The position numbers and the translations under genes were made by a program. From Cellulophaga sp. 20_2_10 (GTDB lineage Bacteria > Bacteroidota > Bacteroidia > Flavobacteriales > Flavobacteriaceae): a DNA stretch of 64,000 bases. Shown one piece after another: positions 1-64,000 of the stretch. The DNA is taken from contig NZ_JAMCOJ010000004.1 of NCBI RefSeq assembly GCF_023476645.1, forward strand, positions 310,001 to 374,000. The letters run 5' to 3'. Numbering within the stretch: the first letter of the stretch is position 1; each line of letters opens with the position of its first letter. Below the pieces are notes generated by a model. It worked only from the letters and a program-made list of their open reading frames with translations. It was not told the DNA's origin and searched no databases.

Positions 1-1
1 T

Positions 2-1036
2 GATGAAGAAAAAATAGTTTTAGACAGTACCAAAATAGTAAATGGCAGGTTTAGCTTTAACGGTAAGGTGAATTATGATGATTTTGTTATTCTAAATTTT
101 ACTGATGAAAAACTATCTAGTCGTTTGTTTTTAGAGAATAGTGCTATAAATATTGATCTAGACGTAGCAGATGCAGAAAAAGCTAACGGATATATAAAAC
201 CAAAAATTTCTGGATCTAAGGGACAAGACCTATACGAAAGACTAAATGCTAGATTAGATAGTATAAAGAATTTAAAAAAGTATGATGCTTTTAAAGGGTT
301 TAGATCGCAAGTTCTAAAAGCGAAGCAAAATAAGGATAATCTTGAGTTACAAGAACAAGTTAAAGCAAGAATGTTAGCGTTACAAACTTTAGAAAATGAA
401 CAAGAACAAGAACTTAAAGCACTTAGAGTTCAGTTTATTAAAGATTATCCAAACTCAACTGTGCCTATATATCTTTTAGGAATATCATTTAGTGAAGTAA
501 TGATGACTAGAGAGGAAATGACAGCTGTCTATAATTTATTCAAAGAAGATGCAAGAAAAGCTCGTAAGTTCAGTTTTATCAAAAAAACATATGTAGACTA
601 TGTAGAGAGGTTTGCTCTAGGAGCTATTGTCTCAGATTTCACTCTAAAAACATTGGATGGTAGTGACTTAACACTTTCTAAAGTAGAAGGAGAATATATT
701 TTTGTAGATTTTTGGGCTTCTTGGTGTATCCCTTGTAGAGCATCCTTTCCTCATCTTAAAGACTTGTATAGTAAATACAAAAAAGATGGATTTACTGTTG
801 TAGCAGTAGCAACGTCTGATAAAGAAGATAGATGGAGAAAAGCAATAAAGGATGACCAAACTGTTTGGAACCATGTTATTGATAATAATCCGGGTGCCCA
901 AGGAGAAGTAGCAAAAGCATTTGGGGTACCATTTTTACCAACCACTTTTTTATTGGATAATAACAGAAAAATTATAGGAAGGAACCTTAAAGAGGAGGAA
1001 CTTGATGAAAAATTAAAAGAACTTTTTGGCTATTAA
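2..1036 (+). CDS. TlpA-like thioredoxin-domain protein, copy 1 (5' truncated by window edge)
   Basis: Periplasmic thiol-disulfide oxidoreductase of the TlpA/AhpC-TSA type. The frame is open from base 2, so the start and export signal lie left of the window; the GTG at 68 is internal, because upstream codons align with the other two copies. The N-terminal part matches the DUF4369-like region of Bacteroidota TlpA proteins, followed by a charged helical linker. The thioredoxin domain carries FWASWCIPCR (WC at 722-727, second Cys at 734-736) and the cis-proline segment LPTT. The C-terminus (KEEELDEKLKELFGY) is nearly identical to that of the next two genes, so this is a tandem paralogue. It lies 10 bases from the next start and probably shares its operon. 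The in vivo substrate is unknown. Confidence 0.9.
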   Translation, partial: DEEKIVLDSTKIVNGRFSFNGKVNYDDFVILNFTDEKLSSRLFLENSAINIDLDVADAEKANGYIKPKISGSKGQDLYERLNARLDSIKNLKKYDAFKGFRSQVLKAKQNKDNLELQEQVKARMLALQTLENEQEQELKALRVQFIKDYPNSTVPIYLLGISFSEVMMTREEMTAVYNLFKEDARKARKFSFIKKTYVDYVERFALGAIVSDFTLKTLDGSDLTLSKVEGEYIFVDFWASWCIPCRASFPHLKDLYSKYKKDGFTVVAVATSDKEDRWRKAIKDDQTVWNHVIDNNPGAQGEVAKAFGVPFLPTTFLLDNNRKIIGRNLKEEELDEKLKELFGY

Positions 1037-1046
1037 AATTAGAAAT

Positions 1047-2204
1047 ATGAAAAAACATATAATTGCAATTTTAGTACTGCTTGTACTTTGGTCGTGTAAA
1101 AAAGAAATTCCATTTGATGGCTACACCATTACAGGAACGGTTAATGGTATAGAAAACGGTTCTGTAAAAATTGGCTATGGTGTGCAAGGCCCTACTAATT
1201 TAAAAGTACTTGATAGTGCACAAATAATCAATGGAAAATTTAAATTTAAAGGAAAGGTAGAAACACCTGATATGGTAAATCTAATAATTGAATCAAAGTA
1301 TAACGGTCAATTTTTTTTAGAAAATAGTGCTATTACTATTGATGTAGAATATGAATCTATTAGACCCATAGTTTCTGGATCTAAAGGAGAAGACATATTA
1401 CAGGGTCTAAGTTTAAAAGAAGATAAAATACGCACTAAAGAAAAATATTTAGTTTTAAAAAATGCCAGAGAAGAACTTCAAAACGCTAGAGCATCTCGAG
1501 ATAAAGAAAGAATAGCTAAGGCTTCATCTAATTTTGATAAAATAATGCCTTTGTATAATGAGCAAATGCAGGAAGTAAAAGAGATGAAGTTTAACTATGT
1601 TAAAGAGAACCCTAGTTCCCCTGTTTCTGTATATGTTCTGAGCTTTCAATTTATGGAAGGTAGTATGACTAGAGAAGAGTTAAAAGAGTATTACCACCTA
1701 TTTACTGGAGAAGCTCTAAAAACTACCTTTTATAAACAGCATATGACTAGAGTTTACAAAAGTGCTTTTGAAAGTTTAATAGTAGGTAATAAAGCTCCAG
1801 ATTTTACATTAATGACTCAAAATCAAGGAGAACTTACTTTATCAAAAATGGATTCAAAATATATTTTAGTAGATTTTTGGGCGGGTTGGTGTGTACCTTG
1901 TAGAGCTTCTTTTCCTCACCTTAAAGATCTTTATAAAAAATACCATAAAGATGGTTTTGATATTGTAGGAGTTGGTACTGCAGACTTTAAAGAAAACTTA
2001 ATAAAGGCAGTTCAAGAAGATGATACACCTTGGATACATGCTTTTGATGTTGTAAAAAAGAGAGAGTATGGCGTGGTTGCTACACAATACAATATACCAC
2101 ACTTGCCAACTACAGTTTTAATGGATAGTAATTTAAAAATAATTTTAAGGGATCCATCCAAAGAAGTGTTAGACAATAAATTAAAAGAACTTTTTGATCA
2201 CTAA
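1047..2204 (+). CDS. TlpA-like thioredoxin-domain lipoprotein, copy 2
   Basis: Membrane-anchored periplasmic thiol-disulfide oxidoreductase. I choose the ATG at 1047, which gives 385 residues with a lipoprotein signal (MKKHIIAILVLLVLWSC, lipobox Cys17); an upstream in-frame start would spoil the signal. The order is signal, DUF4369-like beta domain (about 25-115), helical charged linker (about 120-235), and thioredoxin fold with WAGWCVPC (Cys282 and Cys285) and LPTT cis-proline loop. The active-site pair is intact, so a redox role is expected; reduction of periplasmic disulfides or apo-cytochromes is typical of the family but not shown here. It lies between copies 1 and 3, with gaps of 10 and 4 bases. 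Confidence 0.92.
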   Translation: MKKHIIAILVLLVLWSCKKEIPFDGYTITGTVNGIENGSVKIGYGVQGPTNLKVLDSAQIINGKFKFKGKVETPDMVNLIIESKYNGQFFLENSAITIDVEYESIRPIVSGSKGEDILQGLSLKEDKIRTKEKYLVLKNAREELQNARASRDKERIAKASSNFDKIMPLYNEQMQEVKEMKFNYVKENPSSPVSVYVLSFQFMEGSMTREELKEYYHLFTGEALKTTFYKQHMTRVYKSAFESLIVGNKAPDFTLMTQNQGELTLSKMDSKYILVDFWAGWCVPCRASFPHLKDLYKKYHKDGFDIVGVGTADFKENLIKAVQEDDTPWIHAFDVVKKREYGVVATQYNIPHLPTTVLMDSNLKIILRDPSKEVLDNKLKELFDH

Positions 2205-2208
2205 GAAA

Positions 2209-3435
2209 ATGAGAAATATAATAAAAAATTTAATTGCAGCGGTTATACTAATACTTGGTATAACGTCGTGTAAAAATAAATTTAAAGAAGAAAAAAGCTT
2301 TGATGGGTATGTAATTACGGGTACAATAAATGGCGTTGAAACTGGTAAGGCATTAATTACTTTAAGCGATTTTGGAAATAGAAGCCCGGATAGAAAAGTT
2401 ACGGTAATAGATAGCGCAGAAATTAAAAACGGAAAGTTTCAGTTTAAAGGAAACGTAGCTTTTATAGACAATGTAAACCTTGTTATAAATAATAAATTTA
2501 GGTCTAGTTTTTTTTTAGAAAACAGTAATATAAACATTGCGTTAGATACAATTAAGGCAGAAAGAGGTGGAGTAATAGAAGCAGTTGTTAAAGGTTCTCA
2601 ACATCAAAATATCTATGAAAACCAGAGAGTTAAAGAAGATAGTGTTAGAAATCAGCCAAAATTTGGTCCAGTACTAAATCTTAGGGCAGAAATGGATGCT
2701 GCATATGACTCTAAAGATGAAAAAGAAATTATTGCTTACAGAGAAAAAGTTTCTGGCCTTATGGATTTAATTACAGAGCAAGGAAAAGAAGTTACGGAGT
2801 TTAAATATAATTATGCAAAAAATAATCCTTCTTCTCCTGTTGCTACCTATATTCTAGGATTCTCTTATGGAGAAGGCAAAATGAGTAATGAAGAGTTAGA
2901 AACGTATTATAAAGTGTTTAAAGGCGAGGCCCAAAAAACGGCTATGTATGCCTATTTTGAAAAGACTTACAACGAGGTTTTAAAATCTTTAGCACCAGGT
3001 GCAATGGCTCCAGATTTTACTTTAAATAATTTAGAAGACAAGCCAGTTACACTATCAAAAGTAAATGCAAAGTATAAATTGGTAGACTTTTGGGCTAGTT
3101 GGTGTGTTCCTTGTAGAGCCTCTTTTCCGCACTTAAAAGAGTTAAGAAAAAAGTACAACAAAAATGGTTTTGAAATTATTGGTATAGGTACTGCAGATCA
3201 AGAAGGTAAATGGCGTACAGCAATAGAAGAAGACCAAACACCTTGGATACACGTTTTTGATGCTGTCGATGCTCCAACTGGTAAAGGTAAAGGAGCTTAT
3301 GGTAAAGTTTCGGTTACCTATGGAGTACCGTTTTTACCAACTACTTTTTTAATAGATGAAAACAATAAAATAATACTTAGGAACCCTTCTAAAGAGGAGT
3401 TAGATGCTAAGTTAAAAGAATTAATGGGGTACTAA
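2209..3435 (+). CDS. TlpA-like thioredoxin-domain lipoprotein, copy 3
   Basis: Third tandem TlpA-like protein, 408 residues from the ATG at 2209. That start gives a clean lipoprotein signal ending LGITSC (Cys21). It has the same architecture as its neighbours: DUF4369-like N-terminal domain, charged linker, thioredoxin domain with WASWCVPC (Cys299 and Cys302) and LPTT loop, and a C-terminus KEELDAKLKELMGY. An insert near residues 350-365 (rich in Gly and Lys) separates it from copy 2. Three adjacent copies with matching active sites indicate local duplication followed by divergence, mostly in the N-terminal domain and linker, which could mean different partners. The next gene starts 17 bases downstream. 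Confidence 0.92.
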   Translation: MRNIIKNLIAAVILILGITSCKNKFKEEKSFDGYVITGTINGVETGKALITLSDFGNRSPDRKVTVIDSAEIKNGKFQFKGNVAFIDNVNLVINNKFRSSFFLENSNINIALDTIKAERGGVIEAVVKGSQHQNIYENQRVKEDSVRNQPKFGPVLNLRAEMDAAYDSKDEKEIIAYREKVSGLMDLITEQGKEVTEFKYNYAKNNPSSPVATYILGFSYGEGKMSNEELETYYKVFKGEAQKTAMYAYFEKTYNEVLKSLAPGAMAPDFTLNNLEDKPVTLSKVNAKYKLVDFWASWCVPCRASFPHLKELRKKYNKNGFEIIGIGTADQEGKWRTAIEEDQTPWIHVFDAVDAPTGKGKGAYGKVSVTYGVPFLPTTFLIDENNKIILRNPSKEELDAKLKELMGY

Positions 3436-3452
3436 TTTAAAAAAAAAATAAA

Positions 3453-5018
3453 ATGAAAAATAAACTTTATCTAATTATTTTTTTGGTTGCAATTACATTG
3501 CCATCAATAAGTTTTGGACAGCAAAAACAAAATTTAAAGATATTATACGTTGGTTATAGTCCAGATAAACCAATGCCTACTAAATTAGAATCTATATCTA
3601 TTTCAGGAGGTATGACGGCAGAGCGTTTTAAGCAAGAATATGGTAAAAGAATGCCTGCTTTTAAAAAATTATTAAGTACGTATTTTACAAACGTAACCAC
3701 AGTAGATCCAAGAGATTATAATGAGTCTATGTCTAAAAATCATGATGTTACTATTTTTGATGAGGCACCTACGCCAATAAAAGAACGTGTAATTCATAAC
3801 AACCCTAAAACAGGAGAGTTTGTAAGTATGGAACAACCAAAATATGTTAGTGACGCGTATAGTAGTCCGTCTATATTTATTGGTCATACGTCATCGGTAA
3901 TAGGCGCAAGTTTGGGATCTAAATTAGATTGGTATTGTCTATGTTTAGATAGGCATGCTCATCATATAAAAACAGAACATGAAATATTTAATAAACCATT
4001 TAAGACTAGCTTAACTTTAAAAAATAGAAAAACTCCAGAGGGAGTTAGTAAAGCTTATGATGGTTTAGACTTGCCAAATGAAATTCCTATGTGGGAAGTA
4101 GATACTGAAGGTTATTTAGAAGGTAAAGGCTTTAGAGTTGGTATGGTTGCCCGTGGTTGGGGTTTTGAAGACTCTCCAGAAGCAGAAGTTATATCAGGAG
4201 GAGTTAGTTCTAAACAAAAAACAGCTGTTGCTTTAGGTAGACACGGTAATTTCTTTTTGTGGGGATTTGCTGGTTCTCCAGATTATATGACAAGTGAAGC
4301 AAAAGTAGTTTTTGCAAATGCAATAGTATACACAAATAAGCATGCAAAGGATAAGATTATTGCTAAAAAAAGAAATGAAAGGATAGCAACTAAAGAGTAT
4401 ATTGATGAGATGCTTTTTTATACCACTAAAAAGTCTTTTGATTCTTATGTAAAAACGTACAAAGAAATTAATGTACAGACAGCAGAAAGAGTAGAGAAAA
4501 TTAAAATGAAGCAAACAAACGGTGAGGAATTAAGTAGAATGGATAAAATGATGCTTAATAGTAAACCACAGGTAATATTATCTAGAGAGGGTTATTTAAA
4601 GAAGAATATAGGTAGAAATTCGTGGTCTTCTGTTACCGGATTAGATACTATAGCTATACGAACTTACCTTAAAGAAAACAGAGATTATTTTTTTTCTGAG
4701 CCAGATGGTTTTTATGATTTAAAATTAGATGAAGATATTAAAAGTTTAGCTGTAGCAAATACAGATATTACTATGTTAGATAAAGCTATTACACTTTTAG
4801 AAAAAGGAAATGATGTTGCTAAAGCACATAGAATTTTATTGAGATATACTTTAGAAGATTTTTCTACAGCTAAAGAATGGAGAAATTGGTTTAAAGAGAA
4901 TAAAAAGGATTTGTTTTTTACAGAAACAGGTGGTTTTGTTTGGATGATTAATGATGCAGATGCAAATCCAAATGTTTTACCAAGAAGTGAAGAAGAGGTG
5001 TTAAAAGCAAAACTATAA
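3453..5018 (+). CDS. exported protein of unknown function with ThuA/class I GATase-like N-terminal region
   Basis: 521 residues with a signal peptide (MKNKLYLIIFLVAITLPSISFGQ). I do not recognise it as a named family. The first 300 residues look like an alpha/beta fold: a beta strand LKILYVGYSP, a segment ending VTIFDEAP, and the late segment GRHGNFFLWGFAGSP, which resembles the end of ThuA/glutamine-amidotransferase-like domains (inference from pattern only). It contains a striking WYCLCLDRHAHH stretch (about 162-173) that could bind metal or act in redox chemistry. The last 200 residues are helical with TPR-like character. It sits between TlpA copy 3 and a DsbD alpha-like protein, so a part in periplasmic redox or metal handling is a reasonable guess, not a finding. 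Confidence 0.75.
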   Translation: MKNKLYLIIFLVAITLPSISFGQQKQNLKILYVGYSPDKPMPTKLESISISGGMTAERFKQEYGKRMPAFKKLLSTYFTNVTTVDPRDYNESMSKNHDVTIFDEAPTPIKERVIHNNPKTGEFVSMEQPKYVSDAYSSPSIFIGHTSSVIGASLGSKLDWYCLCLDRHAHHIKTEHEIFNKPFKTSLTLKNRKTPEGVSKAYDGLDLPNEIPMWEVDTEGYLEGKGFRVGMVARGWGFEDSPEAEVISGGVSSKQKTAVALGRHGNFFLWGFAGSPDYMTSEAKVVFANAIVYTNKHAKDKIIAKKRNERIATKEYIDEMLFYTTKKSFDSYVKTYKEINVQTAERVEKIKMKQTNGEELSRMDKMMLNSKPQVILSREGYLKKNIGRNSWSSVTGLDTIAIRTYLKENRDYFFSEPDGFYDLKLDEDIKSLAVANTDITMLDKAITLLEKGNDVAKAHRILLRYTLEDFSTAKEWRNWFKENKKDLFFTETGGFVWMINDADANPNVLPRSEEEVLKAKL

Positions 5019-5027
5019 TAAGTAAAT

Positions 5028-5540
5028 ATGAAAATATATAGTAGTTTACTCTTCATTTTAGTTTCTGTTACTTTGGGTTGGTCACAACAAACGGAAGTAC
5101 AGGCTAGTTTGGTTGGAGCAGTAAAAGAAGCCGCAACTACATTAGTAGCAGGTTCTCCAAATCATATGGATCCACTTAGTTTAAATGCAACAGTTGTATG
5201 GTCTAAAGATAAAACGCAATTGGCAGTACTACTAAAGGCAGAACTTTTAGAAGGTTGGCATACCTATGCTTATGTGCCAGAAACACAACCTTATATAGAA
5301 ACAAAAATTGAGTTAGAGTTACCTAAGGGTATTACTAAAATTAAGGATTGGGAAGAGCCGTATAGTGAGGCATACAGTGATGGTATATATGTTTATAAAG
5401 AAGAATTAGTTTTTGTGCAGTATTGCGCAGTTGCAAAAGACGCTACTTTAGATAAAGTTATTACAGGTTTATATTACCAAACTTGTGATATAAGAAAATG
5501 TTTTCCTCCGGTAACAAAAGTTAAAGAGTTAAAATTATAA
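5028..5540 (+). CDS. free-standing DsbD alpha-like periplasmic domain protein
   Basis: 170 residues: signal peptide (to about 19, ending GWSQQ) followed by one domain matching the N-terminal alpha domain of the thiol:disulfide interchange protein DsbD. The redox pair is Cys153 and Cys158 in TCDIRKCFPP, the spacing seen in Bacteroidota homologues. In DsbD this domain takes electrons from the membrane part and hands them to TlpA/DsbC-like partners; here neither the membrane domain nor the C-terminal thioredoxin is attached. It is the last gene of the operon with three TlpA-like proteins, which are natural partners. It starts 9 bases after the previous stop and is followed by a strong terminator. 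Confidence 0.87.
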   Translation: MKIYSSLLFILVSVTLGWSQQTEVQASLVGAVKEAATTLVAGSPNHMDPLSLNATVVWSKDKTQLAVLLKAELLEGWHTYAYVPETQPYIETKIELELPKGITKIKDWEEPYSEAYSDGIYVYKEELVFVQYCAVAKDATLDKVITGLYYQTCDIRKCFPPVTKVKELKL

Positions 5541-5548
5541 TTTTAAAA

Positions 5549-5578
5549 AAAAGCCACCTATTAGGTGGCTTTTTTTTG
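5549..5578. terminator. bidirectional Rho-independent terminator
   Basis: Stem AAGCCACC (5551-5558) pairs with GGTGGCTT (5564-5571) around a 5-base loop, with an A-run before and a T-run after. It ends the TlpA operon on + and the DoxX gene on -. Confidence 0.88.
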
Positions 5579-5582
5579 TACA

Positions 5583-5978
5583 CTATTGTACAATTTTAAT
5601 ACCTGGCTTGTGCTGCAGTAATTTACCAAATACTTTACGGTCATAGACCCAAGAAATAGTTGTGAAAGTTAATGCTAGAATGGCAAACATATATTCGCCA
5701 TCAGAAACCATTAAATGTGCAATTAGAGCTAAAAGAGCATCAAAAATAAACCCAGCATAGGCTAGTTCTTTTAAAAAGATAGATTTTCTCGTAAGAATAA
5801 CAATTGGGGCAATAATTTTTAAAGTAGCAAGGGGGTAAATTATCCACGTAGGGAAACCAAGGCTTATAAAAAAGCCTTCTGCTCTTGGGTAATTAAAAAT
5901 ATACATCATTGCACCCATTATAAATAAAGCACATAGTAGGGCAGTAGCTAACCAATAAATTGTTTTGTTTGTTTTCAT
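5583..5978 (-). CDS. DoxX-like family membrane protein
   Basis: 131 residues with four predicted membrane helices (about 7-27, 45-63, 70-90, 98-115). The pattern (MGAMMYIF...LGFPTWIIYPLATLKIIAPIVIL) is that of DoxX-like (DUF4345/DoxX_2-type) proteins, whose biochemical role is poorly defined; some DoxX relatives take part in thiol stress responses. It lies 7 bases after the peroxiredoxin-like gene and is almost certainly cotranscribed with it, which fits an oxidative-stress link. Confidence 0.85.
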   Translation of the reverse strand: MKTNKTIYWLATALLCALFIMGAMMYIFNYPRAEGFFISLGFPTWIIYPLATLKIIAPIVILTRKSIFLKELAYAGFIFDALLALIAHLMVSDGEYMFAILALTFTTISWVYDRKVFGKLLQHKPGIKIVQ

Positions 5979-5985
5979 CTTTAGC

Positions 5986-6636
5986 TTAAATTTTATTATT
6001 TGTAAATTTTTCTAGTAATTCTGTAGGCTCTAACCTTGTCATGTAATCTTCTTCAAAATGTGTAAAAACAACTTTAAAGTTTTTATCAATAACATATATA
6101 GCAGGCACAGGTAATTCATGCTTAGTATTACCGTGAATTTCTTTAAAATCTACTCCAAAACCAGTAAAATCTATTTTTGCTTTTTCACTTATGCTAAAAA
6201 CAATTCCTAGTTTTTTCATAAACTCAGCATTTATATCCGATAAAATAGGGTAGTTTATGTTGTTCTTAGAATTAGTTTCTTCTAAAAATTCAGGCATTTC
6301 CGCACTTATAGCAACAATATGTGCGTTATATTTTTTAAACTCATTTTCTAGTCTATTGTACTCCCTAAGTTCCATATTGCAATAAGGACACCATCCGCCT
6401 CTATAAAAATTTAGTATTAAGTAGTCGTCTGTATGTATTTCACTTAAATACACATTTTTACCAGTAATATCCTTAAAAACCGAGTCTGGTAGTGTAGCGC
6501 CTACTTGTAATGCGTTTTCTTTTAATTTACTTGCAACTAAGTCACTAATATCTTTTTTAAAAGTTTGCACTATAGATTTAGGCATTCTTTCTAGTACGTT
6601 TTGTCGTAACTCTTCTGTTTGCTCTTTTAATGTCAT
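5986..6636 (-). CDS. peroxiredoxin-like (AhpC/TSA family) protein
   Basis: 216 residues, no signal peptide, so cytoplasmic. An N-terminal helical region (1-45) precedes a thioredoxin-fold peroxiredoxin-like domain with FYRGGWCPYC (Cys83 and Cys86), a CxxC motif in place of the classic TxxC peroxidatic site. This is the peroxiredoxin-like group often found with DoxX and AraC genes. Probable thiol-dependent reduction of peroxides or disulfides; substrate unknown. It has its own promoter (-7 box 6655-6662, TTG 6682-6684) and leads a two-gene unit with the DoxX-like gene. Confidence 0.88.
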   Translation of the reverse strand: MTLKEQTEELRQNVLERMPKSIVQTFKKDISDLVASKLKENALQVGATLPDSVFKDITGKNVYLSEIHTDDYLILNFYRGGWCPYCNMELREYNRLENEFKKYNAHIVAISAEMPEFLEETNSKNNINYPILSDINAEFMKKLGIVFSISEKAKIDFTGFGVDFKEIHGNTKHELPVPAIYVIDKNFKVVFTHFEEDYMTRLEPTELLEKFTNNKI

Positions 6637-6654
6637 TGTTATAATTTATAAGCA

Positions 6655-6684
6655 CAAAATTAGCGACACAGCTTTCTTTTGCAA
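6655..6684 (-). promoter_or_regulatory. promoter of peroxiredoxin-like/DoxX operon
   Basis: On the minus strand, TTG (6684-6682) is followed after 19 bases by the perfect Bacteroidota -7 box TAATTTTG (6662-6655). The start codon at 6636 lies about 18 bases downstream. Confidence 0.65.
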
Positions 6685-6735
6685 TTATCTATCTAAACAT
6701 TAAAATAGTCAATCTGTAACCCGTTTTTTAATAGC

Positions 6736-7599
6736 CTATAACTGATTTTGAAATTTACTTGGCGTTTTTCCTGTTGCTTTTTTAAAGAATCTAATAAAAT
6801 TAGAGTGTTCTTTAAACCCCATTTTAAAAGCAATTTGCTGAGAAGTATATTTCTTTTCAGAAAGATTTCTTTTTGTTTCAAGAATAAGCCAATTGTCAAT
6901 AAAAGATTTAGCTGTTTTACTTGTTATTTCTTTACAAATATCATTTAAGTATTTATAGGATATGCCCATTTTACTGGCATAATCTTTTGCATTATGAGAT
7001 TCTTTATGGTTAGAGCAAATAAGGTGTTTAAAGGCTATAAAGTCTTTAAAACGCTTGCTCTCAAAAGTAGTATGTTTAAGTATTGATAACCTTTTTATTT
7101 GAAGTAGAAAAAGCATTAAGGCAGATTGTAGAAATTCTGATTTTAAGTTTGGTCTTTCATTTTTAACCTCGGTTTCTAAAATTTTAATATAGGGTTGTAG
7201 TACAGATAAATTCTCTTGACCAATGTAAATATTTGGCGTATTGGATAAATGAAGAAAATGAAATAGGTTTTTTTCACTAATGTTTTGCATTATAAATGTT
7301 TCATCAAAAGAAATAACATAACCTTTAACCGTTAATTGTTTATTAAATGAGTGTACTTGTCCTTTTGTTAATGGTAAAATAACGCCAGGAAATAACTTCT
7401 CTTCTTTAAAATCTGAAGTATGTGTGCTTTCTCCTTCAGTAATAACTATAATTGCATGAAACTCAATTCTATGAGGGTCAGATAGGTTGTAATTACTTAG
7501 TCTGCATCTGGTATAAAGTTCTTCAATTGTAATTAACTCAAAAGGAATAGTCTGATTTACAAACTGAGAAAAAATTATGTTTTCAATTTTTTTAGGCAT
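6736..7599 (-). CDS. AraC family transcriptional regulator
   Basis: 287 residues. The N-terminal part (about 1-150) is a cupin-like sensory domain of the AraC-ligand type; the C-terminal part (about 190-287) carries the double helix-turn-helix, with the signature YTSQQIAFKMGFKEHSNFIRFF and the family ending GKTPSKFQ. It lies about 100 bases upstream of the peroxiredoxin-like/DoxX unit on the same strand and is the obvious candidate regulator, though no operator is evident. The ligand is unknown. Confidence 0.9.
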   Translation of the reverse strand: MPKKIENIIFSQFVNQTIPFELITIEELYTRCRLSNYNLSDPHRIEFHAIIVITEGESTHTSDFKEEKLFPGVILPLTKGQVHSFNKQLTVKGYVISFDETFIMQNISEKNLFHFLHLSNTPNIYIGQENLSVLQPYIKILETEVKNERPNLKSEFLQSALMLFLLQIKRLSILKHTTFESKRFKDFIAFKHLICSNHKESHNAKDYASKMGISYKYLNDICKEITSKTAKSFIDNWLILETKRNLSEKKYTSQQIAFKMGFKEHSNFIRFFKKATGKTPSKFQNQL

Positions 7600-7696
7600 T
7601 TTAATGGTATCGCTATATACGTAGTCGCTTTTTATAGCAGAATATACATCTTAATCCATCTTATTTTTCAAAAGCGATAGTATTACAAGGATCTTA

Positions 7697-8155
7697 TTAT
7701 GACATTAATCTATTCTTACTTTTAAAATACCATAAATTACTAATGTAATTTAAAAGTACTCCTATTATAAGTAAAGGAAGAAAATAGGATTTACTGCATA
7801 CCAGTTCAATAAAGACTTCTGAAGCTCTCCAACTGTTGCCAAATTCAATTTTATTAGTATCTGCAATATCAAAAAAGACATATGAGATTACTAACAGTGG
7901 AGCTAGCAGAAAAAAGAGACTTTGAAAAACTATGTTTTTCATTTTAGGAACCAACCATATACAAAGCAAAATATATAAAAGACAAAATATTAATGGTAAA
8001 ACAAGCTCATTGTTGTACGGGTTAAAATACTCCATATCATCTAAAAACAATCTTTGGAACACAAGTATTGGTGCCCATATAGATAGTAGTGCAGCAAATA
8101 CAAAAATTATTTTTGAAATTGGTTTTTTTCTAGTTTTGACTTTCTTTTTGGACAT
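7697..8155 (-). CDS. small integral membrane protein, unknown
   Basis: 152 residues. A basic N-terminus (MSKKKVKTRKKP) is followed by four hydrophobic segments (about 13-33, 47-66, 75-95, 120-140). I recognise no family or catalytic motif. Codon use and an uninterrupted frame with membrane-protein composition argue that it is real. It is flanked on the same strand by the AraC gene and a DUF6095-like gene. Confidence 0.68.
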   Translation of the reverse strand: MSKKKVKTRKKPISKIIFVFAALLSIWAPILVFQRLFLDDMEYFNPYNNELVLPLIFCLLYILLCIWLVPKMKNIVFQSLFFLLAPLLVISYVFFDIADTNKIEFGNSWRASEVFIELVCSKSYFLPLLIIGVLLNYISNLWYFKSKNRLMS

Positions 8156-8211
8156 GGGTAGGCTACTTTATAAAAATAAACGCTAGTATCGTTTTATTGG
8201 TATTTTTAAAC

Positions 8212-8448
8212 TTACTTTTTTTGTCGTTTGCCAAAGATAGCAGTCATCATTAAACGCAGACTATAATAAAATAATCCCATAGCAGCCAAAGAGAGTATAA
8301 AACCAAGAATAAGTACAGGTAAGTATAACGGATGATTTTCGTTCTTAAAAGCTTCATAAATAGCTCCTGGACCTGTAAACATAAGTAATACAGTTATACC
8401 AAAAAACTTTATACTTTTGTAAAAAGAATCTGACTGTGTAGTGGGCAT
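8212..8448 (-). CDS. DUF6095-like small membrane protein
   Basis: 78 residues with two membrane helices (about 12-30 and 42-66). The layout KSIKFFG...MFTGPGAIYEAFKN, then a second helix with LAAMGLFYYSLR, matches the small flavobacterial DUF6095 family as I recall it. Function unknown. It lies 14 bases upstream of the DUF4249 stop codon side, on the same strand. Confidence 0.75.
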   Translation of the reverse strand: MPTTQSDSFYKSIKFFGITVLLMFTGPGAIYEAFKNENHPLYLPVLILGFILSLAAMGLFYYSLRLMMTAIFGKRQKK

Positions 8449-8462
8449 AGAGTTTTCTTATT

Positions 8463-9281
8463 TTAATTTATTGTAATAGTGTATTCGTAAGTTTCAGAAA
8501 TACTAAAGTATCCTAAAGCATAATTATCCGCATCGGTACTATTAATTATATTACCTCTAATTGTAGCCGGTGTAGGCTGAAAAGGACCTCCAGCACCTTC
8601 ACCGCTTTGGTCTAAAACAAGGTTCATATAATTGTAAAACTGTTCATCTACACCGTTTAATTTTATAAGTACTTCTTTTCCAGGTGATAAGTCATCATAA
8701 AAATAAGAGAATTTAAATGTTTCGCCTTGGTAAAACTCATCCTCAGTGGTTAAGAATTCACCAAAATCTAAATTGAATACATAAAAATCATCTCTATTTG
8801 CATTATCGGTAAAGGATACAATTAGTTCTGTATCGTCTTCATCAAATAGAATACCATCACCCTGTTCAACATTATCTATTGGGACACTTGGTATTAAAGT
8901 TGTTTCTGATGTATAATCTTGGTTATCATAATTAATATCTAACTTGTATCTTGTATTAAACTCAGGCGTAAATGTTGTAGTTAAAGATTGGTAATAACCA
9001 GCAGTACCATTAGATGTAAAAGGGTATACTGTACCAGAACTTAGATCTGTTATAGAAACAATTGCATTAGTCACAGGGCTTTTTTCTGTGCTAAAAAAAT
9101 CTGTAGTTAAAGATAATTTTATTAATCCGTTTGTACGCACAGGTGTTTCTGTTGTGTATACGTTAAATTGTGCGTCTATAACTAATCGAGGTTCAGACGA
9201 TTCTAGTTCAAGATCTATTACATCTTCACAACTACAAATAAACAATAATAGAGGTATGTAATACAAGATTTTTTTCATCAC
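8463..9281 (-). CDS. DUF4249 outer-membrane lipoprotein
   Basis: 272 residues with a lipoprotein signal (MKKILYYIPLLLFICSC; a second Met directly follows the first, so either start is possible). The mature protein begins EDVIDLELESSEPRLVIDA, the hallmark of DUF4249, followed by beta-rich immunoglobulin-like domains. DUF4249 proteins are partners of TonB-dependent receptors, similar in role to SusD-like surface lipoproteins. It begins 2 bases after the receptor gene, so the two are cotranscribed. The imported substrate cannot be told from sequence. Confidence 0.9.
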   Translation of the reverse strand: MMKKILYYIPLLLFICSCEDVIDLELESSEPRLVIDAQFNVYTTETPVRTNGLIKLSLTTDFFSTEKSPVTNAIVSITDLSSGTVYPFTSNGTAGYYQSLTTTFTPEFNTRYKLDINYDNQDYTSETTLIPSVPIDNVEQGDGILFDEDDTELIVSFTDNANRDDFYVFNLDFGEFLTTEDEFYQGETFKFSYFYDDLSPGKEVLIKLNGVDEQFYNYMNLVLDQSGEGAGGPFQPTPATIRGNIINSTDADNYALGYFSISETYEYTITIN

Positions 9282-9283
9282 TA

Positions 9284-11656
9284 TTAAAATTTAAAATTAT
9301 AGGTTACAGATGGTACTAGACCAAAAATAGAAGTTCTTAAAGCTTCGTTATTGCCAGAATCTTCATTTCTAGAGAAACTAATAGATGCAGCGTTTTTACG
9401 ATTATAAACATTATAAATTCCAAAAATCCATTGTGCTTGCAACTTTCTATTTTTATTTTTTCTTGGCGTTAATGTAGCAGAAATATCTAACCTGTGGTAA
9501 CTAGGTAGGCGTTGGTCATTACGGTCACCATATATTGGAATATTTAATTCTTGAAATTCAAACTGACCTATAGGGTAGTTTGTTGGTTGTCCTGTTTGAT
9601 AAATTAAATTGCTATTGAAACTCCACTTTTCATTTAAATCATAACTTGTATTAATGGATAAATCGTGAGTTTTATCAAAAGAAGTTGCGTACCAATTTCC
9701 GTTGTTAATACCTGATTCTGTCGCTGTTCTACCAGGAGTTTTTTGTTCAGATTTAGCGAGTGTGTAAGATAGCCAGCCATTGAGTTTTCCGCTATTCTTT
9801 TTAAACATAAACTCTAATCCGTAAGACCTCATTTTTCCGTTTAAAATTACTTGCTCTATTGCATCATTAGCAATAAGGTTTGCGCCATCTATATAATCGA
9901 CTCTATTTTGTACATCTTTATAGTAGGCTTCAGTTTCTATAGAATAATCTCCATTTTTAAAATTTTTAAAATACCCTATAGCATATTGGTCCAAAATTTG
10001 AGGTTTAATATATTTTCCGCTTGGAGCCCAAACATCTAAAGGAGTAGGAGAGCTGGTATTAGAGAGTAAGTGCAAATACTGCGCCATATGGTTGTAACTT
10101 GCCTTTATAGAATTGTTATTGTTTAGTGCGTAAGACAGTGCTAGCCTAGGTTCTAAATTATTGAAAGTTTTTATTTGGGCAGATTTTTTAAACCGCTCTT
10201 TTCCTATAGGGTCGGCACTTTCGTATATCTGAAAATCTGAATTAAAATTTACAGCTTGGTCATTTTCATAAATAAATAACTCATCTTGTCCTAATCTTGT
10301 AAAGTTGCTCCAACGTAAACCATATTGAAGCGTTAAATCATTTGTTATTTTATGCTCTGCATCTATATAAGCTGCAAATTCGTTGGCATATTTGTCAATT
10401 AATTTTTTTGGTAAAATACCAGAGTCACTTCGATTGGGTTTTATTTCTCCCGGATTAAATCTGTAATAGGTGTTATTAATACCGTAGTTTAATTTTAAAT
10501 TGTTAGATAAATAATGTTTAAAATCGTATTTTAAATTAAAGTTTTGTATTCCTGAATTCCATTTAAAACCTACAAAATCTAATTCTAAACCGTAGAAATA
10601 ATCAGAATAAATTAAAGATAAATTACTGAAAAGTTTTTCTGAATACAGATGATTCCATCTTAAGTTTATTACAGAGTTGCCATAGGTGTTAACAAAACTG
10701 TTAGAGATACTAAACACATCTCTACCAAAGTAACCAGATGCATAGAGGTTATTGTTTTTATTTATCTTGTAGTTTAACTTGGTATTAAGGTCGTAAAAAT
10801 ATGCTTTATTATCATTATCAAAAAGAGGTAAAAATAGATGAGCATAAGAACTACGCCCACCAATTAAAAAAGCTCCTTTGTCTTTTTTTAGGGGGCCTTC
10901 TAGGAGTAATCTACTAGAAACAATACCAATACCACCGTTGGCTTTAAACTCTTTACTGTTTCCTTCTTTTTGATATATATCTAATACTGAAGAAATTCTA
11001 CCACCGTATTTAGCAGGAATACCACCTTTATATAATTTTAAATCTTTTATTGCATCTGGATTAAAAACTGAAAAGAATCCGAATAGGTGAGAGGAGTTAA
11101 AAATTGTAGCTTCATCTAATAGAATTAAATTCTGATCTACAGATCCGCCACGAACATTAAAGCCAGATGCGCCTTCACCTGCACTTGTAACACCAGGTAG
11201 TAATAAAATAGCCTTTAGAACATCGGCTTCGCCAAGTATTGCAGGTACTTTTTTTATGCTACTAGATGATAGTGAGTTTACACTCATTTGAGGTTTCCTA
11301 ATATTTACTTTTTCTATATCCTCTGTAAGTATAACCTCATTTAACTCTTGTATATCTTCATTAAGTTGAAGATTTAAAGTAGTGTCTTTAGTTAAATCAA
11401 TTTCTTTTTTTACTTCTTTAAAGCCTATATAACTTATAATAACGGTGTACTTGCCTTTAGGAAGTGTTAAAGAGTAAAAGCCATATTCGTTTGTAATAAC
11501 GCCAGTTTGTAGTTCTGGTACAGCTATAGAAACACCAATTAAGGTTTCGTTACTAGAAGCTTCTGTAATAGTGCCAAATAGTGTAACCTTTTCTTGAGCT
11601 GTTATAGCGTGAAAATTAAATAGAACTATTAAAAAGCAGACAAGAGGTCTGTGCAT
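9284..11656 (-). CDS. TonB-dependent receptor with carboxypeptidase-like regulatory domain
   Basis: 790 residues. Signal peptide (1-21, ending AITAQ), CarboxypepD_reg-like beta domain (about 24-110, VTLFGTITEASSNE...), TonB plug (about 135-240, with GFNVRGGSVDQNLILLDEA and YKGGIPAKYGGR), then a 22-strand-type beta barrel ending in the aromatic C-terminus VTYNFKF. It imports an unknown substrate across the outer membrane using TonB energy. No SusD or sigma/anti-sigma pair lies nearby; the partner is the DUF4249 lipoprotein immediately downstream. A near-consensus -7 box (TATTTTTA) lies about 20 bases upstream of the start. Confidence 0.93.
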   Translation of the reverse strand: MHRPLVCFLIVLFNFHAITAQEKVTLFGTITEASSNETLIGVSIAVPELQTGVITNEYGFYSLTLPKGKYTVIISYIGFKEVKKEIDLTKDTTLNLQLNEDIQELNEVILTEDIEKVNIRKPQMSVNSLSSSSIKKVPAILGEADVLKAILLLPGVTSAGEGASGFNVRGGSVDQNLILLDEATIFNSSHLFGFFSVFNPDAIKDLKLYKGGIPAKYGGRISSVLDIYQKEGNSKEFKANGGIGIVSSRLLLEGPLKKDKGAFLIGGRSSYAHLFLPLFDNDNKAYFYDLNTKLNYKINKNNNLYASGYFGRDVFSISNSFVNTYGNSVINLRWNHLYSEKLFSNLSLIYSDYFYGLELDFVGFKWNSGIQNFNLKYDFKHYLSNNLKLNYGINNTYYRFNPGEIKPNRSDSGILPKKLIDKYANEFAAYIDAEHKITNDLTLQYGLRWSNFTRLGQDELFIYENDQAVNFNSDFQIYESADPIGKERFKKSAQIKTFNNLEPRLALSYALNNNNSIKASYNHMAQYLHLLSNTSSPTPLDVWAPSGKYIKPQILDQYAIGYFKNFKNGDYSIETEAYYKDVQNRVDYIDGANLIANDAIEQVILNGKMRSYGLEFMFKKNSGKLNGWLSYTLAKSEQKTPGRTATESGINNGNWYATSFDKTHDLSINTSYDLNEKWSFNSNLIYQTGQPTNYPIGQFEFQELNIPIYGDRNDQRLPSYHRLDISATLTPRKNKNRKLQAQWIFGIYNVYNRKNAASISFSRNEDSGNNEALRTSIFGLVPSVTYNFKF

Positions 11657-11727
11657 AATTGGTATGGTTTTTTGTAAAAATAGCCACTTTATAGTCTATA
11701 AAATAATAGTTAACATTTATTTAAAAC

Positions 11728-11762
11728 AAAAAGCCTTTTCAACTAAATGAAAAGGCCTTTTA
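11728..11762 (-). terminator. Rho-independent terminator after icd
   Basis: An inverted repeat AAAGCCTTTTCA (11730-11741) with TGAAAAGGCCTTT (11748-11760) carries one bulged base and flanking A/T runs. It lies 18 bases past the icd stop. Confidence 0.72.
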
Positions 11763-11779
11763 AATTGTCTATTAACGTA

Positions 11780-14029
<2,250 letters not shown>

Positions 14030-14108
14030 TTAAGCTTTCTTAAGGAATGAGATATTTTTAAAAAACTGCTTAAATATCTAACTATTATATAATAAATCAA
14101 TAAAAAAC

Positions 14109-14149
14109 AAAAGCCATATCATTGTATTATATACATTGATATGGCTTTT
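14109..14149. terminator. long terminator-like hairpin without an assigned gene
   Basis: AAAAGCCATATCA (14109-14121) pairs with TGATATGGCTTTT (14137-14149). The loop itself extends the stem (TGTAT/ATACA) after one T-T mismatch, giving about 18 pairs. A T-rich run follows on the minus strand. icd starts to its left on the same strand and rplS has its own terminator at 14603-14630, so the gene or RNA it ends is not evident. Confidence 0.65.
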
Positions 14150-14602
14150 AGAAACAATCTGTTAGCTTTTTTTTGTTTTATACTTTTTATAAAACGGCAA
14201 CCATTGATTGCAGCCAATCTTGTTTCTACGTTTAAAACATACTGCAAATTTTCTATTATACTAAACTCTGCTTTATGTTTCTTCTTGTTAATACTTTTAA
14301 GACCGTATAAAGAATATGTATCTTTAGTGGTAAATTAAAAGTTTACAATAAGGTTTTATCAACCTATTGTAAGCCTACTTATAAAACGAACTAAGCGTAT
14401 GCATTAATCAGTTTATTTGAGGTCCTATAATAATATAAAGAACGCTACTTTATAGAAATTTACTAAATACTTAAATATTAAAAATGATATTCTTAGTAAA
14501 CTACACTTAAAATTAAGTATTATATATTTTTAAACCTATTTTTTTAACATTTCATTTAAGAATGTCTTTTGGTTTGGGTAAGTGGTACTAGTGTTAACAA
14601 AA
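14150..14602. other. long gene-poor gap between icd and rplS
   Basis: Most of the 660-base gap lies here. I see no convincing gene. A 65-codon + frame at 14141-14338 begins inside the terminator hairpin and looks fortuitous. On the minus strand a short frame ends at 14162 (last residues RRNKIGCNQWLPFYKKYKTKKS), 12 bases before the orphan hairpin, but it has no start codon; it may be the tail of a decayed gene. There is also an imperfect inverted repeat at 14343-14373 (TTACAATAAGGTT/AACCTATTGTAA). Confidence 0.45.
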
Positions 14603-14630
14603 AAAAAGTCTACCGTTTGGTAGACTTTTT
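14603..14630 (-). terminator. Rho-independent terminator after rplS
   Basis: AAAAAGTCTACC (14603-14614) pairs perfectly with GGTAGACTTTTT (14619-14630) around a 4-base loop, 21 bases past the rplS stop on the minus strand. Confidence 0.85.
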
Positions 14631-14651
14631 AATATTGTAAAATAAGTAATA

Positions 14652-15002
14652 TTAGTTACGAATTTCTTTAATTTTTGCTTTTTTACCAGTAAGACCTCTA
14701 AAGTAGAAGATACGAGCTCTACGTACTTTACCTTTCTTATTGATTTCAATTTTTTGAAGTGCAGGTAAATTAACAGGGAAAATACGCTCTACACCAATAG
14801 TACCAGACATTTTACGAATAGTAAAAGTTTCTGTTGCACCACTACCTCTTCTTTGGATAACTACACCTCTAAAGAACTGAGTACGTGTTTTTTCACCTTC
14901 CTTAATTTCGTAATACACAGTAATTGTGTCTCCAGCAGAGAATTTTGGAAAATCTTTTTTTGGAACAAATTCGTTTTCAACAAATTTAATTAATTCTTCC
15001 AT
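14652..15002 (-). CDS. rplS: 50S ribosomal protein L19
   Basis: 116 residues from the ATG at 15002 (MEELIKFVENEF). The longer frame upstream would run through the structured leader and is rejected. Core L19 motifs are present: GDTITVYYEIKEGEKTRTQFF, GVVIQRRGSG, TFTIRKMS and GVERIFP. It sits at the 30S-50S interface of the ribosome. It follows trmD and a small membrane gene on the same strand (the trmD-rplS neighbourhood is widespread) but has its own apparent promoter and leader (15026-15084). Confidence 0.97.
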   Translation of the reverse strand: MEELIKFVENEFVPKKDFPKFSAGDTITVYYEIKEGEKTRTQFFRGVVIQRRGSGATETFTIRKMSGTIGVERIFPVNLPALQKIEINKKGKVRRARIFYFRGLTGKKAKIKEIRN

Positions 15003-15025
15003 CTTATGTTTTTTATATAAGTTTA

Positions 15026-15068
15026 TTAAAATCAACAGTTCACGGATTTCGCCAGAGGTTAATTTTAA
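15026..15068 (-). ncRNA. putative L19 ribosomal-protein leader hairpin
   Basis: In the rplS 5' UTR the minus-strand RNA can form an 11-pair stem between TTAAAATTAAC (15068-15058) and GTTGATTTTAA (15036-15026), closing a 21-base loop that holds GGCGAAATCCGTG. It ends 23 bases before the rplS ATG. An L19 leader motif has been described for Flavobacteria; identity with that motif is my inference from position and shape. Confidence 0.6.
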
Positions 15069-15076
15069 ATCGAGTG

Positions 15077-15084
15077 TAAAAATA
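15077..15084 (-). promoter_or_regulatory. near-consensus -7 box of rplS
   Basis: TATTTTTA on the minus strand matches TAnnTTTG at 7 of 8 positions. It would start a transcript of about 70 untranslated bases covering the leader hairpin. Confidence 0.4.
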
Positions 15085-15140
15085 CATTATTAATTGTATA
15101 CTGCAAATTTTGTTTTCTGTTTTTATAGTAAAATATAGTT

Positions 15141-15461
15141 TTACGAATCTTTTTTTAATTTAATCATTGCTAAAATAAAACCGATTGCAAAAATAATAGA
15201 AAACAGACAGTTTACTAAAGTTATACTATAATTGGTTAAAAGAAAAAATTCTTGGTCTAGATGTGTTGTATTGGCTAGTGCTGCTAAAATAGGATGGGCA
15301 ATTATAGCAAACAAATTAACAACGCTACCAATAATCATTAGAAGACCTGCTATTCCCTTTTTTTTAGTCGTATAAATTATTGAACCAATAATTGTTATAA
15401 TGGTTATTAATGCATAAAATACCGATGTTATTCCGTAGAGTAGTTGTAAGTTATCAATCAT
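15141..15461 (-). CDS. small membrane protein overlapping trmD end
   Basis: 106 residues with three or four hydrophobic segments (about 10-30, 35-60, 75-102) and a charged C-terminus (KLKKDS). No family recognised. Its start overlaps the last 8 bases of trmD, which suggests translational coupling in one transcript. No motif gives a function. Confidence 0.68.
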
Positions 15462-16134
15462 TATCTAGTAAATCAGGTCTTAGTTGTTTGGTTCTTTCGT
15501 AGGCTTGGTCTTCTCTCCATTTTTCAATTTTTGGAAAATTCCCATTCAATAATACTTCTGGTACTTTTAAACCTTTGTATTCTGCTGGTCTAGTGTATAC
15601 TGGTGGTGCTAATAAGTCGTCTTGGAATGTATCTGTTAATGCAGATGTTTCATTATTTAAAACACCAGGAATTAACCTTATTATTGCGTCGCATAAAACT
15701 GCTGCGCCTAATTCGCCGCCTGATAAAACGTAATCTCCTATAGATATTTCTTTTGTAATTAGCGTATCTCTTACTCTTTGGTCTACACCCTTGTAGTGAC
15801 CACATAGAATAATTATATTTTCTACTAAAGATAGGCTGTTGGCCATTCTTTGATTTAATGTGCTACCATCTGGTGTCATATAAATAACCTCGTCGTAGTT
15901 TCTTTGAGATTTTAGCTCGGTAATACATTTATCTATAGGTTCTATCATCATAACCATACCAGCGCCACCACCAAATTGATAATCGTCTATTTGGTTGTAA
16001 CTTTTATCTGTGTAGTCTCTTAAGTTATGAAAATGAACTTCTACAAGACCTTTTTCTATAGATCTTTTTAAAATTGAAGCCTCGAACGGACTTTTTAATA
16101 ACTCGGGTAAAACCGTAATAATATCTATTCTCAT
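15454..16134 (-). CDS. trmD: tRNA (guanine(37)-N1)-methyltransferase
   Basis: 226 residues, the usual length. TrmD uses S-adenosylmethionine to methylate G37 of tRNAs, which prevents frameshifting. Visible motifs: [13 protein letters not shown] at the start, [23 protein letters not shown], and the trefoil-knot segment [13 protein letters not shown] with PGVL. Its -7 box (16151-16158) lies 16 bases upstream. The next gene overlaps its stop. Confidence 0.97.
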
Positions 16135-16150
16135 ATTAAATTATAGGCAG

Positions 16151-16158
16151 CAAATATA
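16151..16158 (-). promoter_or_regulatory. -7 promoter box of trmD
   Basis: TATATTTG on the minus strand, perfect TAnnTTTG. It lies just beyond the 3' end of the GNAT pseudogene. Confidence 0.5.
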
Positions 16159-16172
16159 CAATTTACATTTGG

Positions 16173-16576
16173 CTAATTAGCAGTCCAGAAATAATGAAAA
16201 CAGTCAGAGTGTTTTTTTTAGTTTAAATTTTCTTATAATTTTTGAGTAGGGTTGTCTATAGCTGTCTCTAGTGCAATGACCTTGTATCCTTTTTCTTTGC
16301 AGAATTCTTTTGCTTGTAGAAGTAGTGCGGCACCCATTTTTTGTGATCTGGATTTTTTATCAGTATATAAAACGTTTAAAACAAAACAGCTGTAAAGAAA
16401 CATTTGAACAAGAAGTGAATAGTTGCGTAAAATCGATTGTTTTATTAGCTGTAATTAGCAATAAAGATATTAGATTGATTTTGGTTTAGCCTCTCTGTTA
16501 AAAATTCTATAACTATTAAATAGAGTTGCTATTATAGAAACGGCCGTAATTGTTTCTTTTTGTATTATTGCCCATA
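16173..16576 (-). pseudogene. decayed GNAT N-acetyltransferase
   Basis: No intact frame exists, but three minus-strand pieces in order rebuild a GNAT protein. Piece 1 (about 16571-16475) reads IATLFNSYRIF, the usual N-terminal helix. Piece 2 (about 16460-16385, another frame) reads ANKTIDFTQLFTSCSNVSLQ. Piece 3 (about 16391-16173, first frame again) reads CFVLNVLYTDKKSRSQKMGA, then LLLQAKEFCKEKGYKVIALE, TAIDNPTQKL, a stop in place of Tyr, ENLN, a second stop in place of Trp, and KKHSDCFHYFWTAN. So there are at least two frameshifts and two nonsense changes, and the ATG at 16576 is out of frame. Confidence 0.8.
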
Positions 16577-16588
16577 GCTATAAAAATA

Positions 16589-16615
16589 AAAAAGCTCCTA
16601 AAATAGGAGCTTTTT
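16589..16615 (-). terminator. Rho-independent terminator
   Basis: AAAAAGCTCCTA (16589-16600) pairs with TAGGAGCTTTTT (16604-16615) around a 3-base loop. It follows the stop of the gene at 16619-17248 by 3 bases on the minus strand. Confidence 0.85.
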
Positions 16616-16618
16616 GTA

Positions 16619-17248
16619 TTACGATTTTTTCTGCTTGTTAAGCTCATCCATAAGCTGTCTGCTTATTTTTTGTTCTCGCTCCAAAGCTCTTCTTCTATGA
16701 TCCTCAAATTCGGTTTCTAATTCAGATAAGTTTGTTTTAGCTTCTTGTGTTAAAACATTACTTTTTCTAAACCTATATATAAATAAGAGCAATAAGGTTA
16801 ATAAACCACCAATTATAGACCATAAAGTAAGGTTGTAGCTTACTTTAGAAACTTGCATTCCTAAAAAAGACATACTGTCTTTCTCTGCTGTTATTGCAGA
16901 AAGATTTTTAGTAGTAGCGTCTAACTTTTGGTTTAAATCACCAATGGTAGTTTCATGTTCTTTAATAGTGCTTTTTAATGATGCTTCTGTTTTTCCATAG
17001 GCAGTTAAAGAGTCTAGTACGTTACTTTTTAGTTTCGCTAAATTAGTAACTTGTACTACTTCGTATTTAATACCAGCAGCTCTATAATTACCAGATTTTT
17101 TAGCAACGTATTCAAATTGTGTTTCAATAGTTCCATTCTCTAAAGAAAAAGTAGTTTCTTCTTCTTCAGATTCTGTATCTTCTTGAGCATATTGTACGTT
17201 CCATACAAGTAGAGCAATAAGTATTGGTAATAGCTTTAAGCCTTTCAT
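16619..17248 (-). CDS. exported coiled-coil protein with single membrane helix
   Basis: 209 residues. Signal peptide (1-21, ending VQYAQ), an acidic run (EDTESEEEE), a beta-like segment, a coiled coil (about 70-125), a membrane helix (about 140-161, LWSIIGGLLTLLLLFIYRF), then a second basic coiled coil (about 170-209). As I recall, homologues in flavobacterial genomes are often named 'tRNA (guanine-N1)-methyltransferase', probably carried over from the nearby trmD; nothing here resembles a methyltransferase. The topology suggests a periplasmic coiled coil linked to a cytoplasmic one. Function unknown. Confidence 0.85.
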   Translation of the reverse strand: MKGLKLLPILIALLVWNVQYAQEDTESEEEETTFSLENGTIETQFEYVAKKSGNYRAAGIKYEVVQVTNLAKLKSNVLDSLTAYGKTEASLKSTIKEHETTIGDLNQKLDATTKNLSAITAEKDSMSFLGMQVSKVSYNLTLWSIIGGLLTLLLLFIYRFRKSNVLTQEAKTNLSELETEFEDHRRRALEREQKISRQLMDELNKQKKS

Positions 17249-17409
17249 ATCGTGTTTTTATTTTAAATAATTCTAATAAGACGGCTAAAGTAATTTAATA
17301 TTTTTAGATAAGAAAAAAACTCCGCTGAAACTTGAAGATAATTATAGGATTATACCTATAAATTTCTTCAATTTATGAGTTACAACGAAGTTTTCCAACA
17401 CATAATCGA

Positions 17410-18858
17410 TTAATAGTAGGTAAATCTCCTTACTTTAGAGATGTACTTAGCTAATCTTATTACTTGATGAGAGTATCCATATTCATTATCATACCAAATG
17501 TATAGAATAATGTTTTTTCCGTCTTTAGAAACAATTGTTGCAGGACTATCATAAATTGATGGTGCAGATGTACCAACAATATCAGAAGATACCAACTCGT
17601 TGCTTAAAGAATATTTAATTTGTTCTACAAGGTCACCTTCTAAAGCATATTTTTTAAGAATTGTATTTAAACTTTCTTTAGATGTCTTATTGTTAACATC
17701 GAGGTTTAATATAGCTAAAGATCCGTTTGGTACAGGAACTCTAATGGCGTTAGAACTTAGTTTACCTTCTAAGCTAGGTAAAGCTAAGCATACTGCCTTG
17801 CCTGCACCCGTTTCTGTAATAACCATATTTAACGCAGCAGCTCTACCACGACGGTATTTACTGTGCATATTGTCTACTAAATTCTGATCATTAGTATAGG
17901 CGTGTATTGTTTCTAAGTGTCCTTTTTTAACGCCTAAAGAATCTTCTACAATTTTTAAGATTGGAGTAATAGCATTTGTAGTACAAGATGCTGCAGAGAA
18001 TATTTTGGTAGTATCTGGATTATGTTCTAAATGGTTAACACCATGTACAACATTAGGAATACCTTTTCCTGGAGCTGTTAGTAAAACTCTAGAGGCTCCT
18101 TTAGACTCTAAATGTCTGCTTAAAGCTTCTTTGTCTCTAAATGCACCTGTGTTATCTATAACTAAGGCACTTATAATACCGTATTTAGTATAGTCTATAT
18201 CTTCTGGCTTTTGTGCAGAAATAATATGTACTGTTGTGCCGTTTATTATTAAAGCACTGTTCTCTACGTCTATATCTATAGTTCCGGTAAAGTGACCGTG
18301 AACAGAATCTGTACGCAAAAGACTAGCTCTTTTTTCTAAAATATCTTTTGTAACAGCACCTCTAGTTACTATTGCTCTTAGGCGTAATTGGTTTCCTTTA
18401 CCAGTTTTAGCCATAAGCTCTCTAGCAACTAATCTACCAATTCTACCAAAACCATAAAGAACAACGTCTTTTGGTTTAATAGTTTTAGTGCCATTAGCAT
18501 CTTTTAATTTGTCTAAAACAAATGCTTTTACGTTGTTGTAGTTGTTATCATCTGCATGATACTCGTAAGTTAATTTACCTATGTCTAATTTAGCAGGAGG
18601 TAATTTAATGTCGTTAATGGCTCTTAAGATCTCAACAGAATCAAAAATTGAAATCGGTTTTTGTACAAATTCACCTGCGTATTCGTGTAGGTTAATAATG
18701 TCACTAACATTTCTATCAATAATCTGATTTTTGAAAAGAACTACCTCAATAGACTTGTCATACCACAGGTTGCTCACAATTTGTATGAACTCTGTAGTTG
18801 CTTTTCTACGGTCTGCTTGAAAAGCTAATTCTTTCTCGTACGATTTACTGGCACTCAT
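17410..18858 (-). CDS. gap: glyceraldehyde-3-phosphate dehydrogenase, long form
   Basis: 482 residues, about 150 longer than classic GAPDH. The extra N-terminal region (1-125) precedes the Rossmann domain (VVLYGFGRIGRLVARELM). The catalytic domain has the active-site Cys in SAASCTTNAITP and the ending WYDNEYGYSHQV. It oxidises glyceraldehyde 3-phosphate in glycolysis or works in reverse for gluconeogenesis. The long form is regular in Flavobacteriaceae; cofactor preference cannot be told with certainty. Own promoter (18891-18898). Confidence 0.95.
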   Translation of the reverse strand: MSASKSYEKELAFQADRRKATTEFIQIVSNLWYDKSIEVVLFKNQIIDRNVSDIINLHEYAGEFVQKPISIFDSVEILRAINDIKLPPAKLDIGKLTYEYHADDNNYNNVKAFVLDKLKDANGTKTIKPKDVVLYGFGRIGRLVARELMAKTGKGNQLRLRAIVTRGAVTKDILEKRASLLRTDSVHGHFTGTIDIDVENSALIINGTTVHIISAQKPEDIDYTKYGIISALVIDNTGAFRDKEALSRHLESKGASRVLLTAPGKGIPNVVHGVNHLEHNPDTTKIFSAASCTTNAITPILKIVEDSLGVKKGHLETIHAYTNDQNLVDNMHSKYRRGRAAALNMVITETGAGKAVCLALPSLEGKLSSNAIRVPVPNGSLAILNLDVNNKTSKESLNTILKKYALEGDLVEQIKYSLSNELVSSDIVGTSAPSIYDSPATIVSKDGKNIILYIWYDNEYGYSHQVIRLAKYISKVRRFTYY

Positions 18859-18890
18859 TAAATATGATTTAAAATGAATTTAATTTTGCG

Positions 18891-18898
18891 CAAAAGTA
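18891..18898 (-). promoter_or_regulatory. -7 promoter box of gap
   Basis: TACTTTTG on the minus strand, a perfect TAnnTTTG, 32 bases before the gap ATG and close after the htrA terminator. Confidence 0.5.
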
Positions 18899-18936
18899 CT
18901 ATATTTCAAACGTTTTCGTAAAGTGTTTTGGTAAAA

Positions 18937-18968
18937 AAAAATGCAGACTTCGTTAAGTCTGCATTTTT
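18937..18968 (-). terminator. Rho-independent terminator after htrA
   Basis: AAATGCAGACTT (18939-18950) pairs with AAGTCTGCATTT (18955-18966) around CGTT, with A and T runs on either side, 28 bases past the htrA stop. Confidence 0.88.
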
Positions 18969-18996
18969 AATCGTTTAAAAGGATTGTGTTTGTTGC

Positions 18997-20397
18997 TTAT
19001 TGAAAGATAAGACGTTCCCTTTCTCCTTTTTCATTGACCATAGTTATACTTGTGTATCCATATTTGCCAATAGCACTAAAAAGATTTTTAGCATCATAAA
19101 CATTTTTAATTTCTTTTTTTCCTACAGCAATTAATACTTTGCCTTCTAGGTTGTACATACGGTATAGTTCAGGTACTCCTATAATTTTCACCCCATTTTT
19201 GGTTTTAAATTTTTTGCGATCTTTATCATTAAGGTTTTTTACCTCTAAGCCAAGTCCTTCTATAATAATAGTTTGTCTTTCTTTTAGTATAACAGGTTTT
19301 ATGATTTCTTCATCATCTCTTTTAATTGCTATTTGTATCGTGTCTCCAGGTCTTTTGGATGATAAATATCCGTTTAAGTCTGCTAGTTTGTGAATTTCAA
19401 CTTCATCAGTTTTTTTAATAATATCACCACTTTGTAAGCCGCCTTCAAATGCACCAGAATCTTCGGTTACATCTTCAATATAAACACCATCTACTTCATT
19501 TAAACCGTTGTCTAATGCGTATCTAGAGTTTACTTTAGGTGTGGTTATGCCTAAAATACCGTCTAAGACATTACCGTATTCAATAATATCGTCTACAACT
19601 TTCTTAGCTATATTACTAGGTACAGCAAAAGAATAGCCTACATAAGAACCTGTTCTAGATGTAATAGCAGTGTTTATACCTATAAGATCTCCGTTTGTGT
19701 TTACTAGTGCGCCACCACTATTACCTGGGTTAACAGCAGCATCAGTCTGTATAAAAGATTGCGACTTATTATTCATATCCAAATTACGAGCTTTTGCACT
19801 TACAATACCAGCTGTGACTGTAGAAGTCAAATTAAAAGGATTACCTACGGCTAAAACCCACTCGCCAACTTTAGCATTGTTACTATCGCCAAAAGCCAAA
19901 TAAGGTAATTTCTTTTTTGCATCAATCTTTATAAGAGCAATATCTGTATTAGGGTCTGTACCTATTAATTCTGCAACGTAAGTTTTGTTATTATTTAAGG
20001 TAACTTGTAATTGTGTAGCGTTATCTATGACGTGGTTATTAGTTACTATGTAGCCATCTTCAGAAATTATAACACCAGAACCCGTACCAACTTCTGGTTT
20101 TGCGGTCACATTTTGTCCGTAAAAGAATTTAAGAACGCGATTCTGTTCTTCGTTTATAGATACATTTTTAACGTGTACAACGGCGTTTACAGTATTCTCT
20201 GCTGCGGTTGTAAAATCTACTTCGTTTATACCTGCACCTTTATAAGAAACTGGCATATTACTAGTTGTAAAAGTAGACGCGCTAGAATCTTGTGCTATAA
20301 TATGATAATTCTGCTTTTCTAAAAATAATTTATATGCTCCTAATGTAATTGCTCCTGCAAGTATAGAAACGACTAGTAAACCTGTTATCTTTTTCAT
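18997..20397 (-). CDS. htrA: HtrA/DegP-family serine protease
   Basis: 466 residues from the ATG at 20397 (another ATG lies two codons upstream). An N-terminal signal or anchor helix (6-24) sends it to the periplasm. The trypsin-like domain (about 85-265) has the triad His in TNNHVID, Asp in NTDIALIKI and Ser in GNSGGALVN. One clear PDZ domain follows (about 285-375, YIEDVTEDSGAFEGGLQSGD) and a second divergent one lies at the C-terminus. It degrades or refolds damaged envelope proteins. Single-gene unit with a terminator. Confidence 0.94.
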   Translation of the reverse strand: MKKITGLLVVSILAGAITLGAYKLFLEKQNYHIIAQDSSASTFTTSNMPVSYKGAGINEVDFTTAAENTVNAVVHVKNVSINEEQNRVLKFFYGQNVTAKPEVGTGSGVIISEDGYIVTNNHVIDNATQLQVTLNNNKTYVAELIGTDPNTDIALIKIDAKKKLPYLAFGDSNNAKVGEWVLAVGNPFNLTSTVTAGIVSAKARNLDMNNKSQSFIQTDAAVNPGNSGGALVNTNGDLIGINTAITSRTGSYVGYSFAVPSNIAKKVVDDIIEYGNVLDGILGITTPKVNSRYALDNGLNEVDGVYIEDVTEDSGAFEGGLQSGDIIKKTDEVEIHKLADLNGYLSSKRPGDTIQIAIKRDDEEIIKPVILKERQTIIIEGLGLEVKNLNDKDRKKFKTKNGVKIIGVPELYRMYNLEGKVLIAVGKKEIKNVYDAKNLFSAIGKYGYTSITMVNEKGERERLIFQ

Positions 20398-20502
20398 AAT
20401 CATTCAATATATTAACATTTTCGAAAGTAAAATTATCAATTTTATATTTTAAAAGATTGAATTTAACGTCTTTTTAACTGCTAAAAAAACCTTAACAAAT
20501 TA

Positions 20503-20510
20503 TATATTTG
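20503..20510 (+). promoter_or_regulatory. -7 promoter box of dapF
   Basis: Perfect TATATTTG ending 5 bases before the dapF ATG at 20516, so the transcript should start at or next to the start codon. The upstream GTG at 20510 overlaps this box and cannot be the start. Confidence 0.6.
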
Positions 20511-20515
20511 TGACT

Positions 20516-21289
20516 ATGCAAATTACATTTTATAAATATCAGGGTACAGGAAACGATTTTGTAATGATTGATAACAGATTATTGACCTTTCCTAAACAAA
20601 ATATAGAGCTAATAAATAAATTATGCGACCGTAGATTTGGTATAGGTGCAGATGGCTTAATTTTATTAGAGAATGATGAAAACTTAGATTTTAAAATGGT
20701 CTATTACAATGCAGATGGTAACGAGAGTACTATGTGTGGTAATGGCGGAAGATGTCTTGTGGCTTTTGCTAATTTCTTAGGTGTTGTAAAAGATAAAGCT
20801 ACGTTTAATGCTGTAGATGGTTTGCATAATGCGACTATAAAGGACGGTATTGTAAGTCTACAGATGATAGATGTTGCAGAGATAAAGCAAAAAGATAGTT
20901 ATTCTTTTTTAGATACAGGCTCTCCACATCATGTGCAATTGGTTTCTAATGTGGCCGACTTTAATGTTTTTGCTGAAGGGAAAAAATTAAGATATGGATT
21001 GTATGGTGCAGCAGGTAGCAATATAAATTTTGTTGCTAAAAATGATAAAGGTTTTACGGTGCGTACATACGAAAGGGGAGTAGAAGACGAAACTCTATCT
21101 TGTGGTACTGGTGTTACTGCTGTTGCTTTGGCAATGCATAAAACAGGAAGTACAACAGATACTGTTATACCAATTAAAGCTATGGGTGGCGATCTAGAAA
21201 TAAGTTTTGAGCCCACTAACGAAGGTTATAAAAGTATCTTTTTAACAGGGCTGGCAACGCTGGTTTTTAAAGGTGAAATTGAATGCTAA
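20516..21289 (+). CDS. dapF: diaminopimelate epimerase
   Basis: 257 residues from the ATG at 20516. Converts LL- to meso-diaminopimelate for lysine and peptidoglycan synthesis, without cofactor, by two cysteines: Cys74 in MCGNGGRC and Cys196 in SCGTGV. The N-terminus MQITFYKYQGTGNDFVMID is typical. Start chosen because the promoter box lies right before it. Overlaps the next gene by 7 bases, forming the operon dapF-GNAT-mltG. Confidence 0.97.
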   Translation: MQITFYKYQGTGNDFVMIDNRLLTFPKQNIELINKLCDRRFGIGADGLILLENDENLDFKMVYYNADGNESTMCGNGGRCLVAFANFLGVVKDKATFNAVDGLHNATIKDGIVSLQMIDVAEIKQKDSYSFLDTGSPHHVQLVSNVADFNVFAEGKKLRYGLYGAAGSNINFVAKNDKGFTVRTYERGVEDETLSCGTGVTAVALAMHKTGSTTDTVIPIKAMGGDLEISFEPTNEGYKSIFLTGLATLVFKGEIEC

Positions 21290-21807
21290 ACTTAAAAGGA
21301 GAGCGTATTTATTTACGAGCAATAGAACCTAACGATTTAGATTTCTTATATCAACTAGAGAATGATACCGGAATTTGGGAAATTAGTGGTACAATAGCGC
21401 CGTATGCTAAACATATACTAGAGTTATATTTAGAAAACGCATATAAAGATATTTACGAAGCCAAGCAATTGCGTTTGTGTATTTGTGACATAGAAGATAA
21501 TGTAATAGGTCTTGTAGATTTATTTGATTTTGATCCGGCAAACAGAAAAGTAGGTTTAGGTATAATTGTATCTGAAAAAAAGAAAAGAAATAAAGGTATT
21601 GGTGCAGAGGCTTTAGACTTGGTTTGCTCTTATGCTTTTAGTGCTTTGCATGTGCATCAAATTTATGCTAATGTTTTAGATGATAATGAAGCAAGTAAAC
21701 ATTTATTTAAAAAATTAGGTTTTGATGCTGTTGGAATAAAAAAAGATTGGATTTTTACCAACGGAAATTTTAAGAATGAAATATTGTATCAAAAGATAAA
21801 TAACTAA
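21283..21807 (+). CDS. GNAT family N-acetyltransferase (RimJ/RimL type)
   Basis: 174 residues. The N-terminus GERIYLRAIEPNDLDFLYQLEN is the RimJ/RimL-like form, and the acetyl-CoA loop is seen in KRNKGIGAEAL (about 106-116), followed by ANVLDDNEASKHLFKKLGF. Transfers an acetyl group from acetyl-CoA; acceptor unknown (spermidine-, ribosomal-protein- or antibiotic-type are all possible). Start overlaps dapF and the stop overlaps the mltG start by one base, so translation is likely coupled. Confidence 0.92.
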   Translation: MLNLKGERIYLRAIEPNDLDFLYQLENDTGIWEISGTIAPYAKHILELYLENAYKDIYEAKQLRLCICDIEDNVIGLVDLFDFDPANRKVGLGIIVSEKKKRNKGIGAEALDLVCSYAFSALHVHQIYANVLDDNEASKHLFKKLGFDAVGIKKDWIFTNGNFKNEILYQKINN

Positions 21808-22850
21808 TGTATATAAAAAAGATTTTAATAGCAGTTTTACTAATAGGCTTAGTTGGTTGCAGTGTATTTGCTTATATGGTTTATGGTGTGTTTTTTACAC
21901 CCAACACCAATTTTAATAATAATGAGGCTTATGTTTATATTAAGTCTACAGATAAATATGCAGATGTAAAGGAGCAATTAACTCCTTTACTTAAGAATAT
22001 CAAAGATTTTGAATCTGCAGCGCAACGTAAGGGCTATACTTCTAATATTAAGTCTGGAAAATACGGTATTAAAAAGGGAATGAACAATAACCAGATTATT
22101 GGTGCTTTGCGTAGAGGTAATATTCCAGTAAAGGTTTCTTTTAACAACCAAGAAAGAATAGAGGATTTGGCGGGTAGAATTTCTGTACAGATAGAGGCAG
22201 ATAGCTTGTCTTTGTTAAATGCATTTAATGATGCTGAATTTTTAAAAGCAAATAACTTTACTAAAGATAGCAGACTGGCTATGTATATACCTAATAGTTA
22301 TGAGTTTTATTGGAATACATCTGCAGAAGGGTTTAGAGATAAAATGTTAAAAGAATACCAAACATTTTGGAATGCCAATCGTAAAGCAAAAGCAAAGGCT
22401 TTAGGGTTAACTGAGGATGAAGTTGTAACTCTTGCTGCCATTGTACATAAAGAGACTGTAAAAGTAGATGAAAGGCCTAGAGTTGCTGGTGTGTATTTAA
22501 ATAGATTAAGAAAAGGAATGTTATTGCAGGCAGATCCTACTGTTATTTATGCATTAAAATTACATCAGAATAACTTTCAGCAAATTATAAAACGAGTACT
22601 ATATAAAGACTTGGAATTAAAGTCGCCATACAATACATATATGTTTACGGGTTTGCCACCAGGACCAATTGCAATGCCAGATATTTCTGCTATAGATGCG
22701 GTGCTAAATTCGGAAAAACACGACTATTATTATTTTGTTGCTAACGTAGAAAACTTTGGGTATCACAAGTTTGCGAAGAATTTATCGCAACATAACCGAA
22801 ATAAAGAGCAGTATATCCGATGGATAAACAAGCAAAAAATTAACAGATAG
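21807..22850 (+). CDS. mltG: endolytic peptidoglycan transglycosylase MltG
   Basis: 347 residues. An N-terminal membrane anchor (about 5-27), LysM-like region (about 40-105), then the YceG catalytic domain. The catalytic Glu is in AAIVHKETVKVDE, followed by VYLNRLRKGMLLQADPTV, YNTYMFTGLPPGPI and the end motif YYYFVAN. It cuts nascent glycan strands in the periplasm and so sets their length. Third gene of the dapF operon, linking precursor synthesis to wall assembly. Confidence 0.95.
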   Translation: MYIKKILIAVLLIGLVGCSVFAYMVYGVFFTPNTNFNNNEAYVYIKSTDKYADVKEQLTPLLKNIKDFESAAQRKGYTSNIKSGKYGIKKGMNNNQIIGALRRGNIPVKVSFNNQERIEDLAGRISVQIEADSLSLLNAFNDAEFLKANNFTKDSRLAMYIPNSYEFYWNTSAEGFRDKMLKEYQTFWNANRKAKAKALGLTEDEVVTLAAIVHKETVKVDERPRVAGVYLNRLRKGMLLQADPTVIYALKLHQNNFQQIIKRVLYKDLELKSPYNTYMFTGLPPGPIAMPDISAIDAVLNSEKHDYYYFVANVENFGYHKFAKNLSQHNRNKEQYIRWINKQKINR

Positions 22851-22934
22851 TCACTTTATCCGTTAATTGGTGTCGAATATCTTAAAAATCTCATCTTTTA
22901 TGCTTTTTTAACATTCTTAGAACAATATGAGGAG

Positions 22935-22942
22935 TAAATTTG
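22935..22942 (+). promoter_or_regulatory. -7 promoter box of the lysozyme-like gene
   Basis: Perfect TAAATTTG, about 70 bases upstream of the ATG at 23013, giving a 5' UTR of roughly 65 bases. Confidence 0.5.
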
Positions 22943-23012
22943 CACCCGAGAAATTTAAGCAGCCTTAATATTAATTTAATATTAAACCGTTAGTCTTAAG
23001 AAATAAAACTAT

Positions 23013-23666
23013 ATGAGAAAGTGGATTAGTAAATTAATCCCCCTAATCATGATTTTTATTTTAACGAGTTTTAGTTACAATATAATGGTTCCTAGTACGG
23101 CTAAAGTAACGTTACCTAAGACACTTAAGATAAATGAACCTACTGAGGTTTTGTACCCCAAATACAAAACTACTATAGATGATGATGAAATGCTGAGTGT
23201 TAATCCACCTTTTTTAGGAGATTCTTACACGGCATTTAAAGAAGCTCTTGCATTTAAAGAGTCTCAGGGAGATTATTTTGTAATAAACACGTTAGGGTAC
23301 TTAGGAAAGTATCAGTTTGGAGCAGAGACACTGCAGTTACTAGGAGTTACAAATGTGACGTCCTTTTTAAGAAATCCAATCTTGCAAGAGAAGGTATTTT
23401 ATACCAACTTGTCTAGAAATAAATGGATTTTGCGTAGAGATATTAAGCGATTTGCAGGTCGTAAAATAGCTGGATTAGATATTACCGAATCTGGAATTTT
23501 GGCAGCAGCCCATTTGGCGGGTCCAGGAAACGTAAAGAAATTTTTACGTTCTAGAGGTACACGTACAGTGCAAGATGCATACGGTTCTAGTATTAGTTAT
23601 TACATGAAAATTTTTGCAGGTTACGATGTATCTGTTGTAAAACCAGTAAGAAACCCAAGAATTTAA
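23013..23666 (+). CDS. lysozyme-like, probable murein-active exported protein
   Basis: 217 residues with an N-terminal hydrophobic signal or anchor (about 7-22). The central domain (about 68-190) looks like a lysozyme or transglycosylase-like fold: AFKESQGDYFVINTLGYLGKYQFG contains a Glu-Ser pair typical of lytic transglycosylase active sites, followed by LAAAHLAGPGNVKKFL. Likely acts on peptidoglycan; activity is inferred. Follows the mltG operon with its own promoter and a strong terminator. Confidence 0.8.
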   Translation: MRKWISKLIPLIMIFILTSFSYNIMVPSTAKVTLPKTLKINEPTEVLYPKYKTTIDDDEMLSVNPPFLGDSYTAFKEALAFKESQGDYFVINTLGYLGKYQFGAETLQLLGVTNVTSFLRNPILQEKVFYTNLSRNKWILRRDIKRFAGRKIAGLDITESGILAAAHLAGPGNVKKFLRSRGTRTVQDAYGSSISYYMKIFAGYDVSVVKPVRNPRI

Positions 23667-23682
23667 AAGTACTACATAATTT

Positions 23683-23717
23683 AAAAAGCCTAACAATTTT
23701 ATTTGTTAGGCTTTTTT
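23683..23717. terminator. bidirectional Rho-independent terminator
   Basis: AGCCTAACAA (23687-23696) pairs with TTGTTAGGCT (23703-23712), with A-run before and long T-run after. It separates the convergent lysozyme-like and RsmI-like genes. Confidence 0.9.
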
Positions 23718-24437
23718 TTATGAATGAAAAATAAAAATTGTTGGTCTTTTATTTAGATCGATGTTTATTTTTTTCCACTCTGCTACCGTATTTGTTGCTA
23801 TTTGCTCTGTAGGGAGTGTTATGTCTGTTGCAATACATAAAAGCGTTTGGCTGCTTAGTGTTTTTAAGAACTCGGCGAGTAGCTTATCATTTCTGTAAGG
23901 TGTCTCTATAAAAATCTGTGATTGATTTAATTCTTTAGAAATACGCTCCATTTTTTTTATGGTAGACTTTCTTTCGCCATCATCTATTGGTAAGTAGCCA
24001 TTAAAGGCAAAACTTTGGCCATTTAATCCGCTAGCCATTAAAGCAAGAAAGATAGAAGAAGGTCCTACTAAAGGGACTACTTGTATTTTTTTCTGATGTG
24101 CAATTTTAACAACTTCTGCTCCTGGATCTGCAATACCAGGGCAGCCCGCTTCTGATATTATTCCAATATTATAGCCTTCTAAGCAAGGGTTTAAAAAACT
24201 AGGAATACTTAATGGATCTGTAAACTTGTTTATTAATTCTATGTGTAAACTTGGTTGAGATTTTCCGGAGCTTATCTTTTTTATAAATCTTCTGGCTGTT
24301 TTCTCATTCTCTACTATATAGTAGTCTATGTTTTCTATAGCTCGTTTAATAGAAATTGGCAATACTTCTAATGGTTCGTTGTCACCTAAGGTTGTAGGTA
24401 TTAAGTATACTTTTCCTATTTTGGTTGTATTATCCAT
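23718..24437 (-). CDS. SAM-dependent methyltransferase, RsmI-like (tetrapyrrole methylase fold)
   Basis: 239 residues. Tetrapyrrole-methylase fold: GKVYLIPTTLGD at the N-terminus, ISEAGCPGIADPGAEVVKIA and PLVGPSSIFLALMASGLNGQSF. RsmI methylates the ribose of C1402 in 16S rRNA; Bacteroidota often have this shorter variant, and ISEAGCPGIADPG is close to the RsmI motif, but the N-terminus differs from classic RsmI, so the exact target is uncertain. Overlaps the phosphatase gene by 8 bases. Confidence 0.87.
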   Translation of the reverse strand: MDNTTKIGKVYLIPTTLGDNEPLEVLPISIKRAIENIDYYIVENEKTARRFIKKISSGKSQPSLHIELINKFTDPLSIPSFLNPCLEGYNIGIISEAGCPGIADPGAEVVKIAHQKKIQVVPLVGPSSIFLALMASGLNGQSFAFNGYLPIDDGERKSTIKKMERISKELNQSQIFIETPYRNDKLLAEFLKTLSSQTLLCIATDITLPTEQIATNTVAEWKKINIDLNKRPTIFIFHS

Positions 24438-24900
24438 TAGTTTGCTGTTCTTTAATCGTTTTAGCTATATTGCTACAGGCTTGGTCTATTAGTTTGTAAA
24501 CATCTTCAAAACCACTGTCTCCTCCATAATAAGGATCTGGAACTTCAGTAATTTTTGTGTCTATGTGGTTAAGTAAAAGTTTTACTTTGGCTATTTGTTC
24601 TTTGTTGTGGGCTTGGGCAATTACATTGTCGTAATTACTTTTGTCCATAACATAGATAGTGGTAAACTCTTCAAAATCTGCATTTGTAAATTTTCTACAA
24701 ACTTGTCTGCTTATGTCTATGTTGTATTTTTTAGCCACAGCAATAGATCTAGGATCAGGGGCGTTACCTATGTGGTAGCCAGCAGTACCGGCAGAATCTA
24801 CAAAAGTTGCATTGGGGTTAACCTTATTTTTAAGGATCCCTTCAGCCAATGGTGACCTACAGATATTTCCAAGGCAAACCATTAGTATTTTTGTTTTCAT
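24430..24900 (-). CDS. low-molecular-weight protein-tyrosine phosphatase
   Basis: 156 residues. The phosphate-binding loop CLGNICR (Cys9-Arg15) lies at the N-terminus and the general acid in DPYYGG near residue 122, the full set for this family. Cytoplasmic. It dephosphorylates phosphotyrosine or small phosphoesters; no dedicated kinase gene is nearby. It lies 9 bases after dnaA on the same strand and overlaps the next gene. Confidence 0.93.
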   Translation of the reverse strand: MKTKILMVCLGNICRSPLAEGILKNKVNPNATFVDSAGTAGYHIGNAPDPRSIAVAKKYNIDISRQVCRKFTNADFEEFTTIYVMDKSNYDNVIAQAHNKEQIAKVKLLLNHIDTKITEVPDPYYGGDSGFEDVYKLIDQACSNIAKTIKEQQTNG

Positions 24901-24909
24901 CTTAAAAAG

Positions 24910-26334
24910 TTAAGAGAATTTTTTAGTAAGATCTTCTATATATTTACGAAACTGTTTATCTGTTTCTGCTAAATTATCTACAGTTTTACAAGCGTGTAAT
25001 ACCGTAGCGTGGTCTCTTTTTCCTATTTGAGAACCAATACTAGCTAAAGATGCTTTTGTAAACCTCTTTGCAAAGAACATTGCTAATTGTCTAGCTTGTA
25101 CAATATGTCTTTTCCTTGTTTTAGATTGTAATGTAGAAACATCCATTTCAAAATAATCTGAAACTACTTTTTGTATGTAGTCTATAGATACTTCTCTTTT
25201 TGTGTTTTTTACAAATTTTTCTACAATCTGTTGTGCAAGTTCAATTGTAATTTCTTTTTTATTAAAAGAAGATTGAGCTATTAAAGAAATAACAGCGCCT
25301 TCTAATTCCCTGATGTTAGATTTGATGTTTTTAGCAACATAATCTATAATTTCTTCAGGCATTTCTACACCATCTCTGTAAAGCTTATTCTTTAAAATAG
25401 AAACTCTAGTTTCGTAATCTGGTGTTTGTAACTCAGCAGATAACCCCCATTTAAATCTTGATAACAAACGTTGTTCTATATCCTGCATATCTACAGGAGC
25501 CTTATCAGATGTTAAGATTACCTGTTTTCCATTTTGGTGTAAATGGTTAAAAATATGAAAGAAAACATCCTGTGTACCAGACTTACCAGAAAGGAATTGT
25601 ACATCATCAATAATTAAGATATCTATTAATTGATAGAAATGAATAAAATCATTTCTTGTATTCTTTTTAACAGATTCTATATATTGTTGTGTAAATTTTT
25701 CAGCAGAAATATATAAAACAGTTCTTTCTGGGTATTTGTCTTTTATTTCTACGCCAATAGCATGTGCTAAATGCGTTTTACCTAAACCTACACCACCAAA
25801 TATTAATAGTGGATTAAAAGAAGTTCCTCCAGGTTTATTAGCTACTGCCATACCAGCAGATCTAGCTAATCTATTAGAGTCACCTTCTAAAAAGTTATCA
25901 AAATTATAGTTAGGGTTTAGTTGAGATTCAATTTTTATATTTCTAATACCAGGAATAACAAACGGATTTCTTAATTCTGGATTTTTAGATTTTATAGGAA
26001 CATCTAATTCTTGTGCAGAAACGGTGCTTCTGTTAGAACTAGGTATTTTTTCAGTAAATGGTTCTCTATTACCGTATGTGTTTTCCATTCTAATAATGTA
26101 AACCAACTTAGCATTTTCTCCTAATTCTTTTGTAAGAGATACTTTTAGTAGTTTAACATAGTGCTCTTCAAGCCATTCGTAAAAGAATTTACTAGGCACT
26201 TGAACGCTTAAAGAATTATCGGATAATTTAACGGGTTTTATAGGTTCAAACCATGTTTTGAATGCTTGGGGTTGAATGTTGTCTTTGATGAAAGACAAAC
26301 AATTATTCCATACTGATTCTGCAGTAACACTCAT
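24910..26334 (-). CDS. dnaA: chromosomal replication initiator protein DnaA
   Basis: 474 residues. N-terminal interaction domain (1-85), variable linker (90-140), AAA+ domain with Walker A GGVGLGKT (180-187) and Walker B LIIDDVQFLSG, and the C-terminal DNA-binding domain with the signature RDHATVLHACKTV (about 445-457). It melts the origin in its ATP form. The flanking sequence shows no cluster of DnaA boxes, and neighbours such as dnaN or rpmH are absent, so the origin need not be here. Confidence 0.98.
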   Translation of the reverse strand: MSVTAESVWNNCLSFIKDNIQPQAFKTWFEPIKPVKLSDNSLSVQVPSKFFYEWLEEHYVKLLKVSLTKELGENAKLVYIIRMENTYGNREPFTEKIPSSNRSTVSAQELDVPIKSKNPELRNPFVIPGIRNIKIESQLNPNYNFDNFLEGDSNRLARSAGMAVANKPGGTSFNPLLIFGGVGLGKTHLAHAIGVEIKDKYPERTVLYISAEKFTQQYIESVKKNTRNDFIHFYQLIDILIIDDVQFLSGKSGTQDVFFHIFNHLHQNGKQVILTSDKAPVDMQDIEQRLLSRFKWGLSAELQTPDYETRVSILKNKLYRDGVEMPEEIIDYVAKNIKSNIRELEGAVISLIAQSSFNKKEITIELAQQIVEKFVKNTKREVSIDYIQKVVSDYFEMDVSTLQSKTRKRHIVQARQLAMFFAKRFTKASLASIGSQIGKRDHATVLHACKTVDNLAETDKQFRKYIEDLTKKFS

Positions 26335-26537
26335 TATTTGATAATCTTTTTTTTGGTTAGTATTTTTGTTCTCGCTGTAAGAAAATGGGAAATATTGACT
26401 CTCTTATCAGGGGAGGCAAATATGTGAACAAAATTCCTAAAAAAAAAATCAATTACTATTGAATTTGAAGTTTTTTTTTCGCATGTTGCATACTCAATAT
26501 TTACATCCTTTAAATATATAATTTTTGATTCAATATT

Positions 26538-26948
26538 ATGCATAAAAATGAAATTTCTTTTACAGTAAGATATAGTGAAACAGACCAGATGGGAGTTGTA
26601 TATCACGGTAATTATGCACAATACCTAGAGCTTGGGAGGTTAAGCTGGTTAAGGGATTTAGATGTTTCTTACAAAAAAATGGAAGAGAGTGGTATTATTT
26701 TGCCAGTAATTTCTTTACAAATTAATTTTAAGAAATCTGCTTTGTATGACGACCTTCTTACGGTGGTTACAAAACTAAAAAAAACACCTTCTGTTAAGAT
26801 AGAATTTGATTACGAAATTTATAATGAAAAGAAAGAACTTTTAGTAACTGCAAATACCGTATTGGCTTTTTTAAATAAGGAGACAAAAAGACCAATTAAG
26901 TGTCCAGATTATGTTTTAGAAAAGATAAAAGATTATTATGATTTTTAA
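26538..26948 (+). CDS. acyl-CoA thioesterase, YbgC/4HBT hot-dog family
   Basis: 136 residues. Hot-dog fold signature RYSETDQMGVVYHGNYAQYLELGR, with the catalytic Asp in ETDQMG and the conserved HGNY. It hydrolyses acyl-CoA thioesters; chain length unknown. Divergent from dnaA across a 200-base AT-rich gap; its last 4 bases overlap the convergent YigZ gene. Confidence 0.92.
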   Translation: MHKNEISFTVRYSETDQMGVVYHGNYAQYLELGRLSWLRDLDVSYKKMEESGIILPVISLQINFKKSALYDDLLTVVTKLKKTPSVKIEFDYEIYNEKKELLVTANTVLAFLNKETKRPIKCPDYVLEKIKDYYDF

Positions 26949-27553
26949 GATTCAATTTTAATATACTGCATGGTATTAAAGATGTTAAAAATTTCATCTG
27001 CTTTTGTTTTTCTTACGGAGATAATATAGCTACAACTTGCTTCCAATTTTTGAGATAAAATATCTAAGTTTTTTTGTTTTATTACACGCATTACACTGTT
27101 CATATCCTTATACTCAAAAGTAATTTTATAATGTTGTGTTATAATTTTCTTTTTAATTGTAGCTTCTTCTAGTGCAATTTGCGCAGCTGTTTTGTATGCG
27201 CTAATTAAACCTCCAACACCAAGTTTTGTACCTCCAAAGATACGTGCAACAGCAATTAGTACATTGGTGACATCAAAAGCTTGTATTTGCCCGTAAATAG
27301 GGAGTCCGGCGGAGTTATTTGGTTCCCCATCGTCGTTTGCTCGGTACCGTACGGTATCTGTACCTAATTGCCATGCATAGCAAACGTGGTTTGCTGTGTG
27401 GTGTTTCTTTTTTAGATCTTCAATTATTGGTTTTACATCATCTTCACTTGTAATAGGGAATACGTAACCAAAAAATTTACTTTTTCTATCTTTATATAAA
27501 ATCTCAGGTCCAGGTGCGTCTACAGTTAAATAAGTGTCTTTCTCTTTACTCAT
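26945..27553 (-). CDS. YigZ/IMPACT family protein
   Basis: 202 residues. The UPF0029 (IMPACT) N-terminal domain is clear: SKFFGYVFPI, HTANHVCYAWQLG, NDDGEPNNSAGLPIYGQI and NVLIAVARIFGGTKLGVGGLISAY; a C-terminal DUF1949-like domain follows. IMPACT relatives bind nucleic acids or regulate translation, but the bacterial role is not established. It starts 1 base after the EamA transporter gene on the same strand. Confidence 0.92.
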   Translation of the reverse strand: MSKEKDTYLTVDAPGPEILYKDRKSKFFGYVFPITSEDDVKPIIEDLKKKHHTANHVCYAWQLGTDTVRYRANDDGEPNNSAGLPIYGQIQAFDVTNVLIAVARIFGGTKLGVGGLISAYKTAAQIALEEATIKKKIITQHYKITFEYKDMNSVMRVIKQKNLDILSQKLEASCSYIISVRKTKADEIFNIFNTMQYIKIES

Positions 27554-27554
27554 A

Positions 27555-28415
27555 CTACATTGCCATTAAAATTATGCTGCATATTGCAAGTCCAATACCA
27601 ATCCAATTTTTAGAACTTAGTTTTTCTTTAAAAAATAGTATACCAATTACTGTAGTTAATAGAACTATGGCAACATTGTTTATTGTAAAAATAGATGCAT
27701 TTGTAAAATTAGACTCTCCTAATGCCTTTATTAGGTAGTAAATTGAAAAAAAGTTAGGTATGCCAAGGAATATTCCTGCAACTACATTTTTTAAATCTAC
27801 TTTTATCGGTTGTTTCTTTGTCTTGATTAGAATAAATAGTATACCCAATATACCAGCAATTAAAAATGTAAATGAAGAGAATAGGGGAATTTCTACCTCG
27901 CTAACATAGGCTTCTTTTAAGTATTTAAGACTTATGTCTATAGTTCCAGAACCTGTAAATACAAGAAACGGTAGAACTAGAGTTTTTGGTTGAAAATTTT
28001 CTTTTCTATTTTTTACAGAAGCAAAGTATACCGCGCATAATGCTAGTAGTATGCCTAGTGCCTTTAAAGGAGTTAAGTGCTCGTTGTATAAGTAAATTCC
28101 ACCAACTACAGGGACTACTAATGACATTTTGGTTGCTACAGAGGCCACAGAAACACCTAATTGCTGAGAGGTTTTTGCCATTACATAAAAGACAACTATA
28201 AAAAGAAAACCAAGAAAAATAGCGCCAATAAACCAAGGCTTTCCCGGTATCTCGCTAATTGTTACGGGACTTTTGTAAAAAAACAAACCAACCAAGCACG
28301 CCACAAAGTAATTGCTAATAATAGCATAAAGTGTCTGTATTTTGTAAGTATGAAAAAGCTTAAAGACGATAAAGATTAAACTAGAGAATAAGATGCTTAA
28401 CACTAAATTAATCAT
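27555..28415 (-). CDS. EamA/DMT-family transporter
   Basis: 286 residues with ten hydrophobic helices in two EamA-like halves. The C-terminal half ends with FTINNVAIVLLTTVIGILFFKEKLSSKNWIGIGLAI, the characteristic EamA pattern. Inner-membrane metabolite exporter or importer; substrate unknown. It is packed between the HAD hydrolase (2 bases) and YigZ (1 base) in one minus-strand unit starting at ribD. Confidence 0.9.
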   Translation of the reverse strand: MINLVLSILFSSLIFIVFKLFHTYKIQTLYAIISNYFVACLVGLFFYKSPVTISEIPGKPWFIGAIFLGFLFIVVFYVMAKTSQQLGVSVASVATKMSLVVPVVGGIYLYNEHLTPLKALGILLALCAVYFASVKNRKENFQPKTLVLPFLVFTGSGTIDISLKYLKEAYVSEVEIPLFSSFTFLIAGILGILFILIKTKKQPIKVDLKNVVAGIFLGIPNFFSIYYLIKALGESNFTNASIFTINNVAIVLLTTVIGILFFKEKLSSKNWIGIGLAICSIILMAM

Positions 28416-28417
28416 AT

Positions 28418-29020
28418 TTATAATTTACTTTTTAGGTTGATGATGTCTTCTTTGCCTACCTGTAAATTCCAGTTTTTGATGCCTAGCAGCTCAGCAGCAT
28501 CTGTATTTTCTTTTGTGTCGTCTATAAAAAAGCTTTCTTCTGCTTTTAAGTTATTTTCTTTTAGAACAAACTGATAAATAGATGCGTCTGGTTTTCTTAG
28601 GTTTATCTCGTGCGATAAATAGAATTTTTCAAAACAGTTCTGGAATCTAGTGTATCTTTTAATCCCCATGTTTTTTATAACCTGCTCTATGTGTAATTCA
28701 TTGGTATTACTTAATAAAAACAAGCGATAGTTGTTTTCGTTAGCAAGTGATTCTATAAATAATAAACGTTCTTCAGGAAAATCTAAAATAATTTTGTTCC
28801 ATGCAGCGCGTAGTTCTTTTGGAGTAGCTTTTGGTAAAATTAGATTTGTTGTGCTAATAAAATCAGTAGAAGAAATTAATCCTTTTTCATAATCTTTCAT
28901 TAGTTTGTCTAACTCGTCTGTAATTTCTTTAAAACCAAACTTACTTAATTCTAAAGCTGTTGCAGTTTTGTCTAGGTTTATAAAAATATCACCAAAATCA
29001 AAAATTATATTCTTAATCAT
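28418..29020 (-). CDS. HAD-superfamily hydrolase
   Basis: 200 residues. Motif I DFGDIFINLD departs from the usual DxDGT/V: the first Asp is kept (DFGD), as in the YihX-like group. Motif II Ser/Thr is in LFLLSNTNELH, and motif IV is FIDDTKENTDAA. Probable sugar or nucleotide phosphatase; substrate unknown. It overlaps ribD by 8 bases. HAD enzymes dephosphorylate the riboflavin intermediate made by RibD in other bacteria, so that role is possible here but only from context. Confidence 0.9.
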   Translation of the reverse strand: MIKNIIFDFGDIFINLDKTATALELSKFGFKEITDELDKLMKDYEKGLISSTDFISTTNLILPKATPKELRAAWNKIILDFPEERLLFIESLANENNYRLFLLSNTNELHIEQVIKNMGIKRYTRFQNCFEKFYLSHEINLRKPDASIYQFVLKENNLKAEESFFIDDTKENTDAAELLGIKNWNLQVGKEDIINLKSKL

Positions 29021-30065
29021 TATAATAAAGCTTTAAAATGTCGACTTTAATTGTTGTAGTAGTTTTAAGATTACCTTTAAAAGCAGGTGCCTTTGTACCT
29101 TCTGTAAAGGTGTTTGTTCCTGTAAATACACGAGCTTCATCCCAAAGATTTTCGTCTATAAAGGTTTGCAGTGTTTTGGAGCCACCTTCAATTATAACAC
29201 TAAGTATGTTGTGTTTGTAAAGTATGTTACTTATTTCTTTTGCTATGGGTTTATCAAAATCAATTAGTTGGTAAAAAACTCCATCTACTTGTTTTTCTTT
29301 GTCTAGTTTACTTGTAATAACAATGGTTTTTACGGATAAATCTAAGGTGTTTTTAGTAGTGTCAATTTTTAAGTTGCGATCTATAAGAATTCTTGTAGGT
29401 GCTTTTCCGTACCAATTTCTAACATCTAACTTTGGGTTGTCTTCTAAAACTGTATTTGTGCCAACTAAAATAGCTTGTTCTTGACTTCTCCATTGATGAA
29501 CAAGTTGTCTAGATGCCTTTGTTGTTATCCAAAAAGGCTCTGGATTTGTGCTTCTTTTGTTTTTTAGAGGAGCAATGAAGCCATCATTTGTTTCTGCCCA
29601 TTTTAAAATAATATAGGGTCTCTTTTTTTCGTAAAAACACAAAAAGCGTTTGTGGTGTTCGCGACATTCTTTTTCTAGAATACCAGTAATAACGTTACAG
29701 CCTGCATTTTTTAACTTTTTAATTCCGGCACCAGCAACTTTTTCATGCGGATCCGTAAGGCCAATAATTACATTTGGTATTTTATGTTTTACAATTAAGT
29801 CTGCACAAGGTGGTGTTTTTCCGTAATGAGAGCATGGCTCTAGGGTAACGTACAAGGAAGCTTTGTTTAGCAGTGTTTTGTCTTTTACACTATTAATTGC
29901 GTTTACTTCTGCATGAGAACCTCCATAGGGGGAAGTAAAACCTTCGCCAATAATAGTGCTGTTGTGTACAATTATGGCGCCAACCATAGGGTTTGGGAAA
30001 GTAGATCCTAATCCGTTTTTGGCTATTTGTATACAGCGTAAAATGTATTTTTCATGTATCTTCAC
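29013..30065 (-). CDS. ribD: bifunctional diaminohydroxyphosphoribosylaminopyrimidine deaminase/reductase
   Basis: 350 residues. N-terminal deaminase domain (1-145) with the zinc site HAEVNAI and PCSHYGKTPPC, and a C-terminal NADPH-dependent reductase domain (about 148-350) with ILVGTNTVLEDNP and VIIEGGSKTLQTFI. It performs the second and third steps of riboflavin synthesis. The promoter box lies only 4 bases before the ATG, so the mRNA is probably leaderless; no FMN riboswitch fits in the space. Confidence 0.96.
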   Translation of the reverse strand: MKIHEKYILRCIQIAKNGLGSTFPNPMVGAIIVHNSTIIGEGFTSPYGGSHAEVNAINSVKDKTLLNKASLYVTLEPCSHYGKTPPCADLIVKHKIPNVIIGLTDPHEKVAGAGIKKLKNAGCNVITGILEKECREHHKRFLCFYEKKRPYIILKWAETNDGFIAPLKNKRSTNPEPFWITTKASRQLVHQWRSQEQAILVGTNTVLEDNPKLDVRNWYGKAPTRILIDRNLKIDTTKNTLDLSVKTIVITSKLDKEKQVDGVFYQLIDFDKPIAKEISNILYKHNILSVIIEGGSKTLQTFIDENLWDEARVFTGTNTFTEGTKAPAFKGNLKTTTTIKVDILKLYYND

Positions 30066-30069
30066 TTCG

Positions 30070-30077
30070 CAAAAATA
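30070..30077 (-). promoter_or_regulatory. -7 promoter box of ribD
   Basis: TATTTTTG on the minus strand, a perfect match ending 4 bases before the ribD ATG (30065). The divergent GNAT gene starts only 41 bases away at 30107. Confidence 0.58.
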
Positions 30078-30106
30078 GAATAATAAAAAGATATAGTATT
30101 TGTTTC

Positions 30107-30592
30107 ATGGAGAATGTAGTTATTAGACCTATTTTAGAAAAGGATAATGTTGCTGTTGCAGAGGTTATTAGAAGTGTTTTAATGGATCTTGGAGCGCCTA
30201 AAGTGGGTACTGCTTATGCAGATAAGGCATTATATAGTATGTATGAAAACTATAATATCCCTAAAGCAACTTATTTTGTAGCAGAAAAAGAAGGTAAAAT
30301 TATTGGTTGCGCAGGAGTTGCGCAATTAGATAATTATGAAGGTAATGTCTGCGAGCTACAAAAAATGTACTTTTTAGAAGAGGCTAGAGGTAAAGGTTTG
30401 GGTAGTAAAATGATAGATGTTTGTATTGCTAAAGCACGCGAATATGGCTTTGATAAATGCTACTTAGAGACTATGCCGTATATGGATGGTGCTCAGAAAT
30501 TATATAAAAAAACAGGGTTTAAATATATAGATGCTCCAATGGGAGATACGGGCCACTATTCTTGTCCGGTTTATATGCTGTTAGATTTGTAA
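30107..30592 (+). CDS. GNAT family N-acetyltransferase
   Basis: 161 residues. N-terminus VVIRPILEKDNVAVAEVIR, the acetyl-CoA loop EEARGKGLGSKMID (about 92-105), and the C-terminal YKKTGFKYIDAP with GHYSCPVYM, a form seen in acetyltransferases sometimes placed with MarR-type fusions; here it stands alone. Substrate unknown. Divergent from ribD. Confidence 0.92.
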   Translation: MENVVIRPILEKDNVAVAEVIRSVLMDLGAPKVGTAYADKALYSMYENYNIPKATYFVAEKEGKIIGCAGVAQLDNYEGNVCELQKMYFLEEARGKGLGSKMIDVCIAKAREYGFDKCYLETMPYMDGAQKLYKKTGFKYIDAPMGDTGHYSCPVYMLLDL

Positions 30593-30645
30593 GTATGTTT
30601 CATGTACTGTTTTTAATAAACTAATTTAAAATACTGGTTTTTAGT

Positions 30646-31497
30646 ATGTTGTTAAGAGAAATAAAGAAAATTTACCATACAGAATTAGATGCTATTTACC
30701 CTGTAGAGGAGGTAAATAGTTTTTTTTATATGACAATTGAGCATTATCTTGATTTAGAGCGATTTATATTGGCATTACAGCCAGATTATGTAGTAGCTAA
30801 AGAAGAAGAAACTTCTTTGTTTTTGACTATAAACCTGTTAAAAAAGCACATTCCCATACAGTATATTTTAGGTACAGCGCATTTTATGGGGTTGGATTTT
30901 AATGTAAGTCCTAATGTGTTAATTCCTAGGCCAGAAACAGAGGAGTTGGTAAGTTGGATTTTAAGTGAAACACCACTAGATAGGGAAGTAAATATACTAG
31001 ATATTGGTACTGGTAGTGGTTGTATTGCTATTTCATTGGCTAAAAACTTACCCAGCGCTAATGTTTTTGCATTAGATGTTTCTAAAGAAGCTCTGGTAGT
31101 TGCAAATAAAAATGCAGAAAACAACAGTGTGCTTATTACTTTTTTAGAGAATAATATATTACAAGAACCAAGTCTTCAGCAAAAATTTGATATTATAGTT
31201 TCTAATCCGCCTTATGTTAGAGAGTTAGAGAAAAAAGAAATGACCGCGAATGTTTTAGAGCACGAGCCTAGTTTAGCCCTTTTTGTGTCAGACAAAGAAC
31301 CCTTAACTTTTTACAATGCAATTACCAATTTTTCAGCTAAGCACTTAAAAGATACTGGTAAGTTGTATTTTGAAATTAACCAATATTTAGGAGCTGAAAC
31401 CCAAGATCTTTTAGAACAACAAGATTTTGTGGCGATTGAATTGCGTAAAGATATGTATGGTAACGATAGAATGTTAAAAGGGCAATTAACAAAGTAG
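30646..31497 (+). CDS. prmC: peptide chain release factor N5-glutamine methyltransferase
   Basis: 283 residues. A helical N-terminal domain (1-80) and a Rossmann methyltransferase domain: IPRPETEELV, SAM-binding ILDIGTGSGCIAISLA and the catalytic NPPY in IVSNPPYV. It methylates the Gln of the GGQ motif in release factors 1 and 2. A 54-base gap separates it from the GNAT gene and 68 bases separate it from ligA. Confidence 0.96.
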   Translation: MLLREIKKIYHTELDAIYPVEEVNSFFYMTIEHYLDLERFILALQPDYVVAKEEETSLFLTINLLKKHIPIQYILGTAHFMGLDFNVSPNVLIPRPETEELVSWILSETPLDREVNILDIGTGSGCIAISLAKNLPSANVFALDVSKEALVVANKNAENNSVLITFLENNILQEPSLQQKFDIIVSNPPYVRELEKKEMTANVLEHEPSLALFVSDKEPLTFYNAITNFSAKHLKDTGKLYFEINQYLGAETQDLLEQQDFVAIELRKDMYGNDRMLKGQLTK

Positions 31498-31556
31498 TAA
31501 TAGATAAAATGACATCAAACTAAAGAAAAATAATTTTTTAGTGCGATGAAAAATAA

Positions 31557-33560
<2,004 letters not shown>

Positions 33561-33570
33561 AATAAATATT

Positions 33571-33607
33571 CCCTAAATAGCTATATGAAAGTTGTTTAGG
33601 GTTTTTT
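33571..33607 (+). terminator. terminator after ligA
   Basis: CCCTAAA (33571-33577) pairs with TTTAGGG (33595-33601) across a 17-base loop and is followed by six T. It begins 10 bases past the ligA stop. Confidence 0.65.
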
Positions 33608-33616
33608 GAATTCAGA

Positions 33617-33634
33617 TTGTTACATTTGTAACAA
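33617..33634. promoter_or_regulatory. perfect 18-base palindrome upstream of DUF6913-dapA
   Basis: TTGTTACA, two T, then TGTAACAA: a perfect 8-2-8 inverted repeat about 50 bases upstream of the predicted transcription start. It has the size and symmetry of a dimeric-regulator site. No T-run follows, so it is not a terminator. Confidence 0.55.
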
Positions 33635-33665
33635 AATGTTTTATTTAAAAAATAAACTAGCTTTG

Positions 33666-33673
33666 TATCTTTG
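33666..33673 (+). promoter_or_regulatory. -7 promoter box of the DUF6913-dapA unit
   Basis: Perfect TATCTTTG, about 50 bases before the ATG at 33723. A second inverted repeat, TTACATTT-GTGT-AAATGTAA (33697-33716), lies between it and the start codon in the predicted 5' UTR. Confidence 0.52.
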
Positions 33674-33722
33674 CCTTAAATTGTGCTAGATAATAATTAC
33701 ATTTGTGTAAATGTAAAATTGC

Positions 33723-34256
33723 ATGTTAAAAGGCATAAAAAATAAATTAAAACGTAAGGCAGCTCTAAAGTTTTTAAACGTAAACAAAAACAAGGTTGTT
33801 GCTTGTTCTAGAGTTACTAAAGGAATAAGTAAAATAGGGTGCATTGTAGATTTAGACAGCTTTGCAGATGGTACTGTTTTTAATGAGTTTATTAAAGAGT
33901 TTTCTTTGCAGCCAAACGCGTTAAAGATTATAGGGTACAAGAAAGAGCAAGATAAAAACTCACCTTATTCTACTCCAGTTTTTTCTGAAGAAGATTTAGG
34001 TTGGGGAGCAAAAATAGAGAATAGTTATGCATTGGAGTTTTTAGATAATGAGTACGATTTGCTTATAAACTATTATGCGGAAGATAATTTATTGCTACAA
34101 CTAATGACAGTACAAGCTAAGGCGAGGTTAAAAGTTGGTTTTGGTGAAGTAGATGAAAAATTAAATGATTTAATTCTTAATGTACCTATTAAGGATTTTA
34201 GCATTTTTAAAAAGGAACTGGGTAAATATCTCTCGGTTTTAAATGAAATAAAATAA
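33723..34256 (+). CDS. DUF6913 family protein
   Basis: 177 residues, basic at the start (MLKGIKNKLKRKAALKFL), no signal peptide. I recognise it as the flavobacterial DUF6913 type found next to dapA; function unknown. Features: CIVDLDSF, FSEEDLGWGAKIENS and YDLLINYYAEDNLLLQLMTVQAKARLKVGFG, suggesting an alpha/beta fold. It heads a two-gene unit with dapA, separated by 51 bases that contain only a weak hairpin. Confidence 0.82.
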   Translation: MLKGIKNKLKRKAALKFLNVNKNKVVACSRVTKGISKIGCIVDLDSFADGTVFNEFIKEFSLQPNALKIIGYKKEQDKNSPYSTPVFSEEDLGWGAKIENSYALEFLDNEYDLLINYYAEDNLLLQLMTVQAKARLKVGFGEVDEKLNDLILNVPIKDFSIFKKELGKYLSVLNEIK

Positions 34257-34307
34257 GAACGTACCAGAAAGCGCGTTCTTAAATTTTGATTATTAAAATT
34301 TATACGT

Positions 34308-35198
34308 GTGAAAGAATTAGTTGGTACTGGTGTTGCGCTAGTTACACCCTTTAAAGAAGATTTGTCTGTAGATATTACAGCATTACAGAATATTGTTGAG
34401 TATAATATAGCTAACGGTGTTACTTATCTAGTGGTTTTAGGAACTACAGGAGAACCGGCTACGCTAACGGCAGAAGAAAAACAATTGGTTATAGATACAG
34501 TTGTTGCGGTAAATGCCGGTAGGTTGCCTTTAGTGTTAGGTGTAGGCGGTAATAATACAATGGCTGTTGTTGCAGAATTAAAAGAAAGAGATTTAAGTCA
34601 TTTTGTAGCTGTACTATCAGTTTCGCCATACTACAATAAGCCAACTCAAGAAGGAATATACCAGCATTTTAAAGCGATATCATTAGCATCTCCAAAACCT
34701 ATAATAGTATATAATGTACCTGGTAGAACGGGTAGTAATATGCTAGCGTCTACAACAGTTAGGTTGGCAAAAGACTTTGCTAACATTGTTGCAATAAAAG
34801 AAGCTTGTGGAGATATGGTGCAAATCTTATCTATTATAAAAGACAAGCCAGAAGACTTTATGGTCATCTCTGGGGACGATTTTACAGCTTTGTCTACTGT
34901 TTTAGCAGGCGGATCTGGAGTAATATCTGTTATTGGTCAGGGTTTGCCCGCCGAGTTCTCTAAAATAATTTCTTTAGGTTTAAATAATAATGCGGTAGAA
35001 GCGCACTTGTTATACAACGGGTTGCATAATAGTATAGACTATATATTTAGAGAGGGTAACCCAGCAGGGATTAAAACTATCTTTGAAAATTTAGGCCTTT
35101 CTACAGCTAAGGTTAGGCTACCATTAATAGAGGCTACTCCTGAATTAAAAGCAATAATTAATGATTTTATGCGTGATTTTAAGAAAGAACTAGTCTAA
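34308..35198 (+). CDS. dapA: 4-hydroxy-tetrahydrodipicolinate synthase
   Basis: 296 residues from a GTG start (the aligned N-terminus [14 protein letters not shown] supports it). Schiff-base Lys164 in IVAIKEACG, Tyr136 in VYNVPGRTG and the TTGEP motif (46-50) are all present. It condenses pyruvate with aspartate semialdehyde, the first committed step to lysine and diaminopimelate; dapF lies elsewhere in this window at 20516. Confidence 0.97.
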
Positions 35199-35314
35199 CA
35201 ATTTGTTTATTATTAGTAATTAAAGTTAAAACTTAGCCAAAAACTACGCTAAAGAATTTTCACATTCCTACTTTAGCAGTATAAAAAATGTTTTTTATAT
35301 CCGTATAGAATGAC

Positions 35315-35322
35315 TAATTTTG
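35315..35322 (+). promoter_or_regulatory. -7 promoter box of bamD operon
   Basis: Perfect TAATTTTG. The first possible ATG (35327) lies only 4 bases after it, the second (35339) 16 bases after it. Confidence 0.58.
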
Positions 35323-35338
35323 CAAAATGTTTTTAAGA

Positions 35339-36151
35339 ATGAGGAAATTATTACCCCTTTTATCGTTAGTATTGGTGTTAGCGTCTTGTAGTGAATACCA
35401 GAAGGTGCTAAAAAACCAAGAGATAAAGCCTAAATATGAAATGGCTGAAAAGTTTTACGAAGAAGGCGATTTTAAAAGAGCGAACCGTTTATTTGATCAA
35501 ATAGCTCCTAAGTATATAGGAAAAGCCCAAGGAGAGCGTGTTATGTTTTTCTATGCTAATACTTATTATGAGATAGGGCAATATAATGATGCAGGATATC
35601 AGTTTGAGCGTTTTGTAAAGGCGTATCCTAAAAGTGAAAAAGTACAACAGGCATCGTTTATGAGTGCTAAAAGTTACTATCACTTATCTCGCAAATTTTC
35701 TTTAGATCAGACAGATACAGATAAGGCTTTGTTAAAATTACAGAATTTTATTAATGCATATCCTGATTCAGAATATTTACCTGATGCAAATGTAATTGCA
35801 GCTAATTTAACTCAGAAAAAAGAAAAGAAATCTTTAGAGATCGCAAAGCAGTTCACTAAATTAGGTGAATTTTACGATTTAGAGTACTCTATTTCAGCTA
35901 TCAAGGCATTAGAAAACTTTATTTTAGATAATCCAGGAACTATATATAAAGAAGAGGCATTATATTACAAGACACTTGCAGCATACAACTTAGCATTAAA
36001 TAGTCATCCTCAGAAAAAGGAAGAGCGTTTAAATAATGCAAAAGAGGCATACAGTAAGTTTATAAAAACTTTTCCGGAAACAGAATTTGCTAAGAAGGCA
36101 AACAATATGGCGGAAAAAATTGATAAAGAATTACAAAATTATTCAAAATAA
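35339..36151 (+). CDS. bamD: outer membrane protein assembly factor BamD
   Basis: 270 residues from the ATG at 35339, which gives a lipoprotein signal MRKLLPLLSLVLVLASC (Cys17). An ATG four codons upstream at 35327 is the alternative, but it falls at the predicted transcription start. The mature part consists of five TPR-like repeats (AEKFYEEGDFKRANRLFDQI, YYEIGQYNDAGYQFERFV, and so on). With BamA it inserts beta-barrel proteins in the outer membrane. First gene of the conserved bamD-omega-coaBC-DUF4835 unit. Confidence 0.95.
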   Translation: MRKLLPLLSLVLVLASCSEYQKVLKNQEIKPKYEMAEKFYEEGDFKRANRLFDQIAPKYIGKAQGERVMFFYANTYYEIGQYNDAGYQFERFVKAYPKSEKVQQASFMSAKSYYHLSRKFSLDQTDTDKALLKLQNFINAYPDSEYLPDANVIAANLTQKKEKKSLEIAKQFTKLGEFYDLEYSISAIKALENFILDNPGTIYKEEALYYKTLAAYNLALNSHPQKKEERLNNAKEAYSKFIKTFPETEFAKKANNMAEKIDKELQNYSK

Positions 36152-36164
36152 ATACATTTAGGCT

Positions 36165-36497
36165 ATGAATATGAACGACTTGAAAAATTCAAAAGCAGCT
36201 GTATCAACAACAACCATTAATAAAAATGAGTTTGATGCTGCTACAGGAAATATTTATGAAGCAATTTCTATTGTTTCTAAAAGAGCAATACAAATTAACT
36301 CTGATATTAAAAAAGAGCTTTTAGAAAAGTTAGAAGAATTTGCTACGTACAACGATAGTTTAGATGAAATTTTTGAAAACAAAGAGCAGATCGAAGTTTC
36401 TAAGTTTTACGAAAAACTTCCTAAGCCACACGCTTTAGCAGTAACAGAGTGGTTAGAGGATAGAATATACCATAGAAATACAGCGAAAGATTTATAG
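36165..36497 (+). CDS. RNA polymerase omega (Rpb6-like) subunit, Bacteroidota type
   Basis: 110 residues. The N-terminus is variable, then NIYEAISIVSKRAIQINSDIKKEL, the omega/Rpb6 helix pair, and the ending KPHALAVTEWLEDRIYHRN. It assists RNA polymerase assembly. Position between bamD and coaBC is typical for Bacteroidota and supports the call; it is too divergent from proteobacterial RpoZ for me to use that symbol. Confidence 0.87.
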   Translation: MNMNDLKNSKAAVSTTTINKNEFDAATGNIYEAISIVSKRAIQINSDIKKELLEKLEEFATYNDSLDEIFENKEQIEVSKFYEKLPKPHALAVTEWLEDRIYHRNTAKDL

Positions 36498-36501
36498 AGA
36501 T

Positions 36502-37710
36502 ATGTTAGGTGGTAAAAATATACTTTTAGGAATAACCGGAGGTATTGCCGCATACAAAACAACATTTCTTGTTCGCTTACTGATAAAAGCTGGTGCTAAC
36601 GTTAAAGTTATTTTAACGGATAGCGCCAGCTCTTTTGTTTCTCCACTTACGTTAGCTACGCTATCTAAAAATCCTGTGTTAACATCTTTTGTAAGTGAAG
36701 ATAAAGAAGAAGGAACATCTTGGAACAATCACGTAGAAATGGGGTTATGGGCAGATCTAATGGTTATTGCCCCAGCAACAGCTAATACATTGTCTAAAAT
36801 GGCAAATGGTGTTTGCGATAATTTATTATTGGCAACATATTTGTCTGCTAAATGTCCCGTATTTTTTGCTCCGGCAATGGATTTGGATATGTATAAGCAT
36901 CCGTCTACTTTGGCTTCTTTTGATAAATTACTCTCTTTTGGTAATATTATGATTCCTGCAGGAGCAGGGGAGTTGGCTAGTGGCTTATATGGTGAAGGCA
37001 GACTGGCAGAACCAGAAGAAATTGTAACGCAATTACAACAATATTTAAGTGCAGGATTACCATTAAGTGGTAAAAAAGTGATTATTACTGCAGGTCCAAC
37101 TTACGAGGCTATAGATCCTGTACGTTTTATAGGGAACCATTCTTCAGGTAAAATGGGATACGAACTAGCTTTAGCAGCTGCAAGTAAAGGAGCTTCAGTA
37201 ATTTTAGTTTCTGGTCCTTCTCATTTATCAATAACACATGATAATATTACCGTGGTACGTATTACATCTGCAGATCAAATGTATGTAGAGGTGCACAAGC
37301 ATTATGCGACTACGGATATTGCTATATGTGCAGCAGCAGTTGCAGATTATAAGCCAAAAACCATTGCAGATCAAAAGATAAAAAAGAGCGATGCTGAGTT
37401 GCAAATAACACTGGTAAAAAATAAAGATATATTACTATCATTAGGAGACCAAAAAAAGCATCAATTTATAGTAGGTTTCGCTTTGGAGACGCAAAATGAA
37501 GTTGAAAATGCTATCAAAAAGCTAAAAAAGAAGAATTTAGATTTAATAGTTTTAAATTCTTTAAATGATAAAGGAGCGGGTTTTGGAAAATCAACCAATA
37601 AAATATCAATAATAGATAACAAATTAAATATAAAAACGTTTAAACTAAAGACAAAGGCAGATGTTGCCTTAGATATTGTAAATGAAATTATTATAAAAAC
37701 GAATGTATAA
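36502..37710 (+). CDS. coaBC: bifunctional phosphopantothenoylcysteine decarboxylase/synthase
   Basis: 402 residues. CoaC flavoprotein half (1-180): ILLGITGGIAAYKT, NHVEMGLWADLMVIAPATANT and the PAMDLDMY motif. CoaB half (about 188-402): GPTYEAIDPVRFIGNHSSGKMG and CAAAVADYKP. It couples cysteine to phosphopantothenate and decarboxylates it in coenzyme A synthesis. Starts 4 bases after the omega gene and overlaps DUF4835 by 8 bases. coaE is at 43205. Confidence 0.97.
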   Translation: MLGGKNILLGITGGIAAYKTTFLVRLLIKAGANVKVILTDSASSFVSPLTLATLSKNPVLTSFVSEDKEEGTSWNNHVEMGLWADLMVIAPATANTLSKMANGVCDNLLLATYLSAKCPVFFAPAMDLDMYKHPSTLASFDKLLSFGNIMIPAGAGELASGLYGEGRLAEPEEIVTQLQQYLSAGLPLSGKKVIITAGPTYEAIDPVRFIGNHSSGKMGYELALAAASKGASVILVSGPSHLSITHDNITVVRITSADQMYVEVHKHYATTDIAICAAAVADYKPKTIADQKIKKSDAELQITLVKNKDILLSLGDQKKHQFIVGFALETQNEVENAIKKLKKKNLDLIVLNSLNDKGAGFGKSTNKISIIDNKLNIKTFKLKTKADVALDIVNEIIIKTNV

Positions 37711-38593
37711 ACTTGTAATTGCTTTTTTTTGTTTTACTATTTTTTCTACTGCTACTGCACAGGAGCTTAACTGTACGGTAACTATTAACTCTGAGAAAGT
37801 AGGACAAACAAATCAGCAAGTTTTTAAAACATTAGAGCGGTCGCTTAATGATTTTATGAATAAAACAAAGTGGACAAATCGTATTTATAAAGATCAAGAG
37901 CGTATAAACTCTAGAATGTTTATAACAATATCTGAATATGAGTCTAATAGATTTAAGGCAGATATACAGATACAATCTTCTAGACCTGTTTTTAATACTT
38001 CTTACGAAACTCCTATTTTTAATTATAAAGACAACGAATTTAGTTTTACGTATATAGAATTTCAGCCATTGGTGTACAATCAAAATTCTTTCGATTCTAA
38101 TTTGGTGGGTGTAATGTCTTACTACGCCTATATTATGCTAGGTTTAGATGCAGATAGCTTTGCGCTAGAGGGAGGAACTGAGTATTTTAAAAAAGCACAA
38201 AATATAGTAACACAGGCACAAGGAAATAATTCTGCAGGATGGAGTCAGTCTTCAGGTAAAAGAACTCGTTTTGAGTTGGTAGATAATATCTTATCTAATG
38301 CTTACAGAGAATATAGAGTTGCTATGTACAATTACCACAGAAAAGGTATGGATGTTTTGGCAGATAATAATAGCACGGGTAAACAGGTGATTTCTGGTAC
38401 TATGCGTTTGTTGTCTACTATAGCTAAACGTAGAACAAATGCATTTTTACTACAGACCTTTTTTGATGCAAAATCAGAGGAAATAGTTAGTATCTTTTCT
38501 GATGGACCAAAAACAGATGTTGTTAAGTTAAAAGAAGTTTTAAATACTGCAGCACCTTTTTATTCTAGTACGTGGAATAAAATAAAATATTAA
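37703..38593 (+). CDS. DUF4835 family exported protein
   Basis: 296 residues with a signal peptide (about 1-18, ending TATAQ). The mature start ELNCTVTINSEKVGQTNQQVFKTLE and the stretch YYAYIMLGLDADSF are the DUF4835 pattern. Periplasmic or envelope protein of unknown function, almost always between coaBC and recN in Bacteroidota. Translation is probably coupled to coaBC by the 8-base overlap. Confidence 0.92.
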   Translation: MYKLVIAFFCFTIFSTATAQELNCTVTINSEKVGQTNQQVFKTLERSLNDFMNKTKWTNRIYKDQERINSRMFITISEYESNRFKADIQIQSSRPVFNTSYETPIFNYKDNEFSFTYIEFQPLVYNQNSFDSNLVGVMSYYAYIMLGLDADSFALEGGTEYFKKAQNIVTQAQGNNSAGWSQSSGKRTRFELVDNILSNAYREYRVAMYNYHRKGMDVLADNNSTGKQVISGTMRLLSTIAKRRTNAFLLQTFFDAKSEEIVSIFSDGPKTDVVKLKEVLNTAAPFYSSTWNKIKY

Positions 38594-38615
38594 CCTTCCC
38601 TTTTTATATTATAAT

Positions 38616-38623
38616 TATATTTG
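38616..38623 (+). promoter_or_regulatory. -7 promoter box of recN
   Basis: Perfect TATATTTG, 22 bases before the TTG start of recN, so recN can be expressed separately from the bamD unit. Confidence 0.5.
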
Positions 38624-38645
38624 ATGTAATATTTAATTACACAAA

Positions 38646-40298
38646 TTGTTAGTATCACTTTCTATAAAAAATTACGCTTTAATAGACCATTTAAATGTGT
38701 CTTTTACCAACGGTTTTACTGTTATAACAGGGGAAACCGGAGCTGGTAAATCTATCTTGTTAGGTGGTTTAGCATTGGTCTTAGGTAAGCGTGCAGATCT
38801 GTCGTCCTTACGAGACGAAGAGAAAAAATGTGTTATTGAAGCAGAATTTTCTATTGGAAAATATAACCTTCAGCCATTTTTTAATGAAAACGACGTAGAT
38901 TATGAGGAACGCACCATTATAAGAAGAGAAATTTTACCCAGTGGTAAATCTAGAGCTTTTATTAATGACTCACCCGTTAAGCTTTCAATTTTAGCAGCTT
39001 TAGGAGACAGTTTAATAGATGTGCATTCGCAAAACCAAACATTGCAATTGGGAGATAATGCTTACCAATTTAAGGTAATAGATGGTTTAGCTTCTAATAA
39101 AGATTTATTAGTGAGTTATGCTAAAGATTTACGTTTGTACAAAAAAGAAACAAAGGCCTTAGAAGCCTTATTAGCTGCAAAGCAAGACGGTATAAAAGAG
39201 CACGACTATAATACATTTTTATTAAGTGAATTAGAAAGCGCTCCTTTAAAAGAAGGCATACTTGAAGAGTTAGAAGAGCAGTATGAGCAGTTGAATAATG
39301 TAGAAAACATTATGGAACAGCTATCTAAAGGTCATAATTTAATAGCTGATGAACAAGTAGGTATTTTAAATTTGTTAGCAGAATTAAAACAAGCATCTTC
39401 TAAATTAGCAGGTTATGGTTCTCAGTTTTCTACATTAAATGAACGTGTACAATCTGTTTTTATAGAGGTTGATGATATTTTTGAAGAATTTGAATCTTTA
39501 CAAAATAATACAGAAGCCAATCCTAAAGTTTTAGAAGAGGTAAATACTAAATTGCAATTGTTGTACGATTTGCAAAAGAAGCATGGTGTTTTAGAAATTG
39601 AAGAACTCTTAAGAATTAAAGAAGAGTTGGCTGTAAAAGTAGATGCTACAGAAAATATAGATGCTACAATATTGGCAAAGGAATCAGAAATTAAGGCAAA
39701 AGAGAAGGCTTTAAACACTGTTTGTACTAAAATCTCTAAGCAACGAAAATCTATAATACCAGAATTAAAGAAACAATTAGAATCTATATTGGCATCATTG
39801 GGTATGCCTAGTGCAGAGTTTAAGATAGAGTTACATACAACTCCTACTTTTGTGTATAATGGTAAGGATGAGCTTATTTTTCAATTTTCGGCAAACAAAG
39901 GTTCTGCTTTTGGCGAGTTAAAGAAAGTAGCTTCTGGTGGAGAGTTATCTCGTATTATGTTAGCTATAAAAGCTGTTTTAGCAAAATATGAACATTTACC
40001 AACCTTAATGTTTGATGAAATTGATACAGGAGTATCTGGGGAAATATCAAACAGAATGGGAACTATTATGCAAGAGATGAGTGGCGGTATGCAAATATTT
40101 TCTATTACGCATTTACCGCAAGTGGCTTCTAAAGGGAATCATCACTACAAAGTATATAAAGAAGATAAAAATAACGTAACGCACACACAAATGAAGCAAC
40201 TTACTACAGAAGAAAGAGTAGTGGAGTTAGCAGAAATGTTGGGTGGTAAAGATTTATCAGATTCGGCTATAGCACACGCAAGGCAGTTATTAAATTAG
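38646..40298 (+). CDS. recN: DNA repair protein RecN
   Basis: 550 residues, SMC-like ATPase for double-strand-break repair. Walker A GETGAGKS (29-36), two long coiled-coil arms (about 150-370), signature ASGGELSRIMLAIK and Walker B LMFDEIDTGVSGE. Start is TTG; MLVSLSIKNYALIDHL aligns with the family start and no in-frame ATG exists nearby. Confidence 0.97.
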   Translation: MLVSLSIKNYALIDHLNVSFTNGFTVITGETGAGKSILLGGLALVLGKRADLSSLRDEEKKCVIEAEFSIGKYNLQPFFNENDVDYEERTIIRREILPSGKSRAFINDSPVKLSILAALGDSLIDVHSQNQTLQLGDNAYQFKVIDGLASNKDLLVSYAKDLRLYKKETKALEALLAAKQDGIKEHDYNTFLLSELESAPLKEGILEELEEQYEQLNNVENIMEQLSKGHNLIADEQVGILNLLAELKQASSKLAGYGSQFSTLNERVQSVFIEVDDIFEEFESLQNNTEANPKVLEEVNTKLQLLYDLQKKHGVLEIEELLRIKEELAVKVDATENIDATILAKESEIKAKEKALNTVCTKISKQRKSIIPELKKQLESILASLGMPSAEFKIELHTTPTFVYNGKDELIFQFSANKGSAFGELKKVASGGELSRIMLAIKAVLAKYEHLPTLMFDEIDTGVSGEISNRMGTIMQEMSGGMQIFSITHLPQVASKGNHHYKVYKEDKNNVTHTQMKQLTTEERVVELAEMLGGKDLSDSAIAHARQLLN

Positions 40299-40303
40299 AA
40301 GCA

Positions 40304-40332
40304 TTGCATTCTACTTTTTTTGAATATCTTTA
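40304..40332 (+). promoter_or_regulatory. probable promoter of fabI
   Basis: TTG (40304-40306) followed after 18 bases by TATCTTTA (40325-40332), which matches the -7 consensus at 7 of 8 positions. The fabI ATG lies 31 bases further. Confidence 0.42.
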
Positions 40333-40363
40333 CGCGCACATAAATGACCAAAATAAATAGCAA

Positions 40364-41179
40364 ATGGCATACAATTTATTAAAAGGAAAAAGAGGTATTA
40401 TATTTGGAGCTTTAGATGAGAACTCTATAGCTTGGAAAACTGCAGAAAGAGTACACGCAGAAGGTGGTACTTTTGTGTTAACTAATGCACCAATAGCAAT
40501 GCGTATGGGGCAAATAAATCAGTTAGCAGAAAAAACAGGATCAGAAATTATACCTGCAGATGCAACTAGCGAAGAAGATTTAAATAACTTGGTGGCAAAA
40601 GCTACAGAGATTTTAGGAGGTAAATTAGATTTTGTTTTACACTCTATTGGTATGTCTGTAAACGTAAGAAAAGGTCGTGCTTATACAGATGAGAAGTATG
40701 ATTTTACTGCAAAAGGTTGGGATGTTTCTGCATTGTCTTTTCATAAAGTAATGCAAAGTTTATACAAAGCAGATGCAATGAACCAATGGGGAAGTATTGT
40801 AGCTTTAACATATATGGCTGCACAACGTACGTTCCCAGATTATAACGATATGGCAGACAATAAAGCGTATTTAGAGTCTGTAGCTCGTAGTTTTGGTTAT
40901 TTCTTTGGTAAAGAAAAGCAAGTGCGTGTAAATACTATTTCTCAGTCTCCTACGCCAACAACAGCTGGTCAGGGTGTTAAAGGTTTTGGTGGTTTTATTG
41001 CTTATGCAGACAAAATGTCTCCATTAGGGAATGCAACTGCGCAAGATTGTGCAGATTACACAGTTTCATTGTTTTCAGACTTAACAAAGAAAGTAACAAT
41101 GCAAAACTTATTTCATGATGGTGGTTTCTCTAACACAGGAGTTAGTCAAGAAGTTATAGAGCGTTTTACAGAAGAATAA
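40364..41179 (+). CDS. fabI: enoyl-[acyl-carrier-protein] reductase, FabI type
   Basis: 271 residues, short-chain dehydrogenase fold: KGKRGIIFGALDENSIAWKTA, LHSIGMS, and the catalytic YNDMADNK (Tyr-x6-Lys) preceded by the second Tyr in LTYMAAQR. Reduces trans-2-enoyl-ACP in each round of fatty-acid elongation. Single gene with a terminator at 41197-41225. Confidence 0.96.
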   Translation: MAYNLLKGKRGIIFGALDENSIAWKTAERVHAEGGTFVLTNAPIAMRMGQINQLAEKTGSEIIPADATSEEDLNNLVAKATEILGGKLDFVLHSIGMSVNVRKGRAYTDEKYDFTAKGWDVSALSFHKVMQSLYKADAMNQWGSIVALTYMAAQRTFPDYNDMADNKAYLESVARSFGYFFGKEKQVRVNTISQSPTPTTAGQGVKGFGGFIAYADKMSPLGNATAQDCADYTVSLFSDLTKKVTMQNLFHDGGFSNTGVSQEVIERFTEE

Positions 41180-41196
41180 GAATTATATAATTTAGT

Positions 41197-41225
41197 AAAA
41201 GCCATCCTTTTTAGGGGTGGCTTTT
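41197..41225 (+). terminator. terminator after fabI
   Basis: AAAAGCCATCC (41197-41207) pairs with GGGTGGCTTTT (41214-41224) with one T-G pair. The next gene starts 20 bases later. Confidence 0.78.
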
Positions 41226-41244
41226 ATGTTTACAGTAGTAATAA

Positions 41245-42246
41245 ATGGATTTTTTGTTTTCTTTTATAGTGCCAGTTTACAATAGGCCTAACGAGATTGG
41301 AGAGTTGTTAGAGAGTTTAGAAAAACAGACATATACTAAACCTTATGAGATTGTTATTGTAGAAGATGGTTCTACAATAAGCTCAGAAGAAGAAGTTGCT
41401 CGTTTTTCTACGCTACCAATATCATACTATAAAAAAGAAAACTCAGGTCCAGGAGATTCTAGAAACTACGGTATGCGCAAAGCAAAGGGCAATTATTTTA
41501 TTGTCTTGGATTCTGATTGTATTTTGCCTCCACAATATTTAGCAACTGCAGAAGCATCTTTGCAAGCGGAGTATGTAGATTGTTATGGTGGTCCAGATGC
41601 AGCGCACGAATCTTTTTCTACCGTGCAAAAGGCTATTAATTATGCTATGACGTCTTTTTTGACTACCGGAGGAATACGGGGAGGTAAAAAAGCCGTAGAT
41701 AAGTTTCAGCCCCGTAGTTTTAATATGGGTATTTCTAAAGTAGCTTTTGAAAAAACAGGAGGTTATGGTAATATTCACCCAGGTGAAGATCCTGATTTAA
41801 CTATTAGAATATGGAATAATGGTTTTAAAACAAAATTAATACCTGAAGCTTATGTGTATCATAAACGCAGAATAGACTGGAATAAATTTTACATACAAGT
41901 GAATAAGTTTGGTATGGTGCGTCCTATATTAAATAAATGGCATCCAGAAACAGCTAAAGTTACCTATTGGTTTCCTGCATTATTTTGTTTTGGATTTTTA
42001 GTATCCTTAGTGGCTTATTTTATTGGGTTGCCTTGGTTTTTATTCTGTTATAATCTATATTTTACAATACTTTTTGTAGATTCTCTTATTAAAAATAAAA
42101 GTATAATTATAGCGTTTTTATCTATAGTGGCTGTTGTAATACAATTTGTGGGTTATGGTTATGGCTTTGTAAAGTCTACTTTAGTTTTGAGTTCTAGTAA
42201 AAAGAAAGCTCAAGAGCTATTCCCTAAATTATTTTTTAAATTATAA
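41245..42246 (+). CDS. family 2 glycosyltransferase with C-terminal membrane helices
   Basis: 333 residues. GT2 catalytic domain: FIVPVYNRPNEIGELLESLEKQ, VEDGST, the metal-binding DSDC near residue 91, and GEDPDLTIR. Two or three hydrophobic segments lie at about 240-310. Adds a sugar to an envelope polymer or lipid; donor and acceptor unknown. It starts 65 bases after fabI and is followed 2 bases later by the YbbR gene. Confidence 0.9.
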   Translation: MDFLFSFIVPVYNRPNEIGELLESLEKQTYTKPYEIVIVEDGSTISSEEEVARFSTLPISYYKKENSGPGDSRNYGMRKAKGNYFIVLDSDCILPPQYLATAEASLQAEYVDCYGGPDAAHESFSTVQKAINYAMTSFLTTGGIRGGKKAVDKFQPRSFNMGISKVAFEKTGGYGNIHPGEDPDLTIRIWNNGFKTKLIPEAYVYHKRRIDWNKFYIQVNKFGMVRPILNKWHPETAKVTYWFPALFCFGFLVSLVAYFIGLPWFLFCYNLYFTILFVDSLIKNKSIIIAFLSIVAVVIQFVGYGYGFVKSTLVLSSSKKKAQELFPKLFFKL

Positions 42247-42248
42247 GT

Positions 42249-43208
42249 GTGTTAAAAAAAATAAAAAGCGGATTAAATAAGAGAAAGGTGAAAATATTTT
42301 CACTATTTCTACTGTGCGCAACAACGGCTTGGTTTATTAGTAATTTATCGGAATCTTACACGGCTAATACCTATTTTAATTTAGAGTATGTTAATGTGCC
42401 AGATAGTTTGTTTTTTGCTGATAATTACAAAGAAGAGGTTCAGGTAAAATTAAACGCAGGAGGTTTTCAATTAATGCGTTTAAATGTTTTTAGAAAAAAA
42501 ATACAAGTAGATCTTTCTCAGCTTGAAAATAAAAAAGAAAAATATTTTTTGCGACAATCTGTATTTAGAAGACAAATAGAAGGGCAGTTGCCAAACTCTT
42601 TATCGCTTACAGAGGTCGGTGTGTTAGATACATTGTTTTTGGACTTATATAAGTTACATACTAAAAAGGTACCTGTTGTAGCTAATAGTAAAGTAGAATT
42701 AAAGCAGAATTATGTTATAGAAGGCGGATTAAAAATTACACCAGATACTATTAGAATATCAGGGCCAAGAGCAGAAATAGACTCTATAACCAAGATAGCA
42801 GCAGAAGCTTATGATTTTGAAAATATAGCAGCTAATTTTAAAGCTGAAGTTGCATTGCAATTACCGCAAGAATTAAGTAATACAAAATTTTCAGCTAACA
42901 CAGTTGTGTTGTCTGGTGAAGTATATCGTTTTTCAGAGAAAATACTAACGGTCTCTGTAGATGTTGTTCATCTTCCGGATGGCGTAGAGATAAGAACTTT
43001 TCCTAATAAGATAGCAATTTTATGTAAAGCTAAGGTAGATGTGTTGCGAGAGATAAAGTCGTCAGATTTTAGTGTTGTAGCAGATTTTAATGAATACGTA
43101 GATCAGAATTCGCCAATTCTAAAATTAAAATTGGCAAAGAAACCAGCAGGTGTTTATAGTGTTAAGTTAAAAGAAGATACTGTAGAATTTATTTTAAATA
43201 GACAATGA
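42249..43208 (+). CDS. YbbR-like domain protein
   Basis: 319 residues from a GTG start. A cytoplasmic basic tail and a single membrane helix (about 17-32), then tandem YbbR-like beta domains (for example VPVVANSKVELKQNYVIEGG and ITPDTIRISGPRAEIDSI). In other bacteria YbbR (CdaR) binds diadenylate cyclase; no such cyclase gene is seen nearby, so the role is open. The stop overlaps the coaE start by 4 bases (ATGA). Confidence 0.9.
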   Translation: MLKKIKSGLNKRKVKIFSLFLLCATTAWFISNLSESYTANTYFNLEYVNVPDSLFFADNYKEEVQVKLNAGGFQLMRLNVFRKKIQVDLSQLENKKEKYFLRQSVFRRQIEGQLPNSLSLTEVGVLDTLFLDLYKLHTKKVPVVANSKVELKQNYVIEGGLKITPDTIRISGPRAEIDSITKIAAEAYDFENIAANFKAEVALQLPQELSNTKFSANTVVLSGEVYRFSEKILTVSVDVVHLPDGVEIRTFPNKIAILCKAKVDVLREIKSSDFSVVADFNEYVDQNSPILKLKLAKKPAGVYSVKLKEDTVEFILNRQ

Positions 43209-43792
43209 TAATAGTTGGTTTAACAGGAGGTATTGGTAGTGGTAAAAGTACAGCTGCTAAAATGTTTGAAGAACTGGGTGTGCCTGTGTATAACTCGGAT
43301 TTGGAGGCTAAAAAGCTAATGAATACTTCGGTTAGAGTGCAAAAAGAAATAATAAGCCTTTTAGGTGAAAATGCATATAAAGAAGGTGTTTTAAATAGGG
43401 GGTATATTGCAAAAAAAGTGTTTGCAAGTACTAGTTTGTTGCAAGAGCTAAATGCAATTGTACACCCAGCTGTTAGGTTGCATTTTTTAGAATGGGCTAA
43501 AAAGCAAAAAAGTAACTATGTAATTCAGGAAAGCGCTATAATATTTGAAAATAATAATCAAGATTTTTATGACTACATAATTTTGGTTACAGCTCCAATT
43601 GAGGTTCGTATAGAGCGAATTTTAAAAAGAGATACTACTACAAGAGAAAATATTCTTTCCAGAATTGGGAACCAATGGACCGATGATAAAAAAGAGAAAA
43701 TGTCTGATTTTAAGTTAATAAATGAAGATATTGTAAATTTAAGGTTAAAAACAAGAGAGATTCATCGTATATTAAGGTCTAAATCTGTTTAA
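43205..43792 (+). CDS. coaE: dephospho-CoA kinase
   Basis: 195 residues. P-loop GGIGSGKS (8-15), then VYNSDLEAK and the lid region RILKRDTTTRENILSRIGNQW. Last step of coenzyme A synthesis. Short for the family but complete in motifs. Coupled to the YbbR gene by an ATGA overlap, a linkage common in Bacteroidota. Confidence 0.96.
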   Translation: MIIVGLTGGIGSGKSTAAKMFEELGVPVYNSDLEAKKLMNTSVRVQKEIISLLGENAYKEGVLNRGYIAKKVFASTSLLQELNAIVHPAVRLHFLEWAKKQKSNYVIQESAIIFENNNQDFYDYIILVTAPIEVRIERILKRDTTTRENILSRIGNQWTDDKKEKMSDFKLINEDIVNLRLKTREIHRILRSKSV

Positions 43793-43858
43793 TTACTAAA
43801 GTTTAACGATTAGTGTTAAGGTTAGGTTAAACAGCGCATACTTTATATGTTAAAATCT

Positions 43859-43866
43859 TAATTTTG
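43859..43866 (+). promoter_or_regulatory. -7 promoter box of the histidine kinase operon
   Basis: Perfect TAATTTTG ending 5 bases before the kinase ATG at 43872, predicting a leaderless or nearly leaderless mRNA. Confidence 0.6.
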
Positions 43867-43871
43867 CCCAA

Positions 43872-45455
43872 ATGAACAAGAAGTTATTAATTCTACTTAT
43901 TGTGTTAATGACCTTGTCTTTGCTAGGGGTAATATTTGTTCAAGCATATTGGATAAAGAAATCTATAGAGGATAAGGAAGAACAATTTTACCAAACAGTA
44001 TCTCAGGTTTTAGATAATGTAGCAAGTAAAATAGAAACTAGGGAGATTAGTGATTATGGAGAACGTTTTGTAGCCTTAAAAGATAGTGTTGGCAAGCCAT
44101 CTGAATACCAGATACGAGATATTTTTTATAGACAAGTGGATGAAGATTCTAGAGAAGTTACTATATATAATCACGGTATCTTAAAAGAGAATTATAATAT
44201 TCCGCCTTCGTTCTTTGACAATGATCTTTTAGGTGATAGTACCACAACTATAACTAGTTATACCAGTAAAACTGTAGAAACAGTTTTAAAAGAAAATTTT
44301 GGTATGGATGGTAAAAGTTATAGCTATACACCAATAAAAAAAATAACAAAATTTGGAGATATTTCTAGGTTTGAGAAATTACAATTTGAGGAATTTTTTA
44401 GAGATGTAGCCAATAAATACCCAGTGCATAAAAGGGTTTCTAAAGAAGAAATTAAACTTCTTTTAGAGCAAGAATTTAAAAACAGAAAAATAGATATTGG
44501 TTTTGAGTACGGTATTTACAGCAAAGGTTTACCTACATCAGTAAAATCAAGAAAATTTAAATTTGACCCAGAGACAGTAAATAGAACGGCAATTTTTAGA
44601 GATAGTGAAGGAAAAACAGATTTTTCATTATTGGTTTCTTTTCCAGATAAGAAGGAGTATTTAATTGGTTCTATTTTAGGAATGGCATTAATTACTTTTT
44701 TGTTTACAACAATTATACTTATTACCTATGTTGGTGCTATTTATCAATTGATTAGACAAAAGAAGATTTCTGAAATAAAGACCGACTTTATTAACAACAT
44801 GACGCATGAGTTTAAAACGCCTATTGCTACAATAAATTTAGCAGTAGAAGCAATAAAGAACCCATCGATAATAAGTGATAAAGAAAAAGTAGGTCGCTAT
44901 TTACAGATGATCAAGGATGAGAATAAAAGAATGCATGCTCAAGTAGAAAACGTACTGCGAATATCCAAGTTAGAAAGAAATCAACTAGATATAAGTAAGG
45001 AAAGAGTAGATGTGCACGACATAATTGAGGATGCAGTAACACACGTAGAATTAATTGTTAGTGATCGAGGCGGTTATATAAATACACATTTAAATGCCAA
45101 AAGAACAGATGTATTAGCTAATGAGATGCACTTTACAAATGTTTTGGTAAATGTTATGGATAATGCTATAAAGTATTCTCCAGAAGCGCCTAAGGTAGAT
45201 ATTTACACAGAGAGTACTAAGAATAGTATTATTATAAAAATAAAAGATCAAGGCTCAGGAATGAGTAAGGCTGTTCTTAAAAAAGTTTTTGAGAAGTTTT
45301 ATAGAGAGCACACAGGAAATATACATAATGTAAAGGGCCACGGATTAGGATTGGCCTACGTAAAAAAAATAATAGAAGATCACCAAGGTGAAGTTTATGC
45401 AGAAAGTGAAAAAGGAAAAGGAAGTACTTTCTACATAAAATTACCTATAATTTAA
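43872..45455 (+). CDS. two-component sensor histidine kinase
   Basis: 527 residues. Two membrane helices (about 5-25 and 263-285) frame a periplasmic sensor region. HisKA has the phosphorylated His312 in NNMTHEFKTPIATI; the HATPase domain has the N box NVMDNAIKYS, G1 DQGSGM and G2 GHGLGLAYV. The signal is unknown. It is followed after 5 bases by its response regulator. Similar pairs in Bacteroidota are called RprX/RprY-like. Confidence 0.94.
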   Translation: MNKKLLILLIVLMTLSLLGVIFVQAYWIKKSIEDKEEQFYQTVSQVLDNVASKIETREISDYGERFVALKDSVGKPSEYQIRDIFYRQVDEDSREVTIYNHGILKENYNIPPSFFDNDLLGDSTTTITSYTSKTVETVLKENFGMDGKSYSYTPIKKITKFGDISRFEKLQFEEFFRDVANKYPVHKRVSKEEIKLLLEQEFKNRKIDIGFEYGIYSKGLPTSVKSRKFKFDPETVNRTAIFRDSEGKTDFSLLVSFPDKKEYLIGSILGMALITFLFTTIILITYVGAIYQLIRQKKISEIKTDFINNMTHEFKTPIATINLAVEAIKNPSIISDKEKVGRYLQMIKDENKRMHAQVENVLRISKLERNQLDISKERVDVHDIIEDAVTHVELIVSDRGGYINTHLNAKRTDVLANEMHFTNVLVNVMDNAIKYSPEAPKVDIYTESTKNSIIIKIKDQGSGMSKAVLKKVFEKFYREHTGNIHNVKGHGLGLAYVKKIIEDHQGEVYAESEKGKGSTFYIKLPII

Positions 45456-45460
45456 TAGAT

Positions 45461-46177
45461 ATGGAAACAGTAAATAAGAAAATACTTTTGGTAGAGGATG
45501 ATCCAAATTTTGGAATTGTTCTAAAAGATTATTTAGGAATGAATAATTTTGATGTAGTATTAGCTAAAAATGGAATGGAAGGTTTTGAAAAGTTCAAAAA
45601 GGACATTTATGATGTTTGTATTTTGGATGTAATGATGCCTTACAAAGATGGTTATACGTTGGCAAGAGAGATTAGAGAAAAGAATGAAAATGTGCCAATA
45701 GTTTTTCTTACTGCTAAAACAATGAAAGAAGATGTCCTAAAGGGATACAAAGCAGGAGCAGACGATTATTTAAATAAACCGTTTGATTCTGAGGTTCTTT
45801 TAATGAAGTTAAAGGCGATACTTCAGAGAAAGACATCTAATACAATGGCAGATAGTAAAAAGTTCGAATTTAATATTGGTGATTTTAAATTAAATTCTAA
45901 ACTTAGATTTTTAAAATTTAACGAAGAAGAAGCTGTTAAATTATCTCCTAAAGAAAACGATCTTTTACGTTTGTTAGCTTTACATGAAAACGATTTAATG
46001 CCAAGAGAATTAGCATTAACTAAGATATGGAGAGATGATAATTATTTTACATCTAGAAGTATGGATGTTTACATAGCTAAGCTTAGAAAATATTTAAAGA
46101 AAGATGTGAATGTTGAAATTTTGAACATTCACGGAGAAGGTTTCCGTTTGGTAATTAAGACTGAAGAGGATTCTTAA
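45461..46177 (+). CDS. OmpR-family response regulator
   Basis: 238 residues. Receiver domain (1-120) with phospho-acceptor Asp56 in CILDVMMP, acidic pair EDD (12-14), Thr in LTAK and Lys in NKPF; C-terminal winged helix (about 135-235) with SPKENDLLRLL and RSMDVYIAKLRKYL. Cognate of the kinase just upstream, resembling RprY. Targets unknown. Confidence 0.95.
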   Translation: METVNKKILLVEDDPNFGIVLKDYLGMNNFDVVLAKNGMEGFEKFKKDIYDVCILDVMMPYKDGYTLAREIREKNENVPIVFLTAKTMKEDVLKGYKAGADDYLNKPFDSEVLLMKLKAILQRKTSNTMADSKKFEFNIGDFKLNSKLRFLKFNEEEAVKLSPKENDLLRLLALHENDLMPRELALTKIWRDDNYFTSRSMDVYIAKLRKYLKKDVNVEILNIHGEGFRLVIKTEEDS

Positions 46178-46200
46178 ACTTTATAAGTCAAATAATAAAT

Positions 46201-46230
46201 AAAAAACCATCCGTATAGGATGGTTTTTTT
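46201..46230. terminator. bidirectional Rho-independent terminator
   Basis: AAAAAACCATCC (46201-46212) pairs with GGATGGTTTTTT (46218-46229) around a 5-base loop. It serves the response regulator on + and touches the miaA stop on -. Confidence 0.9.
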
Positions 46231-47140
46231 ATGCTTTTAATTTATTTTCAATTGTTGCAATTATTTCTTTTGTATTGTCATTGTAATTAACCCAGAGTGT
46301 TTCTTTATTTCTTTTAAACCAAGTTAGTTGTCTTTTTGCAAACCTTCTGGTGTTCTTTTTAATTTCTGATAGAGCAAACTCTAGTGTCCAATTGCCATTA
46401 AAAAATTGAAATAACTCTCTGTAGCCAACTGTTTGTAGGGCATTAAGGTTTTTGTGTTCTAATAGTGCTTTAGCTTCTTCTAACAGTCCGTTTTGTATCA
46501 TGATATCTACTCTTGCATTAATTCTGTCGTAAATAATTTCACGATCTGCCATAATGCCAATAGTAATAATAGAAAATGGTCTCTTAGGTTTATCTTGGTT
46601 TAAAAAAGTAGAGTAGGGCTTTCCGGAACCTATGCAAACTTCTAAGGCTCTAATTAACCTATGTGGATTGTCTTTGTCTACCTTGTTATAGTATTCAGGG
46701 TCTAAGATTTCTAATTTCTGTTGTAAAGCAGTAACGCCTTCTTTTTCTAATAATAGGTTTAAATCTAATCTAACACTGGCATCTATATTTGGAAAACTGT
46801 CTAAGCCTTTTACAACAGCATCTACATATAAACCACTACCGCCAACCATAACTACAATATCTTTTTCTGTAAAAAGTTGTTCTAGTTCTTTAAGAGCATC
46901 TTTTTCAAAATCGCCAACAGAATACGACTCTAAAATGCTTTTATGTTGAATAAAATAATGGGGTGCGGCGGCAAGTTCATCTGCATCCGGTACAGCAGTC
47001 CCAATAGCCATTTCTTTATAAAATTGACGAGAATCTGCAGAGATTATTTCTGTATTAAAATGCCGAGCTAATGTAATTGCTAATTTTGTTTTACCAATGG
47101 CAGTTGGGCCAACAACAGATAGTAGAGTTTTTGTATTCAC
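46229..47140 (-). CDS. miaA: tRNA dimethylallyltransferase
   Basis: 303 residues. P-loop GPTAIGKT (11-18), DSRQFYKEM with the catalytic Asp, GGSGLYVDA, and the C-terminal KRQLTWFKR. Adds dimethylallyl to A37 of tRNAs reading UNN codons. Its first base is shared with the stop of the ion channel gene, so the two are in one transcript. Confidence 0.97.
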   Translation of the reverse strand: MNTKTLLSVVGPTAIGKTKLAITLARHFNTEIISADSRQFYKEMAIGTAVPDADELAAAPHYFIQHKSILESYSVGDFEKDALKELEQLFTEKDIVVMVGGSGLYVDAVVKGLDSFPNIDASVRLDLNLLLEKEGVTALQQKLEILDPEYYNKVDKDNPHRLIRALEVCIGSGKPYSTFLNQDKPKRPFSIITIGIMADREIIYDRINARVDIMIQNGLLEEAKALLEHKNLNALQTVGYRELFQFFNGNWTLEFALSEIKKNTRRFAKRQLTWFKRNKETLWVNYNDNTKEIIATIENKLKA

Positions 47141-48000
47141 TATGCTTCTTTTTCAGTTTCATCATCTTTTCCGGTTAAATTATAACCGCATTTTCTACAA
47201 TAGACAGCATCCGATCTTTCAATTTCACAACCACAATTAGGACAAGATCTCCCGTCGTCCATTGTTTTATTGGTATTAAAGTTAGACGCATATTCTGCAG
47301 ATACAATACCTGTGGGTACAGCTATAATACCGTAACCAATAATCATAATTAAGGTAGCTATAAATTGTCCAAGTGGTGTTTGTGGCGAAATATCTCCATA
47401 GCCTACAGTAGTTAATGTAACTATTGTCCAGTATACACTGTGTGGTATGCTATTAAACCCGTGTTGTGGTCCTTCAATTAAATACATTAACGTACCAAGA
47501 AGTACAGAGACTATCAATACAAAAAACACAAAAACAGATATTTTGGTTCTACTGGCTTTTAATGCATTTATAAGTTTGTTAGACTCACCTACAAAACGTA
47601 CTAGCTTTAATATTCTAAATACACGTAACAATCTTAATGCTCTAAAAGCAGTAAAATATTGAGATCCCATAAAAAAGAATGCTAAGTACTTTGGTATTGT
47701 AGATAATAAATCTATGATACCAAAAAAGCTAAAAATGTATTTTTTAGGTCTATTAATACAAACTACGCGTAATATATATTCTATAGAAAATAGAATGGTA
47801 ACTACCCATTCAGATATGTTTAAAAACTCGTGATACTTAGTGTCAAAACGAGGTACACTTTCTAGCATTACAATAATAACACTATATACAATAAGTACTA
47901 GCAATAAAATATCAAACAACTTACCCGCAGGCGTGTGCGTGCCGTAAATTATTTCGTGTATTTTAGCTTTCCAGCCTTTAAGAGGTTTCTCGTTTTTCAA
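47140..48000 (-). CDS. voltage-gated-type potassium/ion channel with C-terminal zinc ribbon
   Basis: 286 residues. Six membrane helices; S4-like positively charged helix (RALRLLRVFRILKLVRFVG, about 122-140), pore helix and selectivity filter TVGYGDISP (about 197-205), and the S6 helix. The C-terminus (about 250-280) has two Cys-x2-Cys pairs (CPNCGC and CRKCGY), a zinc-ribbon tail on the cytoplasmic side. Selectivity for K+ follows from GYG. The zinc tail may aid assembly or sensing (inference). Confidence 0.92.
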   Translation of the reverse strand: MKNEKPLKGWKAKIHEIIYGTHTPAGKLFDILLLVLIVYSVIIVMLESVPRFDTKYHEFLNISEWVVTILFSIEYILRVVCINRPKKYIFSFFGIIDLLSTIPKYLAFFFMGSQYFTAFRALRLLRVFRILKLVRFVGESNKLINALKASRTKISVFVFFVLIVSVLLGTLMYLIEGPQHGFNSIPHSVYWTIVTLTTVGYGDISPQTPLGQFIATLIMIIGYGIIAVPTGIVSAEYASNFNTNKTMDDGRSCPNCGCEIERSDAVYCRKCGYNLTGKDDETEKEA

Positions 48001-48003
48001 TGG

Positions 48004-49368
48004 TTAATCTAGTTCTATTAGTTGTAATCTATTGCTTTTTCGTATGTATGCTAATATAATATGAAGTGTATTTGGAGTACTCTTCATTTTTGTAATAATG
48101 GATTCTAAGATATGAATATTATTTATTTGATGATTTAAATTGTAGTATCCGTACCCTCTAAACTCACCATCCTGAATTAAAATAGCCGAATATTCGCCTA
48201 TTTCTCTTCCTTTATCTTTTATTAATAAATTTTTGCCTGTAAAGCTATATTTAGTAATTGCTTCTTTTACTCTGTTATTGTACACTGTTTTATCTTCCAA
48301 ACTTATACAAGCCCCATTACAGTTACCATCGTTGTAATTACCACAATTTGTTTTAGCTTTAGAGATTAGATTAATCTTGTCACACAAGGTAAACTCTTTG
48401 CTCGTTTTTGCTAAAAAATTCTTAGCGCCAATAACGCTACTAAACGTACCAATTGTATGGTCTGTTGTAGTTGTTTTATCTATATAGAGTGATATATAAC
48501 CGTTTTCATTCTCTTTTTGAAAAATACCATAAGAGAATAAACTTTTTTTAAGGCTACTGTTGTATTTAGGTTTAACTCTACGCAATTCTTCATTTTCTTT
48601 TAAAGAAGCAATTAACTCGTTTCCTGTTTTTTCAAAAGTGATTTTACGTGTCTGTTTTTGTAATTTTTTAGCAACATTAGAAGTTCCTGTAAAATGCTTG
48701 TTTACTTTTTTCTTTATGTTAGACGATTTGCCAATAAAGATTAGATCTCCATCTTTATCATACATATAATATACTCCTGTTTCTGTAGGTAGTTGCTCTA
48801 CAAGATCTATTTGTCTGTCTGAAAGTTCACCCATAGAACCTTCTTTAATAACACTTTTTATGATGGTCTTATCTAAATCTTTTGCCAACAACAATTTAAA
48901 TAATTGTAATGTAGCAAGAGCATCACCATTGGCTCTATGCCTGTCGCTCACAGGTATACCTAAAGAACGTACTAGTTTTCCTAAGCTGTAAGATTCTTTA
49001 TCCGGAATTAATTCTTTAGATAAATTAACGGTACAAAGCGTTTGACGTTCAAAATTATAGCCTAAACGTCTAAATTCAGTTCTTAAAATTCGATAATCAA
49101 ACTGAGCATTATGGGCTACAAGTACAGCATCTTCAGTAATTTCTACAATACGTTTAGCAATCTCATAAAATTTAGGAGCTGTTTGTAGCATTTTATCATT
49201 TATACCCGTTAGCTTAACAACAAATGGTTGTATAGGTTTTTCTGGGTTTACCAAACTGATAAATTTATCTACAACCTTATGGCCATCGAATCTATGAATA
49301 GCAATCTCTGTTATTCCCTCTTCATTAAATTTACCACCAGTGGTTTCAATATCTAAGATTACGTACAT
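48004..49368 (-). CDS. DEDDh exonuclease with GIY-YIG-like domain
   Basis: 454 residues. The N-terminal exonuclease (1-165) is of the DNA polymerase III epsilon type: ILDIETTGG, AHNAQFDYRIL and HRANGDALATLQL give the DEDDh set. The middle (about 195-280) resembles the UvrC/Cho GIY-YIG nuclease (GVYYMYDKDGDLIFIGKSSN), but YIG is FIG and the usual catalytic Arg is Lys (NIKKKVNKHF). The C-terminal part holds a Cys-rich DPCNGACI-like region (CGNYNDGNCNGACI). Probably a repair nuclease related to Cho; whether the second domain cuts is doubtful. Confidence 0.9.
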   Translation of the reverse strand: MYVILDIETTGGKFNEEGITEIAIHRFDGHKVVDKFISLVNPEKPIQPFVVKLTGINDKMLQTAPKFYEIAKRIVEITEDAVLVAHNAQFDYRILRTEFRRLGYNFERQTLCTVNLSKELIPDKESYSLGKLVRSLGIPVSDRHRANGDALATLQLFKLLLAKDLDKTIIKSVIKEGSMGELSDRQIDLVEQLPTETGVYYMYDKDGDLIFIGKSSNIKKKVNKHFTGTSNVAKKLQKQTRKITFEKTGNELIASLKENEELRRVKPKYNSSLKKSLFSYGIFQKENENGYISLYIDKTTTTDHTIGTFSSVIGAKNFLAKTSKEFTLCDKINLISKAKTNCGNYNDGNCNGACISLEDKTVYNNRVKEAITKYSFTGKNLLIKDKGREIGEYSAILIQDGEFRGYGYYNLNHQINNIHILESIITKMKSTPNTLHIILAYIRKSNRLQLIELD

Positions 49369-49386
49369 TAATTAATTTCTCCTGTT

Positions 49387-50055
49387 TTATAAATAATTTC
49401 TACTACCAAAGATACTACTTCCTATGCGGACCATTGTACTTCCTTGTTCTATGGCAAGCTTATAATCGCCACTCATACCCATAGATAGTACTTTTACGTC
49501 TAAGTTAGTGGATTTTTTGTCTTGCAGTGCGTTGTAGATATGATTTAATGTACCAAACTCTTTTTTTACTTGTTCTATATCTTCAGTAAATGTCGCCATC
49601 CCCATTAAACCAGTCACTTTTATATTCTTTAAGTTTTTAAAATCGTCTGATGCTATAAGGTTTTTTAATTCATCCTCATTTAAACCAAATTTGGTACTTT
49701 CTTCTGCAATGTGCATTTGTAATAAGCACGCTATAATTCTGTTGTGCTTTTTGGCTTGTTTGTTTATTTCTTTTAATAGTTTAAAACTATCTACGCCATG
49801 TATCAAGCTCACATATTCAGACATATACTTTACCTTGTTGGTTTGTACGTGGCCAATCATATGCCATTGGATATCTTTAGGCATAACTTCCCATTTCTGG
49901 GTCATTTCCTGAATTTTATTTTCGCCAAAAATACGCTGACCAGCAGCATAGGCTTCTTCTAAATCTGAAACAGGTTTTGTTTTAGACACAGCTACAAGTG
50001 TTACTGTATCAGGTAAATTATTTTTTATTTCTAGTAAGGATTCTTTAATGGACAT
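49387..50055 (-). CDS. YggS family PLP-binding protein
   Basis: 222 residues, PLP-binding TIM-barrel of the PLPBP/YggS family. Lys that binds PLP in LVAVSKTKP (about 25), GENKIQEM, HMIGHVQTNKVKYM and LSMGMSGDYKLAI, ending MVRIGSSIFG. It maintains vitamin B6 and amino-acid balance, not an enzyme of known reaction. Same strand and direction as the DUF1015 gene upstream of it (15 bases). Confidence 0.95.
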   Translation of the reverse strand: MSIKESLLEIKNNLPDTVTLVAVSKTKPVSDLEEAYAAGQRIFGENKIQEMTQKWEVMPKDIQWHMIGHVQTNKVKYMSEYVSLIHGVDSFKLLKEINKQAKKHNRIIACLLQMHIAEESTKFGLNEDELKNLIASDDFKNLKNIKVTGLMGMATFTEDIEQVKKEFGTLNHIYNALQDKKSTNLDVKVLSMGMSGDYKLAIEQGSTMVRIGSSIFGSRNYL

Positions 50056-50070
50056 AATTTTAATTAAAAA

Positions 50071-51309
50071 CTAAAATTCATAAATAGTAACACCACTTCT
50101 TAATTTAGGTTCTATAAAAGTACTCTTAGGAGGCATTTGTAAACCGTCATCAGCGATGCTTTTTAATTCTTCAATATTGGCAGGTAGCATACCAAAACCA
50201 ACCCTAAATTTACCACTATCTATTTTATTAACTAAACTTACAATCTCTTTTTTGCCACTTAAATAATCTATTCTATCGTTTTTACGTAAATCTGTAATGC
50301 CAAGAATAGGCTTTAAAATGGTATTGTATAGTAGTTGTGCGTCTAATTTATCTAAAGAACTTTTAAATGTATAAATAGATTTACGTAGGTGTAACGAATA
50401 AAACTCACCATCTAAATACATACTAAAATGATGCTTTTTATTAGGCTTGTATGGTATTGCCCCACGATTTTCTATACGGTAAACTGTATCTAACTTAATT
50501 AAAAATTCTTCTTTGGTTAAACCATTAAGATCTTTAACTAGTCTGTTAAATTCGTGTATTTTTAATTCGGATTCCGGAATAAAATAACTCATAAAAAAGT
50601 TATAGTTTTCTGTACCACTGTGCTCTTTATTTTGCTCTTTACAGTCTATACAAAGTAATTCTGATGATGAAGACCTGTGGTGACCGTCTGCAATATAAAG
50701 TGTTGGGATGTTTTTAAATGCCTCTACAATAGCCTCTATATCTTCTTTTTCTGTAATAAGCCAAAGGTAATGTGTGTCTCTATACGTAGTTGTAAACTCG
50801 TATTCTGCACGTTCTTTTTGCTTGTTACTCATGATGGCAGTAACCTCTTTGTTATCTGGATAGGTAATAAGTACTGGCTCTGCATTAAAGCCCACTGTCT
50901 TTAGATAGTCTTTAAAAATAGTCTCTTTGCTAGTTATAGTATCTTCGTGTTTTTTTATAACATTATTTTGATAATCTTCTACACTAGCGGCAGCAACAAT
51001 ACCATTAAACACTTGGTGGTCTCTGTCTACAACTTTATAAATGTAAAAAAACGGAGTAGAGTCTTGTGTAAACACTCCGTCTTCTTTAAATTCTGAATAC
51101 CTATTTTTTACCAATTGGTAACGCGCTACACCAGATATTTCTTTATCATACTTATAACCTGGGTTAACAATATGTAAAAAAGAATACGGATTATGGTCTA
51201 GCCGAGCCTCGCGTTGTGCTTGCGTATAACTTTGGTAAGAACGAGAAGCAACTAAACTAACCTTATCTCTGGTTGGGCGTACCGCTTTAAATGGTTTTAT
51301 ATTAGCCAA
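50071..51309 (-). CDS. DUF1015 family protein
   Basis: 412 residues. Family hallmarks: IKPFKAVRPTRDKVSLVASR at the start, FFYIYKV, and YIADGHHRSSSS in the middle. A widespread cytoplasmic family of unsettled function, in some bacteria linked to serine or amino-acid metabolism. It lies 6 bases after the 3-hydroxyacyl-CoA dehydrogenase gene, within one run of minus-strand genes. Confidence 0.93.
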   Translation of the reverse strand: MANIKPFKAVRPTRDKVSLVASRSYQSYTQAQREARLDHNPYSFLHIVNPGYKYDKEISGVARYQLVKNRYSEFKEDGVFTQDSTPFFYIYKVVDRDHQVFNGIVAAASVEDYQNNVIKKHEDTITSKETIFKDYLKTVGFNAEPVLITYPDNKEVTAIMSNKQKERAEYEFTTTYRDTHYLWLITEKEDIEAIVEAFKNIPTLYIADGHHRSSSSELLCIDCKEQNKEHSGTENYNFFMSYFIPESELKIHEFNRLVKDLNGLTKEEFLIKLDTVYRIENRGAIPYKPNKKHHFSMYLDGEFYSLHLRKSIYTFKSSLDKLDAQLLYNTILKPILGITDLRKNDRIDYLSGKKEIVSLVNKIDSGKFRVGFGMLPANIEELKSIADDGLQMPPKSTFIEPKLRSGVTIYEF

Positions 51310-51315
51310 TATATT

Positions 51316-52206
51316 TTATTTAGCAAACTGAGAAGCTACTTTCTCTGCTTTTCTAGATCCTGAATAATCGTAAAAACCTTCGCCAGATTTTATACCTAAT
51401 TTTTTAGCCATAACCATATTAACCAATAATGGGCAAGGAGCATACTTTGGGTTTTTAAAGCCGTCGTACATTACATTTAAAATGCTTAAACAAACATCTA
51501 AACCAATAAAATCTGCTAATTGTAATGGTCCCATTGGGTGCGCCATACCTAACTTCATTACGGTGTCAATTTCTTCTACACCAGCAACGCCATTGTAAAG
51601 TGTTTCTATAGCCTCATTAATCATAGGCATTAGAATTCTGTTTGCAACAAAACCAGGATAATCATTAACCTCTGTAGGTGTTTTACCTAGTTTAGTAGAT
51701 AAGTCCATTATTGCGGCTGTAACCTCGTTAGAGGTGTTGTAACCTCTAATAATCTCTACCAATTTCATAATAGGTACAGGGTTCATAAAGTGCATACCAA
51801 TCACTTGCTCTGGTCTGTTTGTAACGGCAGCAATTTTAGTAATAGAGATTGATGATGTATTTGTAGCTAAAATTGTCTTAGCGTCACAAGTTGCATCTAA
51901 ATCTTTAAAAATCTTTAGTTTTAAATCAACATTTTCTGTTGCAGCTTCTACAACTAAATCTACACCTTTTACACCATCTGCAAGTACCGTGTGTAGTGTA
52001 ATGTTTTGTAACGTATTGTTTTTGTCTGCTTCAGATATTTTTTCTTTAGCCACCATTCTGTCTAAATTCTTAGTAATGGTAGCTAAACCTTTATCTAAAG
52101 ACGCCTGTGCAATATCAATTAAGTTAACCTTGTAATTGTTTTGTGCAAAAACGTGAGCAATACCATTCCCCATTGTACCTGCACCTATAACTGCTATGTT
52201 TTTCAT
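51316..52206 (-). CDS. 3-hydroxyacyl-CoA (3-hydroxybutyryl-CoA) dehydrogenase
   Basis: 296 residues. NAD-binding N-terminal domain (GAGTMGNGIAHVFAQN) with FMNPVPIMKLVEIIRG containing the catalytic His, and the C-terminal helical domain (DYPGFVANRILMPMINEA and GLDVCLSIL). Oxidises 3-hydroxyacyl-CoA; the stand-alone short form usually prefers short chains such as 3-hydroxybutyryl-CoA. It follows the Gfo/Idh/MocA gene by 12 bases. Confidence 0.94.
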   Translation of the reverse strand: MKNIAVIGAGTMGNGIAHVFAQNNYKVNLIDIAQASLDKGLATITKNLDRMVAKEKISEADKNNTLQNITLHTVLADGVKGVDLVVEAATENVDLKLKIFKDLDATCDAKTILATNTSSISITKIAAVTNRPEQVIGMHFMNPVPIMKLVEIIRGYNTSNEVTAAIMDLSTKLGKTPTEVNDYPGFVANRILMPMINEAIETLYNGVAGVEEIDTVMKLGMAHPMGPLQLADFIGLDVCLSILNVMYDGFKNPKYAPCPLLVNMVMAKKLGIKSGEGFYDYSGSRKAEKVASQFAK

Positions 52207-52218
52207 CTGTATTTTATA

Positions 52219-53178
52219 TTAAAAAGATTCTATAATTTGTAAAGCTACTCGTAATGCATTTGTTCCTTGTTCTAAGGTTACAATAGGAGTAGTGTTATTG
52301 TTAATTGCGTCTGCAAAAGTTTCTAGTTCATCTAAAATTGCGTTGTTACCAGCAACTTCTGGATTTTCAAAATAGATTTGTTTTTTCTCTCCTTCAGCAT
52401 TTTGCAAAATCATATCAAAATCACCAGCTTGTTCTGGCGCATCTTTCATTTTTACAACTTCAACCTTTTTCTCTAAAAAGTCTACAGAGATATAAGCATC
52501 TTGCTGAAAAAATCTTGACTTACGCATATTTTTCAAAGAAATTCTACTAGCGGTTAAGTTCGCAACACAACCATTTTTAAATTCTATTCGTGCATTGGCA
52601 ATATCTGGAGATTTACTAATTACAGATACACCACTAGCGTTAATGCTTTTAACTTCAGAATTAACAACACTTAAAATAGCATCTATATCGTGTATCATTA
52701 AATCTAAAACTACAGGAACATCTGTGCCACGTGGGTTAAATTCTGCTAGTCTATGCGCTTCTATAAACATAGGGTTTACAATGCTATCTTTTACAGAAGA
52801 AAAAGCAGGGTTAAAACGCTCTACGTGCCCTACCTGGCCTTTTACATTGTATTTGTTCTTTAATGCAATAAGTTCTTCGGCTTCTGCTAAAGTATTGGTA
52901 ATAGGTTTTTCAATAAAAATGTGCTTGCCTTTTTCAATAGCTTTTTTAGCACAATCAAAATGTGAAAGGGTAGGTGTAACAATGTCTAAAACATCTACAG
53001 CATCCATTAGTTTGTTTATGTTATCATAATACGTATAACCAAACTCGGCTTCTACTTTTTTACCGTTTATAACATCTGGGTCGTAAAACCCTACTAAAGA
53101 ATATTTTTCTGATTCGTTAAGTAGACGCAAATGGATTTTCCCCAAATGACCTGCTCCTAAAACTCCAACTTTAAGCAT
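52219..53178 (-). CDS. Gfo/Idh/MocA family oxidoreductase
   Basis: 319 residues from the ATG at 53178; a TTG three codons upstream is less likely. Rossmann domain GVLGAGHLGKIHLRLL, the EKP motif in GKHIFIEKPITN, and FNPAF plus DLMIHDIDAILSV in the second domain. NAD(P)-dependent oxidoreductase of unknown substrate, probably a sugar or cyclitol derivative. It heads the minus-strand run down to miaA and has its own promoter (53195-53202). Confidence 0.92.
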   Translation of the reverse strand: MLKVGVLGAGHLGKIHLRLLNESEKYSLVGFYDPDVINGKKVEAEFGYTYYDNINKLMDAVDVLDIVTPTLSHFDCAKKAIEKGKHIFIEKPITNTLAEAEELIALKNKYNVKGQVGHVERFNPAFSSVKDSIVNPMFIEAHRLAEFNPRGTDVPVVLDLMIHDIDAILSVVNSEVKSINASGVSVISKSPDIANARIEFKNGCVANLTASRISLKNMRKSRFFQQDAYISVDFLEKKVEVVKMKDAPEQAGDFDMILQNAEGEKKQIYFENPEVAGNNAILDELETFADAINNNTTPIVTLEQGTNALRVALQIIESF

Positions 53179-53194
53179 AAAAATCAATTTTCAA

Positions 53195-53202
53195 CAAAAA
53201 TA
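53195..53202 (-). promoter_or_regulatory. -7 promoter box of the Gfo/Idh/MocA gene
   Basis: TATTTTTG on the minus strand, a perfect match, 16 bases before the ATG at 53178. Confidence 0.5.
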
Positions 53203-53361
53203 GGGATAATGTTTGTTCTATGGTTTATGAGTTTAAAAGTTTATGAGGCTAGAAATAAAAAAATGATAGAAATAGTGCTCTAAAGTGAACTTAATTTGAG
53301 TAATAGTTACAAATTAGTTTAATAATTGTAAATTTAGCAACCAAATTAAATACTCAAAAGA

Positions 53362-55437
53362 ATGAAATTGAACACTTTTAAAGCTGCTTTTTGTGCAGCA
53401 CTATCTTTAGGTACAATTACAGCTGTATCTGCACAAGATAAGCTAAAAAAAATGCCTGGTTATGAGCAATATGTAAAAGTAGCTCCGCAGATTAGAAGTT
53501 CTGTTAAGACACCTGCAACGTATGTAAAGTGGAATAATGCAGGAACTGCTTTTCAATACACAAAAGACGGTGAAACTAAAGAGTTTACTATAGGCAAAGG
53601 AGAAGCAACAGCTACAACTAAACTTACGGATGATAGATATGCAAACTGGGCAAACAGACCAGCTCGTGGTAGACAATATGCATCTGTAAAGTCACCAGAC
53701 GGAAAATACAATGCTTTTACAAAAGACAGAAATATGTTTTTTAGTACTGCAGATGGTAGCAATGTTGTGGCTATAACAACAGAGGGTAATGAAGAAAATC
53801 AATTAAAATTTGGTATTGCTACTTGGGTTTATGGCGAAGAATTAAGTCAGAATACAGCAATGTGGTGGTCTCCAGATAGTAAAAAAGTTGCTTTTTATAA
53901 GTTTGATGAAAAAGCGTCTAAAAAATACTATGTTTTATACGATCAAACACAAATTCAGGATTCGGTAGAAATTGAAGCTTATCCTAAAGTAGGAGCTAAA
54001 AATTTACCTGTAGACTTAATGGTGTACGATTTAGAAACAAAGAAGATTACGCCATTAGATTTAAGAGATGGTAAACCATATAACGATGGTGATTTAGGTA
54101 CCTATATTTACGATATTAGTTGGACGCCAGATGGTAAGGAATTACTATACCACAGTACCAACCGTAAGCAAAACGTTATGGAACTTAGAGCTGCTAATCC
54201 AAACACTGGAGTATCTAGGACTGTGATTAGAGAAGAGTGGTTGCCAAGTTATACAGAGAATAGTCCAGAAATGCACGTTTTAAAAAATGGAAAGCAGTTT
54301 ATTTGGGCCTCAGAACGTTCTGGTTTTAACAACTATTATTTATACGATTTTAGTGGTAAACTTATAAAACAATTAACAAAACATACTTTTGAAGTAGACG
54401 GTATTGTTAGTGTAGACGAAGCTAAAAAGGTGTTGTATTACACAGCACGTAGCGGAGAAAATCATATGAAAATACAGTTACATAGTGTAAAATTAAATGG
54501 TTCTGGAGATAAGAGATTAACAGACCCCGCTTTTCATCATTCGGTATTTTTAGCACCAAATAACAAGTACTTTGTAGATGTTGCAGAAACACACAATATT
54601 GCGCCTGTTACTAATTTAAGAACAATAAAAGGTAAAAAGATAGCTGAAGTTGGTACATCAGACTTATCAGAATTTAAAAAATTAGGTTTAAAAACTGTTG
54701 AAGCATTTACATTTACTTCTGCAGATGGTAAAACAGAATTACATGGATTTTTACATTTCCCTTCTAATTTTGATCCCAGCAAAAAATACCCGCTTCTTTT
54801 AAGTAATTATGGTGGTCCTGCAACTAATGAATTTACAGAACGTTTTACGCCACCAAATGCATTAACAGAGTTTGGATTTTTAGTAGCTGAAGTAGATGGT
54901 AGAAATGTAAAAGGTAGAGGTAAGAGATTATTAGATAATTTATACCAAAACTTAGGTTTTACAGAAATGGATGATTTTGCGGCAGGTATAAAATCTTTAT
55001 ACAACAGACCTTATTTTAATAAAAATAAAGTTGGTGTTTATGGTACATCTTACGGTGGTACTACATCTGCAACCTTATTATTACGTTATCCTGAGGTTTT
55101 CCATGCTGCCGTTGCAAACTCTGCAGTAACAGATTGGCGTAATTATGATAACGTTTATACAGAGCGTTATATGGGCTTGTTAGAAGAAAACAAAAAAGGA
55201 TATGAAGCAAGTAGTTTAATTACTATGGCTAAGGACTTAGAAGGTGAGTTAATGATTTTCTTTGGTACTAGTGATAATAACGTGCACCCAGCAAACTCTT
55301 TACAATTTATAAAAGCATTACAAGATGCAGGTAAGAGTTTTGAAGTACAAATAGGTCCAGATAAAGGACATACAGCATTGGATACTAGAAGAATGATGGA
55401 ATTCTTTATAGCGCATTTAGTTTTAGATAAAGAATAA
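53362..55437 (+). CDS. S9 family peptidase, dipeptidyl-peptidase IV-like
   Basis: 691 residues with a signal peptide (1-24, ending AVSAQ). Beta-propeller domain (about 50-430) then alpha/beta hydrolase with catalytic Ser in YGTSYGGTTS, Asp in GTSDNNVHPANS and His in KGHTALD. The SEL/QEL-type motif of the propeller is represented by YGEELSQN, which fits DPP-IV cutting Xaa-Pro dipeptides from peptide N-termini in the periplasm. Single gene, terminator at 55476-55509. Confidence 0.94.
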   Translation: MKLNTFKAAFCAALSLGTITAVSAQDKLKKMPGYEQYVKVAPQIRSSVKTPATYVKWNNAGTAFQYTKDGETKEFTIGKGEATATTKLTDDRYANWANRPARGRQYASVKSPDGKYNAFTKDRNMFFSTADGSNVVAITTEGNEENQLKFGIATWVYGEELSQNTAMWWSPDSKKVAFYKFDEKASKKYYVLYDQTQIQDSVEIEAYPKVGAKNLPVDLMVYDLETKKITPLDLRDGKPYNDGDLGTYIYDISWTPDGKELLYHSTNRKQNVMELRAANPNTGVSRTVIREEWLPSYTENSPEMHVLKNGKQFIWASERSGFNNYYLYDFSGKLIKQLTKHTFEVDGIVSVDEAKKVLYYTARSGENHMKIQLHSVKLNGSGDKRLTDPAFHHSVFLAPNNKYFVDVAETHNIAPVTNLRTIKGKKIAEVGTSDLSEFKKLGLKTVEAFTFTSADGKTELHGFLHFPSNFDPSKKYPLLLSNYGGPATNEFTERFTPPNALTEFGFLVAEVDGRNVKGRGKRLLDNLYQNLGFTEMDDFAAGIKSLYNRPYFNKNKVGVYGTSYGGTTSATLLLRYPEVFHAAVANSAVTDWRNYDNVYTERYMGLLEENKKGYEASSLITMAKDLEGELMIFFGTSDNNVHPANSLQFIKALQDAGKSFEVQIGPDKGHTALDTRRMMEFFIAHLVLDKE

Positions 55438-55475
55438 GTAGCATTTTGATATAAAAATTATCAAACTCATATATT

Positions 55476-55509
55476 AAAAAAGGCTTCATTGTAAAATGAA
55501 GCCTTTTTT
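55476..55509. terminator. bidirectional Rho-independent terminator
   Basis: GGCTTCAT (55482-55489) pairs with ATGAAGCC (55496-55503), with A-run before and T-run after. It separates the peptidase from the convergent YeeE/YedE genes. Confidence 0.85.
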
Positions 55510-55569
55510 GTTTAAAAATTATATGTTTTTAGATTGATGTTGATTTTAGTAAAACATCAAACTATAGAA

Positions 55570-55983
55570 TTAATGGGGTAATTTATCTTTTAAAACACCG
55601 TATAAAAATGTTCCTAATACAGAAAAAACAATTACAATTAAAATAGGAGCAAAGCCAGCACCTACCAAGGTAAACATAGGACCAGGACAAGCACCAGCAA
55701 GAGCCCAGCCTAAACCAAAAATAATACCACCAATTAAGTACCTGCTTACACTTTTGTTTTTAGGAATAAATTGTATTCTTTCGCCGTAAATAGATTTTAG
55801 TTTATAACGCTTAATTAATTGTACAACAACAATGCCTATTGCAAGAGCAGAGCCCATTATGCCGTACATATGAAAAGACTGAAATTGAAACATTTCGTAT
55901 ATACGAAACCACGATGCGGCTTCTGACTTAAACATTGTAATGCCAAAGAAAATTCCGATAAGTAAATATAATAGGGTTCTCAT
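55570..55983 (-). CDS. YeeE/YedE-type half transporter (DUF6691-like)
   Basis: 137 residues with four membrane segments. The key motif is LAGACPGPMFTLVGAGF with Cys99, matching the second half of TsuA/YeeE transporters, where conserved cysteines relay thiosulfate or sulfane sulfur through the membrane. It is the second of two half-size genes, 4 bases after the first; together they make up one YeeE-like unit. Import of a reduced sulfur compound is inferred from the family. Confidence 0.9.
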   Translation of the reverse strand: MRTLLYLLIGIFFGITMFKSEAASWFRIYEMFQFQSFHMYGIMGSALAIGIVVVQLIKRYKLKSIYGERIQFIPKNKSVSRYLIGGIIFGLGWALAGACPGPMFTLVGAGFAPILIVIVFSVLGTFLYGVLKDKLPH

Positions 55984-55987
55984 AGTC

Positions 55988-56545
55988 TTAAAAAATTAAA
56001 GGGAATAGTAGGTGAATCATAATTAAACCGCCAATAAAAAAACCAATTACAGCTATTAAAGATGGTAGTTGCAAGTTGCTTAGTCCAGATATTGCGTGTC
56101 CAGAAGTACAACCGCCAGCATATCTAGTTCCAAAACCAACTAGGAGTCCGCCAATAGCTAAAATTAGAACACTTTTAATATCTGTTAATGCATCTAAGCT
56201 ATATAGTTCTGTTGGTAAATACGCATTGCCTGCGCTAGAAAAACCTAGTTCTTTTAAGTCTTTTACAGTTTCAGGGTTTATATGCACTACAGCGCTATCT
56301 GATAAAAAATTTGAAGCTATAAAGCCACCAATAATAGCACCTAGAACAACAACTAAATTCCATCGTTGGGCTTTCCAATCAAACTTAAAAAAGTCAGATG
56401 TTTTATCTGCACCACAAATGGTACATAAGGTTCTAAGGTTAGAAGACATTCCAAAATTTTTACCAACCCAAAGCAATAAAAATAAGACTAAGGAAATTAG
56501 CGGGCCAGAAACATACCATGGCCAAGGTTGCATTATTGCGTTCAT
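55988..56545 (-). CDS. YeeE/YedE-type half transporter
   Basis: 185 residues with four to five membrane segments. The motif YAGGCTSGHAISGLSNL (Cys146) is that of the first half of the YeeE family. A cytoplasmic or loop segment (about 35-50) adds CTICGA, a further Cys pair. Together with the next gene it forms a split sulfur transporter (PmpAB/TsuA-like by analogy). The promoter carries a palindrome (56601-56616) shared with the MBL-rhodanese gene. Confidence 0.92.
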   Translation of the reverse strand: MNAIMQPWPWYVSGPLISLVLFLLLWVGKNFGMSSNLRTLCTICGADKTSDFFKFDWKAQRWNLVVVLGAIIGGFIASNFLSDSAVVHINPETVKDLKELGFSSAGNAYLPTELYSLDALTDIKSVLILAIGGLLVGFGTRYAGGCTSGHAISGLSNLQLPSLIAVIGFFIGGLIMIHLLFPLIF

Positions 56546-56571
56546 TTTTTAATTTTAGTTCTATTAAGTGA

Positions 56572-56579
56572 CAAAGTAA
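56572..56579 (-). promoter_or_regulatory. -7 promoter box of the YeeE/YedE operon
   Basis: TTACTTTG on the minus strand matches TAnnTTTG at 7 of 8 positions. Its centre is exactly 33 bases from the centre of the palindrome at 56601-56616. Confidence 0.55.
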
Positions 56580-56600
56580 ATTCTTTTAATCGGTATTATA

Positions 56601-56616
56601 AGTAACCTAGGTTACT
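56601..56616. promoter_or_regulatory. Crp/Fnr-type operator palindrome (YeeE/YedE promoter)
   Basis: AGTAACCTAGGTTACT is a perfect 16-base palindrome at about -41 of the predicted YeeE start, the class II activator position. A sister site lies at 61688-61703. It could also affect the divergent gene at 56690. Confidence 0.72.
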
Positions 56617-56689
56617 AAAGACTGTTGATTATATATTTTATATGTAAACGAGTTTAATTGTTTAGATTTACGATTCTTTAAATTATAGT

Positions 56690-57688
56690 ATGGATTCTTT
56701 AACTCAAATTGTATTAGGTGCCGCCGTTGGCGAGGCTGTTTTAGGAAGAAAAATAGGAAATAAGGCAATGCTTTATGGTGCTATTGCTGGTACAATTCCG
56801 GACTTAGATACTTTTGTTTCTTTTTTTACAGATACGGTTACCGGTTTAGAAATGCACCGTGGTTTTACTCATTCTGTTTTATTCTCTGTTTTATTTGCTC
56901 CTATTTTTGCTTGGCTGGTTACTAGATACGAAAAATACAAAGATTTTAAAGGTTGGTGTTGGCTCTTCTTTTTGGCTTTTGTAACGCATCCAATTTTAGA
57001 TGCGCATACAACTTGGGGAACCCAACTGTTTTGGCCATTAGAAAACCGATTGGCATTTAAAACCATTTTTGTAATAGATCCATTGTATACAGTTCCTTTT
57101 TTGGTGTTTTTAATTCTAACAATGTTTCAGAAAAAAGAAAGTCTAAAACGTAAAAAATACAATAGGCTTGGTTTAATAATAAGTAGTAGTTATTTACTAT
57201 TAACCTTTGTTTTAAAAGGTGCAGCTTTTTATCAATTTAAAAAACAATTAGAAGAACAAAATATAGCATACATAGAGATAGAAACTAAACCGTCTCCTTT
57301 AAATACTATATTATGGACAGCTAATGTAGAGACTGATGATGCTTATTATATAGGACATTATTCGTTTTTTGATACACAACCAATTCGATTTTCAAAATAC
57401 TATAAAAATCATATTTTAGTTGATGATTTAAAAGATAATCCTAAAATGCAGCGGATGATTGCAATTAGTAAGGGCTGGTATACTATAGATAGCTATAACG
57501 GTACTATTTATTATAACGATTTGCGTTTTGGAACATTAAGTTTAGATAACAAAGCCAACGATTTTGTTTTTAGCTATGAAATAAAAACGTATGGCAATGG
57601 TGATATTGCCTTTTATGAAAAACCAAAAAATAGGATACAAGCTAAAAAAATGTTGGCAGAATTATGGGAGCGTCTTAAAGGTAATTAA
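56690..57688 (+). CDS. membrane-bound metal-dependent hydrolase (YdjM-like)
   Basis: 332 residues. N-terminal DSLTQIVLGAAVGEAVLGRKIGNKA and the metal ligands in GTIPDLDTFVS, HRGFTHSVL and FVTHPILDAHTTWG identify the YdjM/DUF457-type family. About four membrane helices in the first 180 residues, then a soluble C-terminal domain. Substrate unknown; some relatives are LexA-regulated. It is divergent from the YeeE operon and its last 4 bases overlap the end of cydB. Confidence 0.9.
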   Translation: MDSLTQIVLGAAVGEAVLGRKIGNKAMLYGAIAGTIPDLDTFVSFFTDTVTGLEMHRGFTHSVLFSVLFAPIFAWLVTRYEKYKDFKGWCWLFFLAFVTHPILDAHTTWGTQLFWPLENRLAFKTIFVIDPLYTVPFLVFLILTMFQKKESLKRKKYNRLGLIISSSYLLLTFVLKGAAFYQFKKQLEEQNIAYIEIETKPSPLNTILWTANVETDDAYYIGHYSFFDTQPIRFSKYYKNHILVDDLKDNPKMQRMIAISKGWYTIDSYNGTIYYNDLRFGTLSLDNKANDFVFSYEIKTYGNGDIAFYEKPKNRIQAKKMLAELWERLKGN

Positions 57689-58761
57689 TGGTCTCCGTAA
57701 CCAATATCATCCATTTTTCCTTTAAACACTTTGTATTGTATAAACATATATATGGCTACTAATACAGCAGCTATGGCAAACCAATATACTCCAACACCCA
57801 AACCATAGCTATCTGCCGCTGTATTGTAAAGTGTTAAAGATGGGTTAACTGTATTTGTTGATGGCAATACTTTTGGGAAAATTGATGCCACTGTTGTCGT
57901 TATACCGCCAAAAAGAAATAGCGATGAAAAGACAAATCCGATACCATCTTTTTTAAACGATTTAACTTTAAATAACCCAAAAAGACCCGTAAAGGTTAGT
58001 ATAGGAAAAATAAATAGCCAAGGCTTATCTATAAAATTATGAAAAGGCTTGGGTTCTATAATGTGCCATACAAGAATAGAAACAATAACCAGTGCTAAGA
58101 GTACAAAATTGAGATTAAAGATTACCTTTTTTAGTTTTGTATTTAAATCAGAATTCGTTTTAAATATAATCCAATTTGCGCCGTGTATAGCTAAAGATAC
58201 CACACCAATAACACCTAATAACAGCGTAAACCAATCTATTATACCTAGCTCTTCTGCCTGTGGACTAAATGTAGTGTTCCATAAAGGTAAAAAGAAATAG
58301 TGTCCTTCGTGTGTAGATACACCATTTACTACATTACCAAGATTAACGCCTCTTACAATATTACCTAGTGCTACGCCAAAAAATAACGCTAATAATAAAC
58401 TAGCAACACCAAAAGCTTTGTCCCAAATGGTATGCCATAGTGTATTGTTTATTTGACCTCTTAATTCTAAACCAATAGCTCTAAAAATTAGCAACCATAG
58501 AATAATAATTAAGGGCAAATAAAAGCCACTAAATGATGACGCATAGAGTGTAGGGAAAGCAAAAAATAATACGCCACCTACTGCAATAAGCCATACCTCG
58601 TTTGCATCCCAAAACGGGCCAATAGCATTTGTAATTGCCTTTTTATCTTTCTCTTTTTTAGCGAAAAATAAATGTATAATTCCTGCACCAAAATCGTATC
58701 CGTCAAGGATAACGTAAATGGTTAACATTGTCATTAAAACGATATACCAAAAAAGCTCCAT
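57685..58761 (-). CDS. cydB: cytochrome bd ubiquinol oxidase subunit II
   Basis: 358 residues with about nine membrane helices. The N-terminus (MELFWYIVLMTMLTIYVILDGYDFGAG) with the conserved DGYDFGAG, and the GPFWDANEVWLIAVGG motif, are typical. It forms the bd-type quinol oxidase with CydA. It starts 2 bases after cydA. No CydX-like small frame is obvious after it. Confidence 0.96.
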   Translation of the reverse strand: MELFWYIVLMTMLTIYVILDGYDFGAGIIHLFFAKKEKDKKAITNAIGPFWDANEVWLIAVGGVLFFAFPTLYASSFSGFYLPLIIILWLLIFRAIGLELRGQINNTLWHTIWDKAFGVASLLLALFFGVALGNIVRGVNLGNVVNGVSTHEGHYFFLPLWNTTFSPQAEELGIIDWFTLLLGVIGVVSLAIHGANWIIFKTNSDLNTKLKKVIFNLNFVLLALVIVSILVWHIIEPKPFHNFIDKPWLFIFPILTFTGLFGLFKVKSFKKDGIGFVFSSLFLFGGITTTVASIFPKVLPSTNTVNPSLTLYNTAADSYGLGVGVYWFAIAAVLVAIYMFIQYKVFKGKMDDIGYGDH

Positions 58762-58763
58762 AA

Positions 58764-60095
58764 TTAGTGATTTTTAAGTTCTGGTCCTTTGTTAATTATT
58801 TTACCTGCTAACATTAAAAATAACAAGCCTAATAAAAGATACAGACCTATAAAACCTAGTAATGTAAACAAAGTATTGCCAGATGATACTGTTGGTGACG
58901 CACCTTCTGCTGTGCGCAGTAAATTATAGACTAACCAAGGTTGTCTCCCTAATTCTGCAGTATACCAACCCATAGTGTTTGCTATGTACGGAAAAGGAAG
59001 CATAAAGAGCAACGACCATAAAATCCATTTTGTAGTATATAGTTTTTTTCTGAATAATTGAACAACAGCAAAAAGAAGTAACCCTATAAAAATTGTTCCT
59101 AAACCAACCATAATATGGTACGCATAATATAAACCAGGGATGTTGGTAGGGTGTACACTTTTATCAAACTCGTTAAGACCTTTAATTTCTGCATTCCAAT
59201 CTTGGTACGTTAAAAAACTAAGGATATTAGGAACGGCAATTTTATTGTCTAATTTTTGTTCTAATATGTTAGGCTGACCAATAAGTACTATTTCTGATCC
59301 TCCATCTTCAGTTTTAAAAATACCTTCCATAGCAGCAAAAGTGGCAGGTTGGTATTTAACCACGTTTTTAGCAACTAAATCTCCGGTAGGAACAGCAACA
59401 ATAACACTGGCAAAAAAGCCAAAAATAACGCCAGTTTTTAAAAATAACTTTCCAAAATTACTGTGTTTGTTATTTAAGATGTAAAATGCACCAATGGCAG
59501 CAACAACAAAAGATGCCGTAACTAGAGAGGCAGCCTGATTGTGAAAATAAGAGGGTAGAAGCCAAGGGTTGCTAAAAAGTGCACCAAAATTGGTAAGAAC
59601 AAATTTTCCGTTTTCTAGAATTTCATAACCAACTGGGTGTTGCATCCAAGAGTGTGTGGCTATAATTAAATAACCACTTGCCCAAGAGCCCAAAAAGACT
59701 AAGAACCCAGTTAAAAAATGGAGTTTGTGACCAAGTAGTTTTTCTCCAAATAAAAACAAGCCTAAAAAGGACGACTCCAAAAAGAAAGAGAACATACCTT
59801 CCATGGCTAAAGTCTGACCAATAATGCCTCCTGTGAGCTCAGAAAATTTAGCCCAATTGGTACCAAACTGAAACTCCATAGGAATACCAGTAACAACACC
59901 CATAGCAAAGTTTAAAGCAAAGATTTTCATCCAGAACTTAGCCGCATCATTGTAAGTATCTACCTTAGTTCTTAAAAATTTCCATTTAAAGTAAACAATT
60001 AATAAGGACAAGCCCATTGTTAATTGCGGAAACAAATAATGAAATGTAATTGTAAATGCAAACTGCATTCTGTCATAAAAGAGCATATCTTCCAT
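58764..60095 (-). CDS. cydA: cytochrome bd ubiquinol oxidase subunit I
   Basis: 443 residues, the short-Q-loop form. Heme ligands are likely His19 (TITFHYLFPQ), His185 (SYFHNQAAS) and the Met in YHIMVGLG; the GWYTAELGRQPW motif is conserved. High-affinity terminal oxidase with two b-type hemes and heme d, moving electrons from quinol to oxygen; cytochrome bd resists sulfide and nitric oxide, which may matter beside sulfur genes. Promoter box at 60125-60132. Confidence 0.96.
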   Translation of the reverse strand: MEDMLFYDRMQFAFTITFHYLFPQLTMGLSLLIVYFKWKFLRTKVDTYNDAAKFWMKIFALNFAMGVVTGIPMEFQFGTNWAKFSELTGGIIGQTLAMEGMFSFFLESSFLGLFLFGEKLLGHKLHFLTGFLVFLGSWASGYLIIATHSWMQHPVGYEILENGKFVLTNFGALFSNPWLLPSYFHNQAASLVTASFVVAAIGAFYILNNKHSNFGKLFLKTGVIFGFFASVIVAVPTGDLVAKNVVKYQPATFAAMEGIFKTEDGGSEIVLIGQPNILEQKLDNKIAVPNILSFLTYQDWNAEIKGLNEFDKSVHPTNIPGLYYAYHIMVGLGTIFIGLLLFAVVQLFRKKLYTTKWILWSLLFMLPFPYIANTMGWYTAELGRQPWLVYNLLRTAEGASPTVSSGNTLFTLLGFIGLYLLLGLLFLMLAGKIINKGPELKNH

Positions 60096-60124
60096 AGCAC
60101 AATATTTAAGAATAGGATGGTTAA

Positions 60125-60132
60125 CAAAGATA
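60125..60132 (-). promoter_or_regulatory. -7 promoter box of cydAB
   Basis: TATCTTTG on the minus strand, a perfect match, 29 bases before the cydA ATG. There is no copy of the GTAAC palindrome at the corresponding upstream position. Confidence 0.52.
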
Positions 60133-60178
60133 CCGAAACAGTATCGTTTTAGATAAAAGTTTAATGGTTTTATCCTTT

Positions 60179-60215
60179 AAAAAAAGGAGTGTTTTTTAGG
60201 AACACCCCTTTTTAT
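60179..60215 (-). terminator. terminator after the MBL-rhodanese gene
   Basis: AAAAGGAGTGTT pairs with AACACCCCTTTT (one G-T pair) and ends in A/T runs. It lies 11 bases past the stop of the gene at 60226 and separates it from cydA. Confidence 0.75.
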
Positions 60216-60225
60216 AAACTAATTT

Positions 60226-61632
60226 TTACAATGTAGACGGACAAACATAATTGCTTACGGGTATACCACCTTCTTTTATGGCAACAAAGCCACCATTTAT
60301 ATTAATTAAATTATGTATTCCTCGACTTTTTAAAATAGATACAGCAATCATACTTCTATAGCCACTAGCGCAATGCACATAAAAGTTTTTATTTGTAGGA
60401 TATTGGGTTATGTAGTTGTTAATATAATCTAGGGGAGTATTAATAGCTCCTATCATATGTTCAGACAAGTATTCGCTTTCTTTTCTAACATCAAAAACTT
60501 TTATATTACTATCTAGTGCAGTCTTTAAATCTTTAACTGTTGTGGTACTAACGGTATCATAATCCTTAGCTGCTTTTTTCCAAGCAGAAAAACCACCTTT
60601 TAAAACACCCAAAGTATTATCAAACCCAACCCTAGATAATCTAGTTACTGTTTCTTCTTCTCTACCTTCTGGAGTTACAAGTATAATTGGTTGTTTAACA
60701 TCTGCAATTAATGCACCAACCCAAGGAGCAAAACTACCATCTATACCAATAAATATAGATCTAGGAATGTGCCCTTTTGCAAAGTCGTCTTGATGCCTAA
60801 CATCTAAAATTACGGCACCAGTTGTATTTGCTAATCCTTCAATCGTATCCGGATCTAACGCTATTGTTCCTCGTTTTAAAACATCAGCAATATCATCATA
60901 ACCTTCTCTGTTCATTTTTACATTTAAAGGAAAATATTGTGGTGGTGGTAATAAGCCATCGGTAACTTCTTTTATAAACTCTTCCTTAGTCATATTAGCA
61001 CGTAGGGCGTAGTTTGTTTTCTTTTGGTTGCCAAGTGTATCTACAGTTTCTTTGCTTAGGTTTTTACCACAAGCAGAACCAGCTCCGTGTGCAGGATATA
61101 CCATAACGGAATCTGCTAGAGGCATAATTTTAGTACGCAAGCTATTATACAAATAACCCGCTAAGTCTTGCGCTGTAATTTCTCCTGCCTTTTGTGCTAA
61201 ATCTGGTCTGCCAACATCTCCTAAAAATAGTGTATCACCACTAAAAATAGCGTGATCTTTACCATCCTTATCTCTTAAAAGATATGTGGTACTTTCCATA
61301 GTATGCCCTGGAGTATGTAGTGCTATTATTGTTATATTTCCTAATTTAAATTCCTGATTATCTTTAGCAATAATAGCTTTAAAAGTAGGATTTGCATTTG
61401 GCCCAAAAACAATAGGAGCATTGGTCTGTTTAGCCAAAGTTACGTGACCACTAACAAAATCTGCGTGAAAATGAGTTTCAAAAATATATTTTATAGTCGC
61501 ATTATTTTCTTTTGCTCTAGAAATATAAGGTGAAGTTTCTCTTAAAGGATCTATAATAGCAGCTTCGCCATTACTTTCTATGTAGTATGCGCCTTGTGCA
61601 AGGCAACCTGTATATATTTGTTCTATAATCAT
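60226..61632 (-). CDS. MBL-fold (persulfide dioxygenase-like) protein with two rhodanese domains
   Basis: 468 residues, cytoplasmic. Metallo-beta-lactamase domain (1-240) with THFHADFVSGH, TPGHT and SGDTLF; by analogy to ETHE1/persulfide dioxygenases the mono-iron ligands would be His54, His110 and Asp133. Two rhodanese domains follow: the first (about 265-355, ILDVRHQDDFAKGHIP) has VTPEGREEE where the catalytic loop should start with Cys, so it is inactive; the second (about 365-460) has intact HCASGYRS (Cys421). It likely handles sulfane sulfur (persulfide) to sulfite and thiosulfate. Promoter shares its palindrome with the YeeE operon. Confidence 0.93.
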   Translation of the reverse strand: MIIEQIYTGCLAQGAYYIESNGEAAIIDPLRETSPYISRAKENNATIKYIFETHFHADFVSGHVTLAKQTNAPIVFGPNANPTFKAIIAKDNQEFKLGNITIIALHTPGHTMESTTYLLRDKDGKDHAIFSGDTLFLGDVGRPDLAQKAGEITAQDLAGYLYNSLRTKIMPLADSVMVYPAHGAGSACGKNLSKETVDTLGNQKKTNYALRANMTKEEFIKEVTDGLLPPPQYFPLNVKMNREGYDDIADVLKRGTIALDPDTIEGLANTTGAVILDVRHQDDFAKGHIPRSIFIGIDGSFAPWVGALIADVKQPIILVTPEGREEETVTRLSRVGFDNTLGVLKGGFSAWKKAAKDYDTVSTTTVKDLKTALDSNIKVFDVRKESEYLSEHMIGAINTPLDYINNYITQYPTNKNFYVHCASGYRSMIAVSILKSRGIHNLININGGFVAIKEGGIPVSNYVCPSTL

Positions 61633-61658
61633 AACGTTGTAGTTTAGTATTACTACTA

Positions 61659-61666
61659 CAAAATTA
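61659..61666 (-). promoter_or_regulatory. -7 promoter box of the MBL-rhodanese gene
   Basis: TAATTTTG on the minus strand, a perfect match. Its centre is 33 bases from the centre of the palindrome at 61688-61703, the same as at the YeeE promoter. Confidence 0.62.
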
Positions 61667-61687
61667 AGTTACACTATAGTAATGTAC

Positions 61688-61703
61688 AGTAACTTAGGTT
61701 ACA
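61688..61703. promoter_or_regulatory. Crp/Fnr-type operator palindrome (MBL-rhodanese promoter)
   Basis: AGTAACTTAGGTTACA differs from the perfect palindrome at 56601-56616 at two positions. It overlaps the stop codon of the Crp/Fnr gene itself and sits at about -41 of the MBL-rhodanese promoter. Confidence 0.7.
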
Positions 61704-62340
61704 CTTTGTTTAAGTCTAGTATTTTAATATAATTTCTATGTAATTCTATGCTTCCTAGCTTTTCTAATTTTTTTAATAGTCTAGATATTACCACTCTAGA
61801 ACTATGTAGGTCATAGGCAATTTCTTGATGCGTATTTTTTAATATAGAAGTATTAGTTACTCGCACTTTCTCTTTTAAGTAATTAAGTAAGCGTTCATCC
61901 ATATTTAGAAAAGCAACACTGTCTACAGTTAGCAATAATTCGTTAATGCGGTTATGGTAACTTTCAAAAACAAAATCTCTCCAAGATTTATATTTGGCGG
62001 TCCAGATTTCCATTTTTTCTATAGGAATCATTATTAACTTAGCATCTGTCTCTGCTATGGCCCTAATTTCACTTTTCTTTTGTCCCATACAACACGCCAT
62101 TGTCATAGTACAAGTTTCTCCTTTTTCTAGATAGTAGAGAAGGAGCTCATCGCCATCTGAATCTTCCCGTAAAATTTTTATGGCACCAGAAACCAATAAT
62201 GGCATAGATTTTACGTAATCTCCGATTTCTATAAGTTGAAACCCTTCTGGAACTTCTTTATAAGTTGCTGACGCTATAATTTCTTGAAGCAATTCTTCTT
62301 CAAATAGAGTTCCGTAGCTGTTTTTTAATTCCTGAATCAT
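61699..62340 (-). CDS. Crp/Fnr family transcriptional regulator
   Basis: 213 residues from the ATG at 62340 (MIQELKNSYGTLFE). A longer frame begins at 62400, but the promoter lies inside it (box 62349-62356), so the shorter start is right. Cyclic-nucleotide-like sensor domain (1-125) with a cysteine group Cys77, Cys83 and Cys84 (ETCTMTMACCMG), then a helix-turn-helix (about 165-200, THQEIAYDLHSSRVVISRLL). No Fnr-type iron-sulfur Cys at the N-terminus. The cysteines suit a sulfur or redox signal (inference). Likely binds the palindromes at 61688 and 56601. Confidence 0.93.
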   Translation of the reverse strand: MIQELKNSYGTLFEEELLQEIIASATYKEVPEGFQLIEIGDYVKSMPLLVSGAIKILREDSDGDELLLYYLEKGETCTMTMACCMGQKKSEIRAIAETDAKLIMIPIEKMEIWTAKYKSWRDFVFESYHNRINELLLTVDSVAFLNMDERLLNYLKEKVRVTNTSILKNTHQEIAYDLHSSRVVISRLLKKLEKLGSIELHRNYIKILDLNKV

Positions 62341-62348
62341 AGTACTAT

Positions 62349-62377
62349 CAAAATTAAACAATAGTTTTTGAGCACAA
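62349..62377 (-). promoter_or_regulatory. promoter of the Crp/Fnr gene
   Basis: On the minus strand TTG (62377-62375) precedes the perfect box TAATTTTG (62356-62349) by 18 bases; the ATG at 62340 follows 8 bases later, so the mRNA has almost no leader. Confidence 0.65.
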
Positions 62378-62420
62378 TGATTAGCCGTAATATTTAACAC
62401 TTACATACTCTTTTACATAA

Positions 62421-62451
62421 AAAAAGCATTTAGATTATTCTAAATGCTTTT
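62421..62451 (-). terminator. terminator built into the end of the 119-residue gene
   Basis: AAAAGCATTTAGA (62422-62434) pairs perfectly with TCTAAATGCTTTT (62439-62451) around a 4-base loop. The upstream arm is the last coding codons of the gene at 62435-62794 and the stop codon lies in the loop. Confidence 0.75.
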
Positions 62452-62794
62452 CTAGTTCTTTAAATTTTCTGTGGATAAAAATAATTTCTTTTAAAGAGAA
62501 TTCTTTTTCTTGGAACCAATCGTGGGCTTCAATTTTAGCATTCTCTACCTGTGCATCTCTAATGGCTTCTATAGTTACAATATGCCAATGTGCTCCTTTG
62601 TTTTTAGAAACCGGATAACCAACATCACTAATAATGTAAGATTTACGAGGCTGATTTACCAATCTAACACCGTTTTTTAAAACAGCTAAGGTTTTGGTAA
62701 GTGAAATAACCTCGGAGAAAGAGTAACGTGCAAAGTCGTTAAAACCATCTCGTTTTACATTAAAAAGCTTATCGCCAATTTCTAAATATCGCAT
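62435..62794 (-). CDS. small conserved-looking protein, unknown
   Basis: 119 residues, soluble, no signal. I recognise no family. The first half is beta-like (MRYLEIGDKLFNVKRDGF, then SFSEVISLTKTLAVLKNGVRLVN), the end helical and charged (FSLKEIIFIHRKFKELEKHLE). It has a good promoter (62817-62824) and a terminator that overlaps its own last codons, so it is a real single-gene unit. Confidence 0.75.
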   Translation of the reverse strand: MRYLEIGDKLFNVKRDGFNDFARYSFSEVISLTKTLAVLKNGVRLVNQPRKSYIISDVGYPVSKNKGAHWHIVTIEAIRDAQVENAKIEAHDWFQEKEFSLKEIIFIHRKFKELEKHLE

Positions 62795-62816
62795 ATGTGT
62801 TTTTACAGATAGTTCG

Positions 62817-62824
62817 CAAAAATA
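62817..62824 (-). promoter_or_regulatory. -7 promoter box of the 119-residue gene
   Basis: TATTTTTG on the minus strand, a perfect match, 22 bases before the ATG at 62794. Confidence 0.52.
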
Positions 62825-63005
62825 GAACGATTATCCCTTTTTTGCTTTACTAGCCGACACTACTTATTAACAATGGTTGGGCTTTTGGTGCTAGTACGCT
62901 GATACTGATAATTTTTAAGAGTTATTTTTTTATTTAATTATAGTAAATTAGTTTCTTCTGCTAGCGCTAGCATCTTGCTTGTGCCTTTGAACGCATCTAA
63001 CTAAA

Positions 63006-63989
63006 TTAATCAGTCTCTTCTTTTTCAAAAATGTGTAGCGTATAATCATAATCGTGAATAAAAAGCTTGTCTTTATAAAACTGAAAAGAAAATAGACCAG
63101 TTTTAATGCCTAAACTTTCTAAAGTAATAACTTTTTTAAAATAAGCAGTTTCTTTATCTATACATACTAGGGATAAAGTTCCAAATTTAGTATAAGCCCA
63201 TAGCTCATTTTTAAATAAGGTTAATTCTTCTATGCCATAAAGCGTTATTAATTTTTCTAGCTGATATTCTTCTTGAAATCTTATGGCATACTCAACGTCA
63301 CCAGATGCAATAGCTATTTTAGTAAGACTTGTGTTAGATGCTGTGTATAAATATTCGCCAGAAATAACTCCCATTTGCTTTGCTATCTCACTATTAAAAG
63401 ACCAAACTACTGTACCAGTTTCAATATTTAAGCATATAACAGATGTGCCTTTTAAAATTAATAGAAGTTGATCTTTAATAATAGTTTTTATTACAGTGGT
63501 ATTTAAGTCTCCAATCTTAGTAACATCTATAGACCATAAAATTTTATCATCTATATAATTATATAAACATATTTCTTTTTCATAAAGGATAAAAAAATCT
63601 TTATAGGAATGAATAGGATACCCTTTTAAATCTATCTCTTTTTGATTATTAAACTTAGGTAAGTGAGAGATATAATATGTTACTTGAAAATTAGAGTTGA
63701 CTATTTTTGTAATTACTACTTTTTCATTATGAATTACATAATTTAGATGATTTGAAAATGAAATAGGTTCAAAAGATTCTTTTGTAAAACCTTTTAAGTT
63801 ATCAGATAAAAAGCACTCATTAAAGCTAATCATTTTCTCATTTTCAATTTCTTTTATCACTTTATATTCAGAAATATCTTCAAAATTATAAATAGAAACA
63901 TCTTTATTATTCTTTTTAAAAACAAATAAATAGCTATCAATTAATTGATAGTTGTCACTTTTTTTTAACTTATTTTTTAAATTAAACAT
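63006..63989 (-). CDS. PQQ-like beta-propeller protein
   Basis: 327 residues, no signal peptide, so probably cytoplasmic. Repeating blades with the PQQ/BamB-like pattern (for example VICLNIETGTVVWSFN and KIAIASGDVEYAIRFQ) point to a seven- or eight-bladed propeller. No catalytic residues are apparent; such proteins usually serve as binding scaffolds. The start codon is 11 bases from the window edge, so its promoter and upstream neighbours cannot be seen. Confidence 0.78.
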   Translation of the reverse strand: MFNLKNKLKKSDNYQLIDSYLFVFKKNNKDVSIYNFEDISEYKVIKEIENEKMISFNECFLSDNLKGFTKESFEPISFSNHLNYVIHNEKVVITKIVNSNFQVTYYISHLPKFNNQKEIDLKGYPIHSYKDFFILYEKEICLYNYIDDKILWSIDVTKIGDLNTTVIKTIIKDQLLLILKGTSVICLNIETGTVVWSFNSEIAKQMGVISGEYLYTASNTSLTKIAIASGDVEYAIRFQEEYQLEKLITLYGIEELTLFKNELWAYTKFGTLSLVCIDKETAYFKKVITLESLGIKTGLFSFQFYKDKLFIHDYDYTLHIFEKEETD

Positions 63990-64000
63990 AAAACCTATCT

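Follow-up and report, generated by a model that had tools for sequence, protein, structure and literature searches.

A fixed palindrome and -7 box geometry before sulfur genes of Flavobacteriaceae points to a probable Crp/Fnr-type, sulfur-responsive class II activator

The window, by which we mean the whole 64,000-nucleotide stretch of Cellulophaga sp. 20_2_10 DNA analysed here, carries two sulfur-related transcription units 5 kb apart, each preceded by a palindrome and a -7 box. A gene for a Crp/Fnr-family regulator adjoins the second unit. All genes and boxes of interest lie on the minus strand:

55570 to 55983, minus strand: YeeE2, second half (DUF6691/Sulf_transp) of a split YeeE/YedE sulfur transporter, with YeeE1 immediately before it
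55988 to 56545, minus strand: YeeE1, first half of the transporter (Sulf_transp, PF04143)
56567: predicted +1 of the YeeE/YedE promoter, leader 22 nt
56572 to 56579, minus strand: -7 box TTACTTTG of the YeeE/YedE promoter, 5/6 of TAnnTTTG
56601 to 56616, no strand assigned: operator 1, AGTAACCTAGGTTACT, core GTAAC-N4-GTTAC, predicted centre -41.5 of the YeeE/YedE promoter
60226 to 61632, minus strand: MBL-rhodanese gene, 468 aa, candidate CstB-like persulfide dioxygenase/sulfurtransferase
61654: predicted +1 of the MBL-rhodanese promoter, leader 22 nt
61659 to 61666, minus strand: -7 box TAATTTTG of the MBL-rhodanese promoter
61688 to 61703, no strand assigned: operator 2, AGTAACTTAGGTTACA, core GTAAC-N4-GTTAC, predicted centre -41.5 of the MBL-rhodanese promoter
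61699 to 62340, minus strand: Crp/Fnr-family regulator, recognition helix SSRVVISR, cysteines C97, C103 and C104 (numbered from 62400)

Motif, spacing and downstream genes can be read directly from the DNA. Re-reading the sequence found both palindromes and both boxes where the original prediction had placed them, with a centre-to-centre distance of 33.0 in each promoter; the distance from palindrome centre to ATG is 63.5 at both sites. Two details of that prediction stand in part. A TAnnTTTG box is present in both promoters, but the YeeE/YedE box agrees at only five of the six fixed positions, and the palindrome is shared, but the second copy is perfect in its 5-base arms only, leaving GTAAC-N4-GTTAC as the conserved unit. 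The regulator gene ends at 61699, and operator 2 runs into its stop and last codon. Cytochrome bd genes (57685 to 60095) lie between the two units, and no site for them was found in the window; in another genome (L149), cydA is preceded by a site.

The MBL-rhodanese protein has an MBL fold followed by two rhodanese stretches (Pfam), the CstB-type domain order, and aligns over nearly its full length with PDB 3tp9 (E=1.4e-69, query 3-459) and PDB 3r2u (E=5.2e-60, query 1-452), which we take to be CstB of S. aureus. The S. aureus CstB is controlled by CstR, whereas the window gene stands behind a predicted Crp-type site.

What kind of protein is the regulator? Matches to PF00027 (E=1.7e-8), PF13545 (E=2.7e-9) and PF00325 (E=1.4e-4), all above cut-off, place it in the Crp/Fnr superfamily, with an N-terminal cNMP-binding-like domain and a Crp-type HTH, a domain architecture shared with the E. 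coli class II activators CRP and FNR. It fails the models for CRP (53.9 bits, cut-off 266), FNR (21.1 bits, cut-off 228) and NtcA (44.5 bits, cut-off 244.95). Its reading frame opens at GTG 62400; a start at ATG 62340 agrees with the length of 210 aa that 52 of 81 aligned homologues share. Compared with the two nearest Cellulophaga loci, however, similarity extends as far as residues 13 and 8 of the frame opening at 62400. The 81 sequences comprise the window regulator and its homologues from the closest loci, the best 80 of 428. Among them the recognition helix SRVV[IV]SR is found in 77, C97 in all 81, C103 in 77 and C104 in 76. All three cysteines, which lie in the ligand loop, are present in 76 of 77 close homologues, and two of them are missing in a few distant ones; the four sequences without C103 have SRE in place of SRV. 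Exactly three cysteines occur in 72 of the 81 and four cysteines in 4. FNR-type cluster ligation takes four cysteines, and an FNR-type Fe-S reading of the regulator was rejected on cysteine number and model score. The best solved relative, the Crp/Fnr protein PDB 3dv8 (E=1.5e-15), has cysteines aligning with C97 and C103 and an isoleucine opposite C104.

The original prediction held that the matched geometry was hard to explain by chance, and 200 copies of the window drawn from a first-order Markov model bear this out: none contained two palindromes with a box at +33, and one contained a single such pair. The sites do lie only 5 kb apart with identical palindrome-to-ATG distances, as coincidence or a recent duplication of one promoter within the genome would have it. 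Yet by eye the two promoters differ in the stretch from palindrome to box, and 94 of 149 family genomes show this geometry in front of different genes, so that we give this explanation practically no weight.

Searches of the Cellulophaga genome set the limits of the motif. With up to three mismatches allowed, the window contains 7 matches to the 16-mer where 5.55 are expected, which is no enrichment; only exact window matches matter. GTAACYTAGGTTAC occurs at the two window places only, and GTAAC-N4-GTTAC at 14 places versus 6 for the reversed control; 10 of the 14 fall inside open reading frames, one of them a doubtful frame of 90 aa (L044). The palindrome alone, which the original prediction proposed to search for genome-wide, is therefore unspecific and was dropped as a regulon marker, but when a +33 box of at least 5/6 is required as well, exact palindromes are left at the window pair only. 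The composite with up to two mismatches gave 6 matches versus 12 in the reversed control and was also dropped; as this search fell below its control, only matches with zero or one mismatch were used, namely the window pair and L156. The window pair aside, a single one of the 14 palindromes (L033) has a box at +33 within two mismatches, and it is mentioned because FA hydroxylase genes carry sites in relatives.

Does the arrangement extend beyond this genome? In 80 named loci around the closest regulator homologues (best 80 of 428), GTAAC-N4-GTTAC occurs 249 times, against a mean of 1.24 over 59 permuted controls, and the arms are enriched at spacer 4 only. A TAnnTTTG-like box (at least 5/6) lies exactly 33 bases off in 231 of these 249 palindromes, and at single-sided gene starts the box is on the side toward the gene in 181 of 196 sites and away from it in 3. 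The site is conserved in orthologous promoters, as the original prediction required: a palindrome (at most one mismatch) with a box (at least 5/6) at exactly +33 precedes 72 of 93 MBL-rhodanese-cluster genes and 16 of 28 YeeE genes, versus 13 of 1004 comparison ORFs outside 19 named families. In 54 of 80 cluster members, the start of a palindrome falls in the stretch from 4 bases ahead of the regulator stop to 13 bases past it; 16 of 79 regulator genes have a palindrome and box of their own upstream.

The predicted recurrence in related genomes was likewise found. Across 149 family genomes, 131 with a regulator match and 18 without, the composite site at spacer 22, which is the 33-base distance, occurs 190 times and its reversed control once; spacers 23-42 pooled give 33 sites (11 at spacer 23, 22 at 24-42) and 35 in the reversed control. 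The site is present in 94 of the 131 genomes with a match and in none of the 18 without (p=2e-9), and across the phylum in 17 of 69 with a match and 0 of 129 without (p=4e-9), both values coming from related genomes that are not independent. The window is one instance of a large conserved pattern in many flavobacteria. The exact composite site is absent from 37 of the 131 family genomes despite a regulator match, from 26 of 118 with a match of E up to 1e-45 (a cut-off set by hand after inspection of the list) and from all 27 genomes of other classes of the phylum with a match of E up to 1e-30. Conversely, G088, a genome 87% complete, and G010 carry the site with only a weak match, the G088 site fronting a TolC gene. 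G297, G245 and G305 have sites, yet the regulator match retrieved for each carries a helix of the SRE or HRE type. The matches retrieved for G155 and G047, two genomes that also have a site, show an SRVV-like helix and keep C97 but lack C103 and C104. At this distance, then, the site is not consistently accompanied by either the helix or the cysteine pair.

We link the regulator to the palindrome because of this co-occurrence, the adjacency to its stop codon, the autoregulatory sites and a helix like that of NtcA. Might another Crp-type paralogue read the palindrome, the adjoining regulator being incidental? A second Crp-like gene is present in the genome (C9:8407, 34% identity), SRE-type paralogues occur in related loci, and three distant genomes with sites have the SRE- or HRE-type best match just described. 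However, co-occurrence, adjacency and autoregulation follow the window-type regulator, and the genome's own paralogue has the helix TREV, not SRVV (L266), which makes such a reader quite improbable.

The majority of the named targets act on sulfide, persulfide, sulfite, sulfate or thiosulfate. Families occurring near the regulator stand behind 118 of 142 distinct composite sites. The targets are CstB-like MBL-rhodanese, TauE, YeeE/YedE, SQR-like, sulfite-oxidase-like and SulP genes for the most part, together with peroxiredoxin, thioredoxin and cytochrome bd genes, and with TolC-RND pump, FA hydroxylase and DUF983 genes that have no obvious sulfur role. For families named by eye, Pfam upheld the names. 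Persulfide dioxygenase, sulfurtransferase, SQR and YeeE/YedE genes are the kind found in the regulons of reactive-sulfur sensors.

In E. coli, class II CRP and FNR sites hold the same position relative to the promoter as is predicted for the window operators; their operators (CRP TGTGA, FNR TTGAT) differ from GTAAC/GTTAC. PMC9723704 has the flavobacterial box of F. psychrophilum spanning -12 to -5, and from this position and the 33-base distance the palindrome is predicted to centre at -41.5, which sharpens the earlier estimate of "near -41" to the class II position. Predicted centre, fixed spacing and overlap with the upstream promoter element together give class II Crp-type geometry. The conserved part of the -33 element is a G at -33 (66%); the operator overlaps this element, which is otherwise degenerate.

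That overlap would also suit a repressor covering the -33 region and released by sulfur, as with SqrR and BigR, both described as repressors in PMC12170894. Repressors do not need the rigid spacing seen here (spacer 22 has 190 sites, spacer 23 has 11 and spacers 24-42 together have 22), while the degenerate -33 element resembles activator-dependent promoters and -41.5 is the activator position of NtcA, and we consider repression unlikely. NtcA, according to PMC3898017, binds GTAN8TAC at about -41.5. GTAAC-N4-GTTAC contains this sequence, with arms extended beyond the GTA-N8-TAC core; the two proteins share the Crp fold and the helix pattern R-V-x-[VI]-x-R (STRVTVTR in NtcA). They differ in the ligand loop: NtcA senses 2-oxoglutarate/nitrogen, and the flavobacterial loop carries cysteines instead.

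Our best reading, which we consider likely, is that a sulfur-stress regulon is under a class II activator of the Crp/Fnr type, one that probably responds to sulfur. Binding, activation in place of repression and signal chemistry are what we infer. The product of 61699-62340 would bind as a dimer to GTAAC-N4-GTTAC, with its centre at -41.5, and recruit RNA polymerase to promoters that have a sound TAnnTTTG box and only a remnant of a -33 element. It would switch on the adjacent downstream MBL-rhodanese gene, the YeeE/YedE pair 5 kb off and probably, at another place in the genome, a DUF983 gene; in relatives, regulators of this kind would drive genes of sulfide, persulfide and sulfite handling and sometimes themselves.

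The likely signal would be reactive (sulfane) sulfur, sensed by the cysteines in what is the small-molecule ligand loop of CRP and NtcA; reactive-sulfur sensors are expected to have conserved cysteines that can form a di- or tetrasulfide. According to PMC12170894 and PMC9774590, FisR senses through three conserved cysteines. SqrR/BigR, CstR and FisR likewise control persulfide dioxygenase, YeeE/YedE-type transporter or SQR genes, and their cysteine-based sensing may have a counterpart in the loop cysteines conserved among the window regulator's close homologues. These proteins belong to the ArsR, CsoR-like and Fis families, whereas the flavobacterial candidate is a Crp/Fnr protein at a TAnnTTTG promoter. 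Alternatively, the same regulator at the same site might respond to thiol oxidation in general, or use a metal centre to respond to oxygen or NO, with the sulfur genes induced indirectly. Peroxiredoxin, thioredoxin and cytochrome bd among the targets would suit this, as would the distant regulators of G155 and G047 with C97 alone. Against it stand the sulfur roles of most named targets and, for a metal centre, the three cysteines of most homologues where FNR-type ligation needs four; it is possible but somewhat doubtful. We lean toward a Crp/Fnr-fold reactive-sulfur sensor whose cyclic-nucleotide/2-oxoglutarate loop has become a three-cysteine switch, and which may serve as class II activator and master regulator of sulfide/persulfide detoxification and sulfur oxidation in Flavobacteriaceae and some others of the class.

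Among the literature matches listed, none was on point for a Crp/Fnr sulfur regulon in Bacteroidetes, including the available portions of PMC9774590, PMC12170894 and PMC11582611. If the reading is true, the Crp/Fnr fold would join the ArsR, CsoR-like, MarR and Fis proteins known as sulfur sensors. The family genomes examined carry many sulfide, thiosulfate and sulfite genes. How these genes are controlled in flavobacteria is absent from the matches listed.

Flavobacteria are a major component of communities in the sea and in soil. For them the analysis yields a candidate regulator with a precisely defined operator, a set of target genes and a promoter geometry fixed to the single base, and it would place DUF983, FA hydroxylase-like and TolC-RND pump genes in sulfur stress.

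Around the two operators, the window (C34:310001-374000 within the 4.17-Mb genome) contains the following features:

61699-62340/62400, minus strand, Crp/Fnr regulator gene
61688-61703, operator 2 palindrome, with its box at 61659-61666, minus strand
60226-61632, minus strand, MBL-rhodanese gene
58764-60095, minus strand, cydA
57685-58761, minus strand, cydB
between the cyd genes and the YeeE/YedE pair, plus strand, YdjM-like gene
56601-56616, operator 1 palindrome, with its box at 56572-56579, minus strand
55988-56545 and 55570-55983, minus strand, split YeeE/YedE pair

On re-reading the window sequence, both palindromes, both boxes and the 33 bases between their centres were as the original prediction had them. 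The palindrome-to-ATG distance is identical at both sites (63.5). The operator 1 box, TTACTTTG, matches 5/6 fixed positions of TAnnTTTG, and the last bases of the regulator gene lie within the operator 2 palindrome; the product of this gene is 98% identical over residues 13-233 to its Cellulophaga fucicola counterpart (L045). cydA and cydB (57685-60095), which separate the two units, have no composite site (palindrome plus box) of their own in this genome segment, but cydA has one in another genome (locus L149): regulon membership of cytochrome bd varies.

Could two matched promoters arise by chance? A set of 80 named loci, each surrounding a homologue of the regulator (the best 80 of 428; 1.50 Mb in all), contains 249 sites of GTAAC-N4-GTTAC, versus a mean of 1.24 and a maximum of 7 for 59 control palindromes with permuted arms; arm spacers other than N4 in the range 0-12 yielded 0-3 sites each. 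An exact TAnnTTTG stands at +33 in 122 of the 498 oriented sites in these loci and never in more than 2 at any other offset from 5 to 99. With one change permitted, 231/249 sites have a box at +33 in at least one direction, and where a gene starts on a single side (n=196) the box is gene-side in 181 and opposite in 3. Because the 80 loci had been picked by regulator, the motif test was repeated on whole genomes: GTAACN4GTTACN22TANNTTTG was found at 190 sites in 94 of 149 family genomes, and the reversed pattern once. Spacers 23-42, pooled by hand tally in the family genomes, gave 33 sites (11 of them at spacer 23) versus 35 in their reversed control. The palindrome, spacer and +33 box counts against controls uphold the claim that the shared geometry is hard to explain by chance; it is not chance.

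In the Flavobacterium psychrophilum transcriptome, TAnnTTTG spans -12 to -5 (PMC9723704). On that basis the box centre is at -8.5 and the palindrome centre, 33 bases further upstream, is predicted at -41.5, a class II position that agrees with the "near -41" first proposed. With the predicted +1, each of the two window genes would have a leader of 22 nt. In a 224-site profile, in which arms and box are invariant through site selection and only flanking bases are informative, T-n-T precedes the left arm (75% and 93%) and T-G follows the right arm (70% and 66%), with little other conservation from there to the box. The G of T-G falls at -33 and is a remnant of the -33 element.

Which regulator reads the site? 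Of 131 family genomes where the regulator has a match (E<=1e-3), 94 carry the composite site, versus 0 of 18 without (p=2e-9, ignoring shared ancestry); the figures are 92/118 versus 2/31 at a hand-set cut of E 1e-45 (p=1.6e-13, likewise ignoring shared ancestry); in one of the two below-cut genomes (G088, 87% complete) the site fronts a TolC gene. In a phylum set of 198 genomes, all 17 with the site (11 family, 6 class) are among the 69 matched at E<=1e-30, kinship ignored; the site occurs in 0/129 genomes without a match and in none of 27 matched genomes of other classes. In 54/80 cluster members a palindrome begins no more than 4 bases ahead of the regulator stop or 13 past it; in 3 more it lies 55-75 from the stop, and in 23 it is absent within 200. 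The recognition helix reads SRVV[IV]SR in 77/81 proteins (window plus best 80 of 428 homologues), resembling the aligned NtcA helix, STRVTVTR; the NtcA target is GTAN8TAC at about -41.5 (PMC3898017). A Crp-like paralogue in the Cellulophaga genome (L266) has TREV in this helix. Contrary to the regulator-site link, three genomes (G297, G245, G305) have sites, but the regulator match fetched there has an SRE- or HRE-type helix. SRE-helix Crp/Fnr regulators with the first loop cysteine alone are encoded at four relatives' loci (L103:13973-14605, L105:15730-16368, L114:6906-7553, L115:13539-14183); with a helix of that type they are probably specific for a different operator.

Numbered from the upstream GTG start at 62400, C97 is present in 81, C103 in 77 and C104 in 76 of the aligned regulators (n=81, window plus best 80 of 428). 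The 4 without C103 all carry the SRE helix and are probably paralogues; the other 77 have C97 in 77, C103 in 77 and C104 in 76. C97 aligns with the Phe preceding Gly-Val-Leu of NtcA, in the effector-binding loop of CRP and NtcA. In a solved Crp/Fnr protein (PDB 3dv8), cysteines align with both C97 and C103; this shared C-x5-C loop is a hint that Crp proteins with a cysteine loop extend beyond Bacteroidota. The C103/C104 pair is not universal among regulator relatives: two matches (L268 in genome G155, L280:2874 in G047) have an SRVV-like helix, the first loop cysteine alone, neither C103 nor C104, and a site in the genome, so the pair is not essential everywhere if those proteins read the sites.

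Regulator-linked candidate target genes, by Pfam family (oriented sites in the 80 loci, box at least 5/6; SQR-like is our reading of PF07992, sulfite-oxidase-like of PF00174/PF03404)
MBL-rhodanese, 57
TauE, 36
YeeE, 18
regulator's own gene, 15
DUF983, 15
SQR-like FAD oxidoreductase, 14
rhodanese, 12
peroxiredoxin, 10
Tll0287-like, 8
YgaP-TM, 6
FA hydroxylase, 6
SulP, 6
cytochrome bd subunit I, 5
sulfite-oxidase-like molybdoenzyme, 5
TolC, 3
HMA, 2
eight further genes, one each

The 33-base geometry expected before sulfur genes of relatives does recur in these loci, most often at MBL-rhodanese, TauE and YeeE genes. A second set, drawn by site, comprised 142 distinct composite sites among the matches listed (loci L125-L154 and L160-L265), including the window's own site and many others that still adjoin a regulator. 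By BLAST, 118/142 of these listed sites front the regulator-linked families, led by MBL-rhodanese (28), TauE (26) and TolC (24); 24 remain, 3 of them without a gene call. At one relative's locus (L051:14272-20186), the TolC gene is the first of an efflux-type operon (by Pfam) that also includes HlyD- and AcrB-type genes. The Cellulophaga genome has a third site before a DUF983 gene (L156, G000:C56:51322-51365), with one arm mismatch and a perfect box, TATTTTTG, at +33; among relatives, palindrome and box stand before 15 of the 20 DUF983 genes located close to the regulator. In the Cellulophaga genome an FA hydroxylase homologue also has a site upstream, though a weaker one (L033, box 4/6).

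The cysteines, taken with a predicted regulon whose enzymes act on persulfide, sulfite and sulfide, make reactive sulfur the most likely signal. Accumulating sulfide or persulfide would modify the cysteine loop; the regulator dimer would bind GTAAC-N4-GTTAC at -41.5 and touch polymerase, and the site at the 3' end of the upstream-adjoining regulator gene would drive the following gene. A 2025 review (PMC12170894) describes SqrR/BigR and FisR as cysteine-based sulfur sensors and lists FNR as an oxygen sensor. Sulfur sensing through cysteines is known, and so is activation by Crp-type proteins from a class II position. A single Crp/Fnr protein uniting both with such a regulon was not found in searches of open-access literature.
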